Of a stretch of DNA of 48,876 nt, positions 1 through 48,876 are shown one piece after another. The DNA lies in assembly GCF_001040845.1 (NCBI RefSeq), contig NZ_CP011941.1:1-48876 (forward strand), read 5' to 3'. Within the stretch, counting starts at the first letter, position 1, and each line of letters begins with the position of its first letter. The position numbers and the translations under genes were made by a program. The notes below the pieces were generated by a model. It was not told the DNA's origin. It saw only the letters and a program-made list of their open reading frames with translations, and did no database searches. This DNA is from Synechococcus sp. WH 8020. GTDB taxonomy: Bacteria > Cyanobacteriota > Cyanobacteriia > PCC-6307 > Cyanobiaceae.

Positions 1-44
1 CTGAGTAAATAGCTCGATGCCAGGTAAAAACATTCCAAACGAAG

Positions 45-75
45 AAAGCCATCCCTTGAAGGGGTGGCTTTTTTT
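45..75 (+). terminator. Rho-independent terminator
   Basis: An 11-bp stem (45-55 with 61-71, one G-T wobble) has a 5-nt loop and runs into seven T on the plus strand. It would end a plus-strand gene lying left of the window. On the minus strand the T-run is poor, so it is not clearly the terminator of the SulP gene. Confidence 0.75.
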
Positions 76-145
76 GTGTCTTTTTTCGCGTTACTTTGTC
101 AATTGCCTCAATACCTTCTCCTTCCTTTAAGTCAGGCCATTGTTT

Positions 146-1432
146 TTAATCGCTGCTCTCTGATCGCTGATTGGTTTTTCTTCTAATGAATCCGTAGAGC
201 TGAGATGTGCTGACACCTACAATCACGCCCACGGCAAGGTTGTGTGGATGAGTCAGCATCGTCGCTAAAAATGTAGCGATCATTAGAAGAGTGTCGATCT
301 TAGGTAATCTCCCTATCATCCTCAAACTGTCAGAGTCTGCAGTTGCAACTGCGATCGAAATCATGACTGCGGCGACTGCGGCTAAGGGGATTAATCCAAG
401 AATTGATCTTGCGAAAATTAAAATGCTAAGTATAAATAGTCCCGTCGATAAGGTTGAAAGTCTTGATTTCGCCCCGTTCTTTACGTTCATAACCGATTCG
501 CCTACGAGTGCACATCCAGCCATTCCGCCAAACAATGATGTAATGATATTTGCGATTCCTTGCCCGATGCCTTCCGATTTTTTATCCGCCGTTGTTTCTG
601 TGAGTGTATCGATGTAATCGACCGTGAGAAAGGTTTCTAACAGGCCTACGAGCGAAATTGCAATTGCAATTGGCACTGTTGTCCATAGAAGATCAAGGCC
701 AGCAATGTTCTGGGCTCCATTGATGAGGAATGGCATTTCCGGTAAGTGGATTCCCTGCGGCAGGCTCCCCAGGTTGCTGACTCTTGGCACATCTAATTGC
801 ATCGTCCATGCAAGTATGGTCACGACAGCAATGGAGATAAGTTGAGAGGGTATTTTTTTCGTGATGTAAGGAAATGAATAGATGATTAGTAGTCCTATTG
901 TCGTCAATATCCATACGGTTGGTAGCTCGTTCGCTGTTGGTAGGTATGCTTCCTGATGTTTTTCAAGTCCTAGAAGTTGCTCAAAGCCAAGTTGTGGTAA
1001 TTCTGCTTGCAAAATGAGTAATGCCAGTGCGTTAACGAATCCACTGACAACAGGTTTTGGGATGTACTTCATTAAAGCCGAAATGTTGCACAGGCTCCAG
1101 ATGATCTGGAGACCCCCCGCAAGCATGCTTGCTGTTAGCACAAGAATGATTCCTTTGTTGTCTGAAAAGTTATTCCCTTGAGCGGCAAGCCCTGTCATCA
1201 GTACGGCAGTTGATCCTGATGCTGAGGTGATCATCGCGACTCGACTTCCTGTGAAGGCGATTGTGATCGTTAAAAAGATCGCGCCATAGAGGCCGAGCTC
1301 TGGAGGAAACCCAGCCACTCCAGCGAAGCCAATTGCTTCCGGAATAAGTACCAATGCCATCACCAGGCCAGCTAACAGATTTGGGACCGGTGCTATTGCT
1401 AACGAGTTTATTTTATGTTTGAGAGAAAGCAT
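146..1432 (-). CDS. SulP family inorganic anion transporter, without STAS domain
   Basis: A 428-residue polytopic membrane protein of the SulP (SLC26-like) family, which in cyanobacteria includes sulfate permeases and the sodium-dependent bicarbonate transporter BicA. The N-terminus shows the family pattern (LAGLVMALVLIPEAIGFA, then GLYGAIF and TGSRVAMITSASGSTAVL), and hydrophobic segments continue to about residue 415. The protein stops at a short basic tail (IRRKTNQRSESSD) where most relatives carry a cytoplasmic STAS domain, so it is shorter than the usual 500-600 residues. No STAS coding remnant is visible downstream. It is the last gene on the minus strand after psaE-mutM, separated from mutM by about 200 bp. 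The substrate (sulfate, bicarbonate or another anion) cannot be decided from sequence. Confidence 0.85.
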   Translation of the reverse strand: MLSLKHKINSLAIAPVPNLLAGLVMALVLIPEAIGFAGVAGFPPELGLYGAIFLTITIAFTGSRVAMITSASGSTAVLMTGLAAQGNNFSDNKGIILVLTASMLAGGLQIIWSLCNISALMKYIPKPVVSGFVNALALLILQAELPQLGFEQLLGLEKHQEAYLPTANELPTVWILTTIGLLIIYSFPYITKKIPSQLISIAVVTILAWTMQLDVPRVSNLGSLPQGIHLPEMPFLINGAQNIAGLDLLWTTVPIAIAISLVGLLETFLTVDYIDTLTETTADKKSEGIGQGIANIITSLFGGMAGCALVGESVMNVKNGAKSRLSTLSTGLFILSILIFARSILGLIPLAAVAAVMISIAVATADSDSLRMIGRLPKIDTLLMIATFLATMLTHPHNLAVGVIVGVSTSQLYGFIRRKTNQRSESSD

Positions 1433-1638
1433 TTTAGAGTTATTTTTATCATGATAAGAGTCTCTTTGGTGATGAGCAAGATTGCCTTGGGTGAAACTTT
1501 TTTTATTGTTATTTATCTGGCATCATTCCTCTGGTGTTTGTTTTGCTGCTTTCTTGAGCTACTAGTTTCGCCTAGTGATTCCTGCCATTGGGATGGATTG
1601 CTTTTCCCTCGCGCCGTCTCCGTGTGGCGACTTTGTTA

Positions 1639-2508
1639 TCACGTTTGGCAGCTGGAGCACCAGTGGGTGCTGCGTCCTGCCAGCTTGATTCGTTCGATTG
1701 CTTTCCCACATTTTGGACATGGTTGCCCGGTGCGTCTATAGACCGCTGCTTGTCCTCCGTAATTGCCATTCACTCCTTCGAGATCTCTGAAGTCACTAAA
1801 GGTGGTTCCCCCTGCCCCAATACTTAGGTCTAAAATCTCGATCAAGCATTCCCTGAGTTTGTCTAATTGTTTGCGATTGAGTTGGCCTGCTGGAGTTTGA
1901 GGGCGAATCCCTGCAGCAAACAAACTTTCATCGGCATAGATGTTGCCGGTGCCTGCCACGATCGATTGATCCAGTAATGCCGCTTTGATTGAGCGTGTGG
2001 ATCCTTTAAATCGCTCTTGCAAGTACTGCGTTTTGAAGTCTTGGCTAAAGGGTTCAGGGCCTAACTTTTTTAAGCCCGTGATGATGGAATCAACTGCGGT
2101 ATCGGGTGGGACCCACCACATTTCTGCAAAACTTCTTAGGTCAACGAAGCGTAATTCTTGGCCCTTAGCATTCCAAAACCGCACACGAGTGTGTTTGCAG
2201 GGTGGAGTGTCGTCCTCAATCCAATGAAATTGGCCTGTCATTCGTAAATGAACACCCCAATAACCGGCGCTTTGTTCAGCGGCATCGGCATCGGTTGATC
2301 CAGGCCTATGAAGCTCCGCGTAAAGATACTTTCCTCTTCTCGTCCAGTGACCAATGCGGCAATTGACGAGTCCGGACTCAAAGCACTCTGGTCCACCAGG
2401 ACTTGCAATCGTCCTGTCCCGGCAGACTTCAAGATCGCTGACGACGAATTGATTGAGACGATTCGCTAAGCCACGACGAACCGTCTCAACTTCGGGGAGT
2501 TCGGGCAA
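1639..2508 (-). CDS. mutM: Formamidopyrimidine-DNA glycosylase (Fpg/MutM)
   Basis: A DNA base-excision repair enzyme that removes oxidised purines such as 8-oxoguanine and cuts the abasic site. The start is TTG at 2508: this places the obligatory N-terminal PELPEVETVRRGL directly after the initiator, and the catalytic proline must be residue 2. A longer reading frame upstream overlaps psaE and is not real. The protein has 289 residues. The C-terminus carries the zinc finger CPKCGKAIERIKLAGRSTHW followed by CSSC (C-X2-C-X16-C-X2-C). It begins 5 bp after the psaE stop codon, so it is almost certainly cotranscribed with psaE, a pairing that links oxidative-damage repair with a photosystem gene. 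Confidence 0.95.
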   Translation of the reverse strand: MPELPEVETVRRGLANRLNQFVVSDLEVCRDRTIASPGGPECFESGLVNCRIGHWTRRGKYLYAELHRPGSTDADAAEQSAGYWGVHLRMTGQFHWIEDDTPPCKHTRVRFWNAKGQELRFVDLRSFAEMWWVPPDTAVDSIITGLKKLGPEPFSQDFKTQYLQERFKGSTRSIKAALLDQSIVAGTGNIYADESLFAAGIRPQTPAGQLNRKQLDKLRECLIEILDLSIGAGGTTFSDFRDLEGVNGNYGGQAAVYRRTGQPCPKCGKAIERIKLAGRSTHWCSSCQT

Positions 2509-2513
2509 CGGCC

Positions 2514-2723
2514 TCAGGCCGGCTCGAGTTCCGCTTGAGCGAAATTGTTCGTGTTGATTCCGCCTTCTGATCCTGAAATCCCGTTGTAATTCACCTTTTC
2601 GAAGCGAACGACCACCGGGTAACGAATGCCTGAGGTGTCGATGGAAGCCACCGTGCCGACATCGTTGTACCAATAGGACTCAGGGCGCTTAATGCGCACC
2701 TTGTCACCGCGGGAAATTGCCAT
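2514..2723 (-). CDS. psaE: Photosystem I reaction centre subunit IV (PsaE)
   Basis: A 69-residue stromal (cytoplasmic) subunit of photosystem I that helps dock ferredoxin or flavodoxin and supports cyclic electron flow. The whole SH3-like sequence is recognisable: [20 protein letters not shown] at the start, then GTVASID and the conserved [14 protein letters not shown], and a C-terminal [11 protein letters not shown]. Length matches the family. Start is ATG at 2723. The larger reading frame around it is an artefact of an open upstream frame. It heads a two-gene minus-strand operon with mutM and is divergent from the plus-strand gene starting near 2869, leaving about 145 bp for its promoter. 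Confidence 0.97.
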
Positions 2724-2868
2724 CGCTGTGCAGAAACGTTGATGCAATCTGAGCGTATCGCTGAGTGGCCTCAAGATGGAGTGAGCGTCACAGAATGTCG
2801 TTCGACCTGTTGCCCAGTTCGCCGCATCGGCATGGCAGCATCCATCACCACACCCTCTGTCACCGCCT

Positions 2869-3906
2869 TTGACGAGCCTGAGTTCCGAAGCACCCGCGTT
2901 CAATCTCGATCTCCCAGACCCTGAACGGGATGACATCAGCACGATGGAATTCCTTGCGCGTCTCGAGCAGGCCTGGGACGTGTGCGACAAATTTGACTTG
3001 CAGACCGAAATTTGGCGTGGTCGCATCCTGAAATCGGTGCGGGACCGCGAAAAACGCGGTGGGGAAGGACGTGGTGCTGGCTTTTTGCAGTGGCTTCGTG
3101 AACGTGAAATCAGTAAGACCCGGGCGTATGGATTGATCCAACTGGCTGAATCAGAGCAAGGTTTGGTTGGTGAGGGCTTGCTTGAGCCATCGAGTGTGAA
3201 CCAGTTTTCAAAACGCGCCTTTCTTGAGACCGCTCTGGCAGCTCCTGAAGTGCAAGTGATGATTGCTGAAGCCGCGAACGAAGGGCAGGAGATCACTCGC
3301 AAGCAGGTCCGCAGGCTCACCGACGATTTCACCTCCGCAACCAGTCCCTTGCTTCCGGATGAAATTCGTCAAAGGGCGCAAGAGAATTTGTTGCCATCCA
3401 AGGTTGTGGCTCCTCTGGTGCGCGAATTATCAAAGCTTCCAGAACTTCAGCAGGAAGACTTCCGCAAGGTGCTTCGCGATGAGCCGGAACTTGACCGGAT
3501 CAAGGACGTGACCCATACGGCGCGATGGATCACGAAGGCCACGGAATCAGGTGTTGCTGTGCGTGCCTTTCAGCAGGGTGAACTTGACCTTGAGAAAGCG
3601 ATGCAGGAGGCACAACGTCTCGATGCTCTGGGTTTGCTTGCCGATGCTGTTGGACAGGCTCAGGCGCTGGAGTCTGCGGTCCTTAAGCTGCACACCTCTT
3701 GGAGACGGTTAGGCGGTCTGCACGAACGGCTATGGGTGGAAAGCGGAAGTAGCACCCCCTATTTACGCGATGTTTTGACAGCGCTACAGACGTTGAGTGG
3801 TGCCACGATGCGGGTCTCCCTGGGCGAACTTGCTGGGGGCAAGAGGGTGAGACTCCAACTCGTTGAGGAGGCTCCTGATCAACTGGAGCCTCCGATAACC
3901 CTCTAG
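2869..3906 (+). CDS. Hypothetical protein with possible helix-turn-helix segment
   Basis: I do not recognise this 345-residue soluble protein. Around residues 70-92 the sequence [20 protein letters not shown], followed by LAES, resembles the HTH-like segment of DUF3102/phage-type proteins, suggesting DNA binding. The rest is mostly helical, rich in Glu, Leu and Arg, with no signal peptide or membrane segment. The frame is open back to a stop at 2782. The listed start is TTG at 2869; the alternative is ATG at 2944 ([11 protein letters not shown]). Neither has a clear Shine-Dalgarno sequence. It lies divergent from psaE and about 50 bp upstream of recQ on the same strand, so it may be cotranscribed with recQ. 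Confidence 0.75.
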
Positions 3907-3956
3907 ATCTGGTGTTCGTTAAAGTGAAGGCACTAGCTGTGGAGTGAGAGGGAGAG

Positions 3957-5447
3957 TTGGATTCACTCCTTGAGGCTCTCCACAGGCATTACGGCTGGGA
4001 CTCCTTTCGTTCAGGACAACGTCCAGTTATCGAAGCGCTGCTGAGCGGTCGCGACTGTTTAGCAGTGCTCCCAACTGGAGGTGGAAAATCACTTTGTTTT
4101 CAGCTTCCTGCCTTGGTGCGGCAGGGGTTGGTGGTGGTGATTTCTCCGCTCGTTGCCCTGATGGATGATCAGGTTTTGCAACTGCAGCGGCGAGGCATTG
4201 CTGCTGCCTGTCTGCATCGCGGGATTCAACCTGAACAACGACGTTTGATTCAGACGCAGTTATCGGCTGGTAACTTGCGGCTTCTCTATCTCGCCCCAGA
4301 GCGCCTTCAAGGTGAGGCGGCAAGAGACATGCTCTCTGTGCATGCGAGGCAAGGGAAGTTGGTGGCTTTGGCCGTGGATGAGGCCCATTGCATCAGCGCT
4401 TGGGGCCATGATTTTCGGCCCGACTACAGGCGCCTTGGTCAGCTTCGCGCCCTGTGCCCTGGTGTTCCGCTCGTTGCATTGAGTGCAACCGCAGCCCCAA
4501 GGGTGCGGGCTGACATTCTCCGGTTGCTTGGGTTATGCAAACCGCTGATTCAAGTGTCGTCGGCGCAACGCACCAACCTTCGCTACACCATGCGGCGCCG
4601 TCCGAGCGATCCGCTCCCTGATGTCTTGGAGGCCCTGCAGCAGTCACGGGGTGCCAGTTTGATCTATGCCAGAACCCGTCGTTCGGTGGAGCTCTGGGCC
4701 GAACGGCTACAAGCCCAGGGCATTCCTGCGATCACTTATCACGCCGGGCTGGAGGCGGAGCGCCGTGATGAGGCTTTAAGGCATTTCCTAGGGGCTGATG
4801 CGCCTGTTTTGGTGGCCACCGTGGCGTTTGGGATGGGTGTTGACCGCCCGGACGTGGGGTTGGTGTTGCACTTGGATTTGCCTGCGACACCAGAGGGTTA
4901 CCTCCAGGAGTCAGGTCGCGCTGGACGTGATGGAAGACCGGCTCATTGTCTTGTGCTCTTTTCCCCTGGAGACCGAACCAGCTTGGGCTGGGCGATGCAG
5001 TCCACGTTGCGCCGTTCTTCTGAAGGCAAGGCGTCTTCCGACGATGTTTGGCGCGTGGAGTTTTCTCAGCAGCAATTGAGGCGGATGGAGGCCGTCGCTG
5101 AGGGAGAGATTTGCCGAGAGCAGGCTCTGCTGCTCTCAGTGGGCGAGCTCACGACTCCTTGCGGCCGCTGTGATCGTTGCCTGGCTGATGTGAGGCTCAA
5201 GGATTGGTCAGATCGCGCCCAAGACTTGTTGGAGGTGATCGATGCCGGGCAGGGAGCAGACTTCCGCAGCCTGACTGAGCGATTGCGGGAGCTTGATGGC
5301 AGCGAAGAGCGTTGGGGTTGGCTTGCGCGCAGGCTCGTACAAGAGGAGCTCATTCGCGAGAGCAACGACGGTGCCCAACGCTTGTCGTTAAGGGATAGCG
5401 GCCGACAATTCCTGCATGAACCTTGGCCCCTGCATTACGCAGCTTGA
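3957..5447 (+). CDS. recQ: ATP-dependent DNA helicase RecQ family
   Basis: A 3'-5' superfamily-2 DNA helicase acting in recombinational repair and replication-fork processing. The motifs run in order: GGGKSLCFQLPA (Walker A, about residues 41-52), DEAHCISAWGHDFRPDYRRL (motif II with the RecQ aromatic loop), SATA (motif III), AFGMGVDRPDV (motif V) and ESGRAGRDG (motif VI). A zinc-binding module with C-X-residues and CGRCDRC follows near residue 400. At 496 residues it is a short RecQ lacking a C-terminal HRDC domain. Start is TTG at 3957, preceded by a purine-rich GGAG stretch. The 3' end faces the LysM gene convergently with a gap of 28 bp. Confidence 0.93.
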   Translation: MDSLLEALHRHYGWDSFRSGQRPVIEALLSGRDCLAVLPTGGGKSLCFQLPALVRQGLVVVISPLVALMDDQVLQLQRRGIAAACLHRGIQPEQRRLIQTQLSAGNLRLLYLAPERLQGEAARDMLSVHARQGKLVALAVDEAHCISAWGHDFRPDYRRLGQLRALCPGVPLVALSATAAPRVRADILRLLGLCKPLIQVSSAQRTNLRYTMRRRPSDPLPDVLEALQQSRGASLIYARTRRSVELWAERLQAQGIPAITYHAGLEAERRDEALRHFLGADAPVLVATVAFGMGVDRPDVGLVLHLDLPATPEGYLQESGRAGRDGRPAHCLVLFSPGDRTSLGWAMQSTLRRSSEGKASSDDVWRVEFSQQQLRRMEAVAEGEICREQALLLSVGELTTPCGRCDRCLADVRLKDWSDRAQDLLEVIDAGQGADFRSLTERLRELDGSEERWGWLARRLVQEELIRESNDGAQRLSLRDSGRQFLHEPWPLHYAA

Positions 5448-5475
5448 TCGAGGCCTTGGCAAGGCATCGGCTGGC

Positions 5476-6513
5476 TTAAACGGTTTTGTTACAGCGATCC
5501 TTCACCAAGTCCTTCTCGAAATTGGTTTGCGGAGCAATCCAGCTCTTCCATGCACCATCAGAACTGGTGACATTGATTTTGCGAGCGGAACAGTTCACGG
5601 CCACGTAAAGGGGCTTGCCTGCGCTGTTCAAGGTTGGCGCCACCATGCTGCCGCCCATGGATTGCCAGTTGCTCCAGTCCACTTGAAGCGGGCCGTAGGT
5701 TCGCCATGACGCTGGTTTGGCCTCCACTGATGGGGTGGTAGTGGTCTTGCTCGGAGTCGCTTTTTTGGGCGTCGTCTTCGTTGTCGCCGTTTTGGGCTGA
5801 ATGGGTTTGGCTTGAACCGTCTTGGATGGTGCGCTGGCTGTTGCCGTGAGAACTGGTTTTGTTGCTGGCGTGGTGCTGGTTGGCACTGCTGTGCTGACCG
5901 ATTCTGTGATTTCGGGGCGACGGGTATCCCGAAGCATCAACTTGGTTCCAATCGTCACCTTGTTGGGGTCATTGATGGTGTTGAGATCAATCAGAGAAGC
6001 AACCGGAACCTCATAGGCGCGCGCGATCTGGGTGAGGGTTTGGCCTCGGGCCACGGTGTGGGATGTGGCGTTTGGATTGGCTTGAATCGGCGTCGGCTTG
6101 GCTTTTGCCACGGGCTTGGGCTTGGGAAGCACGGCCGATGTGGGCAGCTTCAGCGTTTGTCCTACCTCAACATGATCAGCGCTTTGAAGGCTGTTGATGG
6201 CGATCAGATCTCTTTCACTGACGCGATATCGAGCCGCAATGCCACCGAGGGTGTCTCCGCCTTTCACGGTGTGACGGCCTTGGCCAGCGCTGACAACGCC
6301 CCTGGCACCGCTGGGCAAACGCAACGTTTGCCCAACTTCCACATGGTTTGAATTGCGAATTCCATTCGCTCTCATCAAGCTTCCAACCGATACGCCATAG
6401 CGTTCAGCAAGACCTGAGATGGTGTCTCCTGGTTTGACAGTGATTGATGCCGCGCCCGCTTGGAGGGGCATCAATGCCGACAGGGTTAGGGCGGCGGCAA
6501 CAATGCTTCGCAT
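5476..6513 (-). CDS. Secreted triple-LysM cell-wall-binding protein
   Basis: A 345-residue exported protein. The N-terminus is a signal peptide (MRSIVAAALTLSALMPLQAG, then AASIT). Three LysM modules, which bind peptidoglycan N-acetylglucosamine, follow at roughly residues 24-67 (VKPGDTISGLAERYGVS), 80-125 (VKGGDTLGGIAARYRVS) and 150-197 (VARGQTLTQIARAYEVP). Next is a low-complexity Thr/Lys/Pro linker of about 70 residues and a C-terminal domain of about 75 residues with two cysteines (NCSARK and DRCNKT) that could form a disulfide. No catalytic domain is recognised, so it may be structural or a targeting factor rather than a hydrolase. The C-terminal domain may be specific to cyanobacteria. 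Confidence 0.88.
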   Translation of the reverse strand: MRSIVAAALTLSALMPLQAGAASITVKPGDTISGLAERYGVSVGSLMRANGIRNSNHVEVGQTLRLPSGARGVVSAGQGRHTVKGGDTLGGIAARYRVSERDLIAINSLQSADHVEVGQTLKLPTSAVLPKPKPVAKAKPTPIQANPNATSHTVARGQTLTQIARAYEVPVASLIDLNTINDPNKVTIGTKLMLRDTRRPEITESVSTAVPTSTTPATKPVLTATASAPSKTVQAKPIQPKTATTKTTPKKATPSKTTTTPSVEAKPASWRTYGPLQVDWSNWQSMGGSMVAPTLNSAGKPLYVAVNCSARKINVTSSDGAWKSWIAPQTNFEKDLVKDRCNKTV

Positions 6514-6617
6514 GCTTCTTTCTGTGCTGGGCGAAAGATAAGGTGTCTAGCCCAACTCGCCAGTCCCTCGCGCGGATTCATTGGTATTGAGTGATTTCGA
6601 CTGCTGTTCAGCGTTGT

Positions 6618-8021
6618 TTAGCTCACAAAACGGCGAAATAACGCAGGATTCAAGGTGTAAGGCGGGTAGCGGAGACGAAGGTCAAGAAACCAGGGCCGGC
6701 TCAGCACCGAACGTTCGTGAGAGAAGGTTCGAAAGCCGGCTTCTGCTTGATAGCTGCCCATCCCACTGGGTCCCACTCCACCGAATGGCAATTCCGGAAC
6801 ACCTTTTTGCAACAGCAAGTCGTTGAAGCAAACCCCACCTGAACTGGTGCGCTGCAGAACCTCGTTTTGGTCGTTGTGATCACCGCCAAAGAGATAGATC
6901 GCTAAGGGTTTGTCTTGCTGTTGGATGCGTGTGATGGCGCCATCCAAGGACTCCACCGTCAATATCGGCAATAACGGGCCGAAGATTTCCGCTGTCATTA
7001 AGGGATCCTGATCGCTGTGAACCTCAATCAGGGTGGGTGCGATCTTGCGGCGTTGTCGGTCGCATTCGCCCCCAAACAGGATTCGCCCCTCGTCTCGTGC
7101 TGTTGTGATCAGCCCTTCGAGATATTGAAAATGGCGATCATGGATTAAACAGCCGAGATCAGCGCAAGCGAGTGGATCCTCTCCATACAGATTGCGGCGC
7201 TCCTCTTTCAAGGCATTCACAAGGTGTTCCCTGATGCTGGTCTGAACCAGGAGGTGATCAGGGGCGAGGCAGGTTTGTCCAGCATTCACCCCTTTGCCCC
7301 AAATCAAGCGGCGTGCTGTGACGGTCAGGTCTGCACTCTCGAGCACAACAGCAGGATTTTTACCCCCAAGCTCCAGCGTGACGGGGGTGAGATGACGGGC
7401 GGCGCCGGCCAGCACCTTGGCTCCTATCCCTCCGCCACCGGTAAAGAAAATGTGGTCAAACCCAAGGTCTACGAGAGCGGCTGCGCTGGATCCATCTCCA
7501 TTCACCACCCTCACGACATCACTGGGAAATGCCTCCGTGATGAGGCGCGTGATCAGGGCTGCGGAGGCAGGAGCATGTTCTGAAGGTTTCAAAACAACGG
7601 TGTTTCCCGCCGCAAGGGCACTGATCAGGGGCTGGAGCGTGAGCATGAAGGGGTAGTTCCAGGGGCCGATCACGAGCACACAGCCCAGGGGTTCTCGGAT
7701 GAGTTGGGCGCGCCCTGGCCGTTGTGCGATCGGCACGGCGATGCGGCGAGCTCGCATCCAAGCCTTAAGGCGCCGCCGCGTGACTTTTAATTCTTGAAGC
7801 AACGCCACGATTTCAAACATGCCCTCGAGCGCTGGCTTTGCCAGGTCGACACGCAGGGCGTGAAGGATGTCTGCTTCATGTCGATGAAGCAGGTCGCTTA
7901 ACCGTTTTAATTGCTTTCGTCGCCAAGCTTCTGGTCGGGTCTGCCCCGAGACGACTGGAGAGCGCAGGGTCTTTAAATCAGCAGCTTGAAAGGCCTCGTT
8001 ATTGCTGGAGCTGACCATCAC
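6618..8021 (-). CDS. Aldehyde dehydrogenase (class 3-like)
   Basis: A 467-residue NAD(P)-dependent aldehyde dehydrogenase of the class 3/fatty-aldehyde type, which oxidises medium- or long-chain aldehydes to acids. It shows GPWNYPFMLTLQPLISALAA, GNTVVLKPSEHAP, the FTGGGGIG cofactor loop, ELGGKNPAVV with the general-base glutamate, and the catalytic cysteine in NAGQTCLAPDH. The C-terminal FGGVGPSGMGSYQAEAGF is also typical. It lacks the long C-terminal membrane anchor of animal FALDH. It is divergent from the GH13 gene at 8131. In cyanobacteria, homologues clear fatty aldehydes. A link to the neighbouring glycerol and sugar genes is possible but not shown. Confidence 0.92.
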   Translation of the reverse strand: MMVSSSNNEAFQAADLKTLRSPVVSGQTRPEAWRRKQLKRLSDLLHRHEADILHALRVDLAKPALEGMFEIVALLQELKVTRRRLKAWMRARRIAVPIAQRPGRAQLIREPLGCVLVIGPWNYPFMLTLQPLISALAAGNTVVLKPSEHAPASAALITRLITEAFPSDVVRVVNGDGSSAAALVDLGFDHIFFTGGGGIGAKVLAGAARHLTPVTLELGGKNPAVVLESADLTVTARRLIWGKGVNAGQTCLAPDHLLVQTSIREHLVNALKEERRNLYGEDPLACADLGCLIHDRHFQYLEGLITTARDEGRILFGGECDRQRRKIAPTLIEVHSDQDPLMTAEIFGPLLPILTVESLDGAITRIQQQDKPLAIYLFGGDHNDQNEVLQRTSSGGVCFNDLLLQKGVPELPFGGVGPSGMGSYQAEAGFRTFSHERSVLSRPWFLDLRLRYPPYTLNPALFRRFVS

Positions 8022-8130
8022 AAGCCATGGGATCTGAGGTCATGCTCGCAGTCCTGATCGCTGGATCAAGAAAGAGGGGGTGACGTCGCGGCCGATCAGG
8101 GTTAGTACGAGATGGAATGGTGCCGGCGTG

Positions 8131-9837
8131 ATGACTCAGCAGCAGCCGTGGTGGAACGGTGCCGTCATCTATCAGCTGATCGTGCGCAGCTATGCCGATG
8201 GCAATGGTGATGGGATCGGCGACCTGCAGGGTCTGGCTAATCGCCTGCCCTATCTCCGTTGGTTGGGTGTGGAAGCGATCTGGCTCACCCCGATTTATCC
8301 ATCTCCCCTGCAGGACGGTGGATACGACATCACCGACTTCAAATCCATCCATCCAGAACTGGGGGATCTAGCGGCCTTTCATCGGGTCTTGATCGCTGCC
8401 CATTCCCACGGCATCAAGGTGATCATGGACCTAGTGCTGAATCACACCAGCACTCTCCATCCTTGGTTCCAGCGTGCCCGTTGGGCCCCAGAAGGGAGCC
8501 CTGAACGGGATGTATACGTGTGGAGTGATGACCCCAAGCGCTATGCCGATGCACCAGTGCTGTTTCGTCACTTCGAGTCTTCGAACTGGGAATGGGACGA
8601 GGTGGCGCAGCAGTACTACCTCCATCGCTTTTTGCGCCATCAACCCGACCTCAATTACGACAGCCCCGTCGTGCAGGAGGAGATGCTCGATGTGGTGGAC
8701 TTTTGGATTGAACGAGGCGTGGATGGCTTCCGTCTCGATGCGGTTCCATTTCTCTGTGAAGCCGAGGGATCTCGCTGTGAAGGGTTGCCTGAAACCCACG
8801 AATTCCTTAAGCGCTTGCGGGCTCGGGTGGATCGCCATGGTAAGGATGTCTTGCTTCTTGCTGAAGCGATTCAACCGGTGGAGGAGGCTGCGCCTTACCT
8901 CGCCGATGACGAACTGCATGGAGCGTTTAACTTCGCCCTAACGGCTCACCTGTTCGCCTCGATCGCTAGTGGCACGGTGGAGGCCTTGCGCGAGTGTTTG
9001 CAGGCGGCTCAGAACGCGGTTGGTGGTTGTCGCTGGGCCTTGCCGTTACGCAATCACGATGAACTTTGGCTGGGGGATGGCCATCTGGTTCCAGAAGAGG
9101 TGATTCAAACGATCCGAGCCGGATTGCACCAGGGACAGGGCCATTGGCTGAACTGGGGCATCAATCGGCGTCTTGCGCCTTTGCTCAATGGTGATCCCGG
9201 TTCCAATCGGGTGATGCATGCTCTGCTGTATAGCCTTCCAGGTCTCCCATGCCTCTACTACGGCGATGAGCTGGGGATGGGGGATTGGCCGGGCTTGCGC
9301 GACCGCGATCCGAACCGTACCCCGATGGCCTGGACGCCTGGACGGAATGGTGGATTTTCAACGGCTCCAGATCCACTGTTGGTGTTGCCGCCCATCACGG
9401 CTCCCGGCTACGACTATCGGGTTGTGAATGTTGAAGTTCAGAAGCAGCTCCCTGGATCGCTTCTGAATTGGCATCGGCGCATGCTCACCTGCCGCAAGCT
9501 GCTTCCAGCTCTGCGCAATGGCGATTTTGAGCTGTTGGATTGCGCCCATCCCGGCGTGATCGTGTACGTGCGCGCGAACGCCACGATGACGGTGCTGGTG
9601 GCGGCCAACCTCTCCGCCGCTGGGGCATCCTTTCGCCTGGATTTGAGCCGATGGTCTGGTGAACGCACCCGTGAGGTGCTGTGGGGATGTGACTACCCGC
9701 CTGCCGATGCTGAATGGTTTGTTTACCTCGCTGCGCACGGGTTCAGTTGGTGGTTGATTGGTGAGGTGGAGGAAACCGACAACAGCAGCGAGGAGGTTGA
9801 AGCTCAGCAGGACAAGTTGAGCTCCGGCGGCGTGTAA
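8131..9837 (+). CDS. treS: Trehalose synthase-like GH13 enzyme (maltose alpha-D-glucosyltransferase)
   Basis: A 568-residue GH13 alpha-amylase superfamily enzyme closest in pattern to TreS, which interconverts maltose and trehalose. It shows VIYQLIVRSYADGNGDGIGD at the N-terminus, region I DLVLNH, region II VDGFRLDAVPFL (nucleophile Asp), region III LLLAEA (acid Glu), region IV LRNHDE, and the TreS-like stretches LYSLPGLPCLYYGDELGMGD, RTPMAW, RNGGFS and NVEVQ. I chose ATG at 8131; a GTG at 8080 in frame would add 17 residues. The 3' end overlaps the 3' end of glpD by 34 bp in convergent orientation. Close relatives act on other alpha-glucosides, and proximity to glpK/glpD leaves open a role with glucosylglycerol. 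Confidence 0.85.
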   Translation: MTQQQPWWNGAVIYQLIVRSYADGNGDGIGDLQGLANRLPYLRWLGVEAIWLTPIYPSPLQDGGYDITDFKSIHPELGDLAAFHRVLIAAHSHGIKVIMDLVLNHTSTLHPWFQRARWAPEGSPERDVYVWSDDPKRYADAPVLFRHFESSNWEWDEVAQQYYLHRFLRHQPDLNYDSPVVQEEMLDVVDFWIERGVDGFRLDAVPFLCEAEGSRCEGLPETHEFLKRLRARVDRHGKDVLLLAEAIQPVEEAAPYLADDELHGAFNFALTAHLFASIASGTVEALRECLQAAQNAVGGCRWALPLRNHDELWLGDGHLVPEEVIQTIRAGLHQGQGHWLNWGINRRLAPLLNGDPGSNRVMHALLYSLPGLPCLYYGDELGMGDWPGLRDRDPNRTPMAWTPGRNGGFSTAPDPLLVLPPITAPGYDYRVVNVEVQKQLPGSLLNWHRRMLTCRKLLPALRNGDFELLDCAHPGVIVYVRANATMTVLVAANLSAAGASFRLDLSRWSGERTREVLWGCDYPPADAEWFVYLAAHGFSWWLIGEVEETDNSSEEVEAQQDKLSSGGV

Positions 9838-11381
9838 GGAGCGTCCACGCCCGCCTCTTCAAGAAGGGCTTGAACCTGCGGGAGCAGGCGCTCGGCTTCG
9901 TCTTGATCCACCATGGCCAAACGGCAGCGACGGGCGAGGACATCCGTTGCCGTGCAGGCGTGTTCAGCGCTGATGGCATGGCGAAATTCACCGCGGCACA
10001 CAGGGATCACATCACTCAACGGCTCGCGATCACTTTCATTCCAGCTGGCCACGAGTGCAGCTGCTTCCAAGCCGAAACTGGCTTGCAGGTGGGCCCTTTG
10101 CTGATCACGAAGAGAGGTCTCGGGCAGCAGACGCTCCAGGGCGCTGACTTGCTCCTGCAGCAGTGTGGGAGTGCGTTTGGGGTCTTGATCTGTGCCGATC
10201 AGCGGCAGCGCAGCGGGATCTGGAAGGGGGCTCCCGAATTGCTCTTCCACCGCCTTGAGGGTGTCGATCGCCATCGGTCTGCAGGTGGTCCATTTCCCCC
10301 CCATCACGCTGATGAGGCCGCTGTTGAGCCTTTCAACCTCGTGCTCCCGCACGACCCTGCTGCTGTTCACTTCGGCACCGGCTGGCTTGAGCAGCGGTCG
10401 TCCGCCAGCCCAACAGCTCCCTACATCGGGTTGGCCCAGATCGGGGAACCAGCGCTTCACGTAATCGAGCAAATAGTTTTGCTCGTCTTCGGATGGAGCT
10501 GCTGCGCTCGCTTGGGTGCAGGGCGTGTCTGTGGTGCCAACCAGGGTGCGACCAAAGAACGGCAACATGAATAAAACGCGTCCGTCATCGGTGGATGGCA
10601 ACAGCAAGCCGAGTCCCTCAGGGCAGAGGTTGTCTCGCAACACCAGATGCACCCCTCTGCTGGTGAGCATGCGCATGGAGCAGTTGGGGGCGGCCATCCG
10701 GCGGATGGCATCTGCATGGATGCCTGTGGCATTCACAATGGCCCTGGCTTCCCAGCGCTCTTGTTCTCCCTTGTGGTTTTCGCTGATGGCAGCACAGACC
10801 TGACCTTGGCTGTTGCGTTCCAGCTCGCGAACCTTGGTGCGGGTCCGCAGCACAGCACCGGCTCGTTCAGCCGTGAGAGCCAGCAGCACATTCAGGCGAG
10901 CATCATCGAATTGGCCATCGCTATAGGCCACTCCGCGTTGAACATCGGGACGCAGCAGAGGTAGGGCCTGTTTGAGTTGCTTGGACGAGAGCAAACGACT
11001 GCTTCCGATCCCAGCCCGACCGGATAAGGCGTCATAAAGCCCAAGGCCGATGCGGTAGTAGGCCTGGCCGAGGCGACAGTCGCTGGGCAGCGCCAGTTCA
11101 AGGCGTTGGGCTAAAAATGGGGCTTGATCCAGCCAGTGACCTCTCTCGAACAAGGCTTCCCGCACCAAGCGCAATTGGGCGAGGTCGGCTGTTTTGAAGG
11201 CAAGTTCGAGATAACGAACACCTCCATGCAGGAGCTTGGTGCTGCGGCAGCTGGTGCCACTGCCGAGGTCATGGCCCTCGAGCAGTGCAACCCGCAGGCC
11301 GCGGCGGACCGCTTCATAGGCCACGCTGCATCCACTGGCCCCGCCGCCGATGACCACGAGGTCAAAACGTTGATCAGCCAT
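9804..11381 (-). CDS. glpD: FAD-dependent glycerol-3-phosphate dehydrogenase
   Basis: A 525-residue membrane-associated flavoenzyme oxidising sn-glycerol 3-phosphate to dihydroxyacetone phosphate and passing electrons to quinone. The N-terminal FAD-binding signature DLVVIGGGASGCSVAYEAVR is followed by the GlpD family stretch TKLLHGGVRYLE. Further on are GIHADAIRRMA, VMGGKWTTCRPMA and a C-terminal helical domain with the conserved pattern DVLARRCRL. Its start codon overlaps the glpK stop by 8 bp, so the two are translationally coupled and together take glycerol into glycolysis. The 3' end overlaps that of the treS-like gene on the opposite strand. Confidence 0.95.
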   Translation of the reverse strand: MADQRFDLVVIGGGASGCSVAYEAVRRGLRVALLEGHDLGSGTSCRSTKLLHGGVRYLELAFKTADLAQLRLVREALFERGHWLDQAPFLAQRLELALPSDCRLGQAYYRIGLGLYDALSGRAGIGSSRLLSSKQLKQALPLLRPDVQRGVAYSDGQFDDARLNVLLALTAERAGAVLRTRTKVRELERNSQGQVCAAISENHKGEQERWEARAIVNATGIHADAIRRMAAPNCSMRMLTSRGVHLVLRDNLCPEGLGLLLPSTDDGRVLFMLPFFGRTLVGTTDTPCTQASAAAPSEDEQNYLLDYVKRWFPDLGQPDVGSCWAGGRPLLKPAGAEVNSSRVVREHEVERLNSGLISVMGGKWTTCRPMAIDTLKAVEEQFGSPLPDPAALPLIGTDQDPKRTPTLLQEQVSALERLLPETSLRDQQRAHLQASFGLEAAALVASWNESDREPLSDVIPVCRGEFRHAISAEHACTATDVLARRCRLAMVDQDEAERLLPQVQALLEEAGVDAPYTPPELNLSC

Positions 11382-12885
11382 TCCAGTGCAGGCTCCTAGT
11401 CACAGCATCGTTCCAACGCTGGAGCCAGCATTGGCGCTGCTCCAGGGTTTGTAAGGGCTTAAACACCCTGGAGTCTTGGCTTCGATTCGGTACCAAGTCC
11501 TTGAGGTCTGCAATCGCGCCGGCTTGTAAGCCAGCGAACAGGGCCACCCCACGAGCGGTGCTTTCCAGGTGAACTGGGCGGCGCACGTTTAAACCAGTGC
11601 TGTCGGCTTGGGCTTGCAAGAGCAGATCGGAAGCAGCTGCTCCTCCATCCACAGCAAGCTCCCCGAGGCTTTGCTCCATGGCTTGCTCTGCCAACTCCAC
11701 AAGACTGGCAACGGAGAGGGCGATTCCCTCCAGGGCGGCTCGGGCGATATGGCCTCGGCGGGTGTCGCGGGTGAGCCCGATCAAGAGACCACGGGCAGTG
11801 GGGTCCCAGTGGGGTGTGCCCCATCCGGTGAAGGCTGGAACAAGCATCACCCCGGCGGCGTTCTCCACCTCTTGCGCCAGGGGATTGACCTCCTCGGCAC
11901 TGCGAATGATGCCAAGGCCGTCGCGCAGCCATTGCACCACCGTGCCCGCATTGAATAGGCTTCCCTCTAAGCAATAGGTGGGTGTCCCGTGCTCATCGGT
12001 CCAGCCCAGGGTGCTGAGTAGGCCAGCGTCGGAATGGCGGATGGTTGCACCGGTGTTCACGACGAGAAAGGCCCCGGTGCCATAGGTGCATTTGCCTTCG
12101 CCTGGTTGCAGGCAGAGTTGCCCCAGGGTGGCGGCCTGTTGGTCGCCAAGCAGGGCTTGAATGGGCACGCCAGAGAAGGGCAAGCCTGCTTGAATCACTC
12201 CGAAATCTCCACGGCAGGGCCTGAGATCTGGGAGGGCCTGCTTGGGTAAGCCAATTTCAGCGCAAGCATCATCGATCCATTGCCGCTGTTTCAGATCCAT
12301 CAGCAGGGTGCGGCTGGCATTGCTCATGTCTGTGGCATGAACTGTTCCGCCACTGAGCTGCCATAGGAGCCAGCTGTCCACCGTTCCAAAGCAGAGATCA
12401 CCCTGGGCCGCGGCTCTGCTTGCGGCGGACTCATGGTCGAGAAGCCAGCGAATTTTGCTCGCGCTGAAATAGGGGTCCAGCATCAGGCCGGTTTGGGCTC
12501 TCCAGCTCGTTTCAAGGCCGCTTGCCTTCCATTGCGCACAGAGATCGGCGGTGCGACCGTCCTGCCAAACCAGGGCTGGGCCGCAGGGGCTGCCATCGCT
12601 CCGTTTCCAGAGCGTGGTGGTTTCGCGCTGATTGGTAATTCCGCAGCTGATCACGGCTTTGCGCTGCTCTGGAGTGATCGCCTGCTCAAGGCGGCTCATC
12701 GCCAGGCGCTGGCTTTCCCAGATCGCCAAGGGACTTTGTTCCACCCAGCCATCGGCGGGATAGTGAATTTCAAGAGGGGCGGAAGCGCTAGCGACTGGGC
12801 GGCCATCCGTATCGAATAAAGCAGCGCGTGAGCTGCTGGTGCCTTGATCTAGTGCGAGCAGGAGGGGCGGTTCTGCCATAGCCAT
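11374..12885 (-). CDS. glpK: Glycerol kinase
   Basis: A 503-residue FGGY-family kinase that phosphorylates glycerol to glycerol 3-phosphate, the substrate of the next gene, glpD. Family features in order: LALDQGTSSSRAALFD (phosphate-1 motif), CGITNQRETTTLW, PALVWQDGRTA, the mid-protein KCTYGTGAFLVVNTG (phosphate-2) and DGGAAASDLLLQAQAD (adenosine motif). Length matches the family. Start is ATG at 12885 (MAMAEPP); a second ATG two codons later is possible. Only about 20 bp separate it from the divergent GH13 gene, so both promoters must overlap the opposite coding region. Glycerol may come from breakdown of the osmolyte glucosylglycerol, which many marine Synechococcus make (inference). Confidence 0.96.
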   Translation of the reverse strand: MAMAEPPLLLALDQGTSSSRAALFDTDGRPVASASAPLEIHYPADGWVEQSPLAIWESQRLAMSRLEQAITPEQRKAVISCGITNQRETTTLWKRSDGSPCGPALVWQDGRTADLCAQWKASGLETSWRAQTGLMLDPYFSASKIRWLLDHESAASRAAAQGDLCFGTVDSWLLWQLSGGTVHATDMSNASRTLLMDLKQRQWIDDACAEIGLPKQALPDLRPCRGDFGVIQAGLPFSGVPIQALLGDQQAATLGQLCLQPGEGKCTYGTGAFLVVNTGATIRHSDAGLLSTLGWTDEHGTPTYCLEGSLFNAGTVVQWLRDGLGIIRSAEEVNPLAQEVENAAGVMLVPAFTGWGTPHWDPTARGLLIGLTRDTRRGHIARAALEGIALSVASLVELAEQAMEQSLGELAVDGGAAASDLLLQAQADSTGLNVRRPVHLESTARGVALFAGLQAGAIADLKDLVPNRSQDSRVFKPLQTLEQRQCWLQRWNDAVTRSLHWNG

Positions 12886-12906
12886 CTCTTTTCCTACTTG
12901 CTAGCG

Positions 12907-14364
12907 ATGGGATCAGAGGCCTGCAAAGGAATGGCGGAGACCCCACGCATTGGCCAGTTCCCCGCTTGGGTTGCTGAGGCGGTGGTGTATCAAGTGTTTC
13001 CTGACCGTTTTCGCCGCAGCGGCCGGGTGAAAGCCCAGCAGGGTTTGTCGTTGCAGCCCTGGGGTACAGAGCCCTTAGAGCATGGGTTTCAGGGGGGAGA
13101 TCTGTATGGCGTGATCGAGGCTCTCGACCACCTTCAAGGGTTGGGAGTGACCTGCTTGTATCTCACGCCGGTGTTTAGTTCGGCGGCCAACCATCGCTAT
13201 CACACCTACAACTATCTCGAGGTGGATCCTCTCCTGGGAGGTAATCAGGCCCTTGATGCCCTGATTGCTGCGGTGCATCAACGAGGCATGCGCCTGATCT
13301 TGGATGGGGTGTTCAACCATTGCGGGCGAGGCTTTTGGGCGTTTCATCATTTGCTGGAAAACGGTGACCGCTCCCCCTATCGCCAGTGGTTCCATGTGCA
13401 TCAGTGGCCGCTGCGGCCCTATCCGCGCAGGGGCCAGGCCTGTGGCTACAGCTGCTGGTGGAATGATCCAGCGCTACCGAAGTTCAACCACGACCATGCC
13501 CCCGTCAAGGAGCACCTATTAGCTGTTGGGAAGTACTGGCTTGAAAGGGGAATCGACGGTTGGCGTTTGGACGTTCCCGATGAGGTGCCAGCACAGTTTT
13601 GGATGGACTTTCGGCGCATGGTGAAGGCGGTGAACCCGGAGGCCTGGATCGTGGGTGAGATTTGGGGCGATGCCCGGCCCTGGCTGCAAGGGGAGCATTT
13701 CGATGGGGTGATGAATTACCGCTTGGGCTGGAGCAGCCTCTGCTGGGTGGCTGGCTCTCGCCTGCGGTGTCGTTATCACAATCCGATGTACCCGTTGCGC
13801 CCCCTCGAGACGGAGGCATTGCTTGAGATCTGGTCTGAGACGCAGGGATGGTACGAGCCGGAGGTGAATCGGTGCCAGCTCAATCTTTTGGATAGTCACG
13901 ATGTGCCCCGGGCCTTGCACAGCCTGAAAGGAGATGTGGCTGCGCTGTCTCTGGCGTTGCTGATGTTGATGCTTCAGCCCGGGGCCCCTTGCCTGTACTA
14001 CGGAACGGAAGTGGGCCTGGAGGGTGGTTCCGAACCGGCCTGTCGCGAGGCGATGCCGTGGGAAGAGCCTTGGCCCCATGATTTGTGCACGATGATCAAG
14101 GCGTTAACCAAGATTCGCCAACAGGTTGAGGCGTTGAGTGAGCGTGGGCTTTTCTGGCAGGCTCACGCCAGTGATGGCCTCATAGGCCGTGCGCCTGGGG
14201 TGGTAGTGGTTGTGAACCGCTCTCGACGGAAGGCTTTGCTCCTGGAGGCTCACGATGTTCCGCAAGTGGGCTGGAAGACTGATGGCGCGTTGATTGGCAC
14301 CTACCAGGGTGGGCGCCATTCACTTGGTCCTCAATCAGCGATCCTGTTTAAAGCTCTTGGATGA
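12907..14364 (+). CDS. GH13 alpha-amylase/cyclomaltodextrinase-like glycosidase
   Basis: A GH13 enzyme of about 485 residues. It has the cyclomaltodextrinase/neopullulanase style opening VVYQVFPDRF and GGDLYGVIEALDHLQGLGVT, then region I DGVFNHCGRGF, region II GIDGWRLDVPDEV (nucleophile Asp), region III IVGEIWGDARPWL (acid Glu) and region IV LLDSHDVPRAL. It lacks the N-terminal dimerisation domain usual in neopullulanases. No signal peptide, so it acts in the cytoplasm, probably on linear or cyclic maltodextrins or glycogen fragments. Start is uncertain: ATG 12907 is listed, with TTG 12898 and ATG 12931 also in frame. Divergent from glpK. The specificity cannot be fixed from motifs. Confidence 0.85.
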   Translation: MGSEACKGMAETPRIGQFPAWVAEAVVYQVFPDRFRRSGRVKAQQGLSLQPWGTEPLEHGFQGGDLYGVIEALDHLQGLGVTCLYLTPVFSSAANHRYHTYNYLEVDPLLGGNQALDALIAAVHQRGMRLILDGVFNHCGRGFWAFHHLLENGDRSPYRQWFHVHQWPLRPYPRRGQACGYSCWWNDPALPKFNHDHAPVKEHLLAVGKYWLERGIDGWRLDVPDEVPAQFWMDFRRMVKAVNPEAWIVGEIWGDARPWLQGEHFDGVMNYRLGWSSLCWVAGSRLRCRYHNPMYPLRPLETEALLEIWSETQGWYEPEVNRCQLNLLDSHDVPRALHSLKGDVAALSLALLMLMLQPGAPCLYYGTEVGLEGGSEPACREAMPWEEPWPHDLCTMIKALTKIRQQVEALSERGLFWQAHASDGLIGRAPGVVVVVNRSRRKALLLEAHDVPQVGWKTDGALIGTYQGGRHSLGPQSAILFKALG

Positions 14365-14392
14365 GTTTTACCTTCTGGACTCGCTCTGCTGA

Positions 14393-15049
14393 TTAAGCCT
14401 GCTTAAGCGTGTTGATGAGACCTAAGATTCTTTCTTGGTTGGCATGTTCTTGAAGCACGACAACACCAATCTTCTTGGATTTGATTTCAATGTTTTTCAG
14501 GACTTGATTCTCTGTTGGAAGGTCGGTAAGTGGGCATAGGTAAACATCAATAATGCGTTGTTGTAGGCACTCCAGGCTGTGGGGATTGGTGGTGTTTTTA
14601 GCTGAGGAGATAAGCCAGCCAGGTGGTGGTGGATTGAAAAGGGCACTGTCAAGCCATCGATTGGCATCAAGTCTCAAGCTTGATTTTCCTTGTAAGCGAG
14701 CCTCTTGATGAACTGTTCGCTCTAACTGAAGCAAGAGAGAATCGCCTTGGGGCTGCCAAATACTGCTTTCTTTCTTGAGTTTAATGCCGAAGACCTGAGC
14801 ACATTTTTTTTGATTCCGACTGATGGTTGTTTGGTGTTGATGAAAGAGTGTGCCTACCTTCTTCCCGGACTGAAGCCATATCATTCCATCAAAACTAGAA
14901 AGTAAATCTTGGCTAACCATGATCCTGGTGTCTGGTAGAAAAAGCCGTCGAAAGAAGCCTCGTTGCCAATCGATAGAACGTTTCTTAATTATGGGGCTCG
15001 CCCAGGTTGTGGGAGGTAATGCATGGAAATCATGCACTTTTGGGACCAT
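14393..15049 (-). CDS. Hypothetical HTH transcriptional regulator
   Basis: A 218-residue soluble protein with a likely helix-turn-helix at about residues 50-95: DLLSSFDGMIWLQSGKKVG, then HQHQTTISRNQKKCAQVFGI, which reads as a resistance to the pattern of a LysR/GntR-like wHTH (scanning helix with TTISR). A C-terminal part of about 110 residues includes NPPPPGWLIS and VYLCPLTDLP, which looks like a degenerate ligand-binding region much shorter than that of true LysR proteins. I regard it as a cyanobacteria-specific regulator of unknown target. It faces the GH13 gene convergently with 28 bp between them, and upstream lie the tRNA genes. Confidence 0.65.
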   Translation of the reverse strand: MVPKVHDFHALPPTTWASPIIKKRSIDWQRGFFRRLFLPDTRIMVSQDLLSSFDGMIWLQSGKKVGTLFHQHQTTISRNQKKCAQVFGIKLKKESSIWQPQGDSLLLQLERTVHQEARLQGKSSLRLDANRWLDSALFNPPPPGWLISSAKNTTNPHSLECLQQRIIDVYLCPLTDLPTENQVLKNIEIKSKKIGVVVLQEHANQERILGLINTLKQA

Positions 15050-15362
15050 GAATCGGCTTAATTGTTATCCCTTGCCGCCATCGATATCAATTGAGTGAAT
15101 GCAAGGGAAGCTCTCTTTCCGTTTGTTTTCATGCTTGCTTTGCCTTTTTTATGACTTCGCTAAAGCGGATGATTGGCAGGATAAAAGGAAATGCAACCTG
15201 ATCTGTTTCTGAACACAACACGCTGTTTGGCGTTCCCCTCGCGTGCAGGGTTTGCTGTTAATAAGACCTGGTTGGTTCAGTTTTGGTGGTTCAGCCATGC
15301 ATGCAACTGAATCACACCCCTGTCTTGTGAAGGGCCTGCTACCAATCAAGGTGTGAGATTGA
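15050..15362. other. Intergenic region, no gene seen
   Basis: About 310 bp between the HTH gene and the tRNA pair. It contains no ORF with family support and no convincing hairpin. A 66-codon minus-strand frame here has no start context or recognisable sequence. It presumably holds the HTH gene promoter at its left end and the trailer of the tRNA transcript at its right. Confidence 0.6.
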
Positions 15363-15434
<72 letters not shown>

Positions 15435-15444
15435 GTGTGGTGGA

Positions 15445-15526
15445 TGGGCCGGGTTGGATTTGAACCAACGTAGGCAGAGCCAGTGGATTTACAGTCCACC
15501 CCCATTAACCACTCGGGCACCGACCC
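15445..15526 (-). tRNA. tRNA-Tyr(GTA)
   Basis: An 82-nt class II tRNA on the minus strand. The acceptor GGGTCGG pairs with CCGGCCC (one G-T pair), the anticodon stem surrounds loop CTGTAAA with anticodon GTA, a long variable arm follows, and the T arm contains GGTTCAAATCC. The discriminator is A and CCA is not encoded. It is upstream of tRNA-Thr on the same strand and divergent from aroQ. Confidence 0.96.
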
Positions 15527-15593
15527 GAACCACACCCCCAGACATTACCAGCAAGGCTGTCGATACGATCAACCAATGTTTAAGAGTCGGGCC

Positions 15594-16049
15594 ATGCACC
15601 TGTTGCTGCTCAACGGCCCCAACCTCAATCTGCTGGGCCAGAGGGAACCAGGCCTCTACGGTCGCCAAACCCTGGATCAGATCGAGACGGCACTCAGTGA
15701 ACGGGCCAGCGCTGATGGCTTAGTGCTGGAGTGCTTCCAGAGCAATTTTGAAGGTGCCCTGGTGGACAGGATTCATCAGGCGATGGGGAAGGTGGATGGC
15801 ATCCTCATCAATGCAGGGGCTTACACCCATACCTCGATTGCAATCCGTGATGCCCTGCTGGGGGTCGCCATCCCCTATGTGGAGCTGCACTTGAGCAACA
15901 CCCATGCCCGTGAACCATTTCGGCATCGTTCATTTCTGGCCGACCATGCCGTTGGCGTGATTTGTGGTTTTGGCCCCGTCAGTTACGACTTGGCCTTGGA
16001 TGGTTTGGTCCGCCACCTGCGAAACGCTGTGAGCGGAGCGGAGGGGTGA
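15594..16049 (+). CDS. aroQ: Type II 3-dehydroquinate dehydratase
   Basis: A shikimate-pathway enzyme converting 3-dehydroquinate to 3-dehydroshikimate; type II forms are dodecamers. The 151 residues show [21 protein letters not shown] with the catalytic Tyr, [33 protein letters not shown], then [18 protein letters not shown] with the catalytic His, and [15 protein letters not shown] 15594 gives the usual family length; ATG 15576 would add six residues. The larger open frame reaches back into the divergent tRNA-Tyr gene and is not coding there. Its stop codon overlaps the miaE start (TGATG), so aroQ and miaE are translationally coupled. Confidence 0.95.
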
Positions 16050-16675
16050 TGGCTTCAACCTCTGTGGCCAGCATTCGTTGGTTGGCGGCACCTACCAGTG
16101 CGTCTTGGGTGCAGCAAGCGATTTCGAGACCGATGGAGGTCTTGATTGATCATGCGCATTGCGAGCGCAAAGCAGCGGGTTCTGCGGTGCAGCTGATGTT
16201 TCGTTATCTCTGCGAACCAGGCTTGGGGGAAGTGTTGAGTCCTTTGGCGCGTGAGGAGCTTGAGCATTTTGAACAGGTGCTTGCTTTGTTGCAGGCGCGA
16301 GGGCGCTATCTCGAGCCCTTGCCATCCCCGGGATATGGCGGCTTTCTTGCCAAGCACATTCGCAAAGAGGAGCCGCTGCGGATGCTCGATTCGTTTTTGG
16401 TGGCAGGTTTGATCGAAGCCCGCAGCCATGAACGAATGGCGTTGTTGGCGGAGCACAGCCCGGAGGACGATTTAAAGGACCTGTATGGAAGCTTGTTGTT
16501 GAGTGAGGCGCGCCATTTTGGTCTCTACTGGGTGATGTGTGAACAGCGGTGGGAGCGCTCGGTGATCGTGCCCCGCTTGGAGGAACTTGCACTGGTAGAA
16601 CACCAGGCTCTGATTGGGGATTTGGAGAAGCCAGAAGACGTCAGGATGCACAGCTGCGGCGTTGAACCACTTTGA
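16049..16675 (+). CDS. miaE: tRNA-(ms2io6A) hydroxylase MiaE
   Basis: A 208-residue ferritin-like di-iron monooxygenase that hydroxylates the isopentenyl side chain of ms2i6A37 in tRNAs reading U-initial codons. The iron ligands sit in the four-helix bundle: HAHCERKAAG, REELEHFEQVLALL, LVAGLIEARSHERM and LLLSEARHFGLYW. Length fits the family. The start ATG at 16049 overlaps the aroQ stop. The last ~125 bp (16541-16665) are repeated in degraded form near 19.5 kb, and a truncated integrase begins 36 bp downstream, so the 3' end of miaE looks like the insertion site of a mobile element. Confidence 0.92.
   Translation: MASTSVASIRWLAAPTSASWVQQAISRPMEVLIDHAHCERKAAGSAVQLMFRYLCEPGLGEVLSPLAREELEHFEQVLALLQARGRYLEPLPSPGYGGFLAKHIRKEEPLRMLDSFLVAGLIEARSHERMALLAEHSPEDDLKDLYGSLLLSEARHFGLYWVMCEQRWERSVIVPRLEELALVEHQALIGDLEKPEDVRMHSCGVEPL
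16541..16665. repeat. miaE 3'-end direct repeat, intact copy
   Basis: This segment of miaE, from GAACAGCGGTGGGAGCGCTC onward, is repeated in the same orientation at 19500-19624. In the first 60 aligned bases I count 11 mismatches. The two copies bracket the integrase remnant and the AT-rich small-ORF region, as expected for left and right ends of an element that inserted into the 3' end of miaE. Confidence 0.8.
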
Positions 16676-16710
16676 TTGACGTCACACAATCGCTCCACAT
16701 GTGGAACTGA

Positions 16711-17100
16711 GTGGCTGATGACTGCAACGCAACTCAGGTCGCTGGTGGTGGGAGCCTCTACTCACGAAAGCCAGTGGGAGACTGGGTTTGGCAGTTTTTC
16801 CTGTGGGAAGAAGGCGAAGGCAGGATCCGTCGTTCCACAACAACCAGAGACCTCAAGGAAGCCATGCGTATCGCCGAGCGTTGGACGCTCGAAGCCCGAT
16901 ACGCTCAAGCCCAAGGTTTCCAAATCATCTTCACTTCTGTGGGGTTCGCATTAGAGAAATACGGCGAACACGAAGAGACCCGCGTATCCACAGGTCAGCT
17001 GAAAAGCACAGAAAACATCCGCTACAACTACTGCTTTTTGATAAGGCTTTGTGCGCGAATAGTTGGCCTCGATCTACCACTTTCAATCCTCGCCCAATAG
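16711..17100 (+). pseudogene. Truncated phage-type integrase N-terminus
   Basis: The frame encodes 129 residues resembling the N-terminal arm-binding/SAM-like domains of tyrosine recombinases: VWQFFLWEEGEGRIRRSTTT, RDLKEAMRIAERWTLEARYA, then GQLKSTENIRYNY where the core-binding helices should continue. The catalytic domain (R-H-R-Y) is absent, and downstream DNA shows no continuation I can recognise. It begins 36 bp after miaE, the position expected for an integrase next to its attachment site. It is either a relic or, less likely, a free-standing excisionase-type small protein. The family call is by pattern only. Confidence 0.6.
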
Positions 17101-17288
17101 GCCTAAGACAGGGGTCTGATGCTTCGCCTGGAGGGTGGAAAGAATGCTTATGCAACAGTGCTTTTTGATTCTGAATTTTAATACTTGCCCGCCATAACTG
17201 ACGCATCATTTGTTGTCAATTTTTTGCGTCTGATGCATTGCAGGGTCGGTGTCACTGATTGGATGAGGTGAGTTCTCGGTGGATTTAG

Positions 17289-17424
17289 ATGTCTTTGTTT
17301 TTAAAAAAGAAACAACAGTAAATATTTTGTGGAGGCAGGCCTCGCTATTATTGAGCTGATGGTTGTTGTTGGGGTTTTTGGTGCTCTGATCGGGCAATCG
17401 CAAAAGATACTCAGCCAAGGGTAA
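17289..17424 (+). pseudogene. Type IV prepilin N-terminus, broken fragment
   Basis: From 17329 the sequence reads VEAGLAIIELMVVVGVFGAL, then IGQSQKILSQG and a stop. This matches the prepilin signature: Gly before the cleavage site, Glu at position +5, and a hydrophobic stalk as in GFTLIELMVVV. An ATG at 17289 starts MSLFLKKKQQ, a plausible basic class III leader, but in a different frame, so one indel separates leader and stalk. Everything after the first 25 stalk residues is missing. I interpret it as the remains of a pilin or pseudopilin gene in the decayed island. Confidence 0.55.
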
Positions 17425-17652
17425 AGCGGTAACAGCACATGTGCGGCAATTTTTGACAGAGTAAGAGGGTTTTGATTTTTGAATTATCCCGGTCCCTGGC
17501 TAGCGTCAATGAACATCTCTTCCCCTCGTTGGGGTTGAGGTATCTGTATATTTTGTGTGGCTTAAAAGATACACCTGTGTTGAGACTTGATAAGTCGTGG
17601 CTGCCACCTGCTCTCAAGAGGTAGTTTGTGATTATCGATTTTCATCCTTGAT

Positions 17653-17869
17653 GTTCGGCAGGATTGTTTCGTTACTATCAGAGTTTGAACTATTCTCAGG
17701 CGAACACAGGCTTCTAGCCCTGACATTAGGTCATCTTCAAATCAGCAATATAGGTGCTGTTGTTTTAATTATTTCTTCTTTGGTATTTCTTGGCAGTTTT
17801 GTTTTTGTTTCGCTCAACAGCGACAATCAAGGAATGATGGCATGGATATTTGCCAAGAAGGAAGATTGA
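17653..17869 (+). CDS. Small putative membrane protein
   Basis: From ATG 17653 the frame encodes 71 residues: a mixed N-terminal part, one strong membrane segment (IGAVVLIISSLVFLGSFVFV) and a short tail ending WIFAKKED. I do not recognise it. The same frame is open back to 17597. There is no clear ribosome-binding site and no homologous context, so it may be chance. The hydrophobic segment followed by a short charged tail resembles the many small single-span proteins of marine cyanobacteria. Confidence 0.35.
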
Positions 17870-17926
17870 ATTCAAGAGCTCCTTCCATGGCTTTGATTCC
17901 ACAAGTAATGCTTGTGAATCAATAGT

Positions 17927-18097
17927 TCAGCTACTACTGGCTCTGCGTTCAGTCTTGTCTATATCCTCAGGCACAGGCGTCTCCGGTGATACCGCTTTAA
18001 GTATTGAGCCAAACACGATCAATGCTATGAAGCCGATGCCTAGTGTTTTGAATGCGCGACTCAACGTCTTTGAAGATGAGCTGACAGAGCAGGGCAT
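17927..18097 (-). CDS. Small single-span membrane protein (56 aa)
   Basis: A short minus-strand frame: MPCSVSSSSKTLSRAFKTLG, then IGFIALIVFGSILKAV as one membrane segment, then SPETPVPEDIDKTERRASSS. The arrangement (Ser/Lys-rich N-terminus, one transmembrane helix, acidic then basic tail) looks like a real protein more than noise, and the tail codons are not biased by an opposing gene. No family is recognised. It lies in the decayed island with no partner gene evident. Confidence 0.4.
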   Translation of the reverse strand: MPCSVSSSSKTLSRAFKTLGIGFIALIVFGSILKAVSPETPVPEDIDKTERRASSS

Positions 18098-18529
18098 GCA
18101 GAAATGACTTTCGTTGTTACGTGAGCTTATTCACTTTGGTGTGTTGTGATTGAAAGCTCAATGCCAGCTCCCCAAGGCGGATCCACCGGTTGCCATCCTT
18201 GTTTGCGTTGATCCTGCCAGCGCTGTTCAGCAATGCGGGCGCACTGTTTGGCATCGGTCTGCTGCTATCGATTAATACCTTTGGGAAGAGGCCCCATGAG
18301 CGCTCATCCCTGTGAAACAGTTTGTGCCAATCAAATGCCAATTCGAATTTGATCCGGGCTACAAAAAAGACGGCGAGACTCGTGGGGTTTGGTTGCAGAG
18401 AAAGTTCTGTCGCTGGAAGCGAATAAAGACACCGCAACAGCGGGTGAGAGCACAGAGATACGGGAGACGTGGTCACCCTTGGAGTCATCTCAAAGGAGAA
18501 GTGAGTGAGTCGTCAACTATTGATGGAAC
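18098..18529. other. Intergenic/decayed stretch, no supported gene
   Basis: Frames are open on both strands (a 123-codon minus frame, a 73-codon plus frame and a hydrophobic plus frame from about 18190 reading LPSLFALILPALFSNAGALF), but none has a start signal, family resemblance or partner. I regard the region as remnant island DNA. Confidence 0.5.
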
Positions 18530-18787
18530 CTAGTATTTTTTTGGCGTTTTATCCCTTTGTATCTTTTTGATCAAGTTGCCCTTGATTAGCTCCCATCTTG
18601 TTGGAATCACGTGTCCATACCGGCCAAGATGCTGCAGTCTGAAATTCTGAAAATTCTTTCCAGGATCTCTTTTTGCAAAAAACTTTTGAATCTCTTCTTT
18701 CGGTGGCATAGCAAGCCACTGAAGCAGTTTAAGGGTGATTCCTCCACACACCCCTGTGACGACTCCTTTCCAAAACCAATCAGGCAT
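18530..18787 (-). CDS. Hypothetical small protein
   Basis: From ATG 18787 the frame gives 85 residues: MPDWFWKGVVTGVCGGITLK, LLQWLAMPPKEEIQKFFAKR, then a basic C-terminal half (GRYGHVIPTRWELIKGN, LIKKIQRDKTPKKY). The first 30 residues could form one membrane-associated helix. A TTG eight codons upstream is an alternative start. I do not recognise the family. Its composition (Lys and Trp rich, no stop-avoiding overlap with another gene) is consistent with a real accessory gene of the island. Confidence 0.45.
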   Translation of the reverse strand: MPDWFWKGVVTGVCGGITLKLLQWLAMPPKEEIQKFFAKRDPGKNFQNFRLQHLGRYGHVIPTRWELIKGNLIKKIQRDKTPKKY

Positions 18788-18979
18788 CTGCAGCGCTGCT
18801 TGATGTGACAAACATTACTCGTGGCGGCGTTCTACCTGCTGAGATGCTTCTGATTCTTGATGTGCTTTGTTAAGTCTCTTCGTCTCAGTTCTTCGAATAC
18901 ACTCCTTCGAATTCATGAACGAAGCTTGAATTGATGTTGTGATTGGCAAAATCTGTTGTTATAGGAATTCTGTTGTGAA

Positions 18980-19168
18980 TCATCTTTTTGAGATAAGCAT
19001 ATAGGTTGCTGATGCGGCGGCAACTGCTGAGCTGGTGTATGCGAGGGCTTCAAGGACGAGGGATTCACGTATCACACCTTTCTGATCGATCAATCTCGGG
19101 CTTGCCTCTAATCCAATCCATGCTGCGACGGTGAAGCCAGCTGTAAAGGCGCAGATAGTACGGATCAT
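18980..19168 (-). CDS. Small two-span membrane protein (62 aa)
   Basis: The 62 residues contain two hydrophobic segments, ICAFTAGFTVAAWIGL near the N-terminus and YTSSAVAAASATYMLI near the C-terminus, joined by a charged loop (EASPRLIDQKGVIRES). The start ATG at 19168 overlaps the stop of the frame upstream (19165), suggesting that both once formed an operon. No family is recognised. The alternating Ala-rich helix and polar loop make it a credible membrane protein. Confidence 0.5.
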   Translation of the reverse strand: MIRTICAFTAGFTVAAWIGLEASPRLIDQKGVIRESLVLEALAYTSSAVAAASATYMLISKR

Positions 19169-19497
19169 GAGTTCTTATCGATTGCTTTAGCGATGCCTTG
19201 TGCTGACTTCCTCCAGAGTTCTCTCAGCATGGATCCGCTACGAGCCGTTGCCAAAAGACTATTGCCTATGGGGACCCATAGATGATCACGCTCAAGGAAA
19301 GGACGCCCAAATCCACCAGATGCCTTCTCTTGCCATCCCAAGGCCAATCAAGCCCATGAAGATGGAGAAGCCCCTGATCACAGTCTTGGCTTGCTCCAGC
19401 TTCTGAGCATCAGACTTCTCACCAAACTTTGTCCGATTAACCACCCACTCCTCTTTCAGACGTTGTCCCTCGGCTGTTTTCTTGCGTTGCTCGGATT
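19165..19497 (-). pseudogene. Frameshifted, 5'-truncated small protein gene
   Basis: Two overlapping minus-strand frames read as one broken protein. The upstream part (about 19497 down to a stop at 19292) reads KKTAEGQRLKEEWVVNRTKF, GEKSDAQKLEQAKTVIRGFS, IFMGLIGLGMAREG. The downstream part continues in another frame with SGGFGRPFLERDHLWVPIGN and SMLRELWRKSAQGIAKAIDK to a stop at 19165. One indel around 19310-19335 would join them. The 5' end runs into the antisense of the miaE fragment at 19500 with no start codon, so the gene seems cut off at the island junction. Function unknown. Confidence 0.45.
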
Positions 19498-19499
19498 GG

Positions 19500-19635
19500 G
19501 AGCAGCGTTGGGATCGTTCGCTGATCGTGCTGCGCTTGGAGGATCTTGCGCAGGTTGAAGTTCAGGCTCTGAATGGAGTTTTAGAAAACCAGAAGACATC
19601 AGGATGCATCGTTGTGGTGTTGATAGTCATTGAGA
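19500..19635 (+). pseudogene. Degraded duplicate of the miaE 3' end
   Basis: From 19500 the plus strand reads EQRWDRSLIVLRLEDLAQVE and VQALNGVLEN, matching the MiaE C-terminus EQRWERSVIVPRLEELALVE, HQALIGDLEK. A one-base deletion near 19590 then shifts the frame; in the corrected frame it ends PEDIRMHRCGVDSH and stop, against PEDVRMHSCGVEPL. Homology to miaE starts sharply at 19500, with nothing upstream. At about 80% identity it is too diverged for a recent duplication and looks like a displaced original end of miaE or a second element end. Confidence 0.8.
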
Positions 19636-20029
19636 TCATTAGTGGCTTAAGTACAACACGCAGAAGCAAGCTTGATTTCCCTGTTTTTTGCTTTTAGAAG
19701 GATGGCATTGGGTGAATGCTCAAAGAAGAATGAGCTGTGATTAGACAATGAACAGCTCGATGGCGTCGAGCGTATCGGATTGTTCTTTCGCTTCCTTCGC
19801 AAACTTACGAATAAATGATTGGGCGCGTTAAAATCATTCTGATGAGTGCTTGAAGGGGCTAGCTTAAAGATCGTTTGATTCTGCTTATAGCTCCTCAGCC
19901 ATCAGGAATTTGTCTTGATTCGAGCTGATGCTGAGATTGCTGGTGAAGATAACGGCTTGGAAGATTTTGGTCTCTCTAGGCGTTCGCGGCCAGATGAATG
20001 GAATGGTCTTTGCTCCGATGATTGCGGCT
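19636..20029. other. Intergenic region, no gene seen
   Basis: About 390 bp between the miaE fragment and the 3' end of the response-regulator gene. Only short frames with no family resemblance occur on either strand. One minus-strand frame (AQSFIRKFAKEAKEQSDTLD, near 19740-19830) looks protein-like but has no start codon and is closed by a stop upstream. No clear hairpin terminator was found. Confidence 0.5.
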
Positions 20030-20734
20030 TTAAATGTGTGCTTCAACCAAGCCATGCGTTAATGCAAAGACTGCTGCTTGTGTCCTGTCTCTGACTCCAA
20101 GCTTGTGAATCGCTGTGCTGACATGGCTTTTAACTGTTTCAGCGGAAACTAGCAATGTGTCGGCGATTTCAGTGTTCTTCATTCCTAAAATAATGCATTG
20201 AATAACCTCTAGCTCTCTTTCTGATAATGGCTCCACAAGAATTGGTGCTGGTTTGACTTTTGCTGTTGCTGCTTCAAGCACAGCCCTTGGATAGTAAATA
20301 CCTCCTTTGTTGGTTGTTCTTAAGGCGTTGATGAAGTCACCGTCTCCTGTGCCGATGGAAGAGACGAACATCACTCCATCTGCTCCAGCCTCCATCGCTT
20401 CTTGAACCACCTCTGGGCTTTCACGTGATAAGAAAATGAGAGCTTTGAGGTCTGGGGATTGCCTTTTCGCTTTTTCTACCAGTCTGATCCCGTAGCCCCT
20501 TTCTAGATCTTCACTGGTAATCAAGAGGTCTGGATTGCTCTCCAGTTGTATCTGCAGTGCCTCGTCTTCCGTTGTAGTGCCACCTACCAAGGATTGCAGG
20601 ATTGGCTCCGCAAGGGTGACCGCGGTGAGCGTAAGGCGGTTTTTAGAGCAAACCAAGATTCTTTTGTTAGCCAGCATCTGCTTGCAGGCATCAACTGCCT
20701 TCTTTAATGAGCCCTCAGATGGGTTAATCCTCAA
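20030..20734 (-). CDS. LuxR/NarL-type regulator with atypical receiver
   Basis: A 234-residue transcription regulator. Residues about 20-150 have the fold pattern of a response-regulator receiver (KRILVCSKNRLTLTAVTLAE; NPDLLITSEDLERGYGIRL; LKALIFLSRESPEVVQEAME; AGADGVMFVSS). The aspartate normally phosphorylated (LLxD) is replaced by Thr/Ser in LLITSED, and the conserved Lys before the last helix is absent (VMFVSS), so it should not be phosphorylated in the usual way. Residues about 170-232 are a LuxR HTH (LSERELEVIQCIILGMKNTE, then IADTLLVSAETVKSHVS, KLGVRDRTQAAVFAL). It stands alone with no sensor kinase nearby and at the edge of the island. Confidence 0.88.
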   Translation of the reverse strand: MRINPSEGSLKKAVDACKQMLANKRILVCSKNRLTLTAVTLAEPILQSLVGGTTTEDEALQIQLESNPDLLITSEDLERGYGIRLVEKAKRQSPDLKALIFLSRESPEVVQEAMEAGADGVMFVSSIGTGDGDFINALRTTNKGGIYYPRAVLEAATAKVKPAPILVEPLSERELEVIQCIILGMKNTEIADTLLVSAETVKSHVSTAIHKLGVRDRTQAAVFALTHGLVEAHI

Positions 20735-21260
20735 CTGTTTTTGTCTGTAAGTAGATGATTAATGGTACCTGCGCCTTGCCCTTCTGCCCATCATGATCAT
20801 TGAATATTCATGCGTCGTCTGCTTCGTTTTTGTCTGCGACGAATACTTCTGTGATTATGGTTTGAGGAAATCTCGTATTCGTAGGGCTTTGATGGTGTTT
20901 TAGGAGCTTGAGGTTGTTGCGCTCAGGGTTGGTGGCGTTATTGATCAAATAGCCGAGGGGTGGTGCTTAATCGTAACTTTCTGCTGATTTCTCCTGCTCT
21001 TTCGATGTTTGGATTTTCTCTTGGCATGGGGGCTTGCTTCATTCAGTTGTGATCGATCCTTGTTGATCGTTGCAACTGTGCGTTGATGCAGTGATGTCTT
21101 GTTTGGCGAGCCTTTCGTTGAGTATGGGCAGGCTGCAGTTCTGGTTTTCTGGTTGTCAGGCGAGCTGTTCTGGGGATTCGACTGTGATTCCTCGGGGCCG
21201 TGAGCTTTGCGTCTGTCAGTGCGGTGATCTCTCCTTAATGCTCCTGTTTGAGATCACTGC
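20735..21260. other. Intergenic region, no gene seen
   Basis: About 500 bp upstream of the LuxR-type gene. A 101-codon plus-strand frame starting at 21070 crosses the minus-strand terminator at 21261-21291, lacks any recognisable sequence and is Cys/Ser rich in an uneven way, so I do not accept it as a gene. The promoter of the regulator should lie within 20735-20850. Confidence 0.5.
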
Positions 21261-21291
21261 AAAAAAAAGCTGCTCCGGTCAGAGAGCAGCT
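21261..21291 (-). terminator. Rho-independent terminator (minus strand)
   Basis: An 8-bp perfect stem AGCTGCTC/GAGCAGCT (21268-21275 with 21284-21291) has an 8-nt loop and on the minus strand is followed by eight T. It lies about 175 bp downstream of the 24-residue ORF at 21467 and 360 bp downstream of mtnD, so a minus-strand transcript from one of these ends here. This supports transcription of the stretch 21300-21650. Confidence 0.75.
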
Positions 21292-21466
21292 CTGGACATG
21301 CGCCTAAGCTATCCAAACCAAGAGCATGAGCTGCAAACAGCATCTCGAAGCGCAGTGCAAGATGCCGTCAAATAAGCACTCTTTCGAAGTTCACTTGTTG
21401 GTTGATGGCGTCACCAATGATGGGTCTTATGTGACGGCTCATTAACTTGCCCCCTTTGGCGATTGA

Positions 21467-21541
21467 TTATTTTTTGTCAGTCAATGACTTGGACATTGCA
21501 GCTGCAAGAGCAACGCAACCAGCGACGATCAGATAGCCCAT
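21467..21541 (-). CDS. Possible 24-residue membrane peptide
   Basis: An ATG-started frame encodes MGYLIVAGCVALAAAMSKSL, then TDKK and stop: one hydrophobic helix with a basic C-terminal tail, like the tiny membrane proteins common in cyanobacteria (though it matches no photosystem or cytochrome b6f small subunit I know). It lies 109 bp downstream of mtnD on the same strand and is followed by a strong minus-strand terminator. No good Shine-Dalgarno sequence is visible. Chance occurrence cannot be excluded at this length. Confidence 0.4.
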   Translation of the reverse strand: MGYLIVAGCVALAAAMSKSLTDKK

Positions 21542-21649
21542 GAGATTTGTTTGAACACCTGATCATCATTTGATTTGGAGGTGCCTGCTGACTGTCTCCG
21601 ATGAGACCGAATCCTCAATCCATCAGTCTTGGATTGGCTGTTTTCTGGC

Positions 21650-22207
21650 TTAAGCAAGGCCTGGATAGTGATCGGCGATCGGATCATGGGTGAAAGACGC
21701 CGCCCACCCTCCTGAGTTTTTAAAAAAACGAATCACGCAATAGTTCGGGTCGACGCCCATGTCGAACCAGTGCCGGGTTCCAGCTGGAATTGCGATCCAA
21801 TCATTGGCTTCGCAGATCACTTGAAGCACCTCATCCTTGATGTGAAGTGCAAAGAGCCCGCAACCCTCCACAAAAAAGCGCACTTCATCCTCTGCATGCT
21901 GGTGCTCTTGCAGAAATGTTTGGCGCAACGTTGAGCCGCTGGGCCGATCGCCCCCCACGCGCATCACATCCACAGTTTGGTAGCCCTCGTTTTTTTGGAC
22001 GGATGCAATCAGCGATGCATAGGCCTCCAAAATCTGCTCTTGCATGGCTCCTGGCTCAAGCTCTGGCTTGCTTGGCCAACGCTGAAACTTGATGCCTCGC
22101 GTTTTGAGTTCTGCGCTGATCTGTACAGCGTTGCTGGTGCTGAGGAGTGCCTCTGGTGCTGCAGCAACGCCCGCGACTCGCGCTGCGTAAATCCTCAGCT
22201 CCGTCAT
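21650..22207 (-). CDS. mtnD: Acireductone dioxygenase
   Basis: A 185-residue cupin enzyme of the methionine salvage pathway, which cleaves the acireductone dihydroxy-ketopentene to the 2-oxo acid precursor of methionine (iron form). The metal-binding motif EHQHAEDEVRFFVEGCGLF and the second cupin motif IAIPAGTRHWFDMG are intact, followed by VIRFF. Length matches the family. Start is ATG at 22207 (MTELRIY). It is divergent from cobI with about 50 bp between start codons. No other methionine salvage gene is in the window. Confidence 0.93.
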   Translation of the reverse strand: MTELRIYAARVAGVAAAPEALLSTSNAVQISAELKTRGIKFQRWPSKPELEPGAMQEQILEAYASLIASVQKNEGYQTVDVMRVGGDRPSGSTLRQTFLQEHQHAEDEVRFFVEGCGLFALHIKDEVLQVICEANDWIAIPAGTRHWFDMGVDPNYCVIRFFKNSGGWAASFTHDPIADHYPGLA

Positions 22208-22258
22208 CAGCGTGGCGTTGTTTGAACCTCACCTCTCTAGCCCTGATGGGTCTGTGCC

Positions 22259-23059
22259 GTGGGTCTTGCTCCACCAGACGCTGTCATTGTTGAACCGTTG
22301 GTCGTGGATCCTGTGCCTCATGCGCTGCAATTGATCGGAGTGGGCCCTGGTGATCCAGAGCTTCTCACCATTGCTGCTGTTCGCGCGATTGAAACCGCCG
22401 ATGTAGTGGCCTACCCCGTCGCACGTGCCGATGCCGATGGAATGGCTTGGACCATTGCTTCTCGCTGGACGCGATCTAGTCAGCGGCGACTGCCTCTGGT
22501 TTTTCCGATGGTGGCGGAAGCCGAGCCACGGTTGCAGGCTTGGCGGCATGCTGCCGATTCGTTGGCGTCCGAGCTGCGCCGAGGTTTGTCGGTGGTTTTG
22601 CTCTGTGAAGGTGATGCTTCTCTGTTTGCTACGAGTAGCTATGTGCAGCTGGCGCTGCGCAAGCAGCACCCTGATCTCACGCTCAAGTTGATTCCAGGTA
22701 TTCCGGCGGTTTGTGCCGCAGCCGCTGCGAGTGCAGAGATGGCGATGGATTGGCCCCTTGCCTTGCAGCAAGACGGGGTGTTGATTCGTCCTTGCCCAGA
22801 CCGTGAATCAGATCTGGAGCGATTGCTTGACTCAGCTGGGTCCAACTCCATGGTGTTGGCCTTGATCAAGTTGGGTCAGCGATGGCCATGGGTTCGGGCC
22901 TGTCTGGAGAGGCGTCAGCTGCTTGAGGGCTCCCTGTTCGCGCAACGGGTGGGGTGGCCTGATCAGGTCTTGGCACGTGCCAACGAGATTCCCGCTGAGT
23001 CGAGACCCTATTTTTCACTGCTTCTCATTCGGCAGACTTGGCCTGGGGTATTGCCTTGA
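22259..23059 (+). CDS. cobI: Precorrin-2 C20-methyltransferase
   Basis: A SAM-dependent tetrapyrrole methylase of cobalamin biosynthesis, adding the C20 methyl to (cobalt-)precorrin-2. Of the 266 residues, LIGVGPGDPELLTIAAVRAI (near residue 25) is the SAM-binding N-terminal motif, VVAYPVARADADGMAW is typical of CobI/CbiL, and LCEGDASLFATSSYVQ and LIPGIPAVCAAAAASA are the conserved central motifs. The start listed is GTG 22259. Its stop overlaps the start of the downstream DUF4079 gene, so the two are coupled. Whether it acts on the cobalt or metal-free precorrin cannot be read from sequence, but cyanobacteria use the anaerobic-type route. Confidence 0.9.
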   Translation: MGLAPPDAVIVEPLVVDPVPHALQLIGVGPGDPELLTIAAVRAIETADVVAYPVARADADGMAWTIASRWTRSSQRRLPLVFPMVAEAEPRLQAWRHAADSLASELRRGLSVVLLCEGDASLFATSSYVQLALRKQHPDLTLKLIPGIPAVCAAAAASAEMAMDWPLALQQDGVLIRPCPDRESDLERLLDSAGSNSMVLALIKLGQRWPWVRACLERRQLLEGSLFAQRVGWPDQVLARANEIPAESRPYFSLLLIRQTWPGVLP

Positions 23060-23682
23060 CAGAAAGCGCTTCGTTTCTCACGTCCTTGAATTGGCTTGGG
23101 TTGGTTCACCCCGTCTTGATGATTTTGTTTGTCTATCCGGTGGTGGGTGCCACGATTCGGTTGGGGATTTTGGCGCGCGAGCGGCGGCTGGATCTCAATC
23201 CGATTGCACCAACGGTTCCGGTGGAACATGCCGATCACGGGCGTTGGGTCACCGGGGGCATGGTCTTGGCGGTGTTGGTGGCGTTGTTTCACAACGCACT
23301 GGCTGGAGGGATGCAGTCTGATCAGATGCTGGGTTTTTTGCTGGCTGTAATTGGTGCTGCAGCGGCTTACGTGGCGTTGTTAGGTGCCAAAGGAGTGATC
23401 GCAAAGATGTTGTGGGCAGCAGCCTGTTGGTTCACCCTGATCCTGATTGCCTCACAGCCTGCCTTGCTCCAGTGGCGTCAGGCCTACCCAACAGCGGTTT
23501 GGCAGTCGCATCTTTGGGGTGGTTCAGCTCTCATCGCCCTCATGTTGGCTGCCGTGGTGATGCAGAAGCAGATTGCTGGTCGGCTCTGGATGCGACGGCT
23601 GCATGTGTCGATGAATGTTGTTGTTGCTTTGTTGCTAGCCACGCAGGCAATCACGGGGACGCGGGATCTTTTCATGCGCTGA
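23056..23682 (+). CDS. DUF4079 membrane protein
   Basis: A multi-span membrane protein of about 208 residues of the DUF4079 family, found in cyanobacteria and plastids. Conserved features are LVHPVLMILFVYPVVGATIR, GGMVLAVLVALFHNALAGG, ALLLATQAITGTRDLF and histidines in HP, HN, HLWGG and RLHVSMN that could bind heme, as in other cytochrome b561-like proteins (inference). The listed start is TTG 23056, overlapping the cobI stop; TTG 23038 is an alternative. The 3' end overlaps the glycosyltransferase gene on the other strand by 48 bp. Confidence 0.85.
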   Translation: MTESASFLTSLNWLGLVHPVLMILFVYPVVGATIRLGILARERRLDLNPIAPTVPVEHADHGRWVTGGMVLAVLVALFHNALAGGMQSDQMLGFLLAVIGAAAAYVALLGAKGVIAKMLWAAACWFTLILIASQPALLQWRQAYPTAVWQSHLWGGSALIALMLAAVVMQKQIAGRLWMRRLHVSMNVVVALLLATQAITGTRDLFMR

Positions 23683-25683
23683 GGTTTGGAGTGTGGGCGA
23701 GTGCTGCGGGATCAGGCTCGGGTTGAAGGGGCTGCTCTTTGGTGGTGCGATCAGTCGCCGGACTAGGGCCAGCAAGGCACGGCCTTCCTGAGGTGCCTGC
23801 CGATCAACCCAGCATCCCGGCCGGCAAAACAGCCAACGGATCAGGGCATAGCGCTCTTGCCGCGGCAAGTGTCCCCAGTGGAGAAGGGCTTCTGTCTCTG
23901 TTGTGTGCATCAAGTTCACTGGTAAAGCCGGCAGCTCTTGGCACCAGCGCAGCCTGGAACTGGCAACCCATGGCAAGGGCGAACAGGAGTAGGTGATCCT
24001 GGCGCCGCTTTCGCTTAAGGACGTAATGCAGCAGGGGTAACGGTGCCCCCCGTCGTCTTCGATCCAGGCTTCTGTTTTGAGCTTTTGCCACGGGGAGAGG
24101 TCCTGTGCGGCAGGGTCCCAGCAGGCACGAATCGCCACGATCAAACTGAGCAGATTGATCACGCCCCACACCAAGCCGACCGGACGGCCGGCGAGCAGCT
24201 GAGCTGGCAGATCGCTGGCGTTGGAGAGCAGCCCGTAGAGGTTCACCAGATTGAACAGCACTAGGGCCAACAGTGGTAGCAGCAGCTCCGCGCTGTAGCT
24301 TCCGCGATCACGGCGCTGATGCTTGGGGGTCACCCGAAATCCACCGATGCGTCCAATCAGGTTGGCCAGCACGGTCACGGTGAGCGGAACGGTGAGCACC
24401 CAGCCAGTGAGTTCGCTCAAAAAAGCTGTTCGTGACCCACGGTTTAACCAGCCGAGGCTCAACACTTGCAAACTCCAAAGCGGTAGGAGCAAGGTCAATG
24501 CGGCTTGGCTGTTGAGCAAGATCGGGATGATGCCCAGAAGGCCGTAGCTGAGTGGCATCAGCATCAGCACTAGCCTTGGCACGTTGTTGAACCAATGCAT
24601 CACGCCCTCGAGGTAAGCGATGCGTTGCCCAAGCGATAACCCTTGACGACGCAAGGGGCCGCTGCTGAGTCTGAGGCTTTGCAACGTGCCAGAGGCCCAG
24701 CGTTGGCGCTGGTGCACGAAATCAGCCATCGTTTCCGCTGCCAAGCCAGCGCTGAGCTTTTCCTGCAGATAAAGCAGTCGCCAGTGCTGACGGGTCAGGC
24801 TGATGCCGGTCACGAAATCCTCAGAGATGGCTTGTTCCACGAAGCCACCGATTTGGTCGAGTGCTTTCCGTTTCACCACAAACGATGTGCCTGCACACAC
24901 CACGGCCCCCCAGCCATCCCGGACCGGTTGAATCCAGCGGTAGAAACTTTCTTCATCAGATAAAAGCCAGTTTTCCATCCCCAGATTGCGCATCACTGGG
25001 TCGGCGTTGATGAAGGTTTGAGGGGTCTGAATGAGCGCAACCTCAGGTTCGAGAAGGAATCCAATGCTGCGATCAAGAAAGGTGCGTTGGGGAATGAAGT
25101 CGGCGTCGAAGACGGCAATCAGCTCTCCTCGGCAGTGGCGCAAACCATGGTTGAGATTGCCGGCCTTGGCATTGACGCGCTCCGCTCGGTGCAAGTAACG
25201 ACACCCGAGCTCGGTAGCGAGCGCTTTCACCTCTTGACGACCGCTGTCGTCGAGAACCCACACCTTGGTGTGGGGATAGGACAAGTTTGTGCAGCCAATT
25301 AGGGCTCGTTCGAGCACCTTGATGGGCTCGCCATAGGTGGGAACCAAGATGTCCACGTGTGGTTCCCAGCCGCTTTCAGCCCAGCGCTTTTGTCGGTCAT
25401 TGATCTCGAAGCGGCGATCGGGGAACCTCCTCCAAGCCAGCCAGAGCGGTACCAATCCAACGAGCAGCAACCAGGCCTCAGCGAGCAGGAGCAGCATGCT
25501 GAGGGTGATCGATAAGCGACTATCGAAGTTGAGGCTGGAGGTCACTCTCCAGATCAAATAGCGAAAGGTGAACAGACTGATCAGCAGGATCAGGCTGCGC
25601 CGTCCCCAGATCGGGGTGTCTTGTTCGGGGCGACGGATCAGCCAGAGCGGCCAGAGCAGCAGCAGAAGCAACAACGCATTCAT
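23635..25683 (-). CDS. BcsA-like family 2 glycosyltransferase (cellulose synthase-like)
   Basis: A 682-residue membrane glycosyltransferase that should polymerise and export a beta-linked polysaccharide. Two or three N-terminal membrane helices precede the GT2 domain: VDILVPTYGEPIKVLERAL, VLDDSGR (D), FDADFIPQRTFLDR (DxD), AISEDFVTG (TED-like) and QRQRWASGTLQSLR (QxxRW). Further membrane helices lie at about residues 355-520. The C-terminal part (CCITSLSESGARI) resembles the second half of a PilZ cyclic-di-GMP-binding motif, but a clear RxxxR is not seen. No bcsB or bcsC is adjacent, so the polymer may not be cellulose. It overlaps the Dus stop (ATGA) and is probably cotranscribed. Confidence 0.88.
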   Translation of the reverse strand: MNALLLLLLLWPLWLIRRPEQDTPIWGRRSLILLISLFTFRYLIWRVTSSLNFDSRLSITLSMLLLLAEAWLLLVGLVPLWLAWRRFPDRRFEINDRQKRWAESGWEPHVDILVPTYGEPIKVLERALIGCTNLSYPHTKVWVLDDSGRQEVKALATELGCRYLHRAERVNAKAGNLNHGLRHCRGELIAVFDADFIPQRTFLDRSIGFLLEPEVALIQTPQTFINADPVMRNLGMENWLLSDEESFYRWIQPVRDGWGAVVCAGTSFVVKRKALDQIGGFVEQAISEDFVTGISLTRQHWRLLYLQEKLSAGLAAETMADFVHQRQRWASGTLQSLRLSSGPLRRQGLSLGQRIAYLEGVMHWFNNVPRLVLMLMPLSYGLLGIIPILLNSQAALTLLLPLWSLQVLSLGWLNRGSRTAFLSELTGWVLTVPLTVTVLANLIGRIGGFRVTPKHQRRDRGSYSAELLLPLLALVLFNLVNLYGLLSNASDLPAQLLAGRPVGLVWGVINLLSLIVAIRACWDPAAQDLSPWQKLKTEAWIEDDGGHRYPCCITSLSESGARITYSCSPLPWVASSRLRWCQELPALPVNLMHTTETEALLHWGHLPRQERYALIRWLFCRPGCWVDRQAPQEGRALLALVRRLIAPPKSSPFNPSLIPQHSPTLQTSAHEKIPRPRDCLRG

Positions 25684-26675
25684 TCCATTCGCTGCATCTG
25701 TTGATCGAGCAAATCAAGGGCCGTGGCGGGCGTGGGCGCGCGCATCAGCTGTTGCCGAAACTGGGATGCGCCCTGGAAGCCAGTGCAGGTCCAGCTCATG
25801 TGTTTCCGGGCAATCAAGAGGCCGTGATCTCCACGAGCCTCGATCAGCGCCAGGAGTTGCTCCTTGGCGAGGGCTAAGCGCGCCATCGGTGCGGGTGTGG
25901 CTGGAATCGGTCGATCACTGAGTGCTGCATCGATTTGGCCCACAAGCCAAGGGGCACCCATGCTTCCGCGACCCACCATCACGCCATCGGCGCCGGTGAT
26001 GCGCAAACAACGCAGTGCTTTCTCAGGGCTGTTGACATCCCCATTGGCGATCACGGGAATGCTGAGGGCTGCTTTGACAGCGGCAATGGCGTTCCAATCC
26101 GCAGTGCCGCTGAAGCGTTGCTCTCTCGTGCGCCCGTGGAGCGTCAGCATTCGCGCCCCTGCCTCCTCCAGGCGTCGGCACCAGTTCACGGCGGCCTCAG
26201 CCCCTACAGCGTTGTGTTCACCACACCAGCCGAGACGGGTTTTCACCGTGACCGGAAGTCCCACTGCGGCCACTACGGTGTCGACAATTCTGCAAGCCAG
26301 ATCCGGGTCACGAATCAGACCGCTGCCACCGCCTTTTCGGGCGATTTTGCGTACAGGACAGCCCATATTGATGTCGATCAGAAAGGCCCCGGCATCGGCC
26401 GCACGACGGGCTGCATCGGCCATGGCGTCGGGATGGTGATCAAACAGCTGTACCCCGATGGGCCCTGTTTCGTCCTGCAGACCGTCCATCTTGAGTTGTC
26501 CGTGGCCCAATTCAAGGCTGGTGGCATTCACCATTTCGGTAAATAGCAATGCATCGGGAGCCCAGCGGCGCACCAGTTGCCTAAAAATCCGATCGCTGAC
26601 GCCAGCGAGAGGGGATTGCAGTGCGCGGCATCTGAGTTGTCGCTCTAAAAGTCGACCCTGAATCTTCAGCGGCAT
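25680..26675 (-). CDS. dus: tRNA-dihydrouridine synthase
   Basis: A 331-residue FMN-dependent TIM-barrel enzyme reducing uridines in the tRNA D-loop. The signature DINMGCPVRKIARKGGGSGL contains the catalytic cysteine; upstream are ALQSPLAGVSDRIFRQLVR and GVQLFDHHPDAMADAA; downstream VKTRLGW, LTLHGRTREQRFSGTADW and VIANGDVNSPEKAL with ADGVMVGRGSMGAPWL. The overall pattern is DusB-like. Start is ATG 26675. It is followed with a 4-base overlap by the GT2 gene, an odd functional pair that is probably only a transcription unit. DUF1823 is divergent. Confidence 0.93.
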   Translation of the reverse strand: MPLKIQGRLLERQLRCRALQSPLAGVSDRIFRQLVRRWAPDALLFTEMVNATSLELGHGQLKMDGLQDETGPIGVQLFDHHPDAMADAARRAADAGAFLIDINMGCPVRKIARKGGGSGLIRDPDLACRIVDTVVAAVGLPVTVKTRLGWCGEHNAVGAEAAVNWCRRLEEAGARMLTLHGRTREQRFSGTADWNAIAAVKAALSIPVIANGDVNSPEKALRCLRITGADGVMVGRGSMGAPWLVGQIDAALSDRPIPATPAPMARLALAKEQLLALIEARGDHGLLIARKHMSWTCTGFQGASQFRQQLMRAPTPATALDLLDQQMQRME

Positions 26676-26797
26676 GGCCAGAGGCCGAAGACCTATTCAT
26701 TCTGCTGGTCAGGCTGTTGGTCTGAGAGTTGATCGGACGTTTGGACTTGTCAAGGCAAGACGATGGGGCGAAGGATGGATGTCTTCGGTCTGCTCGC

Positions 26798-27259
26798 ATG
26801 CCCCCTACCCCTTGGCCGCTTAGCCGCTTGTTGTTGGATCGAATCCTGGACGACCGAGTGAGTGATCGCTTTGTGGCAGAGCGGGTTTGGGAGCGCTTGG
26901 GGTACCAGCCGGATGGGGAGGGACTGATCTGGCTGGCTGGGCCTGAGACACCCTCGGCGTGGCGAGAGGCGTTCCCCCAGGCCCCCGAAGTGATCAGTAT
27001 TCGCCCCGCCTCCGTGCAACTCACCCGCTCGATTCCACGCGAGCACAAACAGCTATTGAAAGAGCAGTTGAAGTTTGCCGGGTATCGAATCGGGGAGCTT
27101 TACCCACGGCGAACGCGTCGGGCTACTGCCGTGAATTGGCTTCTGGCTTGGCTGGCATCCCATGAGCAAGTGCTGGAGGAGGAGGGACCCTTGCCATTGC
27201 TGCTCGATCCGCCGCTCAACCCAGTGAGCGGCCATCCCGGTGATCTCCCTGTGCGTTGA
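26798..27259 (+). CDS. DUF1823 protein
   Basis: A 153-residue soluble protein of the DUF1823 family, restricted to cyanobacteria and plants; function unknown. The family pattern is visible: LSRLLLDRILDDRVSDRFVA, VWERLGYQP, FPQAPEVISIRPASVQLTRS, and RRTRRATAVNWLLAW. I chose ATG 26798 (MPPTPWPLSR) because upstream in-frame residues to 26729 have no resemblance to family members and overlap the dus promoter region. Confidence 0.85.
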   Translation: MPPTPWPLSRLLLDRILDDRVSDRFVAERVWERLGYQPDGEGLIWLAGPETPSAWREAFPQAPEVISIRPASVQLTRSIPREHKQLLKEQLKFAGYRIGELYPRRTRRATAVNWLLAWLASHEQVLEEEGPLPLLLDPPLNPVSGHPGDLPVR

Positions 27260-27388
27260 GGCTTAGGTCTCGAGGCTTTTGAATGCCTGACCAACGGAAC
27301 AGCCTTGCCCCCGCATGGGCTTCATGACAAGGAGGCCTAGTCGAATGGCCTTGTCCGTATTGATCCATCCGCATCACGATGCGGGCAT

Positions 27389-27421
27389 AAAAAAAGAACA
27401 GTCGTCCTCTGCTGACTGTTC
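27389..27421 (-). terminator. Rho-independent terminator (minus strand)
   Basis: A perfect 8-bp stem GAACAGTC/GACTGTTC (27396-27403 with 27414-27421) is followed on the minus strand by seven T. It is the second of two minus-strand terminators downstream of the DUF3104 gene. Its T-poor plus-strand side makes it unlikely to serve DUF1823. Confidence 0.7.
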
Positions 27422-27517
27422 TCTTCGGCGATCACGGGGGTGCTTCGCCTCATGATCAACATGGCTGCAGAGAAGGCAGGTGTCCGTAGAGACAAGTGCT
27501 TATTTCCCCTTGGGCAC

Positions 27518-27543
27518 AAAAAAGGAGGGTGTCTAACCCCTCC
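27518..27543 (-). terminator. Rho-independent terminator (minus strand)
   Basis: A GC-rich stem (27524-27530 with 27536-27543, one bulge) is followed on the minus strand by six T. It lies about 95 bp downstream of the DUF3104 stop and is the nearer of two terminators for that gene. Confidence 0.7.
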
Positions 27544-27636
27544 CGTCAGGATCTCCGTTCCACCGAAGCTCCTCTACGCAAGTTGTAAGACATACGGTTC
27601 TTGCGTTGAAGGGCGGTTCTCCTCCCCGTTGGTGAG

Positions 27637-27912
27637 TCAAACGTTGAGCGTCAGCTCATCGAAGGACCTGACGACATGCGTGACTTCATCCGCGTTGACC
27701 CAGAGGATGCAGCCGTCATCCACGTTGGCGATCTGGAACATCGTGTTCACTCTTGGGTCTCTAGCGCCCCCTTCGCAGAAGACGACTTGTCCCATCCACC
27801 AATTGGCATCGGGTTCCAAGGCGACCCGTTGCTCTGCCTGGATGATCACGTAGTCACCAGGCTTGACGTTCAGGAACGCTGGAGCCTTCGCTTCAGCCAT
27901 TGAGTTGCTCAT
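27637..27912 (-). CDS. DUF3104 protein
   Basis: A 91-residue soluble protein matching DUF3104, a family common in marine picocyanobacteria and often present in several copies; function unknown. The conserved core is visible: LNVKPGDYVIIQ, WWMGQVVFCEGGARDP, VNTMFQIANVDDG and WVNADEVTHVV, which reads as a small beta-barrel. Start is ATG 27912 (MSNSMAEA) or the in-frame ATG at 27900. It is a single-gene unit with two consecutive terminators downstream. Confidence 0.85.
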   Translation of the reverse strand: MSNSMAEAKAPAFLNVKPGDYVIIQAEQRVALEPDANWWMGQVVFCEGGARDPRVNTMFQIANVDDGCILWVNADEVTHVVRSFDELTLNV

Positions 27913-28094
27913 TAGTACATATGAGCTATTTGCCTGGTTCTAGGTCACGCGCGTGCGTCGGTCAAGCGCTTCAAGGCGTGCCGATTCCGGTTGTCCCTTT
28001 CAGTTGCCGCCAGAGGTGGGGAGGCCTGAAAGGGTTGATTCTTGGAGCCGTTGCTATGGCTGAGTTTCTTCGGTCGGATTGATGGGATTGACCT

Positions 28095-28478
28095 TTAGGC
28101 CTGGATGATGACCTTGGTGCCTTTGGGTGTGTTTTCGAACAGCCAGCGAGCCTGTTGAGTCGGCATGCGCACGCAACCGTGGCTCCTGGGCACGCCAAAG
28201 GACTGGCCAGCGTCTTCTTGCCAGGGAGCAGCGTGCATGCAAATGGCCTCGTTGGCAGTGATGCACATGGCGTAGGGCACGTCGGGAGAGACATAGGTGC
28301 GCCCCCGCATCGTCACCGAGCGGTACTTCGTGAGCACGGAGGCATGGCCCGTGGGGGTGGGGGACGAGGCTTTGCCCGTGCTCACGGGAATCACTCGGAC
28401 GGTTTGCGCTTGCTCGTTAAGCACTGTGAGGGTCTGATCGGAGAGATCGACCACGAGCGTTGCAATGAGCTCAAGCAT
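28095..28478 (-). CDS. L,D-transpeptidase (YkuD domain), short form
   Basis: A 127-residue protein that is almost only the YkuD catalytic domain, which forms 3-3 cross-links in peptidoglycan or attaches proteins to it. It shows VVDLSDQTLTVLNE, VSTGKASSPTPTGHASVLTK, and the catalytic segment with MHAAPWQ and SHGCVRM (catalytic Cys, His). No signal peptide or membrane anchor is seen: the first residues (MLELIATLVVDLSDQ) already belong to the domain. Either export is by an unusual route, or the true start lies elsewhere, or the substrate is cytoplasmic. It is divergent from der. Confidence 0.88.
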   Translation of the reverse strand: MLELIATLVVDLSDQTLTVLNEQAQTVRVIPVSTGKASSPTPTGHASVLTKYRSVTMRGRTYVSPDVPYAMCITANEAICMHAAPWQEDAGQSFGVPRSHGCVRMPTQQARWLFENTPKGTKVIIQA

Positions 28479-28611
28479 GATTGTGCCGCTGGCGTCGCTG
28501 TCACAGACCTAGCTGTGTCGCATGCGTCTCATTCGTCTCGTTCTGAATGATTTCGCATTTCTGTGATGGGTCACCTCTGTACTGTCAAGAAAGTTTTTCT
28601 TGGCTCCTGTC

Positions 28612-29979
28612 TTGGCACGTCCGGTCGTCGCAATCATTGGGCGTCCCAACGTCGGCAAGTCCACCTTGGTGAACCGTCTCTGTCGAAGTCGTGAGGCCAT
28701 CGTTCACGACCAGCCAGGTGTGACGCGAGATCGCACCTATCAAGACGGGTATTGGGGCGATCGAGAATTCAAGGTGGTGGACACCGGAGGCTTGGTGTTC
28801 GATGACGACAGTGAGTTTCTTCCTGAGATCCGGGAGCAGGCCAGCCTCGCTCTCGCTGAAGCCAGCGTGGCTTTAGTGATTGTGGATGGTCAGCAGGGAC
28901 TCACAGCTGCCGATGAATCGATCGCGGAATGGCTGCGTACGCAGCGCTGCAAGACGCTGTTAGCGGTCAATAAGTGTGAGTCTCCCGAGCAGGGATTAGG
29001 CATGGCCGCCGAGTTTTGGCGGCTCGGTCTTGGTGAACCCCATCCGATTTCGGCGATCCATGGTGCTGGCACCGCTGAGCTGCTCGATCAGGTGCTCACC
29101 TTTCTTCCTCCCAAGGATGAGGAGAGTGATGAAGAGGAGCCAATTCAGCTCTCGATCATTGGCCGTCCCAACGTGGGCAAGTCCAGCTTGCTGAACTCCA
29201 TCTGTGGTGAGACGCGGGCCATTGTGAGTCCGATTCGTGGCACCACCCGCGACACCATTGATACGCGCATTGAACGGGAAAATCGTCGCTGGCGATTGAT
29301 TGACACTGCAGGCATTCGCCGGCGTCGCAGCGTGAATTACGGCCCAGAATTTTTTGGGATCAACCGCAGTTTTAAAGCGATCGAACGCAGTGATGTCTGC
29401 GTTTTAGTGATCGATGCTCTCGATGGTGTGACCGAGCAGGATCAACGCTTGGCGGGACGGATCGAAGAGGACGGCCGCGCTTGCGTGGTTGTGGTGAACA
29501 AGTGGGATGCGGTGGAAAAAGACAGCCATACGATGACCGCGATGGAAAAGGAGCTGCGCGCCAAGCTCTACTTTCTCGATTGGGCTCCAATGGTGTTCAC
29601 CTCTGCGCTCACGGGGCAGCGGGTCGACAGCATTTTCGCCTTGGCGGCTCTTGCTGTGGAGCAGCACCGCCGCAGGGTGAGCACATCAGTTGTGAACGAA
29701 GTGCTCAAGGAAGCACTCAGCTGGCGGAGTCCCCCCACCACCCGTGGTGGCCGGCAGGGCCGCTTGTATTACGGCACTCAGGTTGCAAGTCGTCCGCCCA
29801 GTTTCACCTTGTTTGTGAATGAGCCCAAGCTGTTTGGCGATACCTATCGCCGCTACGTGGAACGTCAAATCCGTGAAGGTCTCGGCTTTGATGGAACTCC
29901 GTTGAAGCTGTTCTGGCGAGGCAAGCAACAGAGGGATGCGGAAAAGGAGCTGGTCCGCCAGCAGAACCGCCAAGGCTGA
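28612..29979 (+). CDS. der: Ribosome-assembly GTPase Der (EngA)
   Basis: An essential double GTPase needed for 50S ribosomal subunit maturation. It has two G domains: [14 protein letters not shown] at the start with DTGG and NKCE, then a second [14 protein letters not shown] near residue 185 with DTAG and NKWD. A C-terminal KH-like domain follows ([20 protein letters not shown]). I chose TTG 28612, which begins [10 protein letters not shown] as in relatives; TTG 28600 adds four residues. Neither has a good Shine-Dalgarno sequence. It starts a plus-strand run with the EcfT gene 6 bp downstream, then pipX. Confidence 0.95.
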
Positions 29980-29985
29980 TCCCCT

Positions 29986-30900
29986 ATGGACTGGTTGCGA
30001 CAGATTCCAATCGGGCAATATGTCGATGGCAGTGCTGGTTGGCTGCGTCTGATCGACCCTCGTTTGAAGCTGGGCTGGGTTGTGATGTTTTTGTTGACCC
30101 CCGTGCTGGCGGGTCCGTTGTGGCGTCTCGGGCTCGTTCTGGCCTTGATGGTGATCACCGCTCTGAGTGGCTTGCCGATCAGGTTGTGGTGGCGCTCCCT
30201 GCTCCTGGTGCTCTGTCTGGGGATTGGCTTTGGCCTCCTGGCGATGTTTTTGCCAACGGGAGATCCAGCCGCCACGCTGGCCGTTCGGCCTGTCCAGGAG
30301 TTGCAGGGTTTGTCTCTGCAAACCCCCAGCTGGGAGTTGTTTCGCCTTGGTCCTGTCCAACTTGGGCCACTCAACCTGGGCCCACTGTCCGTGGATCGGC
30401 GATCGGCTGAGCTCGGTCTCAACAGCGCAACGTTGCTTGTCACCGTGGTGCACAGCGTGAATCTCATGCTGCTGTCCACGCCAAGCGAGGATCTGATGTG
30501 GGCCCTGAATTGGTTTTTGTTCCCCCTAACCAAGCTTGGTTTGCCAGTGGATCGTCTTTGCTTTCAGCTGCTGTTGGCGCTTCGTTTTCTGCCCTTGGTG
30601 CAAGAGGAACTGCAGAATCTGGTGCGTTCAGTCGCGAGTCGAGCGGTCAATCTCCGTCAGTTGGGATTCAAGGCTTCCTTCGGATTGCTCCTGTCGGTGG
30701 GAGAACGCCTTCTCGCCAATATTTTGTTGCGCGCTGAGCAAGGCGCTGATGCCTTGATTGCTAGGGGAGGGCGGTGGCTTCCTGCGGATTGCTTCCGCCC
30801 TGTTCAAAGCACCTCTCCCTTGGCTCGTGGTTTGAACCTGCTGTCATTTGTGATCCTTCTCGTGGTCGTTGGATTGCGAGGCAGGTACGGTGCTCTCTAA
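29986..30900 (+). CDS. Energy-coupling factor transporter transmembrane protein (EcfT/CbiQ family)
   Basis: A 304-residue membrane protein of the EcfT/CbiQ family, the scaffold that joins ATPase subunits to a substrate-binding S component in ECF vitamin or metal uptake systems. It has about five or six membrane segments and the coupling-helix signature ending in ADALIARGG (the Ala-Arg-Gly motif). The start DPRLKLGWVVMFLL is typical. It lacks a partner ATPase or S component in the window, so it must work with subunits encoded elsewhere or has another role. It sits 6 bp after der and 18 bp before pipX. Confidence 0.88.
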   Translation: MDWLRQIPIGQYVDGSAGWLRLIDPRLKLGWVVMFLLTPVLAGPLWRLGLVLALMVITALSGLPIRLWWRSLLLVLCLGIGFGLLAMFLPTGDPAATLAVRPVQELQGLSLQTPSWELFRLGPVQLGPLNLGPLSVDRRSAELGLNSATLLVTVVHSVNLMLLSTPSEDLMWALNWFLFPLTKLGLPVDRLCFQLLLALRFLPLVQEELQNLVRSVASRAVNLRQLGFKASFGLLLSVGERLLANILLRAEQGADALIARGGRWLPADCFRPVQSTSPLARGLNLLSFVILLVVVGLRGRYGAL

Positions 30901-30918
30901 ATCTTGACGGACTGAGTT

Positions 30919-31185
30919 GTGGGAGCGGAGCGTTATCTCAATCACCCCACCTTCGGAATGCTGTATCAGGTGTCGACCGCTGGCGAGGGTCGGGATCTGT
31001 ACGCCACTCTCTACGCCCAGCGCATGTTTTTCTTGGTGACGCTGCAACCGAGAGGTGCGCAGTTTGAGGTGATTCCTTATCAGGACGCCCGGCATCATGC
31101 AGAGCTTCATCTGGCGCGCTGCCGTCGTGATCGCGTTGCCGATTTCGCGGATTGGAAGCAGCTGTTCGATCAAACCTTCATTTGA
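30919..31185 (+). CDS. pipX: PII-interacting protein X
   Basis: An 88-residue coactivator of NtcA; when 2-oxoglutarate is low it is sequestered by PII (GlnB). The N-terminal Tudor-like (TLD) domain is recognisable from YLNHPTFGMLYQVS, LYATLYAQRMFFLV and PYQDARHHAELHLARC, followed by two C-terminal helices. Start is GTG 30919, preceded by the 18-bp gap after the EcfT gene. The stop overlaps the pipY start (TGATG), the known cyanobacterial pipX-pipY arrangement. Confidence 0.95.
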   Translation: MGAERYLNHPTFGMLYQVSTAGEGRDLYATLYAQRMFFLVTLQPRGAQFEVIPYQDARHHAELHLARCRRDRVADFADWKQLFDQTFI

Positions 31186-31859
31186 TGGTGTCCAGCAGCT
31201 CAGACTCTGAGACGGTTCAGTCCCGCTGGCAGGCGATTCAGGCTGAGTGTCCAGATGCCACTCATTTGCTTGCTGTCAGCAAAGGCCACCCTGCCGATGT
31301 GGTGCGTGAACTGGCCGCTTTGGGACAAGTTGATTTTGGCGAGAGCAGGGTGCAGGAAGCACTCCCGAAACAACAGGCCTTGGAAGATCTCAGTGGCTTG
31401 CGTTGGCATTTCATAGGACGCCTGCAGGCCAACAAAGTTCGGGCTGTCGTGCGAGCCTTTCCCGTGATTCATTCGATCGATTCTCAGGGACTCGCAGAGC
31501 GCACATCAAGGATTGCACTGGAGGAAAACCAGAATCCGGAGGTGTTTTTTCAGGTCAAGCTTCGAGACGACCCGGCGAAGGGTGGCTGGGAGCCGGATGC
31601 TTTGCGTGAGGTTTGGCCACAGTTGCAGTTACTCCCAGGCTTGAAGCCCATTGGGCTGATGACCATGGCCCCACTTGGCTTAGGGCCGGAAGAGCGTCAG
31701 ATCCTCTTTCATGACTGCAGAACCCTCGCGGATGAGCTCGCTTTGTCCGATTGCTCGATGGGCATGAGCGGAGACTGGAAGCAGGCGGCACAGGCTGGTG
31801 CTACCTGGATTCGCGTGGGATCTGGATTGTTTGGACCGAGACCTGAACACTTGGTTTGA
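31185..31859 (+). CDS. pipY: PLP homeostasis protein PipY (YggS/PROSC family)
   Basis: A 224-residue PLP-binding protein that buffers pyridoxal phosphate and affects amino-acid and keto-acid balance. Family motifs: LLAVSKGHPADVVRELAALG with the PLP lysine, DFGESRVQEALPKQ, WHFIGRLQANKVRAVV, HSIDS, GLMTMAP and MGMSGDWKQAAQAGATWIRV with GSGLFGPR. Start ATG 31185 overlaps the pipX stop, so translation is coupled. The longer upstream frame is a shadow of pipX. Together with pipX it forms the nitrogen-signalling operon. Confidence 0.94.
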   Translation: MVSSSSDSETVQSRWQAIQAECPDATHLLAVSKGHPADVVRELAALGQVDFGESRVQEALPKQQALEDLSGLRWHFIGRLQANKVRAVVRAFPVIHSIDSQGLAERTSRIALEENQNPEVFFQVKLRDDPAKGGWEPDALREVWPQLQLLPGLKPIGLMTMAPLGLGPEERQILFHDCRTLADELALSDCSMGMSGDWKQAAQAGATWIRVGSGLFGPRPEHLV

Positions 31860-31968
31860 CCCCCCCATTCAGCAGGATGGTCGGTTGTGAAGATGATCAA
31901 ATCGCCTAGTCACTCTTGCTCACAACTCCGTAGAGCGCTATTCAGGGTCCAGGTTTGATTCATTTCCG

Positions 31969-32544
31969 GTGTCACTGATTTCTCGTCTTCGTGCTGTCGT
32001 TGCGGGTGATGATTACCTTGATGGTGATTATGACGATCTCGATTACGACACTGGCGAGCAGGACGAAGTCGAGGAAGGTCCGTCCCACTCCATGTCGAGT
32101 GCTTTGGCAACTCTTGAGTCGGGCAATCCCTTTGACAGTGAGCCATCTTTCACTGGCTCCAATGTGATTGGGATGCCTGGTATCAGCACCGGAACGGCTG
32201 AGGTTTCCTTGATGGAACCCCGCAGTTTTGATGAAATGCCTGGAGCGATCCAAGCCCTGCGTGAGCGTAAAACGGTGATCCTTAATCTCACGATGATGGA
32301 GCCGGATCAAGCCCAGCGCGCAGTGGACTTTGTTGCAGGTGGAACCTTTGCCATTGATGGTCATCAAGAGCGTGTTGGCGAAAGCATTTTTCTGTTCGCG
32401 CCCAGCTGCGTGACCGTGACCAACGCCACCCAGGACGAAGCCTCCGTTCCGACTCACGTTTCAAAGGACGTTGAGCAAGCGTCCGCCGAGGCCAGCATCG
32501 CTCCGACTCCCGCCTGGAGTGCCACAAGCGCCACCGCACTTTGA
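31969..32544 (+). CDS. sepF: Cell division protein SepF
   Basis: A 191-residue cytosolic protein that bundles FtsZ and helps anchor the Z-ring. The N-terminus starts with a short amphipathic segment ([13 protein letters not shown]), followed by an acidic linker. The SepF core is at about residues 80-155: [69 protein letters not shown] short Ala/Ser-rich tail ends it. Start is GTG 31969. It lies 110 bp after pipY and 8 bp before proC. Confidence 0.94.
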
Positions 32545-32551
32545 TCCATCA

Positions 32552-33382
32552 GTGCCGATTGCATTAGGTGTGATTGGTCTGGGCCGGATGGCTCAGGCCC
32601 TCGTGATTCCCTTGATTGAGCAGGAACTGATTCCTGCTGATCAGGTGATTGCAGTTGTGGGCCGACAGGACTCTGTTGCAAGGGTGTCTGCGCGAGTGCC
32701 CTCTGGCCTGAAAGTTGTAGCTGCCAGTGATTCCGCGGCAGAACACGCTTGGGCTGCGTCGGTTCAACTCTTGGCCGTTAAGCCTCAGATGCTCGATGGG
32801 GTCGCTGCCTCGGCGCCACCCCCATTAGAAACGCCTGCATCGGGATCAAGCCTTTTGCTGTCCGTGCTGGCTGGGGTTCCCCTGGTGCGGCTCCAAGCTT
32901 TATTCCCTGGCCGTCTGTGTGTGCGTGCTGTGCCGAATACTCCCTGCTTGGTGGGTCAGGGACTCACCGGTCTGGCTTGGGGGGATGGCATCTCTGATCC
33001 ACAGAAGCAGCAAGTTCGCTCCTTCTTTGAGCCCGTGAGTGAGGTTCTCGAGCTTCCCGAGGAACGGCTCGATACTTTTTTGGCGCTCACTTCGTCCGGT
33101 CCTGCCTACGTGGCCTTAATCGCGGAAGCGATGGCCGATGGTGCTGTTGCCATGGGAATGCCTCGGTCGCAGGCCCATCATTTGGCGCATCGAACTCTCG
33201 CTGGGACCGCCGCCTTATTGCAGGAGCAGGAGCTGCATCCTGGCGAACTTAAAGATATGGTCGCGTCTCCAGGTGGAACCACCATGGCGGCGTTGCGTCA
33301 TCTCGAGAAATCGGGCTTGCGTTCGGCGTTGATTGAAGCCATCGTTGCCGCCACGCAACATGGACGGGGCATGGCGAATTAA
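32552..33382 (+). CDS. proC: Pyrroline-5-carboxylate reductase
   Basis: The last enzyme of proline biosynthesis, reducing pyrroline-5-carboxylate with NAD(P)H. The N-terminal Rossmann motif is LGVIGLGRMAQAL. Further on are AVKPQM, VRAVPNTPCLVGQGLTGLAW, and the C-terminal signature LTSSGPAYVALIAEAMADGA with TLAGTAALL and SPGGTTMAALRHLE. GTG 32552 gives 276 residues, the usual length; the frame continues upstream inside sepF but without homology. It ends with a 4-base convergent overlap with the GT4 gene. Confidence 0.94.
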   Translation: MPIALGVIGLGRMAQALVIPLIEQELIPADQVIAVVGRQDSVARVSARVPSGLKVVAASDSAAEHAWAASVQLLAVKPQMLDGVAASAPPPLETPASGSSLLLSVLAGVPLVRLQALFPGRLCVRAVPNTPCLVGQGLTGLAWGDGISDPQKQQVRSFFEPVSEVLELPEERLDTFLALTSSGPAYVALIAEAMADGAVAMGMPRSQAHHLAHRTLAGTAALLQEQELHPGELKDMVASPGGTTMAALRHLEKSGLRSALIEAIVAATQHGRGMAN

Positions 33383-34575
33383 GCCCTGGCTTCAGCGGCT
33401 AGTGGTTTCTGCTGGATCAGGGTGTCGTAAAGCGCTTCCAGAGCATCGATATTGGACACCATGCGGTAGCGCTCCATGACCCGCTCACGCGCTCGCCGCC
33501 CTAGCTCTTGCGTGAGCAGAGGTTGGTCACGGAGAACGGGCAGCAACGTGCGCAACTGGGTGGTGACCCCTTGCGTGCTGAGCACGATGCCGGCTCCACC
33601 TGCGAGGACTTCTCCGTCAGCACCAGCATCTGTGGCGATGCAGGCGCATTGGCAGGCCATGGCCTCGAGTAGGGCGATCGAGAGGCCCTCCACCAGTGAG
33701 GGCAGCACAAACACCTCAGCGCACTGGAGCAGGGCGATGCGGGTATGGAGATTGGCTTCATAGCCCCACCACAACAGGTCTCCGATCCCATTCCCATACA
33801 CGTTTTGGAGCGTGCTTCGCAGGGGACCGTCACCCACGATGACGAGCCGGCAGCCGGCTGGCTTCACCAGTCGCCAGGCTCGCAATAACGCTTCCACATT
33901 CTTCTCGGTTGCGATCCGCCCCATGTAGAGAAAAATGCGCTGATCACCAAGCCGTGAGCGCACGTCGCGCAGCTCCTTGCTGATCGAGGCGGGATGGCTT
34001 GGAGCGGGAGACCAGCGGTCTGGATCCACGCCATTGGGGATGACGGCAAGGCGGCTTTCGTGAACTCCTAAACGGTTGAGGACTTCCGCCTGAAGATCGG
34101 AAAAGACGATCACTCGGTCGTAGCGGGAGAGAGCAGGCGCGTAGAGCTGGTAGCTGAGCTGTTGTGTGCCTGCTGTGAGGTTGCGCAAGCCTGCATCAAA
34201 CGGTGGATGAAAGGTTGCGACCAGGGGAATGCCCAACGGTTGGCAAAGCTCCGGCAGCCTGAAGTCGAGGGGAGAAAGGGTGAGGCTGGCATGCACGACA
34301 TCGGGCTGCAGCCTCTCCAAGGACTCCCTCAATTCCCTCTGCGCCCTAGGGGAGGGAATGGTGTAAACCTGCGACTTCACCAGATAGGGAAGGCTGACGT
34401 CCGGATCGTGAGCCAGCAATGACGTGTTGCTGCTGGGAGCGCCAGGGTTATCGAAATGGATGAAGCTGGTTTGATGGCCGCGTTTCTTTAAGGCCTCAGT
34501 GGTGCTCAGCCCGTAGGTGACATTGCCGCAGAACGGAGTTTTTTTGCCGAGCCAGGCAATGTGGGCCACTGGCAC
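33379..34575 (-). CDS. Family 4 glycosyltransferase
   Basis: A 398-residue GT-B glycosyltransferase with the Glyco_transf_4 N-domain (AWLGKKTPFCGNVTYGLSTT, HASLTLSPLDF, VATFHPPFDAGLR) and GT4 C-domain (YMGRIATEKNVEALLRAWRL, VIVGDGPLR, then the E-x7-E segment LPSLVEGLSIALLEAMACQC). It transfers a sugar from an NDP-sugar to a lipid, protein or glycan; the acceptor is unknown. The start ATG 34575 is separated from the MFS gene by 22 bp on the same strand. Candidate roles are glycolipid or LPS core synthesis. Confidence 0.88.
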   Translation of the reverse strand: MPVAHIAWLGKKTPFCGNVTYGLSTTEALKKRGHQTSFIHFDNPGAPSSNTSLLAHDPDVSLPYLVKSQVYTIPSPRAQRELRESLERLQPDVVHASLTLSPLDFRLPELCQPLGIPLVATFHPPFDAGLRNLTAGTQQLSYQLYAPALSRYDRVIVFSDLQAEVLNRLGVHESRLAVIPNGVDPDRWSPAPSHPASISKELRDVRSRLGDQRIFLYMGRIATEKNVEALLRAWRLVKPAGCRLVIVGDGPLRSTLQNVYGNGIGDLLWWGYEANLHTRIALLQCAEVFVLPSLVEGLSIALLEAMACQCACIATDAGADGEVLAGGAGIVLSTQGVTTQLRTLLPVLRDQPLLTQELGRRARERVMERYRMVSNIDALEALYDTLIQQKPLAAEARA

Positions 34576-34597
34576 CGTCTCGAAGCCGAGTCTGAAG

Positions 34598-36022
34598 TTA
34601 GCAGCGCTCCCAAGGCCGCTCCCAAAGAGCGGCCGTTAAAGAAAGTGCTGCAAGCACCCAGAGCACAGGGATCAAGCCAATGCTGCTCACCAGGGCACCG
34701 GCGAGAACCAGGGGCAGGCTGAGCGCAATGTTGATCAGGTTGTTCTGTAGTCCGAAGACCCGACCTCGCTGAGACTCTGGGGTGTCCTCCTGAATCGTGG
34801 TCTGAGCCGGAATCGCCACGAGAGCGGCCCCAATTCCGAGGACGCCGCACAAGGTCAAGGTGATGCTGAGATTTCCGCGCAGTTGCCCGAGCATGACCAA
34901 ACACCAGGTGATCGTGCCCAGCCCGGCTGCGGCGAGGCGACGACGGCTAAAACGATGGCCCATTTGTGCCACCAGCACAGCGCCAACCGCCATCCCTAAT
35001 CCGCTCATGGCCAGCAGGGTTCCGAAGCCTGTTGGCCCCAGCCCTTGGATGGCAGACGCCAGGCTGATCGCCAGCACATAAAGCGCGGCTAGCAGGCTGT
35101 AAAGAACCACGAGATGCACCATGGCTCCGCGGACCGATGTCTGCTCTCTAAGCACCTTGATCCCCGCCACGATTTCTTTCCAGACTGAATCGCGGCTGTC
35201 CTTTCTCGGTGGTTCGCGCATCTGGATGGTGCTCAGACTGATGGCCGCCATGCCGTAACAGAACGGCAGAAGCAGAAATTCGCCACCGTTGATGCCCACC
35301 GTTTGAAGCAGGTGGTTGAGTCCTCGCAGGATTGGATCGCCTAGGGCAAAGCCAACGATCGTGGCCCCCATGCTGGTGGCTTGATAAAGGGAGTTGGCGG
35401 CTAGCAGGTGTTCTCTCGGCACCAGCAGTGGGATGGTCGCCTGTTCAGCGGGGGCGAAAAACTGGGTCAGCACCGACTCAAGAAAGGTCATCAGCAGCAG
35501 AGCCCAATATCCCCAGCTCAGCCCGAACCAGTGGGGACCAGGGATCAGGAACAGAGGGGTGCACAGCACGAGCAGTGCCCTCAGTCCATTGGAGGCCACC
35601 ATCACTCTGCGTTTGGGCCAGCGGTCGACCCACACACCGGCAACAGAACCGAGCACCATCGCCGGGATGGTGTTGGCCACATAAATCCCGGTAGCCAGCA
35701 ATGTGATCCGCTGGGCTCGCGTCTCGAAATCCATGCGAATCGCAGAGGCGATTTCAGCAAGCGCCCCATTGCTGTCCGGTGTATTGGTCACCCAGTATTG
35801 GGCGATCAGATACACCATCAACACGATGTAGAACTTGTCCGCGAGTTGGGAGAAGATCTGTCCGACCCACAGGCGACGGAAGCCATCGAGATGGATCACG
35901 GCCTGAAGGCCGCGGCGACCTTCAGGATTGGCGCTCGTGGGCAGGGCCGGGTCCGGGCTGTTTAGGGGGGGACCGCTCACAATGTGTTCATTCGCCGGAT
36001 CATGATCGCCCACCACCGGCAA
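34598..36022 (-). CDS. MFS transporter
   Basis: A 474-residue major facilitator of the MFS_3/MdfA-like efflux type. An unusual hydrophilic N-terminal extension of about 45 residues precedes the first helix (FRRLWVGQIFSQLADKFYIV), the start of the family pattern. The loop 2-3 motif GVWVDRWPKRRVMV (DRxxRR-type) is present, and about twelve membrane segments are seen. Start is TTG 36022; in-frame ATG 35920 lies in the first membrane region. The substrate cannot be deduced. It is downstream of recO by 31 bp, on the same strand, and upstream of the GT4 gene, so these may form one transcript. Confidence 0.85.
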   Translation of the reverse strand: MPVVGDHDPANEHIVSGPPLNSPDPALPTSANPEGRRGLQAVIHLDGFRRLWVGQIFSQLADKFYIVLMVYLIAQYWVTNTPDSNGALAEIASAIRMDFETRAQRITLLATGIYVANTIPAMVLGSVAGVWVDRWPKRRVMVASNGLRALLVLCTPLFLIPGPHWFGLSWGYWALLLMTFLESVLTQFFAPAEQATIPLLVPREHLLAANSLYQATSMGATIVGFALGDPILRGLNHLLQTVGINGGEFLLLPFCYGMAAISLSTIQMREPPRKDSRDSVWKEIVAGIKVLREQTSVRGAMVHLVVLYSLLAALYVLAISLASAIQGLGPTGFGTLLAMSGLGMAVGAVLVAQMGHRFSRRRLAAAGLGTITWCLVMLGQLRGNLSITLTLCGVLGIGAALVAIPAQTTIQEDTPESQRGRVFGLQNNLINIALSLPLVLAGALVSSIGLIPVLWVLAALSLTAALWERPWERC

Positions 36023-36053
36023 TAACGTGAAAACTCCTTGAGTTGTTGGCTGG

Positions 36054-36872
36054 TTAAGCGCTACTGGCGACAGCCTCTCTCACCATGGCAAATGAGCGGA
36101 CGGGCCTTGGCAGATGCACGCGACACCAGCTCTCCAAAAGTGTCAAAAGCCTGAGCCAAACGGGTCGGGGTCCCATCAATCCACCGTCTTGACGTTCCGG
36201 CAGTTCAAGCCGTGTTAATCGCTGGAGCAGGGCGAGTTCGGAGGGGTTGATCTGGATGGCTGCTCCCGCTTGAGAACCAATGGCCAGCCCTTCGTCGGCC
36301 AGGAGGCTGCAACGCCAGTCCCAATTTCCGATCGGTGGAGACAGGGCGGCTCCACTGCGGCAACAGGTTTGGAGAGGCAGGCCATAGCCGCCGAGAGCGA
36401 GCAGATGAACACAGGCCTGAACAAGCGTTGCCAGGGTTCGATCGACACGCTCCCCTTCCGAACGTTTCATTTCTGATTCACGCTGTTTCTGCGCCAGCAG
36501 CTCGAGCCGCTCAAGATGCATCAAGACCGCACTCAGCATTCCGGGTACAGGATCATCGCCAGCGACCAACGAGATCGAGAGCTCAGATAGGGCCTGGGCG
36601 GCTGCCAACGTTTCCAATCTCTGCCCCACGTTGCTGAAATTGTGTTGGACCCGAAGTTGGCGCACCCGAAGTAGGCCGCTGCGTCCTCCTACCTGCAGCT
36701 CCAGAGTGGTGAGAGGAACCGCCGCCGCCAGGCTGCTGCGGGGTTTACGGGCCCCTGGCACGGCTAGGCGAATCAGGCCAACGTCATCACTGAGCAGGGT
36801 CAGTAACCTGTCGTGCTCCCCAAGGGGACCCACCTTCAAAGCCAACCCTTTGATCCGCCGTTCCGGGCTCAT
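36054..36872 (-). CDS. recO: DNA repair protein RecO
   Basis: A recombination mediator that loads RecA on SSB-coated ssDNA. The N-terminal OB-fold begins MSPERRIKGLALKVGPLGEH, then DRLLTLLSDDVGLIRLAVPG, and the helical C-domain follows (about 272 residues). The usual zinc-binding cysteines are reduced to LQTCCRSGAALSPP. I start it at ATG 36872, since the larger upstream frame lies inside deoC and has no homology. The start overlaps the deoC stop by 4 bp (ATGA). It is the third gene of lrtA-deoC-recO. Confidence 0.9.
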   Translation of the reverse strand: MSPERRIKGLALKVGPLGEHDRLLTLLSDDVGLIRLAVPGARKPRSSLAAAVPLTTLELQVGGRSGLLRVRQLRVQHNFSNVGQRLETLAAAQALSELSISLVAGDDPVPGMLSAVLMHLERLELLAQKQRESEMKRSEGERVDRTLATLVQACVHLLALGGYGLPLQTCCRSGAALSPPIGNWDWRCSLLADEGLAIGSQAGAAIQINPSELALLQRLTRLELPERQDGGLMGPRPVWLRLLTLLESWCRVHLPRPVRSFAMVREAVASSA

Positions 36873-37549
36873 TGAGGATGCCGGAGGGCCTGAATTAAAG
36901 CTGGGCCATGGCTGGTTCCCAGGGCCGTTGCGCCCTCTTCGACAAGGTCCAACGCCATGTCTAGCCGTTGAATCCCTCCGGCCGCCTTGATCGCGCAATT
37001 TCCCCGCGCCAGCTCTTTGAGCTTGCGCACCTGCACCGGAGTGGTGGCGGGTCCAAATCCGTTGCCGGCTTGCAAGCACGCAGCACCGGCATCGATGGCG
37101 GCTTCTACGGCCAAGCTCAGGCCCGCTGGCTGCAAGCGGTTCACATCCAAAATCACCGTCACGGGTAGGCCGAGATCGCAGATCTGCGCGAGTTCTTCTG
37201 CATAGGTTTCCGACCGCCCCGCGGTGATGGCAGCGAGATTGGGCACCACATCGAGGGCATCAGCCCCGCGGGCTGCGGCCCATTCCGCTTGCGCCCGTTT
37301 GAGCTCTGCTGGAATGGTTCCGAAGGGGAAGTCCACCACGGCAAACAAGCGAAGACGACCGCTTGGTCCGATGCGGTTTCGAACCGCCTCTAGGTGGCAG
37401 AGGCTGGTGCAAAGCCCCCCGAATCCGAGCAGCCTGCCCGCATCACAGAGGTTGTGCAGGGCCTCCTCTTCCAACAAAGGATCTAAGACGGCTTGATGGA
37501 TTAAGGGCGGGAGCTCCGGAAGCTCCCGCCGACGCGGCGAAGCGGTCAT
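36869..37549 (-). CDS. deoC: Deoxyribose-phosphate aldolase-like protein lacking the Schiff-base lysine
   Basis: A 226-residue TIM-barrel protein of the DeoC/LacD aldolase family. LGFGGLCTSLCHLEAV, VDFPFGTIPAELKRAQAEWA, ARGADALDVVPNL and the C-terminal AIKAAGGIQRLDMALDLVEE are typical. In the active enzyme a Lys in VKTSTGF forms the Schiff base with the substrate; here the segment reads LQAGNGFGPATT, with Gln in its place, while the second lysine (IKAAGG) is kept. So the classical aldolase reaction is doubtful. It overlaps the recO start and lies 22 bp after lrtA. Confidence 0.85.
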   Translation of the reverse strand: MTASPRRRELPELPPLIHQAVLDPLLEEEALHNLCDAGRLLGFGGLCTSLCHLEAVRNRIGPSGRLRLFAVVDFPFGTIPAELKRAQAEWAAARGADALDVVPNLAAITAGRSETYAEELAQICDLGLPVTVILDVNRLQPAGLSLAVEAAIDAGAACLQAGNGFGPATTPVQVRKLKELARGNCAIKAAGGIQRLDMALDLVEEGATALGTSHGPALIQALRHPQ

Positions 37550-37571
37550 CGTTGTGGGGCAAGCACTGCCT

Positions 37572-38147
37572 TTAGTTCCGCGCTTGAATCACGCCAAAGC
37601 CACCGTGATTGCGGTGATAAATCACCTGAAGTTCACCGCTTTCTTTGTCTCGAAACAGATAGAAGTCGTGGTCGATCAGTTCCAGTTGATGGCGTGCCTC
37701 TTCGAGGCTCATCGCTGGCATGGCGAAATATTTGCGCCGAACGCCCGGGCTGGGGAGCTGCGCTTCTTTGCCTTCGAGCAGGGAGTCTTCTGTGGGCCGT
37801 TCCGTCAGGAGGACGTCATTCGCTGCTGTTGGGGTGGTCCGATGGCCATGGTCGCTGTGGCGTTCCTTGAACCGTCGCAGTTGGCGCGCCAGTTTGCTTG
37901 CGACCAGATCGATGCTGGCGTAAAGGTTTTCGCTTCTCTCTTGGGCGCGAATCACCGTGCCATTGGCGAACACCGTGACTTCGGCGGTTTGTTGCGGAAC
38001 CCTTGGGTTGCGTGCAACTGACAGATGCACATCCGCTTCCTTAACGAGGTCGTCGAAGTGGTGGATGGCCCGTTCCAGTTTTGTTTCGGTGTATTCCCGG
38101 AGTGCGGGCGTCACATCCAAATTGCGACCATGGATCAGAAGCTTCAT
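37572..38147 (-). CDS. lrtA: Long-form ribosome hibernation promoting factor (LrtA)
   Basis: A 191-residue protein that binds the 30S subunit and, in long form, drives 100S ribosome dimers in the dark or starvation; in cyanobacteria it is the light-repressed protein LrtA. The N-terminal HPF domain ([48 protein letters not shown]) is joined by a variable linker to the C-terminal dimerisation domain ([40 protein letters not shown]). Start is ATG 38147, with lipB divergent. It leads the lrtA-deoC-recO unit. Confidence 0.93.
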
Positions 38148-38242
38148 GGCGTTCCCCTTTGCCTGGTTCTACCGGCAACTTACTAACTGCCTCAGACCCA
38201 GGAAAGCGGTCTGCGGCATTTCTTTTTGAGCCGGTTGCACCT

Positions 38243-38881
38243 GTGCCGTTCTCTCAGGCCTGGGAGTGGCAACGGGGATGGCAGAAGTGCTTACTGGCTG
38301 AGGACGGCTCAGACAGGGAAGCGGTTTGGCTTCTTCAGCATCCGTCTTGCTTCACCCTTGGTCGCGGAGCGACGGAAGATCACTTGCGCTTTGATCCCGA
38401 GAATGCGCCAGCTCCCCTGCATCGCATCGACCGGGGAGGGGATGTCACCCACCACGCCCCCGGGCAGTTGGTGGCCTATCCGGTGTTGGACCTTCGCCGG
38501 CGTGAACCAGACCTTCATTGGTACATGCGCCAGCTCGAACAGGTGGTGATCGATGTGTTGGCGGCATTGGATTTGAAGGGCCAACGCATCCCAGGCCTGA
38601 CGGGGGTTTGGCTGGAGGGGCGAAAAGTAGCGGCCATCGGGGTGGGATGTCGTCGTTGGATCACTCAGCACGGCCTTGCTCTCAACGTGTCGTGCGCCAT
38701 GGACGGGTTTGCGCATGTTGTGCCATGTGGAATTTCTGATCGTCCTGTGGATCGTTTGCAGCGCTGGATTCCTGGGATCACGCCTGCGGTTGTGCAGCCA
38801 CTCCTGCGGGATGCACTGGCCCAGCGCCTGTCAATCAGCTGGTGCGACCTTGCTGGTCTTGATTCTGGGTGGTACTCCTAG
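38243..38881 (+). CDS. lipB: Octanoyl-ACP:protein octanoyltransferase (LipB)
   Basis: Transfers octanoate from acyl-ACP to lipoyl domains as the first step of lipoate synthesis. The core is clear: [58 protein letters not shown] with the catalytic Lys, [10 protein letters not shown]-type segment [22 protein letters not shown]. The start is uncertain. GTG 38243 gives MPFSQAWEW, but relatives have a strand before this (FLFEPVAP), which is in frame upstream without ATG; the next candidate is TTG 38159, only 11 bp from the divergent lrtA start. One of the two is used or the start is non-canonical. Confidence 0.9.
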
Positions 38882-38902
38882 GCGCAAGCTGAAAACAACG
38901 TT

Positions 38903-40852
38903 GTGGGTTCGTGTGCACAGGCCAGCTGGCGACCAACGCCTTGGGAGTTGAAATCACTCGCCCGTCAGCAGCATGTGCAAGGTCTGGGGAGAGTGGATCA
39001 GCTCTGGCCCTGGCTTGAGCAACGTCATGGTGCTCTCATGGCTGTGGATGCTCCCCATGCGGCTCATCCGGAGCATTTCACCTATCAGGAGTTGTCGCAA
39101 CGGATCACGACAGCGGCTGCAGGGTTCCGTTCCTTGGGGATTGGTGAAGGCGATGTGGTGGGACTGTTTGCAGAAAACAGTCCCCGCTGGCTGATGGCAG
39201 ATCAAGGTTTGATGCGCACAGGTGCGGCCGATGCGGTGCGTGGCTCCTCAGCCCCCGTCGAGGAGCTGCGTTACATCCTTGAAGATGCCAAGGCCGTTGC
39301 CCTGGTGGTTCAAAACGCGGACCTTTGGCAACGGCTCCAATTGCCTGCGCAGCTGCGCAGCCAGCTGCGCTTTGTTCTGCAGCTTGAGGGTGATGCTGTG
39401 GATCCAGACGTGATCTCTTGGACTGATCTTTTGGCGGCTGGCGCCGAGCAACAGGCTCCGGATCCAGATCTTGGTCGAGATGCTGCCAGCGCTGCTAGCA
39501 CCACAGCCACCATCCTTTACACCTCAGGCACCACCGGTCAGCCGAAGGGCGTTCCCCTCAGCCACGCCAACCTGCTGCATCAGATGCGCAGCTTGAGTTG
39601 CGTTGCTCGGCCGGAACCTGGCGCACCCGTGCTCAGCGTGTTGCCGATCTGGCATGCCTATGAACGTAGTGCGGAGTATTACTTCTTCTCCTGCGCCTGT
39701 TCGCAGAGTTACACCACGATTAAACAGCTCAAACGTGATTTGCCCAGGGTGAAGCCTGTGGTGATGGTCACGGTGCCGCGCCTGTGGGAGGCGGTGCAAG
39801 CCGGGTTTGAAGATGTCCTCAAAACATTCCCTGCATCCAGGCAGAGCCTTTTGCGCGCGGCACTCGCGAATAGCAGTGCCTATTGCTTGGCAAGGCGTCA
39901 GCGTCGCAACCTGATGTTGATGCCCTTGGGTCGCCGTCAGCGCTTGATGGCAGGCCTGAAATCCGCCGGGCGCTGGCCCGCCCATGCCCTGGCGTCCAAG
40001 CTGATCTGGCCAAAGCTGAGGTTGCAACTCAGTGGGGGACAGCTGCGCTTCCCCATCAATGGAGGAGGAGCGATCGCACCTCATGTGGATTCCTTCTTTG
40101 AGGCGGTGGGGATCGAGTTGCTAGTGGGCTATGGCCTCACCGAAACCAGTCCGGTGGTGAGTTGCCGGCGTCCATGGCGCAACATTCGTGGAAGTTCAGG
40201 GCAGCCAATGCCTCAGACTGAATTCAGGATTGTGGATCCTGAATCCCGAGCTCCTCTCAGTTTTAGGGAACGTGGTTTGGTGCTTGTGCGTGGACCTCAG
40301 GTCATGCAGGGATACTTGGGGAAACCTGGAGCCACTGCAAAAGTTCTGGATGTTGATGGATGGTTCGACACCGGCGATTTGGGAATGCTTCTTCCAGATG
40401 GCTCTGTGGTGTTAACGGGCAGAGCGAAAGACACCATTGTTTTAAGCAGCGGTGAAAATATTGAGCCAGGGCCTCTGGAAGCCCATCTGCTGATGAATCC
40501 AGTAGTTGAACAAGTCTTACTTGTTGGCCAAGATCAGAAGCAACTTGCTGCTTTGGTAGTTCCGAATCAAAACGGTTTAATGCAGTTTGCCAAAGACAAA
40601 GGAGTAGAAGGTTTCGATTCTTGGTCCAGATTGCCGCCACAAGATCAAACAAATTTGCTAGATCTTGCCAAGAAAGATTTTAATCTTGACCTTCAATCGC
40701 GCTCGGGATCCAGGTCCGACGAAAGGATTTGTGGTGTTGCATTTGTTGAGCCTTTTACGATTGAAAATGGTTTATTGACTCAAACCCTGAAGCAAAAAAG
40801 AAATGAGATTTGTATCAGAGACGCGAATGCTATAGAGAGTATTTACAGTTAG
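38903..40852 (+). CDS. aas: Acyl-ACP/acyl-CoA synthetase (AMP-forming)
   Basis: A 649-residue adenylate-forming enzyme that recycles free fatty acids into acyl-ACP in cyanobacteria (Slr1609 type). P-loop TILYTSGTTGQPKGVPLSHA, INGGGAIAPHVDSFF, LLVGYGLTETSPVVSCRRP, WFDTGDLGMLLPDGS and the C-terminal hinge and lysine domain (KDTIVLSSGENIEPGPLEAH) are present. The start is GTG 38903. The 3' fifth of the gene is much richer in A and T than the body: my counts give 37 of 60 GC at 39901-39960 and 25 of 60 at 40501-40560. This suggests recombination or amelioration at the island border. Confidence 0.92.
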   Translation: MGSCAQASWRPTPWELKSLARQQHVQGLGRVDQLWPWLEQRHGALMAVDAPHAAHPEHFTYQELSQRITTAAAGFRSLGIGEGDVVGLFAENSPRWLMADQGLMRTGAADAVRGSSAPVEELRYILEDAKAVALVVQNADLWQRLQLPAQLRSQLRFVLQLEGDAVDPDVISWTDLLAAGAEQQAPDPDLGRDAASAASTTATILYTSGTTGQPKGVPLSHANLLHQMRSLSCVARPEPGAPVLSVLPIWHAYERSAEYYFFSCACSQSYTTIKQLKRDLPRVKPVVMVTVPRLWEAVQAGFEDVLKTFPASRQSLLRAALANSSAYCLARRQRRNLMLMPLGRRQRLMAGLKSAGRWPAHALASKLIWPKLRLQLSGGQLRFPINGGGAIAPHVDSFFEAVGIELLVGYGLTETSPVVSCRRPWRNIRGSSGQPMPQTEFRIVDPESRAPLSFRERGLVLVRGPQVMQGYLGKPGATAKVLDVDGWFDTGDLGMLLPDGSVVLTGRAKDTIVLSSGENIEPGPLEAHLLMNPVVEQVLLVGQDQKQLAALVVPNQNGLMQFAKDKGVEGFDSWSRLPPQDQTNLLDLAKKDFNLDLQSRSGSRSDERICGVAFVEPFTIENGLLTQTLKQKRNEICIRDANAIESIYS

Positions 40853-40873
40853 AGGCTCAGTTTTCTTGTTAAT

Positions 40874-41404
40874 CTAGAAGCCGAAATTGCCGCTGAATCC
40901 TGATCCTGATGAAAATGCTGCTGAGTTAGATGTAGTGCTAAAGTCTTCAATCGTCTCAACAAAAGTCTCCTCCACTGTCTTTTGATGCATATTGATATTT
41001 TGTTCGTTAATGGTCATTGTTGCTGTCATTGCAAAACCATCTTCAGTGATTATTTCGCTATTTGTCATTCCAGCAAGTTCGCCTTCTTTGGTGATACCTA
41101 ACTTCAGTTTTTCCTTTGACGTAGTGTCTCCTGGACGCAGTTGTTCAAGATTTTGAATCATCAATTCGGTGACTGGGCCATCAATCCCTTCGTCTGACAT
41201 CGTAAAAGTCACTACTTGACTATCCATTTGGCCATCCATCTCCATTATCCTGCCTTCCTTGTTAGTTATATGCTCTCTGCCATTAGATACTCTGTTTTGT
41301 CCTGACATATTGTTTCTGCTAAGCATCCTCATCTGAGCAACGGACGAAAGAGGTGATGCAAAAATAATCACAAGACTGAGAAAAGCTAGATTGAAATGCT
41401 TCAT
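40874..41404 (-). CDS. Secreted protein B1 (left cassette), unknown function
   Basis: A 176-residue exported protein. The signal peptide (MKHFNLAFLSLVIIFASPLS, then SVA before QM) is clear. The mature part is acidic, Met- and Thr-rich, without cysteine, with TNKEGRIMEMDGQMDSQVVT, TELMIQNLEQL and TATMTINEQNINMHQ. The C-terminus is Ser/Gly/Phe rich and ends in GFSGNFGF. It is a clear but diverged paralogue of B2 (43999-44535): both have PLSS(V/L)AQM, GRE, a TMS/TMSxxG core and TATMTI/TATMTM. It lies 42 bp downstream of RHH-c1. No known family recognised; a surface or matrix protein is a guess. Confidence 0.8.
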   Translation of the reverse strand: MKHFNLAFLSLVIIFASPLSSVAQMRMLSRNNMSGQNRVSNGREHITNKEGRIMEMDGQMDSQVVTFTMSDEGIDGPVTELMIQNLEQLRPGDTTSKEKLKLGITKEGELAGMTNSEIITEDGFAMTATMTINEQNINMHQKTVEETFVETIEDFSTTSNSAAFSSGSGFSGNFGF

Positions 41405-41446
41405 TGTTCGGTGACGAGTGGATTTCTTTGTGCAAAATTTTGGTCG

Positions 41447-41623
41447 CTAGTATTGATCTTGTGGTTCTTGTTTTTCCACCTCTTTCAAAATAATGCTGAC
41501 AATGTAGTCTTTCATGCTCTGGTCAGCATTAAGAGCATGAACCTTGATGCTTTTGTGAACATCTTTTGAAACTAGGATTGATAGTCTCTTTAGGTTGCTA
41601 GGAGTGTCATTAATTTGATCCAT
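41447..41623 (-). CDS. Ribbon-helix-helix protein c1 (left cassette)
   Basis: A small DNA-binding protein of CopG/Arc type. From ATG 41623 it is 58 residues: a basic beta-strand LKRLSILVSKDVHKSIKVHA followed by two helices (LNADQSMKDYIVSIILKEVE). This start aligns residue by residue with RHH-c2 at 44755; an ATG 14 codons upstream (41665) overlaps the A1 stop and lacks a counterpart. It lies between secreted genes A1 and B1. RHH proteins usually dimerise and repress their own operon, so autoregulation is likely, but no target is proven. Confidence 0.8.
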   Translation of the reverse strand: MDQINDTPSNLKRLSILVSKDVHKSIKVHALNADQSMKDYIVSIILKEVEKQEPQDQY

Positions 41624-41657
41624 TGATTTGGTAAAAGGAAAGGGGAAAATTTTAAGC

Positions 41658-42281
41658 TTAGTCATTAGTTAGTATGCTGCTGAGGCTGGAATTTGATGTG
41701 CTCCCAATGTTCCACATTGTTTTGCAGTGATTGTAAAGACCAGGCAGTGTTGATTTCAGGCTTGTGAGTGCAATTTCTCCTTTTGTGGCAATGACTTTGG
41801 CCTCAACGCACTTCTTGAGAATTCCAGATTCTGTAGTCATCATTGTTTGCTTGGCTTGATTTTTCATTGCCGAAATACAACTGGAGACTTGTGGTCCGAA
41901 AGGCATCTGGAAGCCAATCGTTCCCTGTGGCATCCAGTCTTTATCTCGAGTGTTATCCCCGAAAGTGCCAAAATATTGATTGTCGTATGGCAGTACTCCT
42001 ATGTTTGCAAAGAAGCTAGGTGATTGGCAGCTAATGGCTCTTGAACCAACGGTCATTTCACCAAGTTCACCTTGTGCTGGGTTGATTTGGTAGTTGTAGA
42101 TTCCTCCACCAATCGACTCAGACCGTGATTGGTTTTGTTGGGAGTTAGTTGGCATCGCGACCGCACTATTTCCATTCTCCTGTGTTGTTTGTGCATAACT
42201 GGATACCGCTGTAGCTGAGGAAAGGATTAAAAATCCTGCTAATGTTGCGAACCGATTCATGGATGATGAAGTTGTTTTCAT
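41658..42281 (-). CDS. Secreted protein A1 (left cassette), unknown function
   Basis: A 207-residue exported protein. The signal peptide (FATLAGFLILSSATAVSSYA, cleaved before QTTQ) is followed by a mature part with four cysteines (ISCQS, SSCIS, KKCVEA, NHCKTM), a Gly/Tyr-rich middle (IGGGIYNYQINPAQGELGEM, NQYFGTFGDNTRDKDW), and a C-terminal helical region rich in Lys and Thr. ATG 42281 matches the A2 start; a longer upstream frame has no counterpart. The core is almost identical to A2 (44828-45451): about two residue changes in the ~160-residue core against many in the last 19. Two disulfides are plausible. No family is recognised. Confidence 0.82.
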   Translation of the reverse strand: MKTTSSSMNRFATLAGFLILSSATAVSSYAQTTQENGNSAVAMPTNSQQNQSRSESIGGGIYNYQINPAQGELGEMTVGSRAISCQSPSFFANIGVLPYDNQYFGTFGDNTRDKDWMPQGTIGFQMPFGPQVSSCISAMKNQAKQTMMTTESGILKKCVEAKVIATKGEIALTSLKSTLPGLYNHCKTMWNIGSTSNSSLSSILTND

Positions 42282-42325
42282 GTCTTTAGTATGTCTATGC
42301 CAGTTGTACTGAATGAACACTTTTA

Positions 42326-42347
42326 CAGTGATGCGTCATTGCACATT
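42326..42347. promoter_or_regulatory. Conserved 22-bp motif upstream of A1
   Basis: The plus-strand sequence CAGTGATGCGTCATTGCACA continuing with TT recurs upstream of A2 with one base change, at 45 nt from the start codon in both units, although the DNA between motif and gene has diverged. It is a candidate operator or promoter element for the A genes; the minus strand offers TGACGC-type half sites. No -10 box is convincing. Confidence 0.6.
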
Positions 42348-42370
42348 TCTTCTTTATCCAGCTATAGGCC

Positions 42371-42432
42371 TTTTTGAATAAACAAGGAAGGGCCACTACT
42401 CTGATAGTGCCCCTTCCTTGTTTATTCAAAAA
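42371..42432. repeat. Long palindrome with 28-nt arms (left cassette)
   Basis: Arms 42371-42398 and 42405-42432 pair with one mismatch around a 6-nt loop (CTCTGA). The outer ends are T-rich and A-rich, so both strands can act as terminators: T-runs follow the stem in each direction. It lies between the A1 5' region and pseudogene RHH-b1. The right cassette has an unrelated palindrome with arms of the same length at the same place. It may end RHH-a/b transcripts before the A promoter. Confidence 0.85.
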
Positions 42433-42455
42433 ATAAAGGATTGTTTCTATTTGGC

Positions 42456-42635
42456 CTAGGGCGCTTGGATTGTATGATTTGGATGCAAGATGTAAGTTTC
42501 GATTAAACTGGTGTCAATTTAGGTGATACTTCTGCCTTCCTCTTTGTGGGCTTGCAGTTTGAGGCTTTTGTGTATTGAATGAATCAGCAATACTGATAGC
42601 TTTTTTGGATTTGTGGTTGTGTGCTGGCTGTTCAT
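42456..42635 (-). pseudogene. RHH protein b1, inactivated by an in-frame stop
   Basis: The frame opens MNSQHTTTNPKKLSVLLIHS, continues with IHKSLKLQAHKEEGRSIT and meets TAA at codon 39; after it the same frame goes on IDTSLIETYILHPNHTIQAP to a TAG. It aligns along its whole length with the intact RHH-b2 (45616-45798): MNSQL, KKLSVLL, HKSLKL, KSIT, LIEKYILHP. So the gene was functional and lost one codon by mutation. A truncated 38-residue product would lack the second helix. It was not found by length filters of 60 residues. Confidence 0.75.
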
Positions 42636-42696
42636 GTATCCTGAGCTTAGACAAGTAGGGTTGAACTAAGATTAGGTTGCCATCTTTAATGAGTTG

Positions 42697-42912
42697 TTAA
42701 TTGAACGGATATTGGCTTAATGCACGAAAATCTTTTGAGCAGACCTTGTTGGCTAAATGTATTTGATGCTCGGTTTCAAGAAAGTCGTGCAAAGCATTAA
42801 TCACTAGTGATACCATTGTTTCTTCCCTTTCATGAGCCAGTTGCTTGATTTTTTCGTGGAGACCACGGGAAACCTCAAGGGAGACTCTTTTCTTTGTTTT
42901 GACGTTTGTCAT
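42697..42912 (-). CDS. Ribbon-helix-helix protein a1 (left cassette)
   Basis: From ATG 42912, 71 residues: TKKRVSLEVSRGLHEKIKQL then AHEREETMVSLVINALHDFL, a standard RHH (basic strand, helix, turn, helix), followed by a variable tail ending CSKDFRALSQYPFN. It aligns with RHH-a2 (46068) almost completely over the RHH part. An ATG nine codons upstream at 42939 has no counterpart in the paralogue. It is upstream of pseudogene b1, and these two were probably one transcript. DNA-binding repressor role inferred from the fold only. Confidence 0.82.
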   Translation of the reverse strand: MTNVKTKKRVSLEVSRGLHEKIKQLAHEREETMVSLVINALHDFLETEHQIHLANKVCSKDFRALSQYPFN

Positions 42913-43924
42913 GCTTTGCGTGAACAAGTTGGTAATCATGAGATTTTCTTGAGATTATGTGATTCTTTCCAATCACCGATTGTCAGAATCCACAATGCCA
43001 TCGCACTCAGTTGGGTGTTGCTGCTTTCCTGATCGTCGTTAAGCTTTCATGAACCTCTCACTCACCATAAATGCACTTTTAAGCCAGAAAGCAACAATGC
43101 GTTTTCGGGACAAAATAACTGTTGATTGCAATCTGCGTTTTGAGAACAATAAACTGCGTAATCCTGACGGTTTCCGCGGTTGGTGAGTGAGTTTCTTTTT
43201 TTTTCCCATATAAGCAAAATCACTTGCAGGTCATTCCTTCTTAAGAATATCTTTGCTCAAGACGTTATTTTTTTTTGGCTAAGATCATGGCTTACTGGCT
43301 TAATTGCGCAAAACCATCATTTCTTTTTCTAGGACCTTCGTATTGGCCTTTAACGTTTAGGTAAGCGCATGTCTTTTTTCATTTTTTGGGAAATGGAACT
43401 CTTCTTTAAGCTGATTACTAGGCGCAAGATTTTTTAATTTAGTTGTGTAAGTATTTATCTGGAGCCTTTAAGTGAATCGTCAAAAATCTCCCTTTTGACT
43501 CAACTTTTATATTGGGAATAAATCTTTATGGCTTTACGCAAGATGAATTCTGGATCCGGATCAATCTCTTCAACGCAAGTGACCAAGAGGACTAGAACTC
43601 CTCAACAGTGAGGATTACTTCTGGATCTACTGCAGGTGACCAAAGCTCGACTGGTAGCCCATGTAGGCTTTTCATTTGTTAAAGAGGCCCTATGTCCTGT
43701 TTTTAAGATCTCGGCGTTGAGCTGACAATTGCATTGATTCATCTTTTGCTGGGTGTTGTTTGTTGATAAGCATAGTTATATCTTTATGAATTGAATAGAT
43801 AATTATGAATGGAAGTTTTGCCAAGTTTTGGAGCCTGAATATTCCGATTTAGTTTTTAGCTAACTGAGTTTGGGATTGTGGTGGGCCAGATGGATCAAGT
43901 CATTGGTCTCTTGTCTTGAGCCAT
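42913..43924. other. Intergenic region with a conserved upstream block
   Basis: About 1 kb without a supported gene. A 35-bp block at 43048-43082 (TCATGAACCTCTCACTCACC, then ATAAATGCACTTTTA) matches 26 of 35 bases of a block at 46208-46242, which sits at nearly the same distance (136 and 140 bp) upstream of the homologous RHH-a gene; it probably contains their promoter. The rest is AT-rich with no family-supported ORF, apart from a weak 27-codon plus-strand frame at 43528. Confidence 0.55.
43528..43611 (+). other. Weak 27-codon ORF, possibly the start of a lost gene
   Basis: A plus-strand ATG frame encodes MALRKMNSGSGSISSTQVTK and RTRTPQQ before a TGA, in a region where all recognised genes are on the other strand. 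A similar Ser/Gly-rich text (SGSTAGDQSSTGSP) follows in another frame, as if a Ser/Gly-rich gene had been frameshifted. No family is recognised, and chance is a realistic alternative. Confidence 0.25.
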
Positions 43925-43960
43925 AAAAAAGAGGATGCACTGAAAAACTCCAGCGCATCC
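43925..43960 (-). terminator. Rho-independent terminator of B2 (minus strand)
   Basis: A ten-base stem GGATGCACTG/CAGCGCATCC (43933-43942 with 43951-43960, one A-C mismatch) has an 8-nt loop and on the minus strand is followed by six T. It lies 39 bp beyond the B2 stop codon, so the right cassette ends here. Confidence 0.8.
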
Positions 43961-43998
43961 ACTTTTGGGTGATTTTATTGTTATAAAGTGTTCATTCT

Positions 43999-44535
43999 TT
44001 ACATGTCGAAGGCGCTAACAAACCCTGTTTCTGTACTCCATGCCTCTGTTTTTGTTGTCGTTTCATAGTCTTCAACTCTTTCGATGTTTGTTTCTTCGTT
44101 TTCATCCGTCCACATGTCTGCCATGCTCTCACTCATCGTCATTGTTGCTGTTATGGTGAATTTCTCGTCAGCATCTAGTTCACTATTTAAAATTCCATCG
44201 AGCATGTTCTCTTCCGATACACCCATCGATAGTTGCTCCATTACCGCCATGTCCTCCGATCTCATTTGCTCCATGCTTTGCAGCATTAATTCACTTGTGG
44301 CTCCTTCCATTCCTTGTCCAGACATTGTCATAGACATTGTCTGATTGCCCATCACTCCTTCCATCTGTGAAGATCTACTGATTCTTTGATTCACTATTTC
44401 TCTTCCTTTTGAAGTTCGAATTATTTCGCTATCACTACCACTTGAGATTGAAGTTGTTTTCATTTGGGCTAAAGATGAAAGTGGAGTCGCTAGAACAAGA
44501 AGGACGCCGAAGGGAAGAAGCTTGGAGAAATACAT
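43999..44535 (-). CDS. Secreted protein B2 (right cassette), unknown function
   Basis: A 178-residue exported protein with signal peptide MYFSKLLPFGVLLVLATPLS, then SLA before QM. The mature part is unusually rich in Met, Ser, Thr and Glu (MSMTMSGQGMEGATSELMLQ, SMEQMRSEDMAVMEQLSMGV), with no cysteine, and ends with AWSTETGFVSAFDM. It is the paralogue of B1: the order of motifs (SRSSQMEGVM, MTMS, SELM, TATMTMS, VEDYETTTKTEAW) is shared, but overall identity is low. It follows RHH-c2 by 49 bp and is ended by a strong terminator. Met-rich, disulfide-free secreted proteins may be metal-binding or structural; unproven. Confidence 0.8.
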   Translation of the reverse strand: MYFSKLLPFGVLLVLATPLSSLAQMKTTSISSGSDSEIIRTSKGREIVNQRISRSSQMEGVMGNQTMSMTMSGQGMEGATSELMLQSMEQMRSEDMAVMEQLSMGVSEENMLDGILNSELDADEKFTITATMTMSESMADMWTDENEETNIERVEDYETTTKTEAWSTETGFVSAFDM

Positions 44536-44584
44536 AATGATTGGTGAAATTAAATTAGAGTGGCTAGACGTTTTTAGAATAGAG

Positions 44585-44755
44585 TTATTCCTTTAACGCT
44601 TGCTTGTTTACATGTTTCATGATGAGATTAATGATGTAGTCTTTCATGCTTTGGTCAGAATTTAAGGCATTCATTTTAATGCTCCTATGGATTTCTTTTG
44701 TGACAAGAATGGAAATCCTCTTCTGATCTTGTGGATTCTCGTAGTATGTGTTCAT
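44585..44755 (-). CDS. Ribbon-helix-helix protein c2 (right cassette, 56 aa)
   Basis: A short gene missed by 60-residue cutoffs: MNTYYENPQDQKRISILVTK, EIHRSIKMNALNSDQSMKDY, IINLIMKHVNKQALKE. It aligns with RHH-c1 from the first residue (KR(L/I)SILV(S/T)K, H(K/R)SIK, ALN(A/S)DQSMKDYI). It has the RHH form of a basic strand and two helices. It lies between A2 and B2, as c1 does between A1 and B1. The lengths match the smallest Arc/CopG proteins. Confidence 0.8.
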   Translation of the reverse strand: MNTYYENPQDQKRISILVTKEIHRSIKMNALNSDQSMKDYIINLIMKHVNKQALKE

Positions 44756-44827
44756 GACTTGCCTGTCGGATTAGGTGTGTGTCAATGTTTTGAAAATTGA
44801 CTGGGTTTGTTCTGAAAACTAAAATAT

Positions 44828-45451
44828 TTAATTGCTATTTGTTGTGCCCCCAATATTTGACTGTGAGGTGGTTCCAACATTCCACATTGTTTTGCAGTGA
44901 TTGTAAAGACCAGGCAGTGTTGATTTCAGGCTTGTGAGTGCAATTTCCCCTTTTGTTGCAATGACTTTGGCCTCAACGCATTTCTTGAGAATCCCAGACT
45001 CTGTAGTCATCATTGTTTGTTTAGCTTGATTTTTCATTGCCGAAATACAACTGGCGACTTGTGGTCCGAAAGGCATCTGGAAGCCAATCGTTCCCTGTGG
45101 CATCCAGTCTTTATCTCGAGTGTTATCCCCGAAAGTGCCAAAATACTGATTGTCGTATGGCAGTACTCCTACGTTTGCAAAGAAGCTAGGTGATTGGCAG
45201 CTAATGGCTCTTGAACCGACGGTCATTTCACCAAGTTCACCTTGTGCTGGGTTGATTTGGTAGTTGTAGATTCCTCCACCAATCGACTCAGACCGTGATT
45301 GGTTTTGTTGGGAATTAGTTGGCATCGCGACTGCACTATTACCATTCTCCTGTGTTGTTTGTGCATAACCGGATACCGCTGTAGCTGAGGAAAGGATAAA
45401 AAATCCTACTAATGTTGCTAAACGATTCATGGCTGATGGCGTTAATTCCAT
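44828..45451 (-). CDS. Secreted protein A2 (right cassette), unknown function
   Basis: A 207-residue exported protein of the same length as A1. Signal peptide: LATLVGFFILSSATAVSGYA before QTTQ. Mature part as in A1 with four cysteines and the Gly/Tyr-rich middle. Within about 520 bp of coding DNA (45400-44881 against 42230-41711) I see only about 15-20 base differences, most of them silent, while the last 19 residues (for A2 MWNVGTTSQSNIGGTTNSN) and the flanks have diverged. This pattern indicates gene conversion or very recent duplication of the core. Function unknown. Confidence 0.82.
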   Translation of the reverse strand: MELTPSAMNRLATLVGFFILSSATAVSGYAQTTQENGNSAVAMPTNSQQNQSRSESIGGGIYNYQINPAQGELGEMTVGSRAISCQSPSFFANVGVLPYDNQYFGTFGDNTRDKDWMPQGTIGFQMPFGPQVASCISAMKNQAKQTMMTTESGILKKCVEAKVIATKGEIALTSLKSTLPGLYNHCKTMWNVGTTSQSNIGGTTNSN

Positions 45452-45495
45452 GCTTTTAGTGTGTCTGATCCTGACATACTTGACGTACTCTTTCG

Positions 45496-45517
45496 CAGTG
45501 ATGCGTCAATGCACATT
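45496..45517. promoter_or_regulatory. Conserved 22-bp motif upstream of A2
   Basis: The plus-strand sequence CAGTGATGCGTCAATGCACA continuing with TT differs at one base from the motif before A1 (42326-42347) and has the same 45-nt distance from the start codon. On the minus strand a TTGACG could be a -35 box here but the other copy has ATGACG, so operator is the safer call. Confidence 0.6.
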
Positions 45518-45540
45518 GGTGCATATACTTCTGTCGAACA

Positions 45541-45599
45541 TAATTATTTAGCAATAAAAAAGCACCGCTTGGCGGTGCTTTTTTATTGCTAAATAATTA
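45541..45599. repeat. Perfect long palindrome with 28-nt arms (right cassette)
   Basis: Arms 45541-45568 and 45572-45599 are perfect reverse complements around a 3-nt loop (TTG), with inner GCACCGC/GCGGTGC and flanks rich in T and A, so each strand carries a T-run after the GC stem. It works as a bidirectional terminator in form, but is longer than needed. It stands between the A2 5' region and RHH-b2, the same place as the palindrome of the left cassette, whose sequence differs. Confidence 0.88.
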
Positions 45600-45615
45600 A
45601 TGTACTTGAAATTCT

Positions 45616-45798
45616 CTAGCGCTGTCCTTGATGGTTTAAAAGATCAGGATGTAGTATATATTTTTCGATTAAGACCGTCACAATTTCTGTGATGCTCTTG
45701 TCTTCGCTGAGTGCCTTTAGTTTCAGGCTTTTATGGGTTGTATTTGATAGTAATACAGAAAGCTTCTTTTGTTCTGTGGTGTTGAGTTGGCTGTTCAT
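45616..45798 (-). CDS. Ribbon-helix-helix protein b2 (right cassette)
   Basis: A 60-residue protein: MNSQLNTTEQKKLSVLLSNT, THKSLKLKALSEDKSITEIV, TVLIEKYILHPDLLNHQGQR. The strand-helix-helix order and the basic strand identify an RHH protein, though diverged from the a and c types. The left cassette has an inactivated copy (42456-42635). It lies 34 bp downstream of the RHH-a2 stop, so a2 and b2 form one transcript, ended by the palindrome at 45541-45599. Confidence 0.78.
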   Translation of the reverse strand: MNSQLNTTEQKKLSVLLSNTTHKSLKLKALSEDKSITEIVTVLIEKYILHPDLLNHQGQR

Positions 45799-45831
45799 TT
45801 GTTTTAAGTGTTTTTTGAATTTGTTTTAAAG

Positions 45832-46068
45832 TTAAGCAATAGTTATAGAGTGTGAGTTGAATTTATATGTATTCAATTGGGGGTTTGTCTCGTATGAAGA
45901 TTCACTGTCGAATCTAATGTCGTGCTCACTTTCAAGGAACTCATGCAAAGCACTAATCACAAGTGAGACCATCGTCTCCTCTCTCTCGTTGGCAAGCTTT
46001 TTGATCTTGTCATGAAGTCCACGAGAAACCTCAAGAGATACTCTTTTTTTTGCTTTGCAGTTGTTCAT
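45832..46068 (-). CDS. Ribbon-helix-helix protein a2 (right cassette)
   Basis: A 78-residue protein from ATG 46068: CKAKKRVSLEVSRGLHDKIK, KLANEREETMVSLVISALHE, FLESEHDIRF, then a variable tail. It is nearly identical to RHH-a1 through the RHH domain (KKRVSLEVSRGLH, EREETMVSLVI, ALH(E/D)FLE(S/T)EH). An in-frame ATG three codons upstream (46077) is possible. It heads the right cassette, with the conserved block 46208-46242 about 140 bp upstream. Confidence 0.82.
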   Translation of the reverse strand: MNNCKAKKRVSLEVSRGLHDKIKKLANEREETMVSLVISALHEFLESEHDIRFDSESSYETNPQLNTYKFNSHSITIA

Positions 46069-46695
46069 GTTTTGCAAAAGAAATGATCGTGATTTCGAGT
46101 ATTGATTTGTGTTTGGTGGATTTTCTCCAACCTTTGATTGGATGATTTCTCAGGTGTCCTTTGCATGCCTTTTTTAAGGCGGTGCTTTGGTTGCATTCAT
46201 ACTGATCTCATGGACTACTCATTTACCATATAGACACATTTAGCTTTTAAAAGCGCTTTGCGCTTTGCGGACAAGATGCTTTTTGGTTGTCTCTTTGCGT
46301 CTCGAGCACAAAGGCCTGCGCTTCTTGGACAACTGCCCCATGAGAAGAGGGAGCTGCTTTTGTAGAACCTTATAACCGGTGAGTGATCTAGGTACTAGCC
46401 TCTTAATATTTAATTTATTTTTTTTGTTAGCTTATTTTGCCTCTTAAGCGTTCTGAGATGGCTCAAAAGCGCATTTCTAAGTCAGGATTTATTGTCTCGT
46501 GGATCGTGGGATGGTCAAGGGCATAGTATTCTGTGGTTTATATTTCGTGATAATTGTGGCTGGGATCTTTTTGACTGATTTTTACTGGTTTTAAGTTGCT
46601 TTGGCAGATTTTATCGCATTTTATACTCTTGAATTTTCCGATGCTGCCAAATAGATTTTTATTGCATGGCTACAGTATTTTTTCGAATCTCAAGG
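46069..46695. other. Intergenic region with conserved upstream block
   Basis: About 620 bp with no supported ORF. It contains the 35-bp block 46208-46242 (TCATGGACTACTCATTTACC, then ATATAGACACATTTA) homologous to that upstream of RHH-a1. The minus-strand reading contains TATATGGTAAAT, a possible -10-like box. The left cassette repeats this layout, so the duplication included upstream DNA. Confidence 0.5.
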
Positions 46696-47106
46696 TCAAG
46701 ACAAACGTTTTCTCAAAGCTTCTGCCTTGAGATTCATTTGTTCGTCATTCCTTAGGAATTGTTTAAGTGCTTCAATTACAATTGAGTTTAATGTGTCATC
46801 TTGCTCAAGGGCTAGGATTTTAAGAGTTTTATGCATGTCACTACTTATTTCCAATGAGAGACTTTTCGTGTATTGGCTTTTTTTTCTTTTTTCCATTGTT
46901 TTTTCTTCTGGGATAGGAGCTCCTGATACTTTTTCATCAACAACGAATTGGCTCCTCTTTATTTCTTCTTTTTGTCTGTGCTCAGAAAATACTTCTTCTT
47001 GTTCGGTTTGATTAAAGGGAATCTCAGGTTTCGTTCTTGGGTTTTCCACGCTGAGTACTCTCACATCTCGTTCACGATGCCATGAAGTCTCCAGTCTTGC
47101 AACCAT
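46696..47106 (-). CDS. RHH protein with N-terminal extension (136 aa)
   Basis: A 136-residue protein with about 75 residues of low-complexity charged N-terminal sequence (rich in Glu, Arg and Lys), then a C-terminal RHH: KRKKSQYTKSLSLEISSDMH, KTLKILALEQDDTLNSIVIE, ALKQFLRNDEQMNLKAEALR. It is the largest RHH protein of the cluster and has no copy in the left cassette. It sits upstream of the right cassette on the same strand with a gap of about 620 bp. I infer a DNA-binding regulator; the N-terminal extension may contact another protein. Confidence 0.7.
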   Translation of the reverse strand: MVARLETSWHRERDVRVLSVENPRTKPEIPFNQTEQEEVFSEHRQKEEIKRSQFVVDEKVSGAPIPEEKTMEKRKKSQYTKSLSLEISSDMHKTLKILALEQDDTLNSIVIEALKQFLRNDEQMNLKAEALRKRLS

Positions 47107-47705
47107 GCTGATTGTTCATGAATTTTTTTTGCGGCCATTTTAAAATATGATTGGTTGCTTGTGCTTCTTGAGTGATTTATTCAGCTTTGAACTTGTGATT
47201 TGCGCGCTATTTACGCTTTTTCTTGTTATTTTGGTGTTATTTGCCTGCTTTCAGGCCTTTTTTTGCGCCTGGCTTATTGCTTTAGCTCGTAAAAATCTGC
47301 AGTATTGCTATTATTTCTGATTTTTCTTATGCCTGGGGCCCGGGTTCGTGTTGTTTGCTATGTCTTTGCTGCTGGTTTTATGGAGAACTGGGATTAGTTC
47401 CTTTTTCCCTGTGTCTGTAGGTATTTGTTTTTCTGCTTGTTTTGGCTTGTCTGTCTCTCTTTGGCCGTTGATTTGTTTGATTCGTTGAAAGATTTTTGAG
47501 AGAGTTTTGTTATGCTGAAACTAGGCTTTTATCTTTTGTCGCTTAAGATTGGCTTTCGTTATCTGAATAGTCTTTGCCGGTGCTTTTTGCTGGTTTCTTT
47601 CTTGTCATTGTTTTCTTCTCGGCAAGTTTTGCCTGTTCTTGATGTGGCTACGTTCGATCCTTTTTGTTCTCGATCTTTCGAAATCTACTTTGCATGAGTT
47701 GGCAT
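47107..47705. other. Intergenic region, no supported gene
   Basis: About 600 bp, very T-rich on the plus strand. A 61-codon plus-strand frame starting at 47512 gives a hydrophobic text (GFYLLSLKIGFRYL) but is explained by T-rich composition, has no counterpart, and I do not accept it. The upstream part should hold the promoter for the RHH gene at 47106. Confidence 0.5.
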
Positions 47706-47735
47706 AAAAAAAGGGAGAAGGCATTCTTCTCCCTT
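47706..47735 (-). terminator. Rho-independent terminator (minus strand)
   Basis: Perfect stem AAGGGAGAAG/CTTCTCCCTT (47711-47720 with 47726-47735), 5-nt loop, followed by seven T on the minus strand. It lies about 50 bp beyond the stop of the secreted-protein gene at 47785 and ends that transcript. Confidence 0.85.
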
Positions 47736-47784
47736 TGTCTTTGATTGTTCCCCTTGCTAACTATGTCGGAAGGCTAATCGTTGA

Positions 47785-48585
47785 TTAGTTCCAGTCAGTG
47801 TTGGTGAAGGAGCTGCTTTCGAAGCCTCTGCTGGTTGACGTAGCTGAGGTGAAAGCATCTACAGAGGTGTGTGTATTGCCAGTTTCGGTGAGTGAACCGA
47901 CGTAGCCGTTGGTGTAGGTATCGATGGAACCTGAAGCAGCGCCATTGAGGAAGTACTCACTTCCTTTGCCATGCGAGAAGTCGATGTTCGAGTCATCGTA
48001 GCCACCGTTCAGATATCCATCTGCTTCCCCATAAGCGCCGTGGCCATGAAGTGAGGAACGCTCACCTCCAGCTGCAACTTCAAATTCGCCTTCACCTTCT
48101 CTGTCAACAGTGGTGACAGAAGGTGTGGGCTCTTGTCCTCCATAGCAGCCATACCACTTGCATGTGGGTTCTTTGCCAGGGTCTCCAGGCAAGTGTGTTG
48201 TGGTTGTAGTTACATCGCCTTCTGCTGCACCCTCGAGATATCCTTCGGCTGCGTGGCGGCCAACCCTTCCAATACCACCCTCTGCTTCTGCATCGATATT
48301 TGCTGCAGCATTTCCAGTGGTTTGATCATACTTGTAGTTACCATAGCGGTGACCCACGGTGGCATTTTCAGCAGAAAAATCGACGCTTACTCCGTTATTG
48401 ATTCCACCTACGTGCATATCAGCTGTTTTGTGAAAGCTGCTATCGACGGAGACATCTGTATAAGACGATGAGGTGCCGGTGACGCGCATGGCGCTGGAAC
48501 CTGTTTGGTTACCAATATTTCCGGCCATTGCGGCAGATGGAATTAGGAGACCAGCTGCACCGAGAAGACCAATTAGTTTTTTCAT
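47785..48585 (-). CDS. Large secreted Gly/Ser/Thr-rich protein
   Basis: A 266-residue exported protein with a clean signal peptide (MKKLIGLLGAAGLLIPSAAM, then A before GNI). The mature part is acidic, rich in Gly, Ser, Thr, Asp and Tyr, with short hydrophilic beta-prone runs (DVSVDSSFHKTADMHVGGIN, GHGAYGEADGYLNGGYDDSN). It has a Thr-rich stretch (DVTTTTTHLPGDPGKE) and two cysteines (PTCKWYGCYGG) which may pair. The C-terminus reads TSTSRGFESSSFTNTDWN, faintly like the C-termini of B1 and B2. Single-gene unit with its own terminator. No family is recognised; secreted adhesive or amyloid-like matrix protein is a guess. Confidence 0.78.
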   Translation of the reverse strand: MKKLIGLLGAAGLLIPSAAMAGNIGNQTGSSAMRVTGTSSSYTDVSVDSSFHKTADMHVGGINNGVSVDFSAENATVGHRYGNYKYDQTTGNAAANIDAEAEGGIGRVGRHAAEGYLEGAAEGDVTTTTTHLPGDPGKEPTCKWYGCYGGQEPTPSVTTVDREGEGEFEVAAGGERSSLHGHGAYGEADGYLNGGYDDSNIDFSHGKGSEYFLNGAASGSIDTYTNGYVGSLTETGNTHTSVDAFTSATSTSRGFESSSFTNTDWN

Positions 48586-48876
48586 AATGGGATTCAGAGA
48601 GTGAAGTTGTCTGCGATCCAGACATTTAAGTTCTAAATGCTTTTACTTGTTTAGGTCTTATTTTTCTAGTTTTCCGCTATTGAGGCTTGGTGTAAATGCG
48701 GAATTGATATTTGTCTGCGAGTAGTGATCTGTAGATCGTTGTTGGTTTTTGATGTTTTCTTGTGCTCTATTTGATTTTCGGCTTTGTTCTGACGCTATAT
48801 CTGGGTCATGCGGGCGGGATTGTTCTCTTTGCGCATGTTTTTGATTGTCTTTGATTGATTGCCATTAAAAAAAGGG

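What the first reader, a model, noticed from the sequence alone, without database searches (positions are those of the whole stretch)
40874..47106. Tandem duplicated RHH / secreted-protein cassette
Two copies of the same gene order, RHH-a, RHH-b, long palindrome, 22-bp motif, secreted A, RHH-c, secreted B, lie head to tail on the minus strand, with a seventh longer RHH gene upstream. Each unit carries three different small DNA-binding proteins, an unusually high density for two structural genes. Secreted proteins A and B match no family I know. Candidate roles are a regulated surface, adhesion or contact system; RHH-antitoxin-like control is another possibility, but no toxin-like partner is visible.
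Basis: partly seen in the sequence, partly recalled or inferred. Interest (0 to 1): 0.85.

Follow-up and report, generated by a model that had tools for sequence, protein, structure and literature searches.

The report
Tandem secreted-protein operons with private regulators
A marine cyanobacterium carries two old head-to-tail copies of a small operon for two probably exported proteins of unknown family, run by their own little DNA-binding proteins; one of the two proteins is kept alike between the copies while the other has drifted far apart, which suggests a fixed assembly partner serving a changeable surface protein.

Summary
The cassette is real: two minus-strand units, a-b-hairpin-motif-A-c-B, plus an upstream longer RHH gene. 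Two corrections: gene b of unit 2 is broken by an in-frame stop, and the palindromes look like RNA hairpins rather than operators, since the hairpin is kept while stem or loop sequence changes.

The duplication is old: B1 and B2 share only 37% of residues. The A copies, however, are kept alike within each of two strains. In the A core, 20 informative sites group by strain and none by unit; at the ends, 25 group by unit and 1 by strain. That is concerted evolution of A beside diverged B.

A reaches no curated Pfam or NCBIfam cut-off. It recurs in other cyanobacteria, and 20 of 20 A genes read on both flanks lie next to a small, probably exported protein. Seven of 8 matches to a profile of these RHH proteins in the genome lie here. 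The RHH version was seen in 3 species and one stray contig.

Best reading (0.45): A is a periplasmic or outer-membrane partner, B its variable exported cargo or subunit, the RHH proteins a locus-specific repressor set. No toxin partner, usher or curli domain was found. Structure models were too weak to decide.

The parts
46696..47106 (-). upstream longer RHH gene (R7), 136 aa, RHH domain in the C-terminal half
   Evidence: ORF; PHROG Arc-like repressor E 9.7e-6; Pfam Antitox_RHH E 8e-5, below cut-off; orthologue in G001 82%
45832..46077 (-). RHH-a of unit 1 (ATG probably at 46068)
   Evidence: PHROG Arc-like repressor E 1e-6; orthologue in G001 81%
45616..45798 (-). RHH-b of unit 1
   Evidence: PHROG Arc-like repressor E 0.0019
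45541..45599 (-). 28-bp perfect inverted repeat, terminator-like hairpin between b and A1
   Evidence: -40.7 kcal/mol, z -11.9; hairpin kept in G001
45496..45515 (-). 20-bp core of the '22-bp motif' before A1, TGTGCATTGACGCATCACTG
   Evidence: 20 of 20 in the G001 upstream unit
44828..45451 (-). probably exported protein A1, 207 aa
   Evidence: signal-like N-terminus by inspection
44585..44755 (-). RHH-c of unit 1
   Evidence: PHROG Arc-like repressor E 0.0011; Pfam ParD E 1.6e-4, below cut-off
43999..44535 (-). probably exported protein B1, 178 aa, 12% Met after residue 24
43933..43960 (-). terminator-like site after B1
   Evidence: 13 such sites in the region against 8.9, sd 3.2, in shuffles
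42697..42939 (-). RHH-a of unit 2
   Evidence: D2; PHROG Arc-like repressor E 4e-8; 62% to a1
42474..42638 (-). RHH-b of unit 2, broken by an in-frame TAA
   Evidence: D3; 1 TAA
42371..42432 (-). 28-bp inverted repeat (96%), hairpin before A2; not listed as a terminator by the scan
   Evidence: -42.5 kcal/mol, z -9.7
42326..42345 (-). 20-bp core of the motif before A2
   Evidence: 17 of 20 in the G001 downstream unit
41658..42281 (-). probably exported protein A2, 207 aa from the ATG at 42281 (the listed ORF begins at a GTG at 42320)
41447..41623 (-). RHH-c of unit 2, start taken by homology to c1 (ORF opens at 41665)
   Evidence: PHROG Arc-like repressor E 0.0047
40874..41404 (-). probably exported protein B2, 176 aa
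   Evidence: 38% to B1, E 2e-32

Best explanation
Each A-c-B operon makes an exported two-protein system. SHOWN: A is the conserved, homogenised member; B and the ends of A diverge; RHH genes of this kind are almost confined to the locus. INFERRED: A is a Sec-exported periplasmic or outer-membrane partner that carries, assembles or anchors B. B is an exported surface or extracellular protein that is free to vary. RHH-c, made between A and B, feeds back on its own operon at the promoter block before A, and a, b and R7 set the level from a separate upstream transcript that ends at the hairpin. Two tandem operons let one cell make two different B proteins with nearly the same A.
For: A core: 20 informative sites group by strain and 0 by unit (nt 120-559), while the ends give 25 by unit and 1 by strain. 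A paralogues differ at 0 of 420 core sites in G001 and 12 of 420 in G000; both orthologue pairs differ at 28 of 420 (nt 120-539). B1/B2 are 37% identical in both strains, synonymous change too high to estimate. A lies next to a probably exported protein, directly or across c, in 20 of 20 A genes read on both flanks. RHH-profile matches at the locus: G000 7 of 8, G001 5 of 6, G021 4 of 4 (one weak), against 0, 1, 0 and 1 in four genomes without A. Order b-like, a/R7-like, A, c, B in G021 and A, c, B in L017. Promoter block kept before A in both strains. Arc-like repressor matches.
Against: Export rests on inspection of N-termini; no signal-peptide program was run. Neither AlphaFold model is reliable (A pLDDT 53, pTM 0.30; B pLDDT 56, pTM 0.24), and the long beta-hairpin predicted for B1 got no support from hydropathy alternation in B1 or B2. 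B-like neighbours in other genera could not be shown to be homologous to B, nor could the G019 neighbour by BLAST. Gene conversion may homogenise A simply because the copies recombine, without selection, and the claim rests on two strains. DNA binding is untested, and the 20-bp motif is at shuffle level before a, R7 and the G021 A genes. The terminator and promoter scans as a whole are near shuffle level.
Confidence: 0.45

Rival explanations
1. Exported antagonist (allelopathic) system: B is a variable effector and A its conserved carrier or protector, tightly repressed by RHH proteins.
For: Variable B beside constant A; in G018 and G019 the B-A pair lies a few kb from an ABC transporter with a C39-like N-terminus and an HlyD-like gene (by inspection).
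Against: No killing domain at any cut-off used; B has a Sec-like N-terminus rather than a double-glycine leader (inspection); no immunity-like gene seen; no such transporter noticed in the ORFs read at the G000, G001 or G021 loci (not searched by profile).
Confidence: 0.15
2. Stress- or metal-responsive envelope protein: Met-rich B binds copper or scavenges oxidants, and the RHH proteins sense it.
For: Mature Met content: B1 12.3%, B2 7.9%, L017 B 9.7%; copper shock raises genomic-island genes in CC9311 (stated in PMC3744912, passages read).
Against: The two G021 B proteins have 1.2-2.1% Met, so the feature is not general; nothing in print found for these genes.
Confidence: 0.1
3. RHH antitoxin-type addiction module with an unrecognised toxin.
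For: Weak ParD, HicB and CopG-antitoxin matches, all below curated cut-offs; HicB-like antitoxin PHROG matches E 0.002-0.005.
Against: Several RHH genes without a paired toxin; no toxin family (PADLOC: one chance-level SspC match, E 0.013, on B1); A and B look exported; A occurs beside exported proteins without nearby RHH genes in other genera.
Confidence: 0.05
4. Chaperone-usher pilus pair like CccS/CccP of Synechocystis.
For: Two probably exported cyanobacterial proteins in one operon, one variable and one constant.
Against: CccS carries Pfam SCPU and CccP PapD_N (PMC4390875, passages read); none of 16 A-family or 15 B-family and neighbouring proteins matched either at E 0.1; no usher gene in the own genome, with E. 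coli as a working control.
Confidence: 0.03

Closest known systems
CccS/CccP (slr1667/slr1668), Synechocystis chaperone-usher-type pair
   Same: Two small exported cyanobacterial proteins encoded side by side, one needed to export the other (PMC4390875, passages read)
   Different: Different protein families (PapD_N and SCPU absent, no usher in the genome); targets of the cAMP regulator SYCRP1 (PMC6755745, passages read), not of RHH proteins
EbfG/PteB biofilm matrix proteins of Synechococcus elongatus
   Same: Small exported cyanobacterial matrix proteins (PMC9981879: search listing and start of abstract seen; GG leader and C39 transporter recalled)
   Different: EbfG leave through a C39 transporter (recalled); A and B look Sec-exported
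RHH regulators of surface functions such as Pseudomonas AmrZ (recalled)
   Same: RHH protein controlling exported structures
   Different: Here several small RHH genes sit inside one locus, one of them between the two structural genes
Exported hypothetical proteins of 150-240 aa in marine Synechococcus exoproteomes (PMC4949707, passages read)
   Same: Size, export and, for some of them, strain specificity

Membership tests
Chaperone-usher pilus (CccSP type) | PapD_N chaperone and SCPU subunit domains | tested here: not met
   Pfam scan of 16 A-family and 15 B-family or neighbouring proteins, no such match at E 0.1
Chaperone-usher pilus (CccSP type) | usher gene in the genome | tested here: not met
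   PF00577 search of the own genome: no match at E 0.1; the E. coli control rings
Curli / curlin fibres | curlin repeats in the subunit, CsgG-like exporter | tested here: not met
   no curlin or CsgG Pfam match among the proteins; the rest of the genome was not searched
Type II toxin-antitoxin with RHH antitoxin | RHH (Arc-type) DNA-binding proteins | tested here: met
   PHROG Arc-like repressor matches for all six scanned proteins, E 4e-8 to 0.005; Pfam hits sub-threshold
Type II toxin-antitoxin with RHH antitoxin | adjacent toxin gene | tested here: not met
   partner genes look exported or are RHH genes; no toxin family in Pfam, NCBIfam, PADLOC or PHROGs
EbfG/PteB-type matrix proteins | double-glycine leader and C39 transporter (recalled) | tested here: inconclusive
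   inspection only: Sec-like N-termini; C39-like transporter noticed only near the G018/G019 pair
Known structural family of A | sequence or fold match in the PDB | tested here: inconclusive
   best profile match E 0.38; fold searches with a low-confidence model gave nothing usable

The most novel reading that the evidence does not exclude
A is the conserved core of an undescribed cyanobacterial export or assembly pathway, each A serving fast-evolving exported cargo beside it. In this clade it became a cassette system in which one cell carries several A-cargo operons under a private relay of RHH repressors, with A kept alike by gene conversion so that any A can serve any B, while B diversifies under grazer or phage pressure.
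Probability: 0.27. Interest if true: 0.8.

Novelty: new variant of a known kind. Interest (0 to 1): 0.55.

Why it matters
Exported proteins are the least understood and most strain-specific part of marine Synechococcus proteomes (PMC4949707, passages read). Here is a small locus in which a constant partner, a variable partner and dedicated regulators can be told apart from sequence. That makes a direct test possible: does A export or anchor B, and do the RHH proteins choose which B is made?

Tried and rejected
CccS/CccP hypothesis: dropped after reading that those proteins carry SCPU and PapD_N domains, which A and B lack, and because the genome has no usher.

Palindromes as RHH operators: not supported. 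In the unit-2 pair the stem sequences differ but the hairpin stays; in the unit-1 pair mainly the loop differs. I call them terminator-like; only the unit 1 hairpin is in the scan's list, so for unit 2 an attenuator or another role is open.

Shared operator: the 20-bp motif scored no better than shuffles in the 12 other regions tested: before a (3), R7 (2), c1, B1, B2, the 266-aa genes (2) and both G021 A genes.

Giant beta-hairpin for B: the model shows strands 26-73 and 128-175, and Foldseek lists phage tail and pore-toxin stems (best E 3.3e-4; VIA-align best Z 4.5). With mean pLDDT 56, pTM 0.24 and no hydropathy alternation in B1 or B2 (a few of the other stretches tested did alternate, such as the G588 N-part and the G200 B2 C-part) I give it no weight. 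A shared long hairpin is no evidence of a toxin.

The 266-aa protein at 47785-48585 as a B relative: not shown (hhalign 0.2%). B relatives beyond G000, G001, G021 and L017: not shown. The G018/G019 rows of A8 were placed by me, so the G018 hit is by construction. Weak single-member matches dropped as chance: PorP_SprF E 0.0049 in 1 of 16 A proteins, tail fibre PHROG E 0.03-0.05 for A, FMN_bind E 0.05, SspC E 0.013 for B1, G062 for B E 0.0098.

No match of A in phages, plasmids or viral contigs. Papers: searches found nothing on these genes; the locus-tag prefix search rests on a recalled strain identity and a guessed tag range, and its one hit, PMC3170327 (passages read), could not be tied to these genes.
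Full report
OBSERVATION. The two minus-strand units and the upstream RHH gene are as described, with direct repeats at 3.16-3.17 kb spacing. The shared motif occurs twice in the window against 0.03 expected. The block is AT-rich: 39.7% G+C against 48.9-60.1% in 70 overlapping windows of the same size in the first 40.8 kb. A similar AT-rich block is seen in G001 and G021, but not around the A genes of G018 and G019. Unit 2 is incomplete: its gene b is stopped in frame inside the RHH domain. In G001 the second unit has no a-b; only about 225 bp separate the first B from the second A.

THE RHH GENES. None reaches a curated Pfam cut-off, but all six scanned match Arc-like repressor PHROGs (E 4e-8 to 0.005). 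By sequence they form two groups, a with R7 and b with c (my reading). A profile of them finds 8 places in the own genome, 7 at this locus; 6 in G001, 5 at the locus; and 4 in G021, all at the locus, one weak. Genomes of the genus without A gave 0, 1, 0 and 1 hits (G002, G005, G022, G025). G018 gave 3 hits, one just upstream of its B-A pair, and G019 gave 1, far from its pair. Rows of the profile come from G000, G001, G021, L017 and G018, so hits on those rows are expected; the scarcity elsewhere is the result. RHH genes of other families would not be counted. In a separate six-frame scan of 22 sources, the 12 loci from other genera read on both flanks gave one hit, in G195 and about 7.5 kb from A; none lay within 3 kb of A or within the shorter flank held. 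G018 and G019 loci gave one further hit each about 7 kb from A.

HAIRPINS AND MOTIF. Each A gene of G000 and G001 follows a long hairpin of -38 to -42.5 kcal/mol, z -9.7 to -11.9. In the unit-2 pair the stem sequences differ while the hairpin is kept; in the unit-1 pair mainly the loop differs. This fits an RNA structure such as a terminator or attenuator better than a protein-binding palindrome. Terminator-like sites in the region number 13 against 8.9 (sd 3.2) in shuffles and promoter-like sites 13 against 13.9, so the scan alone proves little. The 20-bp motif core is exact before A1, A2 and the upstream G001 A, and 17 of 20 before the other G001 A. It is at shuffle level in the 12 other regions tested, including both G021 A genes.

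CONCERTED EVOLUTION OF A. B1 and B2 are 37% identical in both strains with synonymous change beyond estimation, so the duplication is older than the split of G000 and G001. Yet the A paralogues are 89% (G000) and 91% (G001) identical in protein. Along the four aligned 624-nt genes, 46 sites separate pairs. In nt 120-559, 20 group by strain and 0 by unit; in the ends, 25 group by unit and 1 by strain. In nt 120-539 the two A genes differ at 0 of 420 sites within G001 and 12 of 420 within G000, against 28 of 420 for either orthologue pair. So the core, but not the signal region or the tail, has been copied between units in each strain. I infer gene conversion; whether selection keeps the copies alike is not shown.

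DISTRIBUTION. A was found in 5 of 31 genomes of the genus; in 10 of 399 of the order sample, two of them weak; in 16 of 386 of the phylum sample at E 0.1, 6 of those weaker than E 0.001; and in 5 of 290 of a class sample. These samples overlap. A relative of A in the own genome lies about 12 kb beyond the cassette (59151-59765, outside the window), in a second group of probably exported proteins. The profile match is 97% probable over 106 columns, and a search with that protein found 13 of 201 family genomes, 10 of 59 genera. B by single sequence was found in 3 of 101 genomes, G000, G021 and, weakly, G062, and by reading in G001 and L017. L017 is a 3-kb contig filed under a Flavobacteriales bin, which I take to be misplaced.

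NEIGHBOURHOOD RULE. I read both flanks of 20 A genes in 17 genomes: two each in G000, G001 and G021, and one each in G018, G019, G062, G195, G034, G150, G139, G076, G073, G200, G491, G588, G717 and G481. All 20 have, next to A or separated only by c, a small protein with a signal-like N-terminus on the same strand. This is by eye, without a control set. Six further A-family places (the third in G000, G225, G227, G187, G111, G949) were seen only in part or lack a clear same-strand neighbour of this kind, and are not in the count. In several genera the order is B1-B2-A followed by a small Cys-containing protein; those of five loci align with 10 invariant columns. The neighbours in other genera are not demonstrably homologous to B: hhalign 0.9%, 0.4%, 8.5% and 0.5%.

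STRUCTURE. A models as a disordered N-part, a hairpin at 89-99/115-125 and helices from 130, with pLDDT 53 and pTM 0.30. No PDB sequence relative or usable fold match was found. B models as a very long hairpin with a loose middle, pLDDT 56 and pTM 0.24. I do not rest on either.

MECHANISM AND VERDICT. Constant A, variable B, RHH genes nearly confined to the locus and one RHH gene inside the operon point to an exported system with feedback control. Shown: gene order, recurrence, concerted evolution of A, divergence of B, the local RHH set, the broken b2. Inferred: export, A-B interaction, repression, surface role. Chaperone-usher membership fails on domains and usher, and an addiction module fails for want of a toxin. 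Interest 0.55: the pattern is unusual and testable, but function is open. Searches of the open-access library found no description; subscription papers and supplements were not covered.

Noticed in passing
G000:C1:56274-60925 (outside the window; L060): A second group of probably exported proteins, including a distant A relative at 59151-59765 and a Cys-containing protein at 59803-60252, about 9-14 kb beyond the cassette and beside a cysteine-synthase-like gene.
   Followed up: partly
window 47785-48585; L009 13673-14476 and 14837-15640: A 266-aa Gly/Thr/Ser-rich, probably exported protein just upstream of the cassette; G001 has two tandem copies 97% identical to each other and 76-78% to this one. 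No relation to B could be shown.
   Followed up: partly
L012 and L011, about 8.1-15 kb: Around the G018 and G019 B-A pair: a convergent sigma-70-like gene, an HlyD-like gene and an ABC transporter with a C39-like N-terminus (by inspection).
   Followed up: no
L076 39-2031 (G187): An A-family gene split by a transposase-like ORF (by inspection).
   Followed up: no
L054 8263-8718, L055 5503-5979, L056 8227-8715: In three large-genome cyanobacteria the A and exported-protein genes are followed by a similar small protein; two of the three were scanned and match DUF3862 weakly (E 0.004 and 0.07).
   Followed up: partly
G021:C1:699587-699661: A short RHH-like fragment (E 0.0175) beside the intact RHH genes, perhaps the remnant of another copy.
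   Followed up: no
L017 (JAAESS010000311.1): A 3-kb contig with A-c-B filed under a Flavobacteriales MAG, probably a binning error.
   Followed up: no
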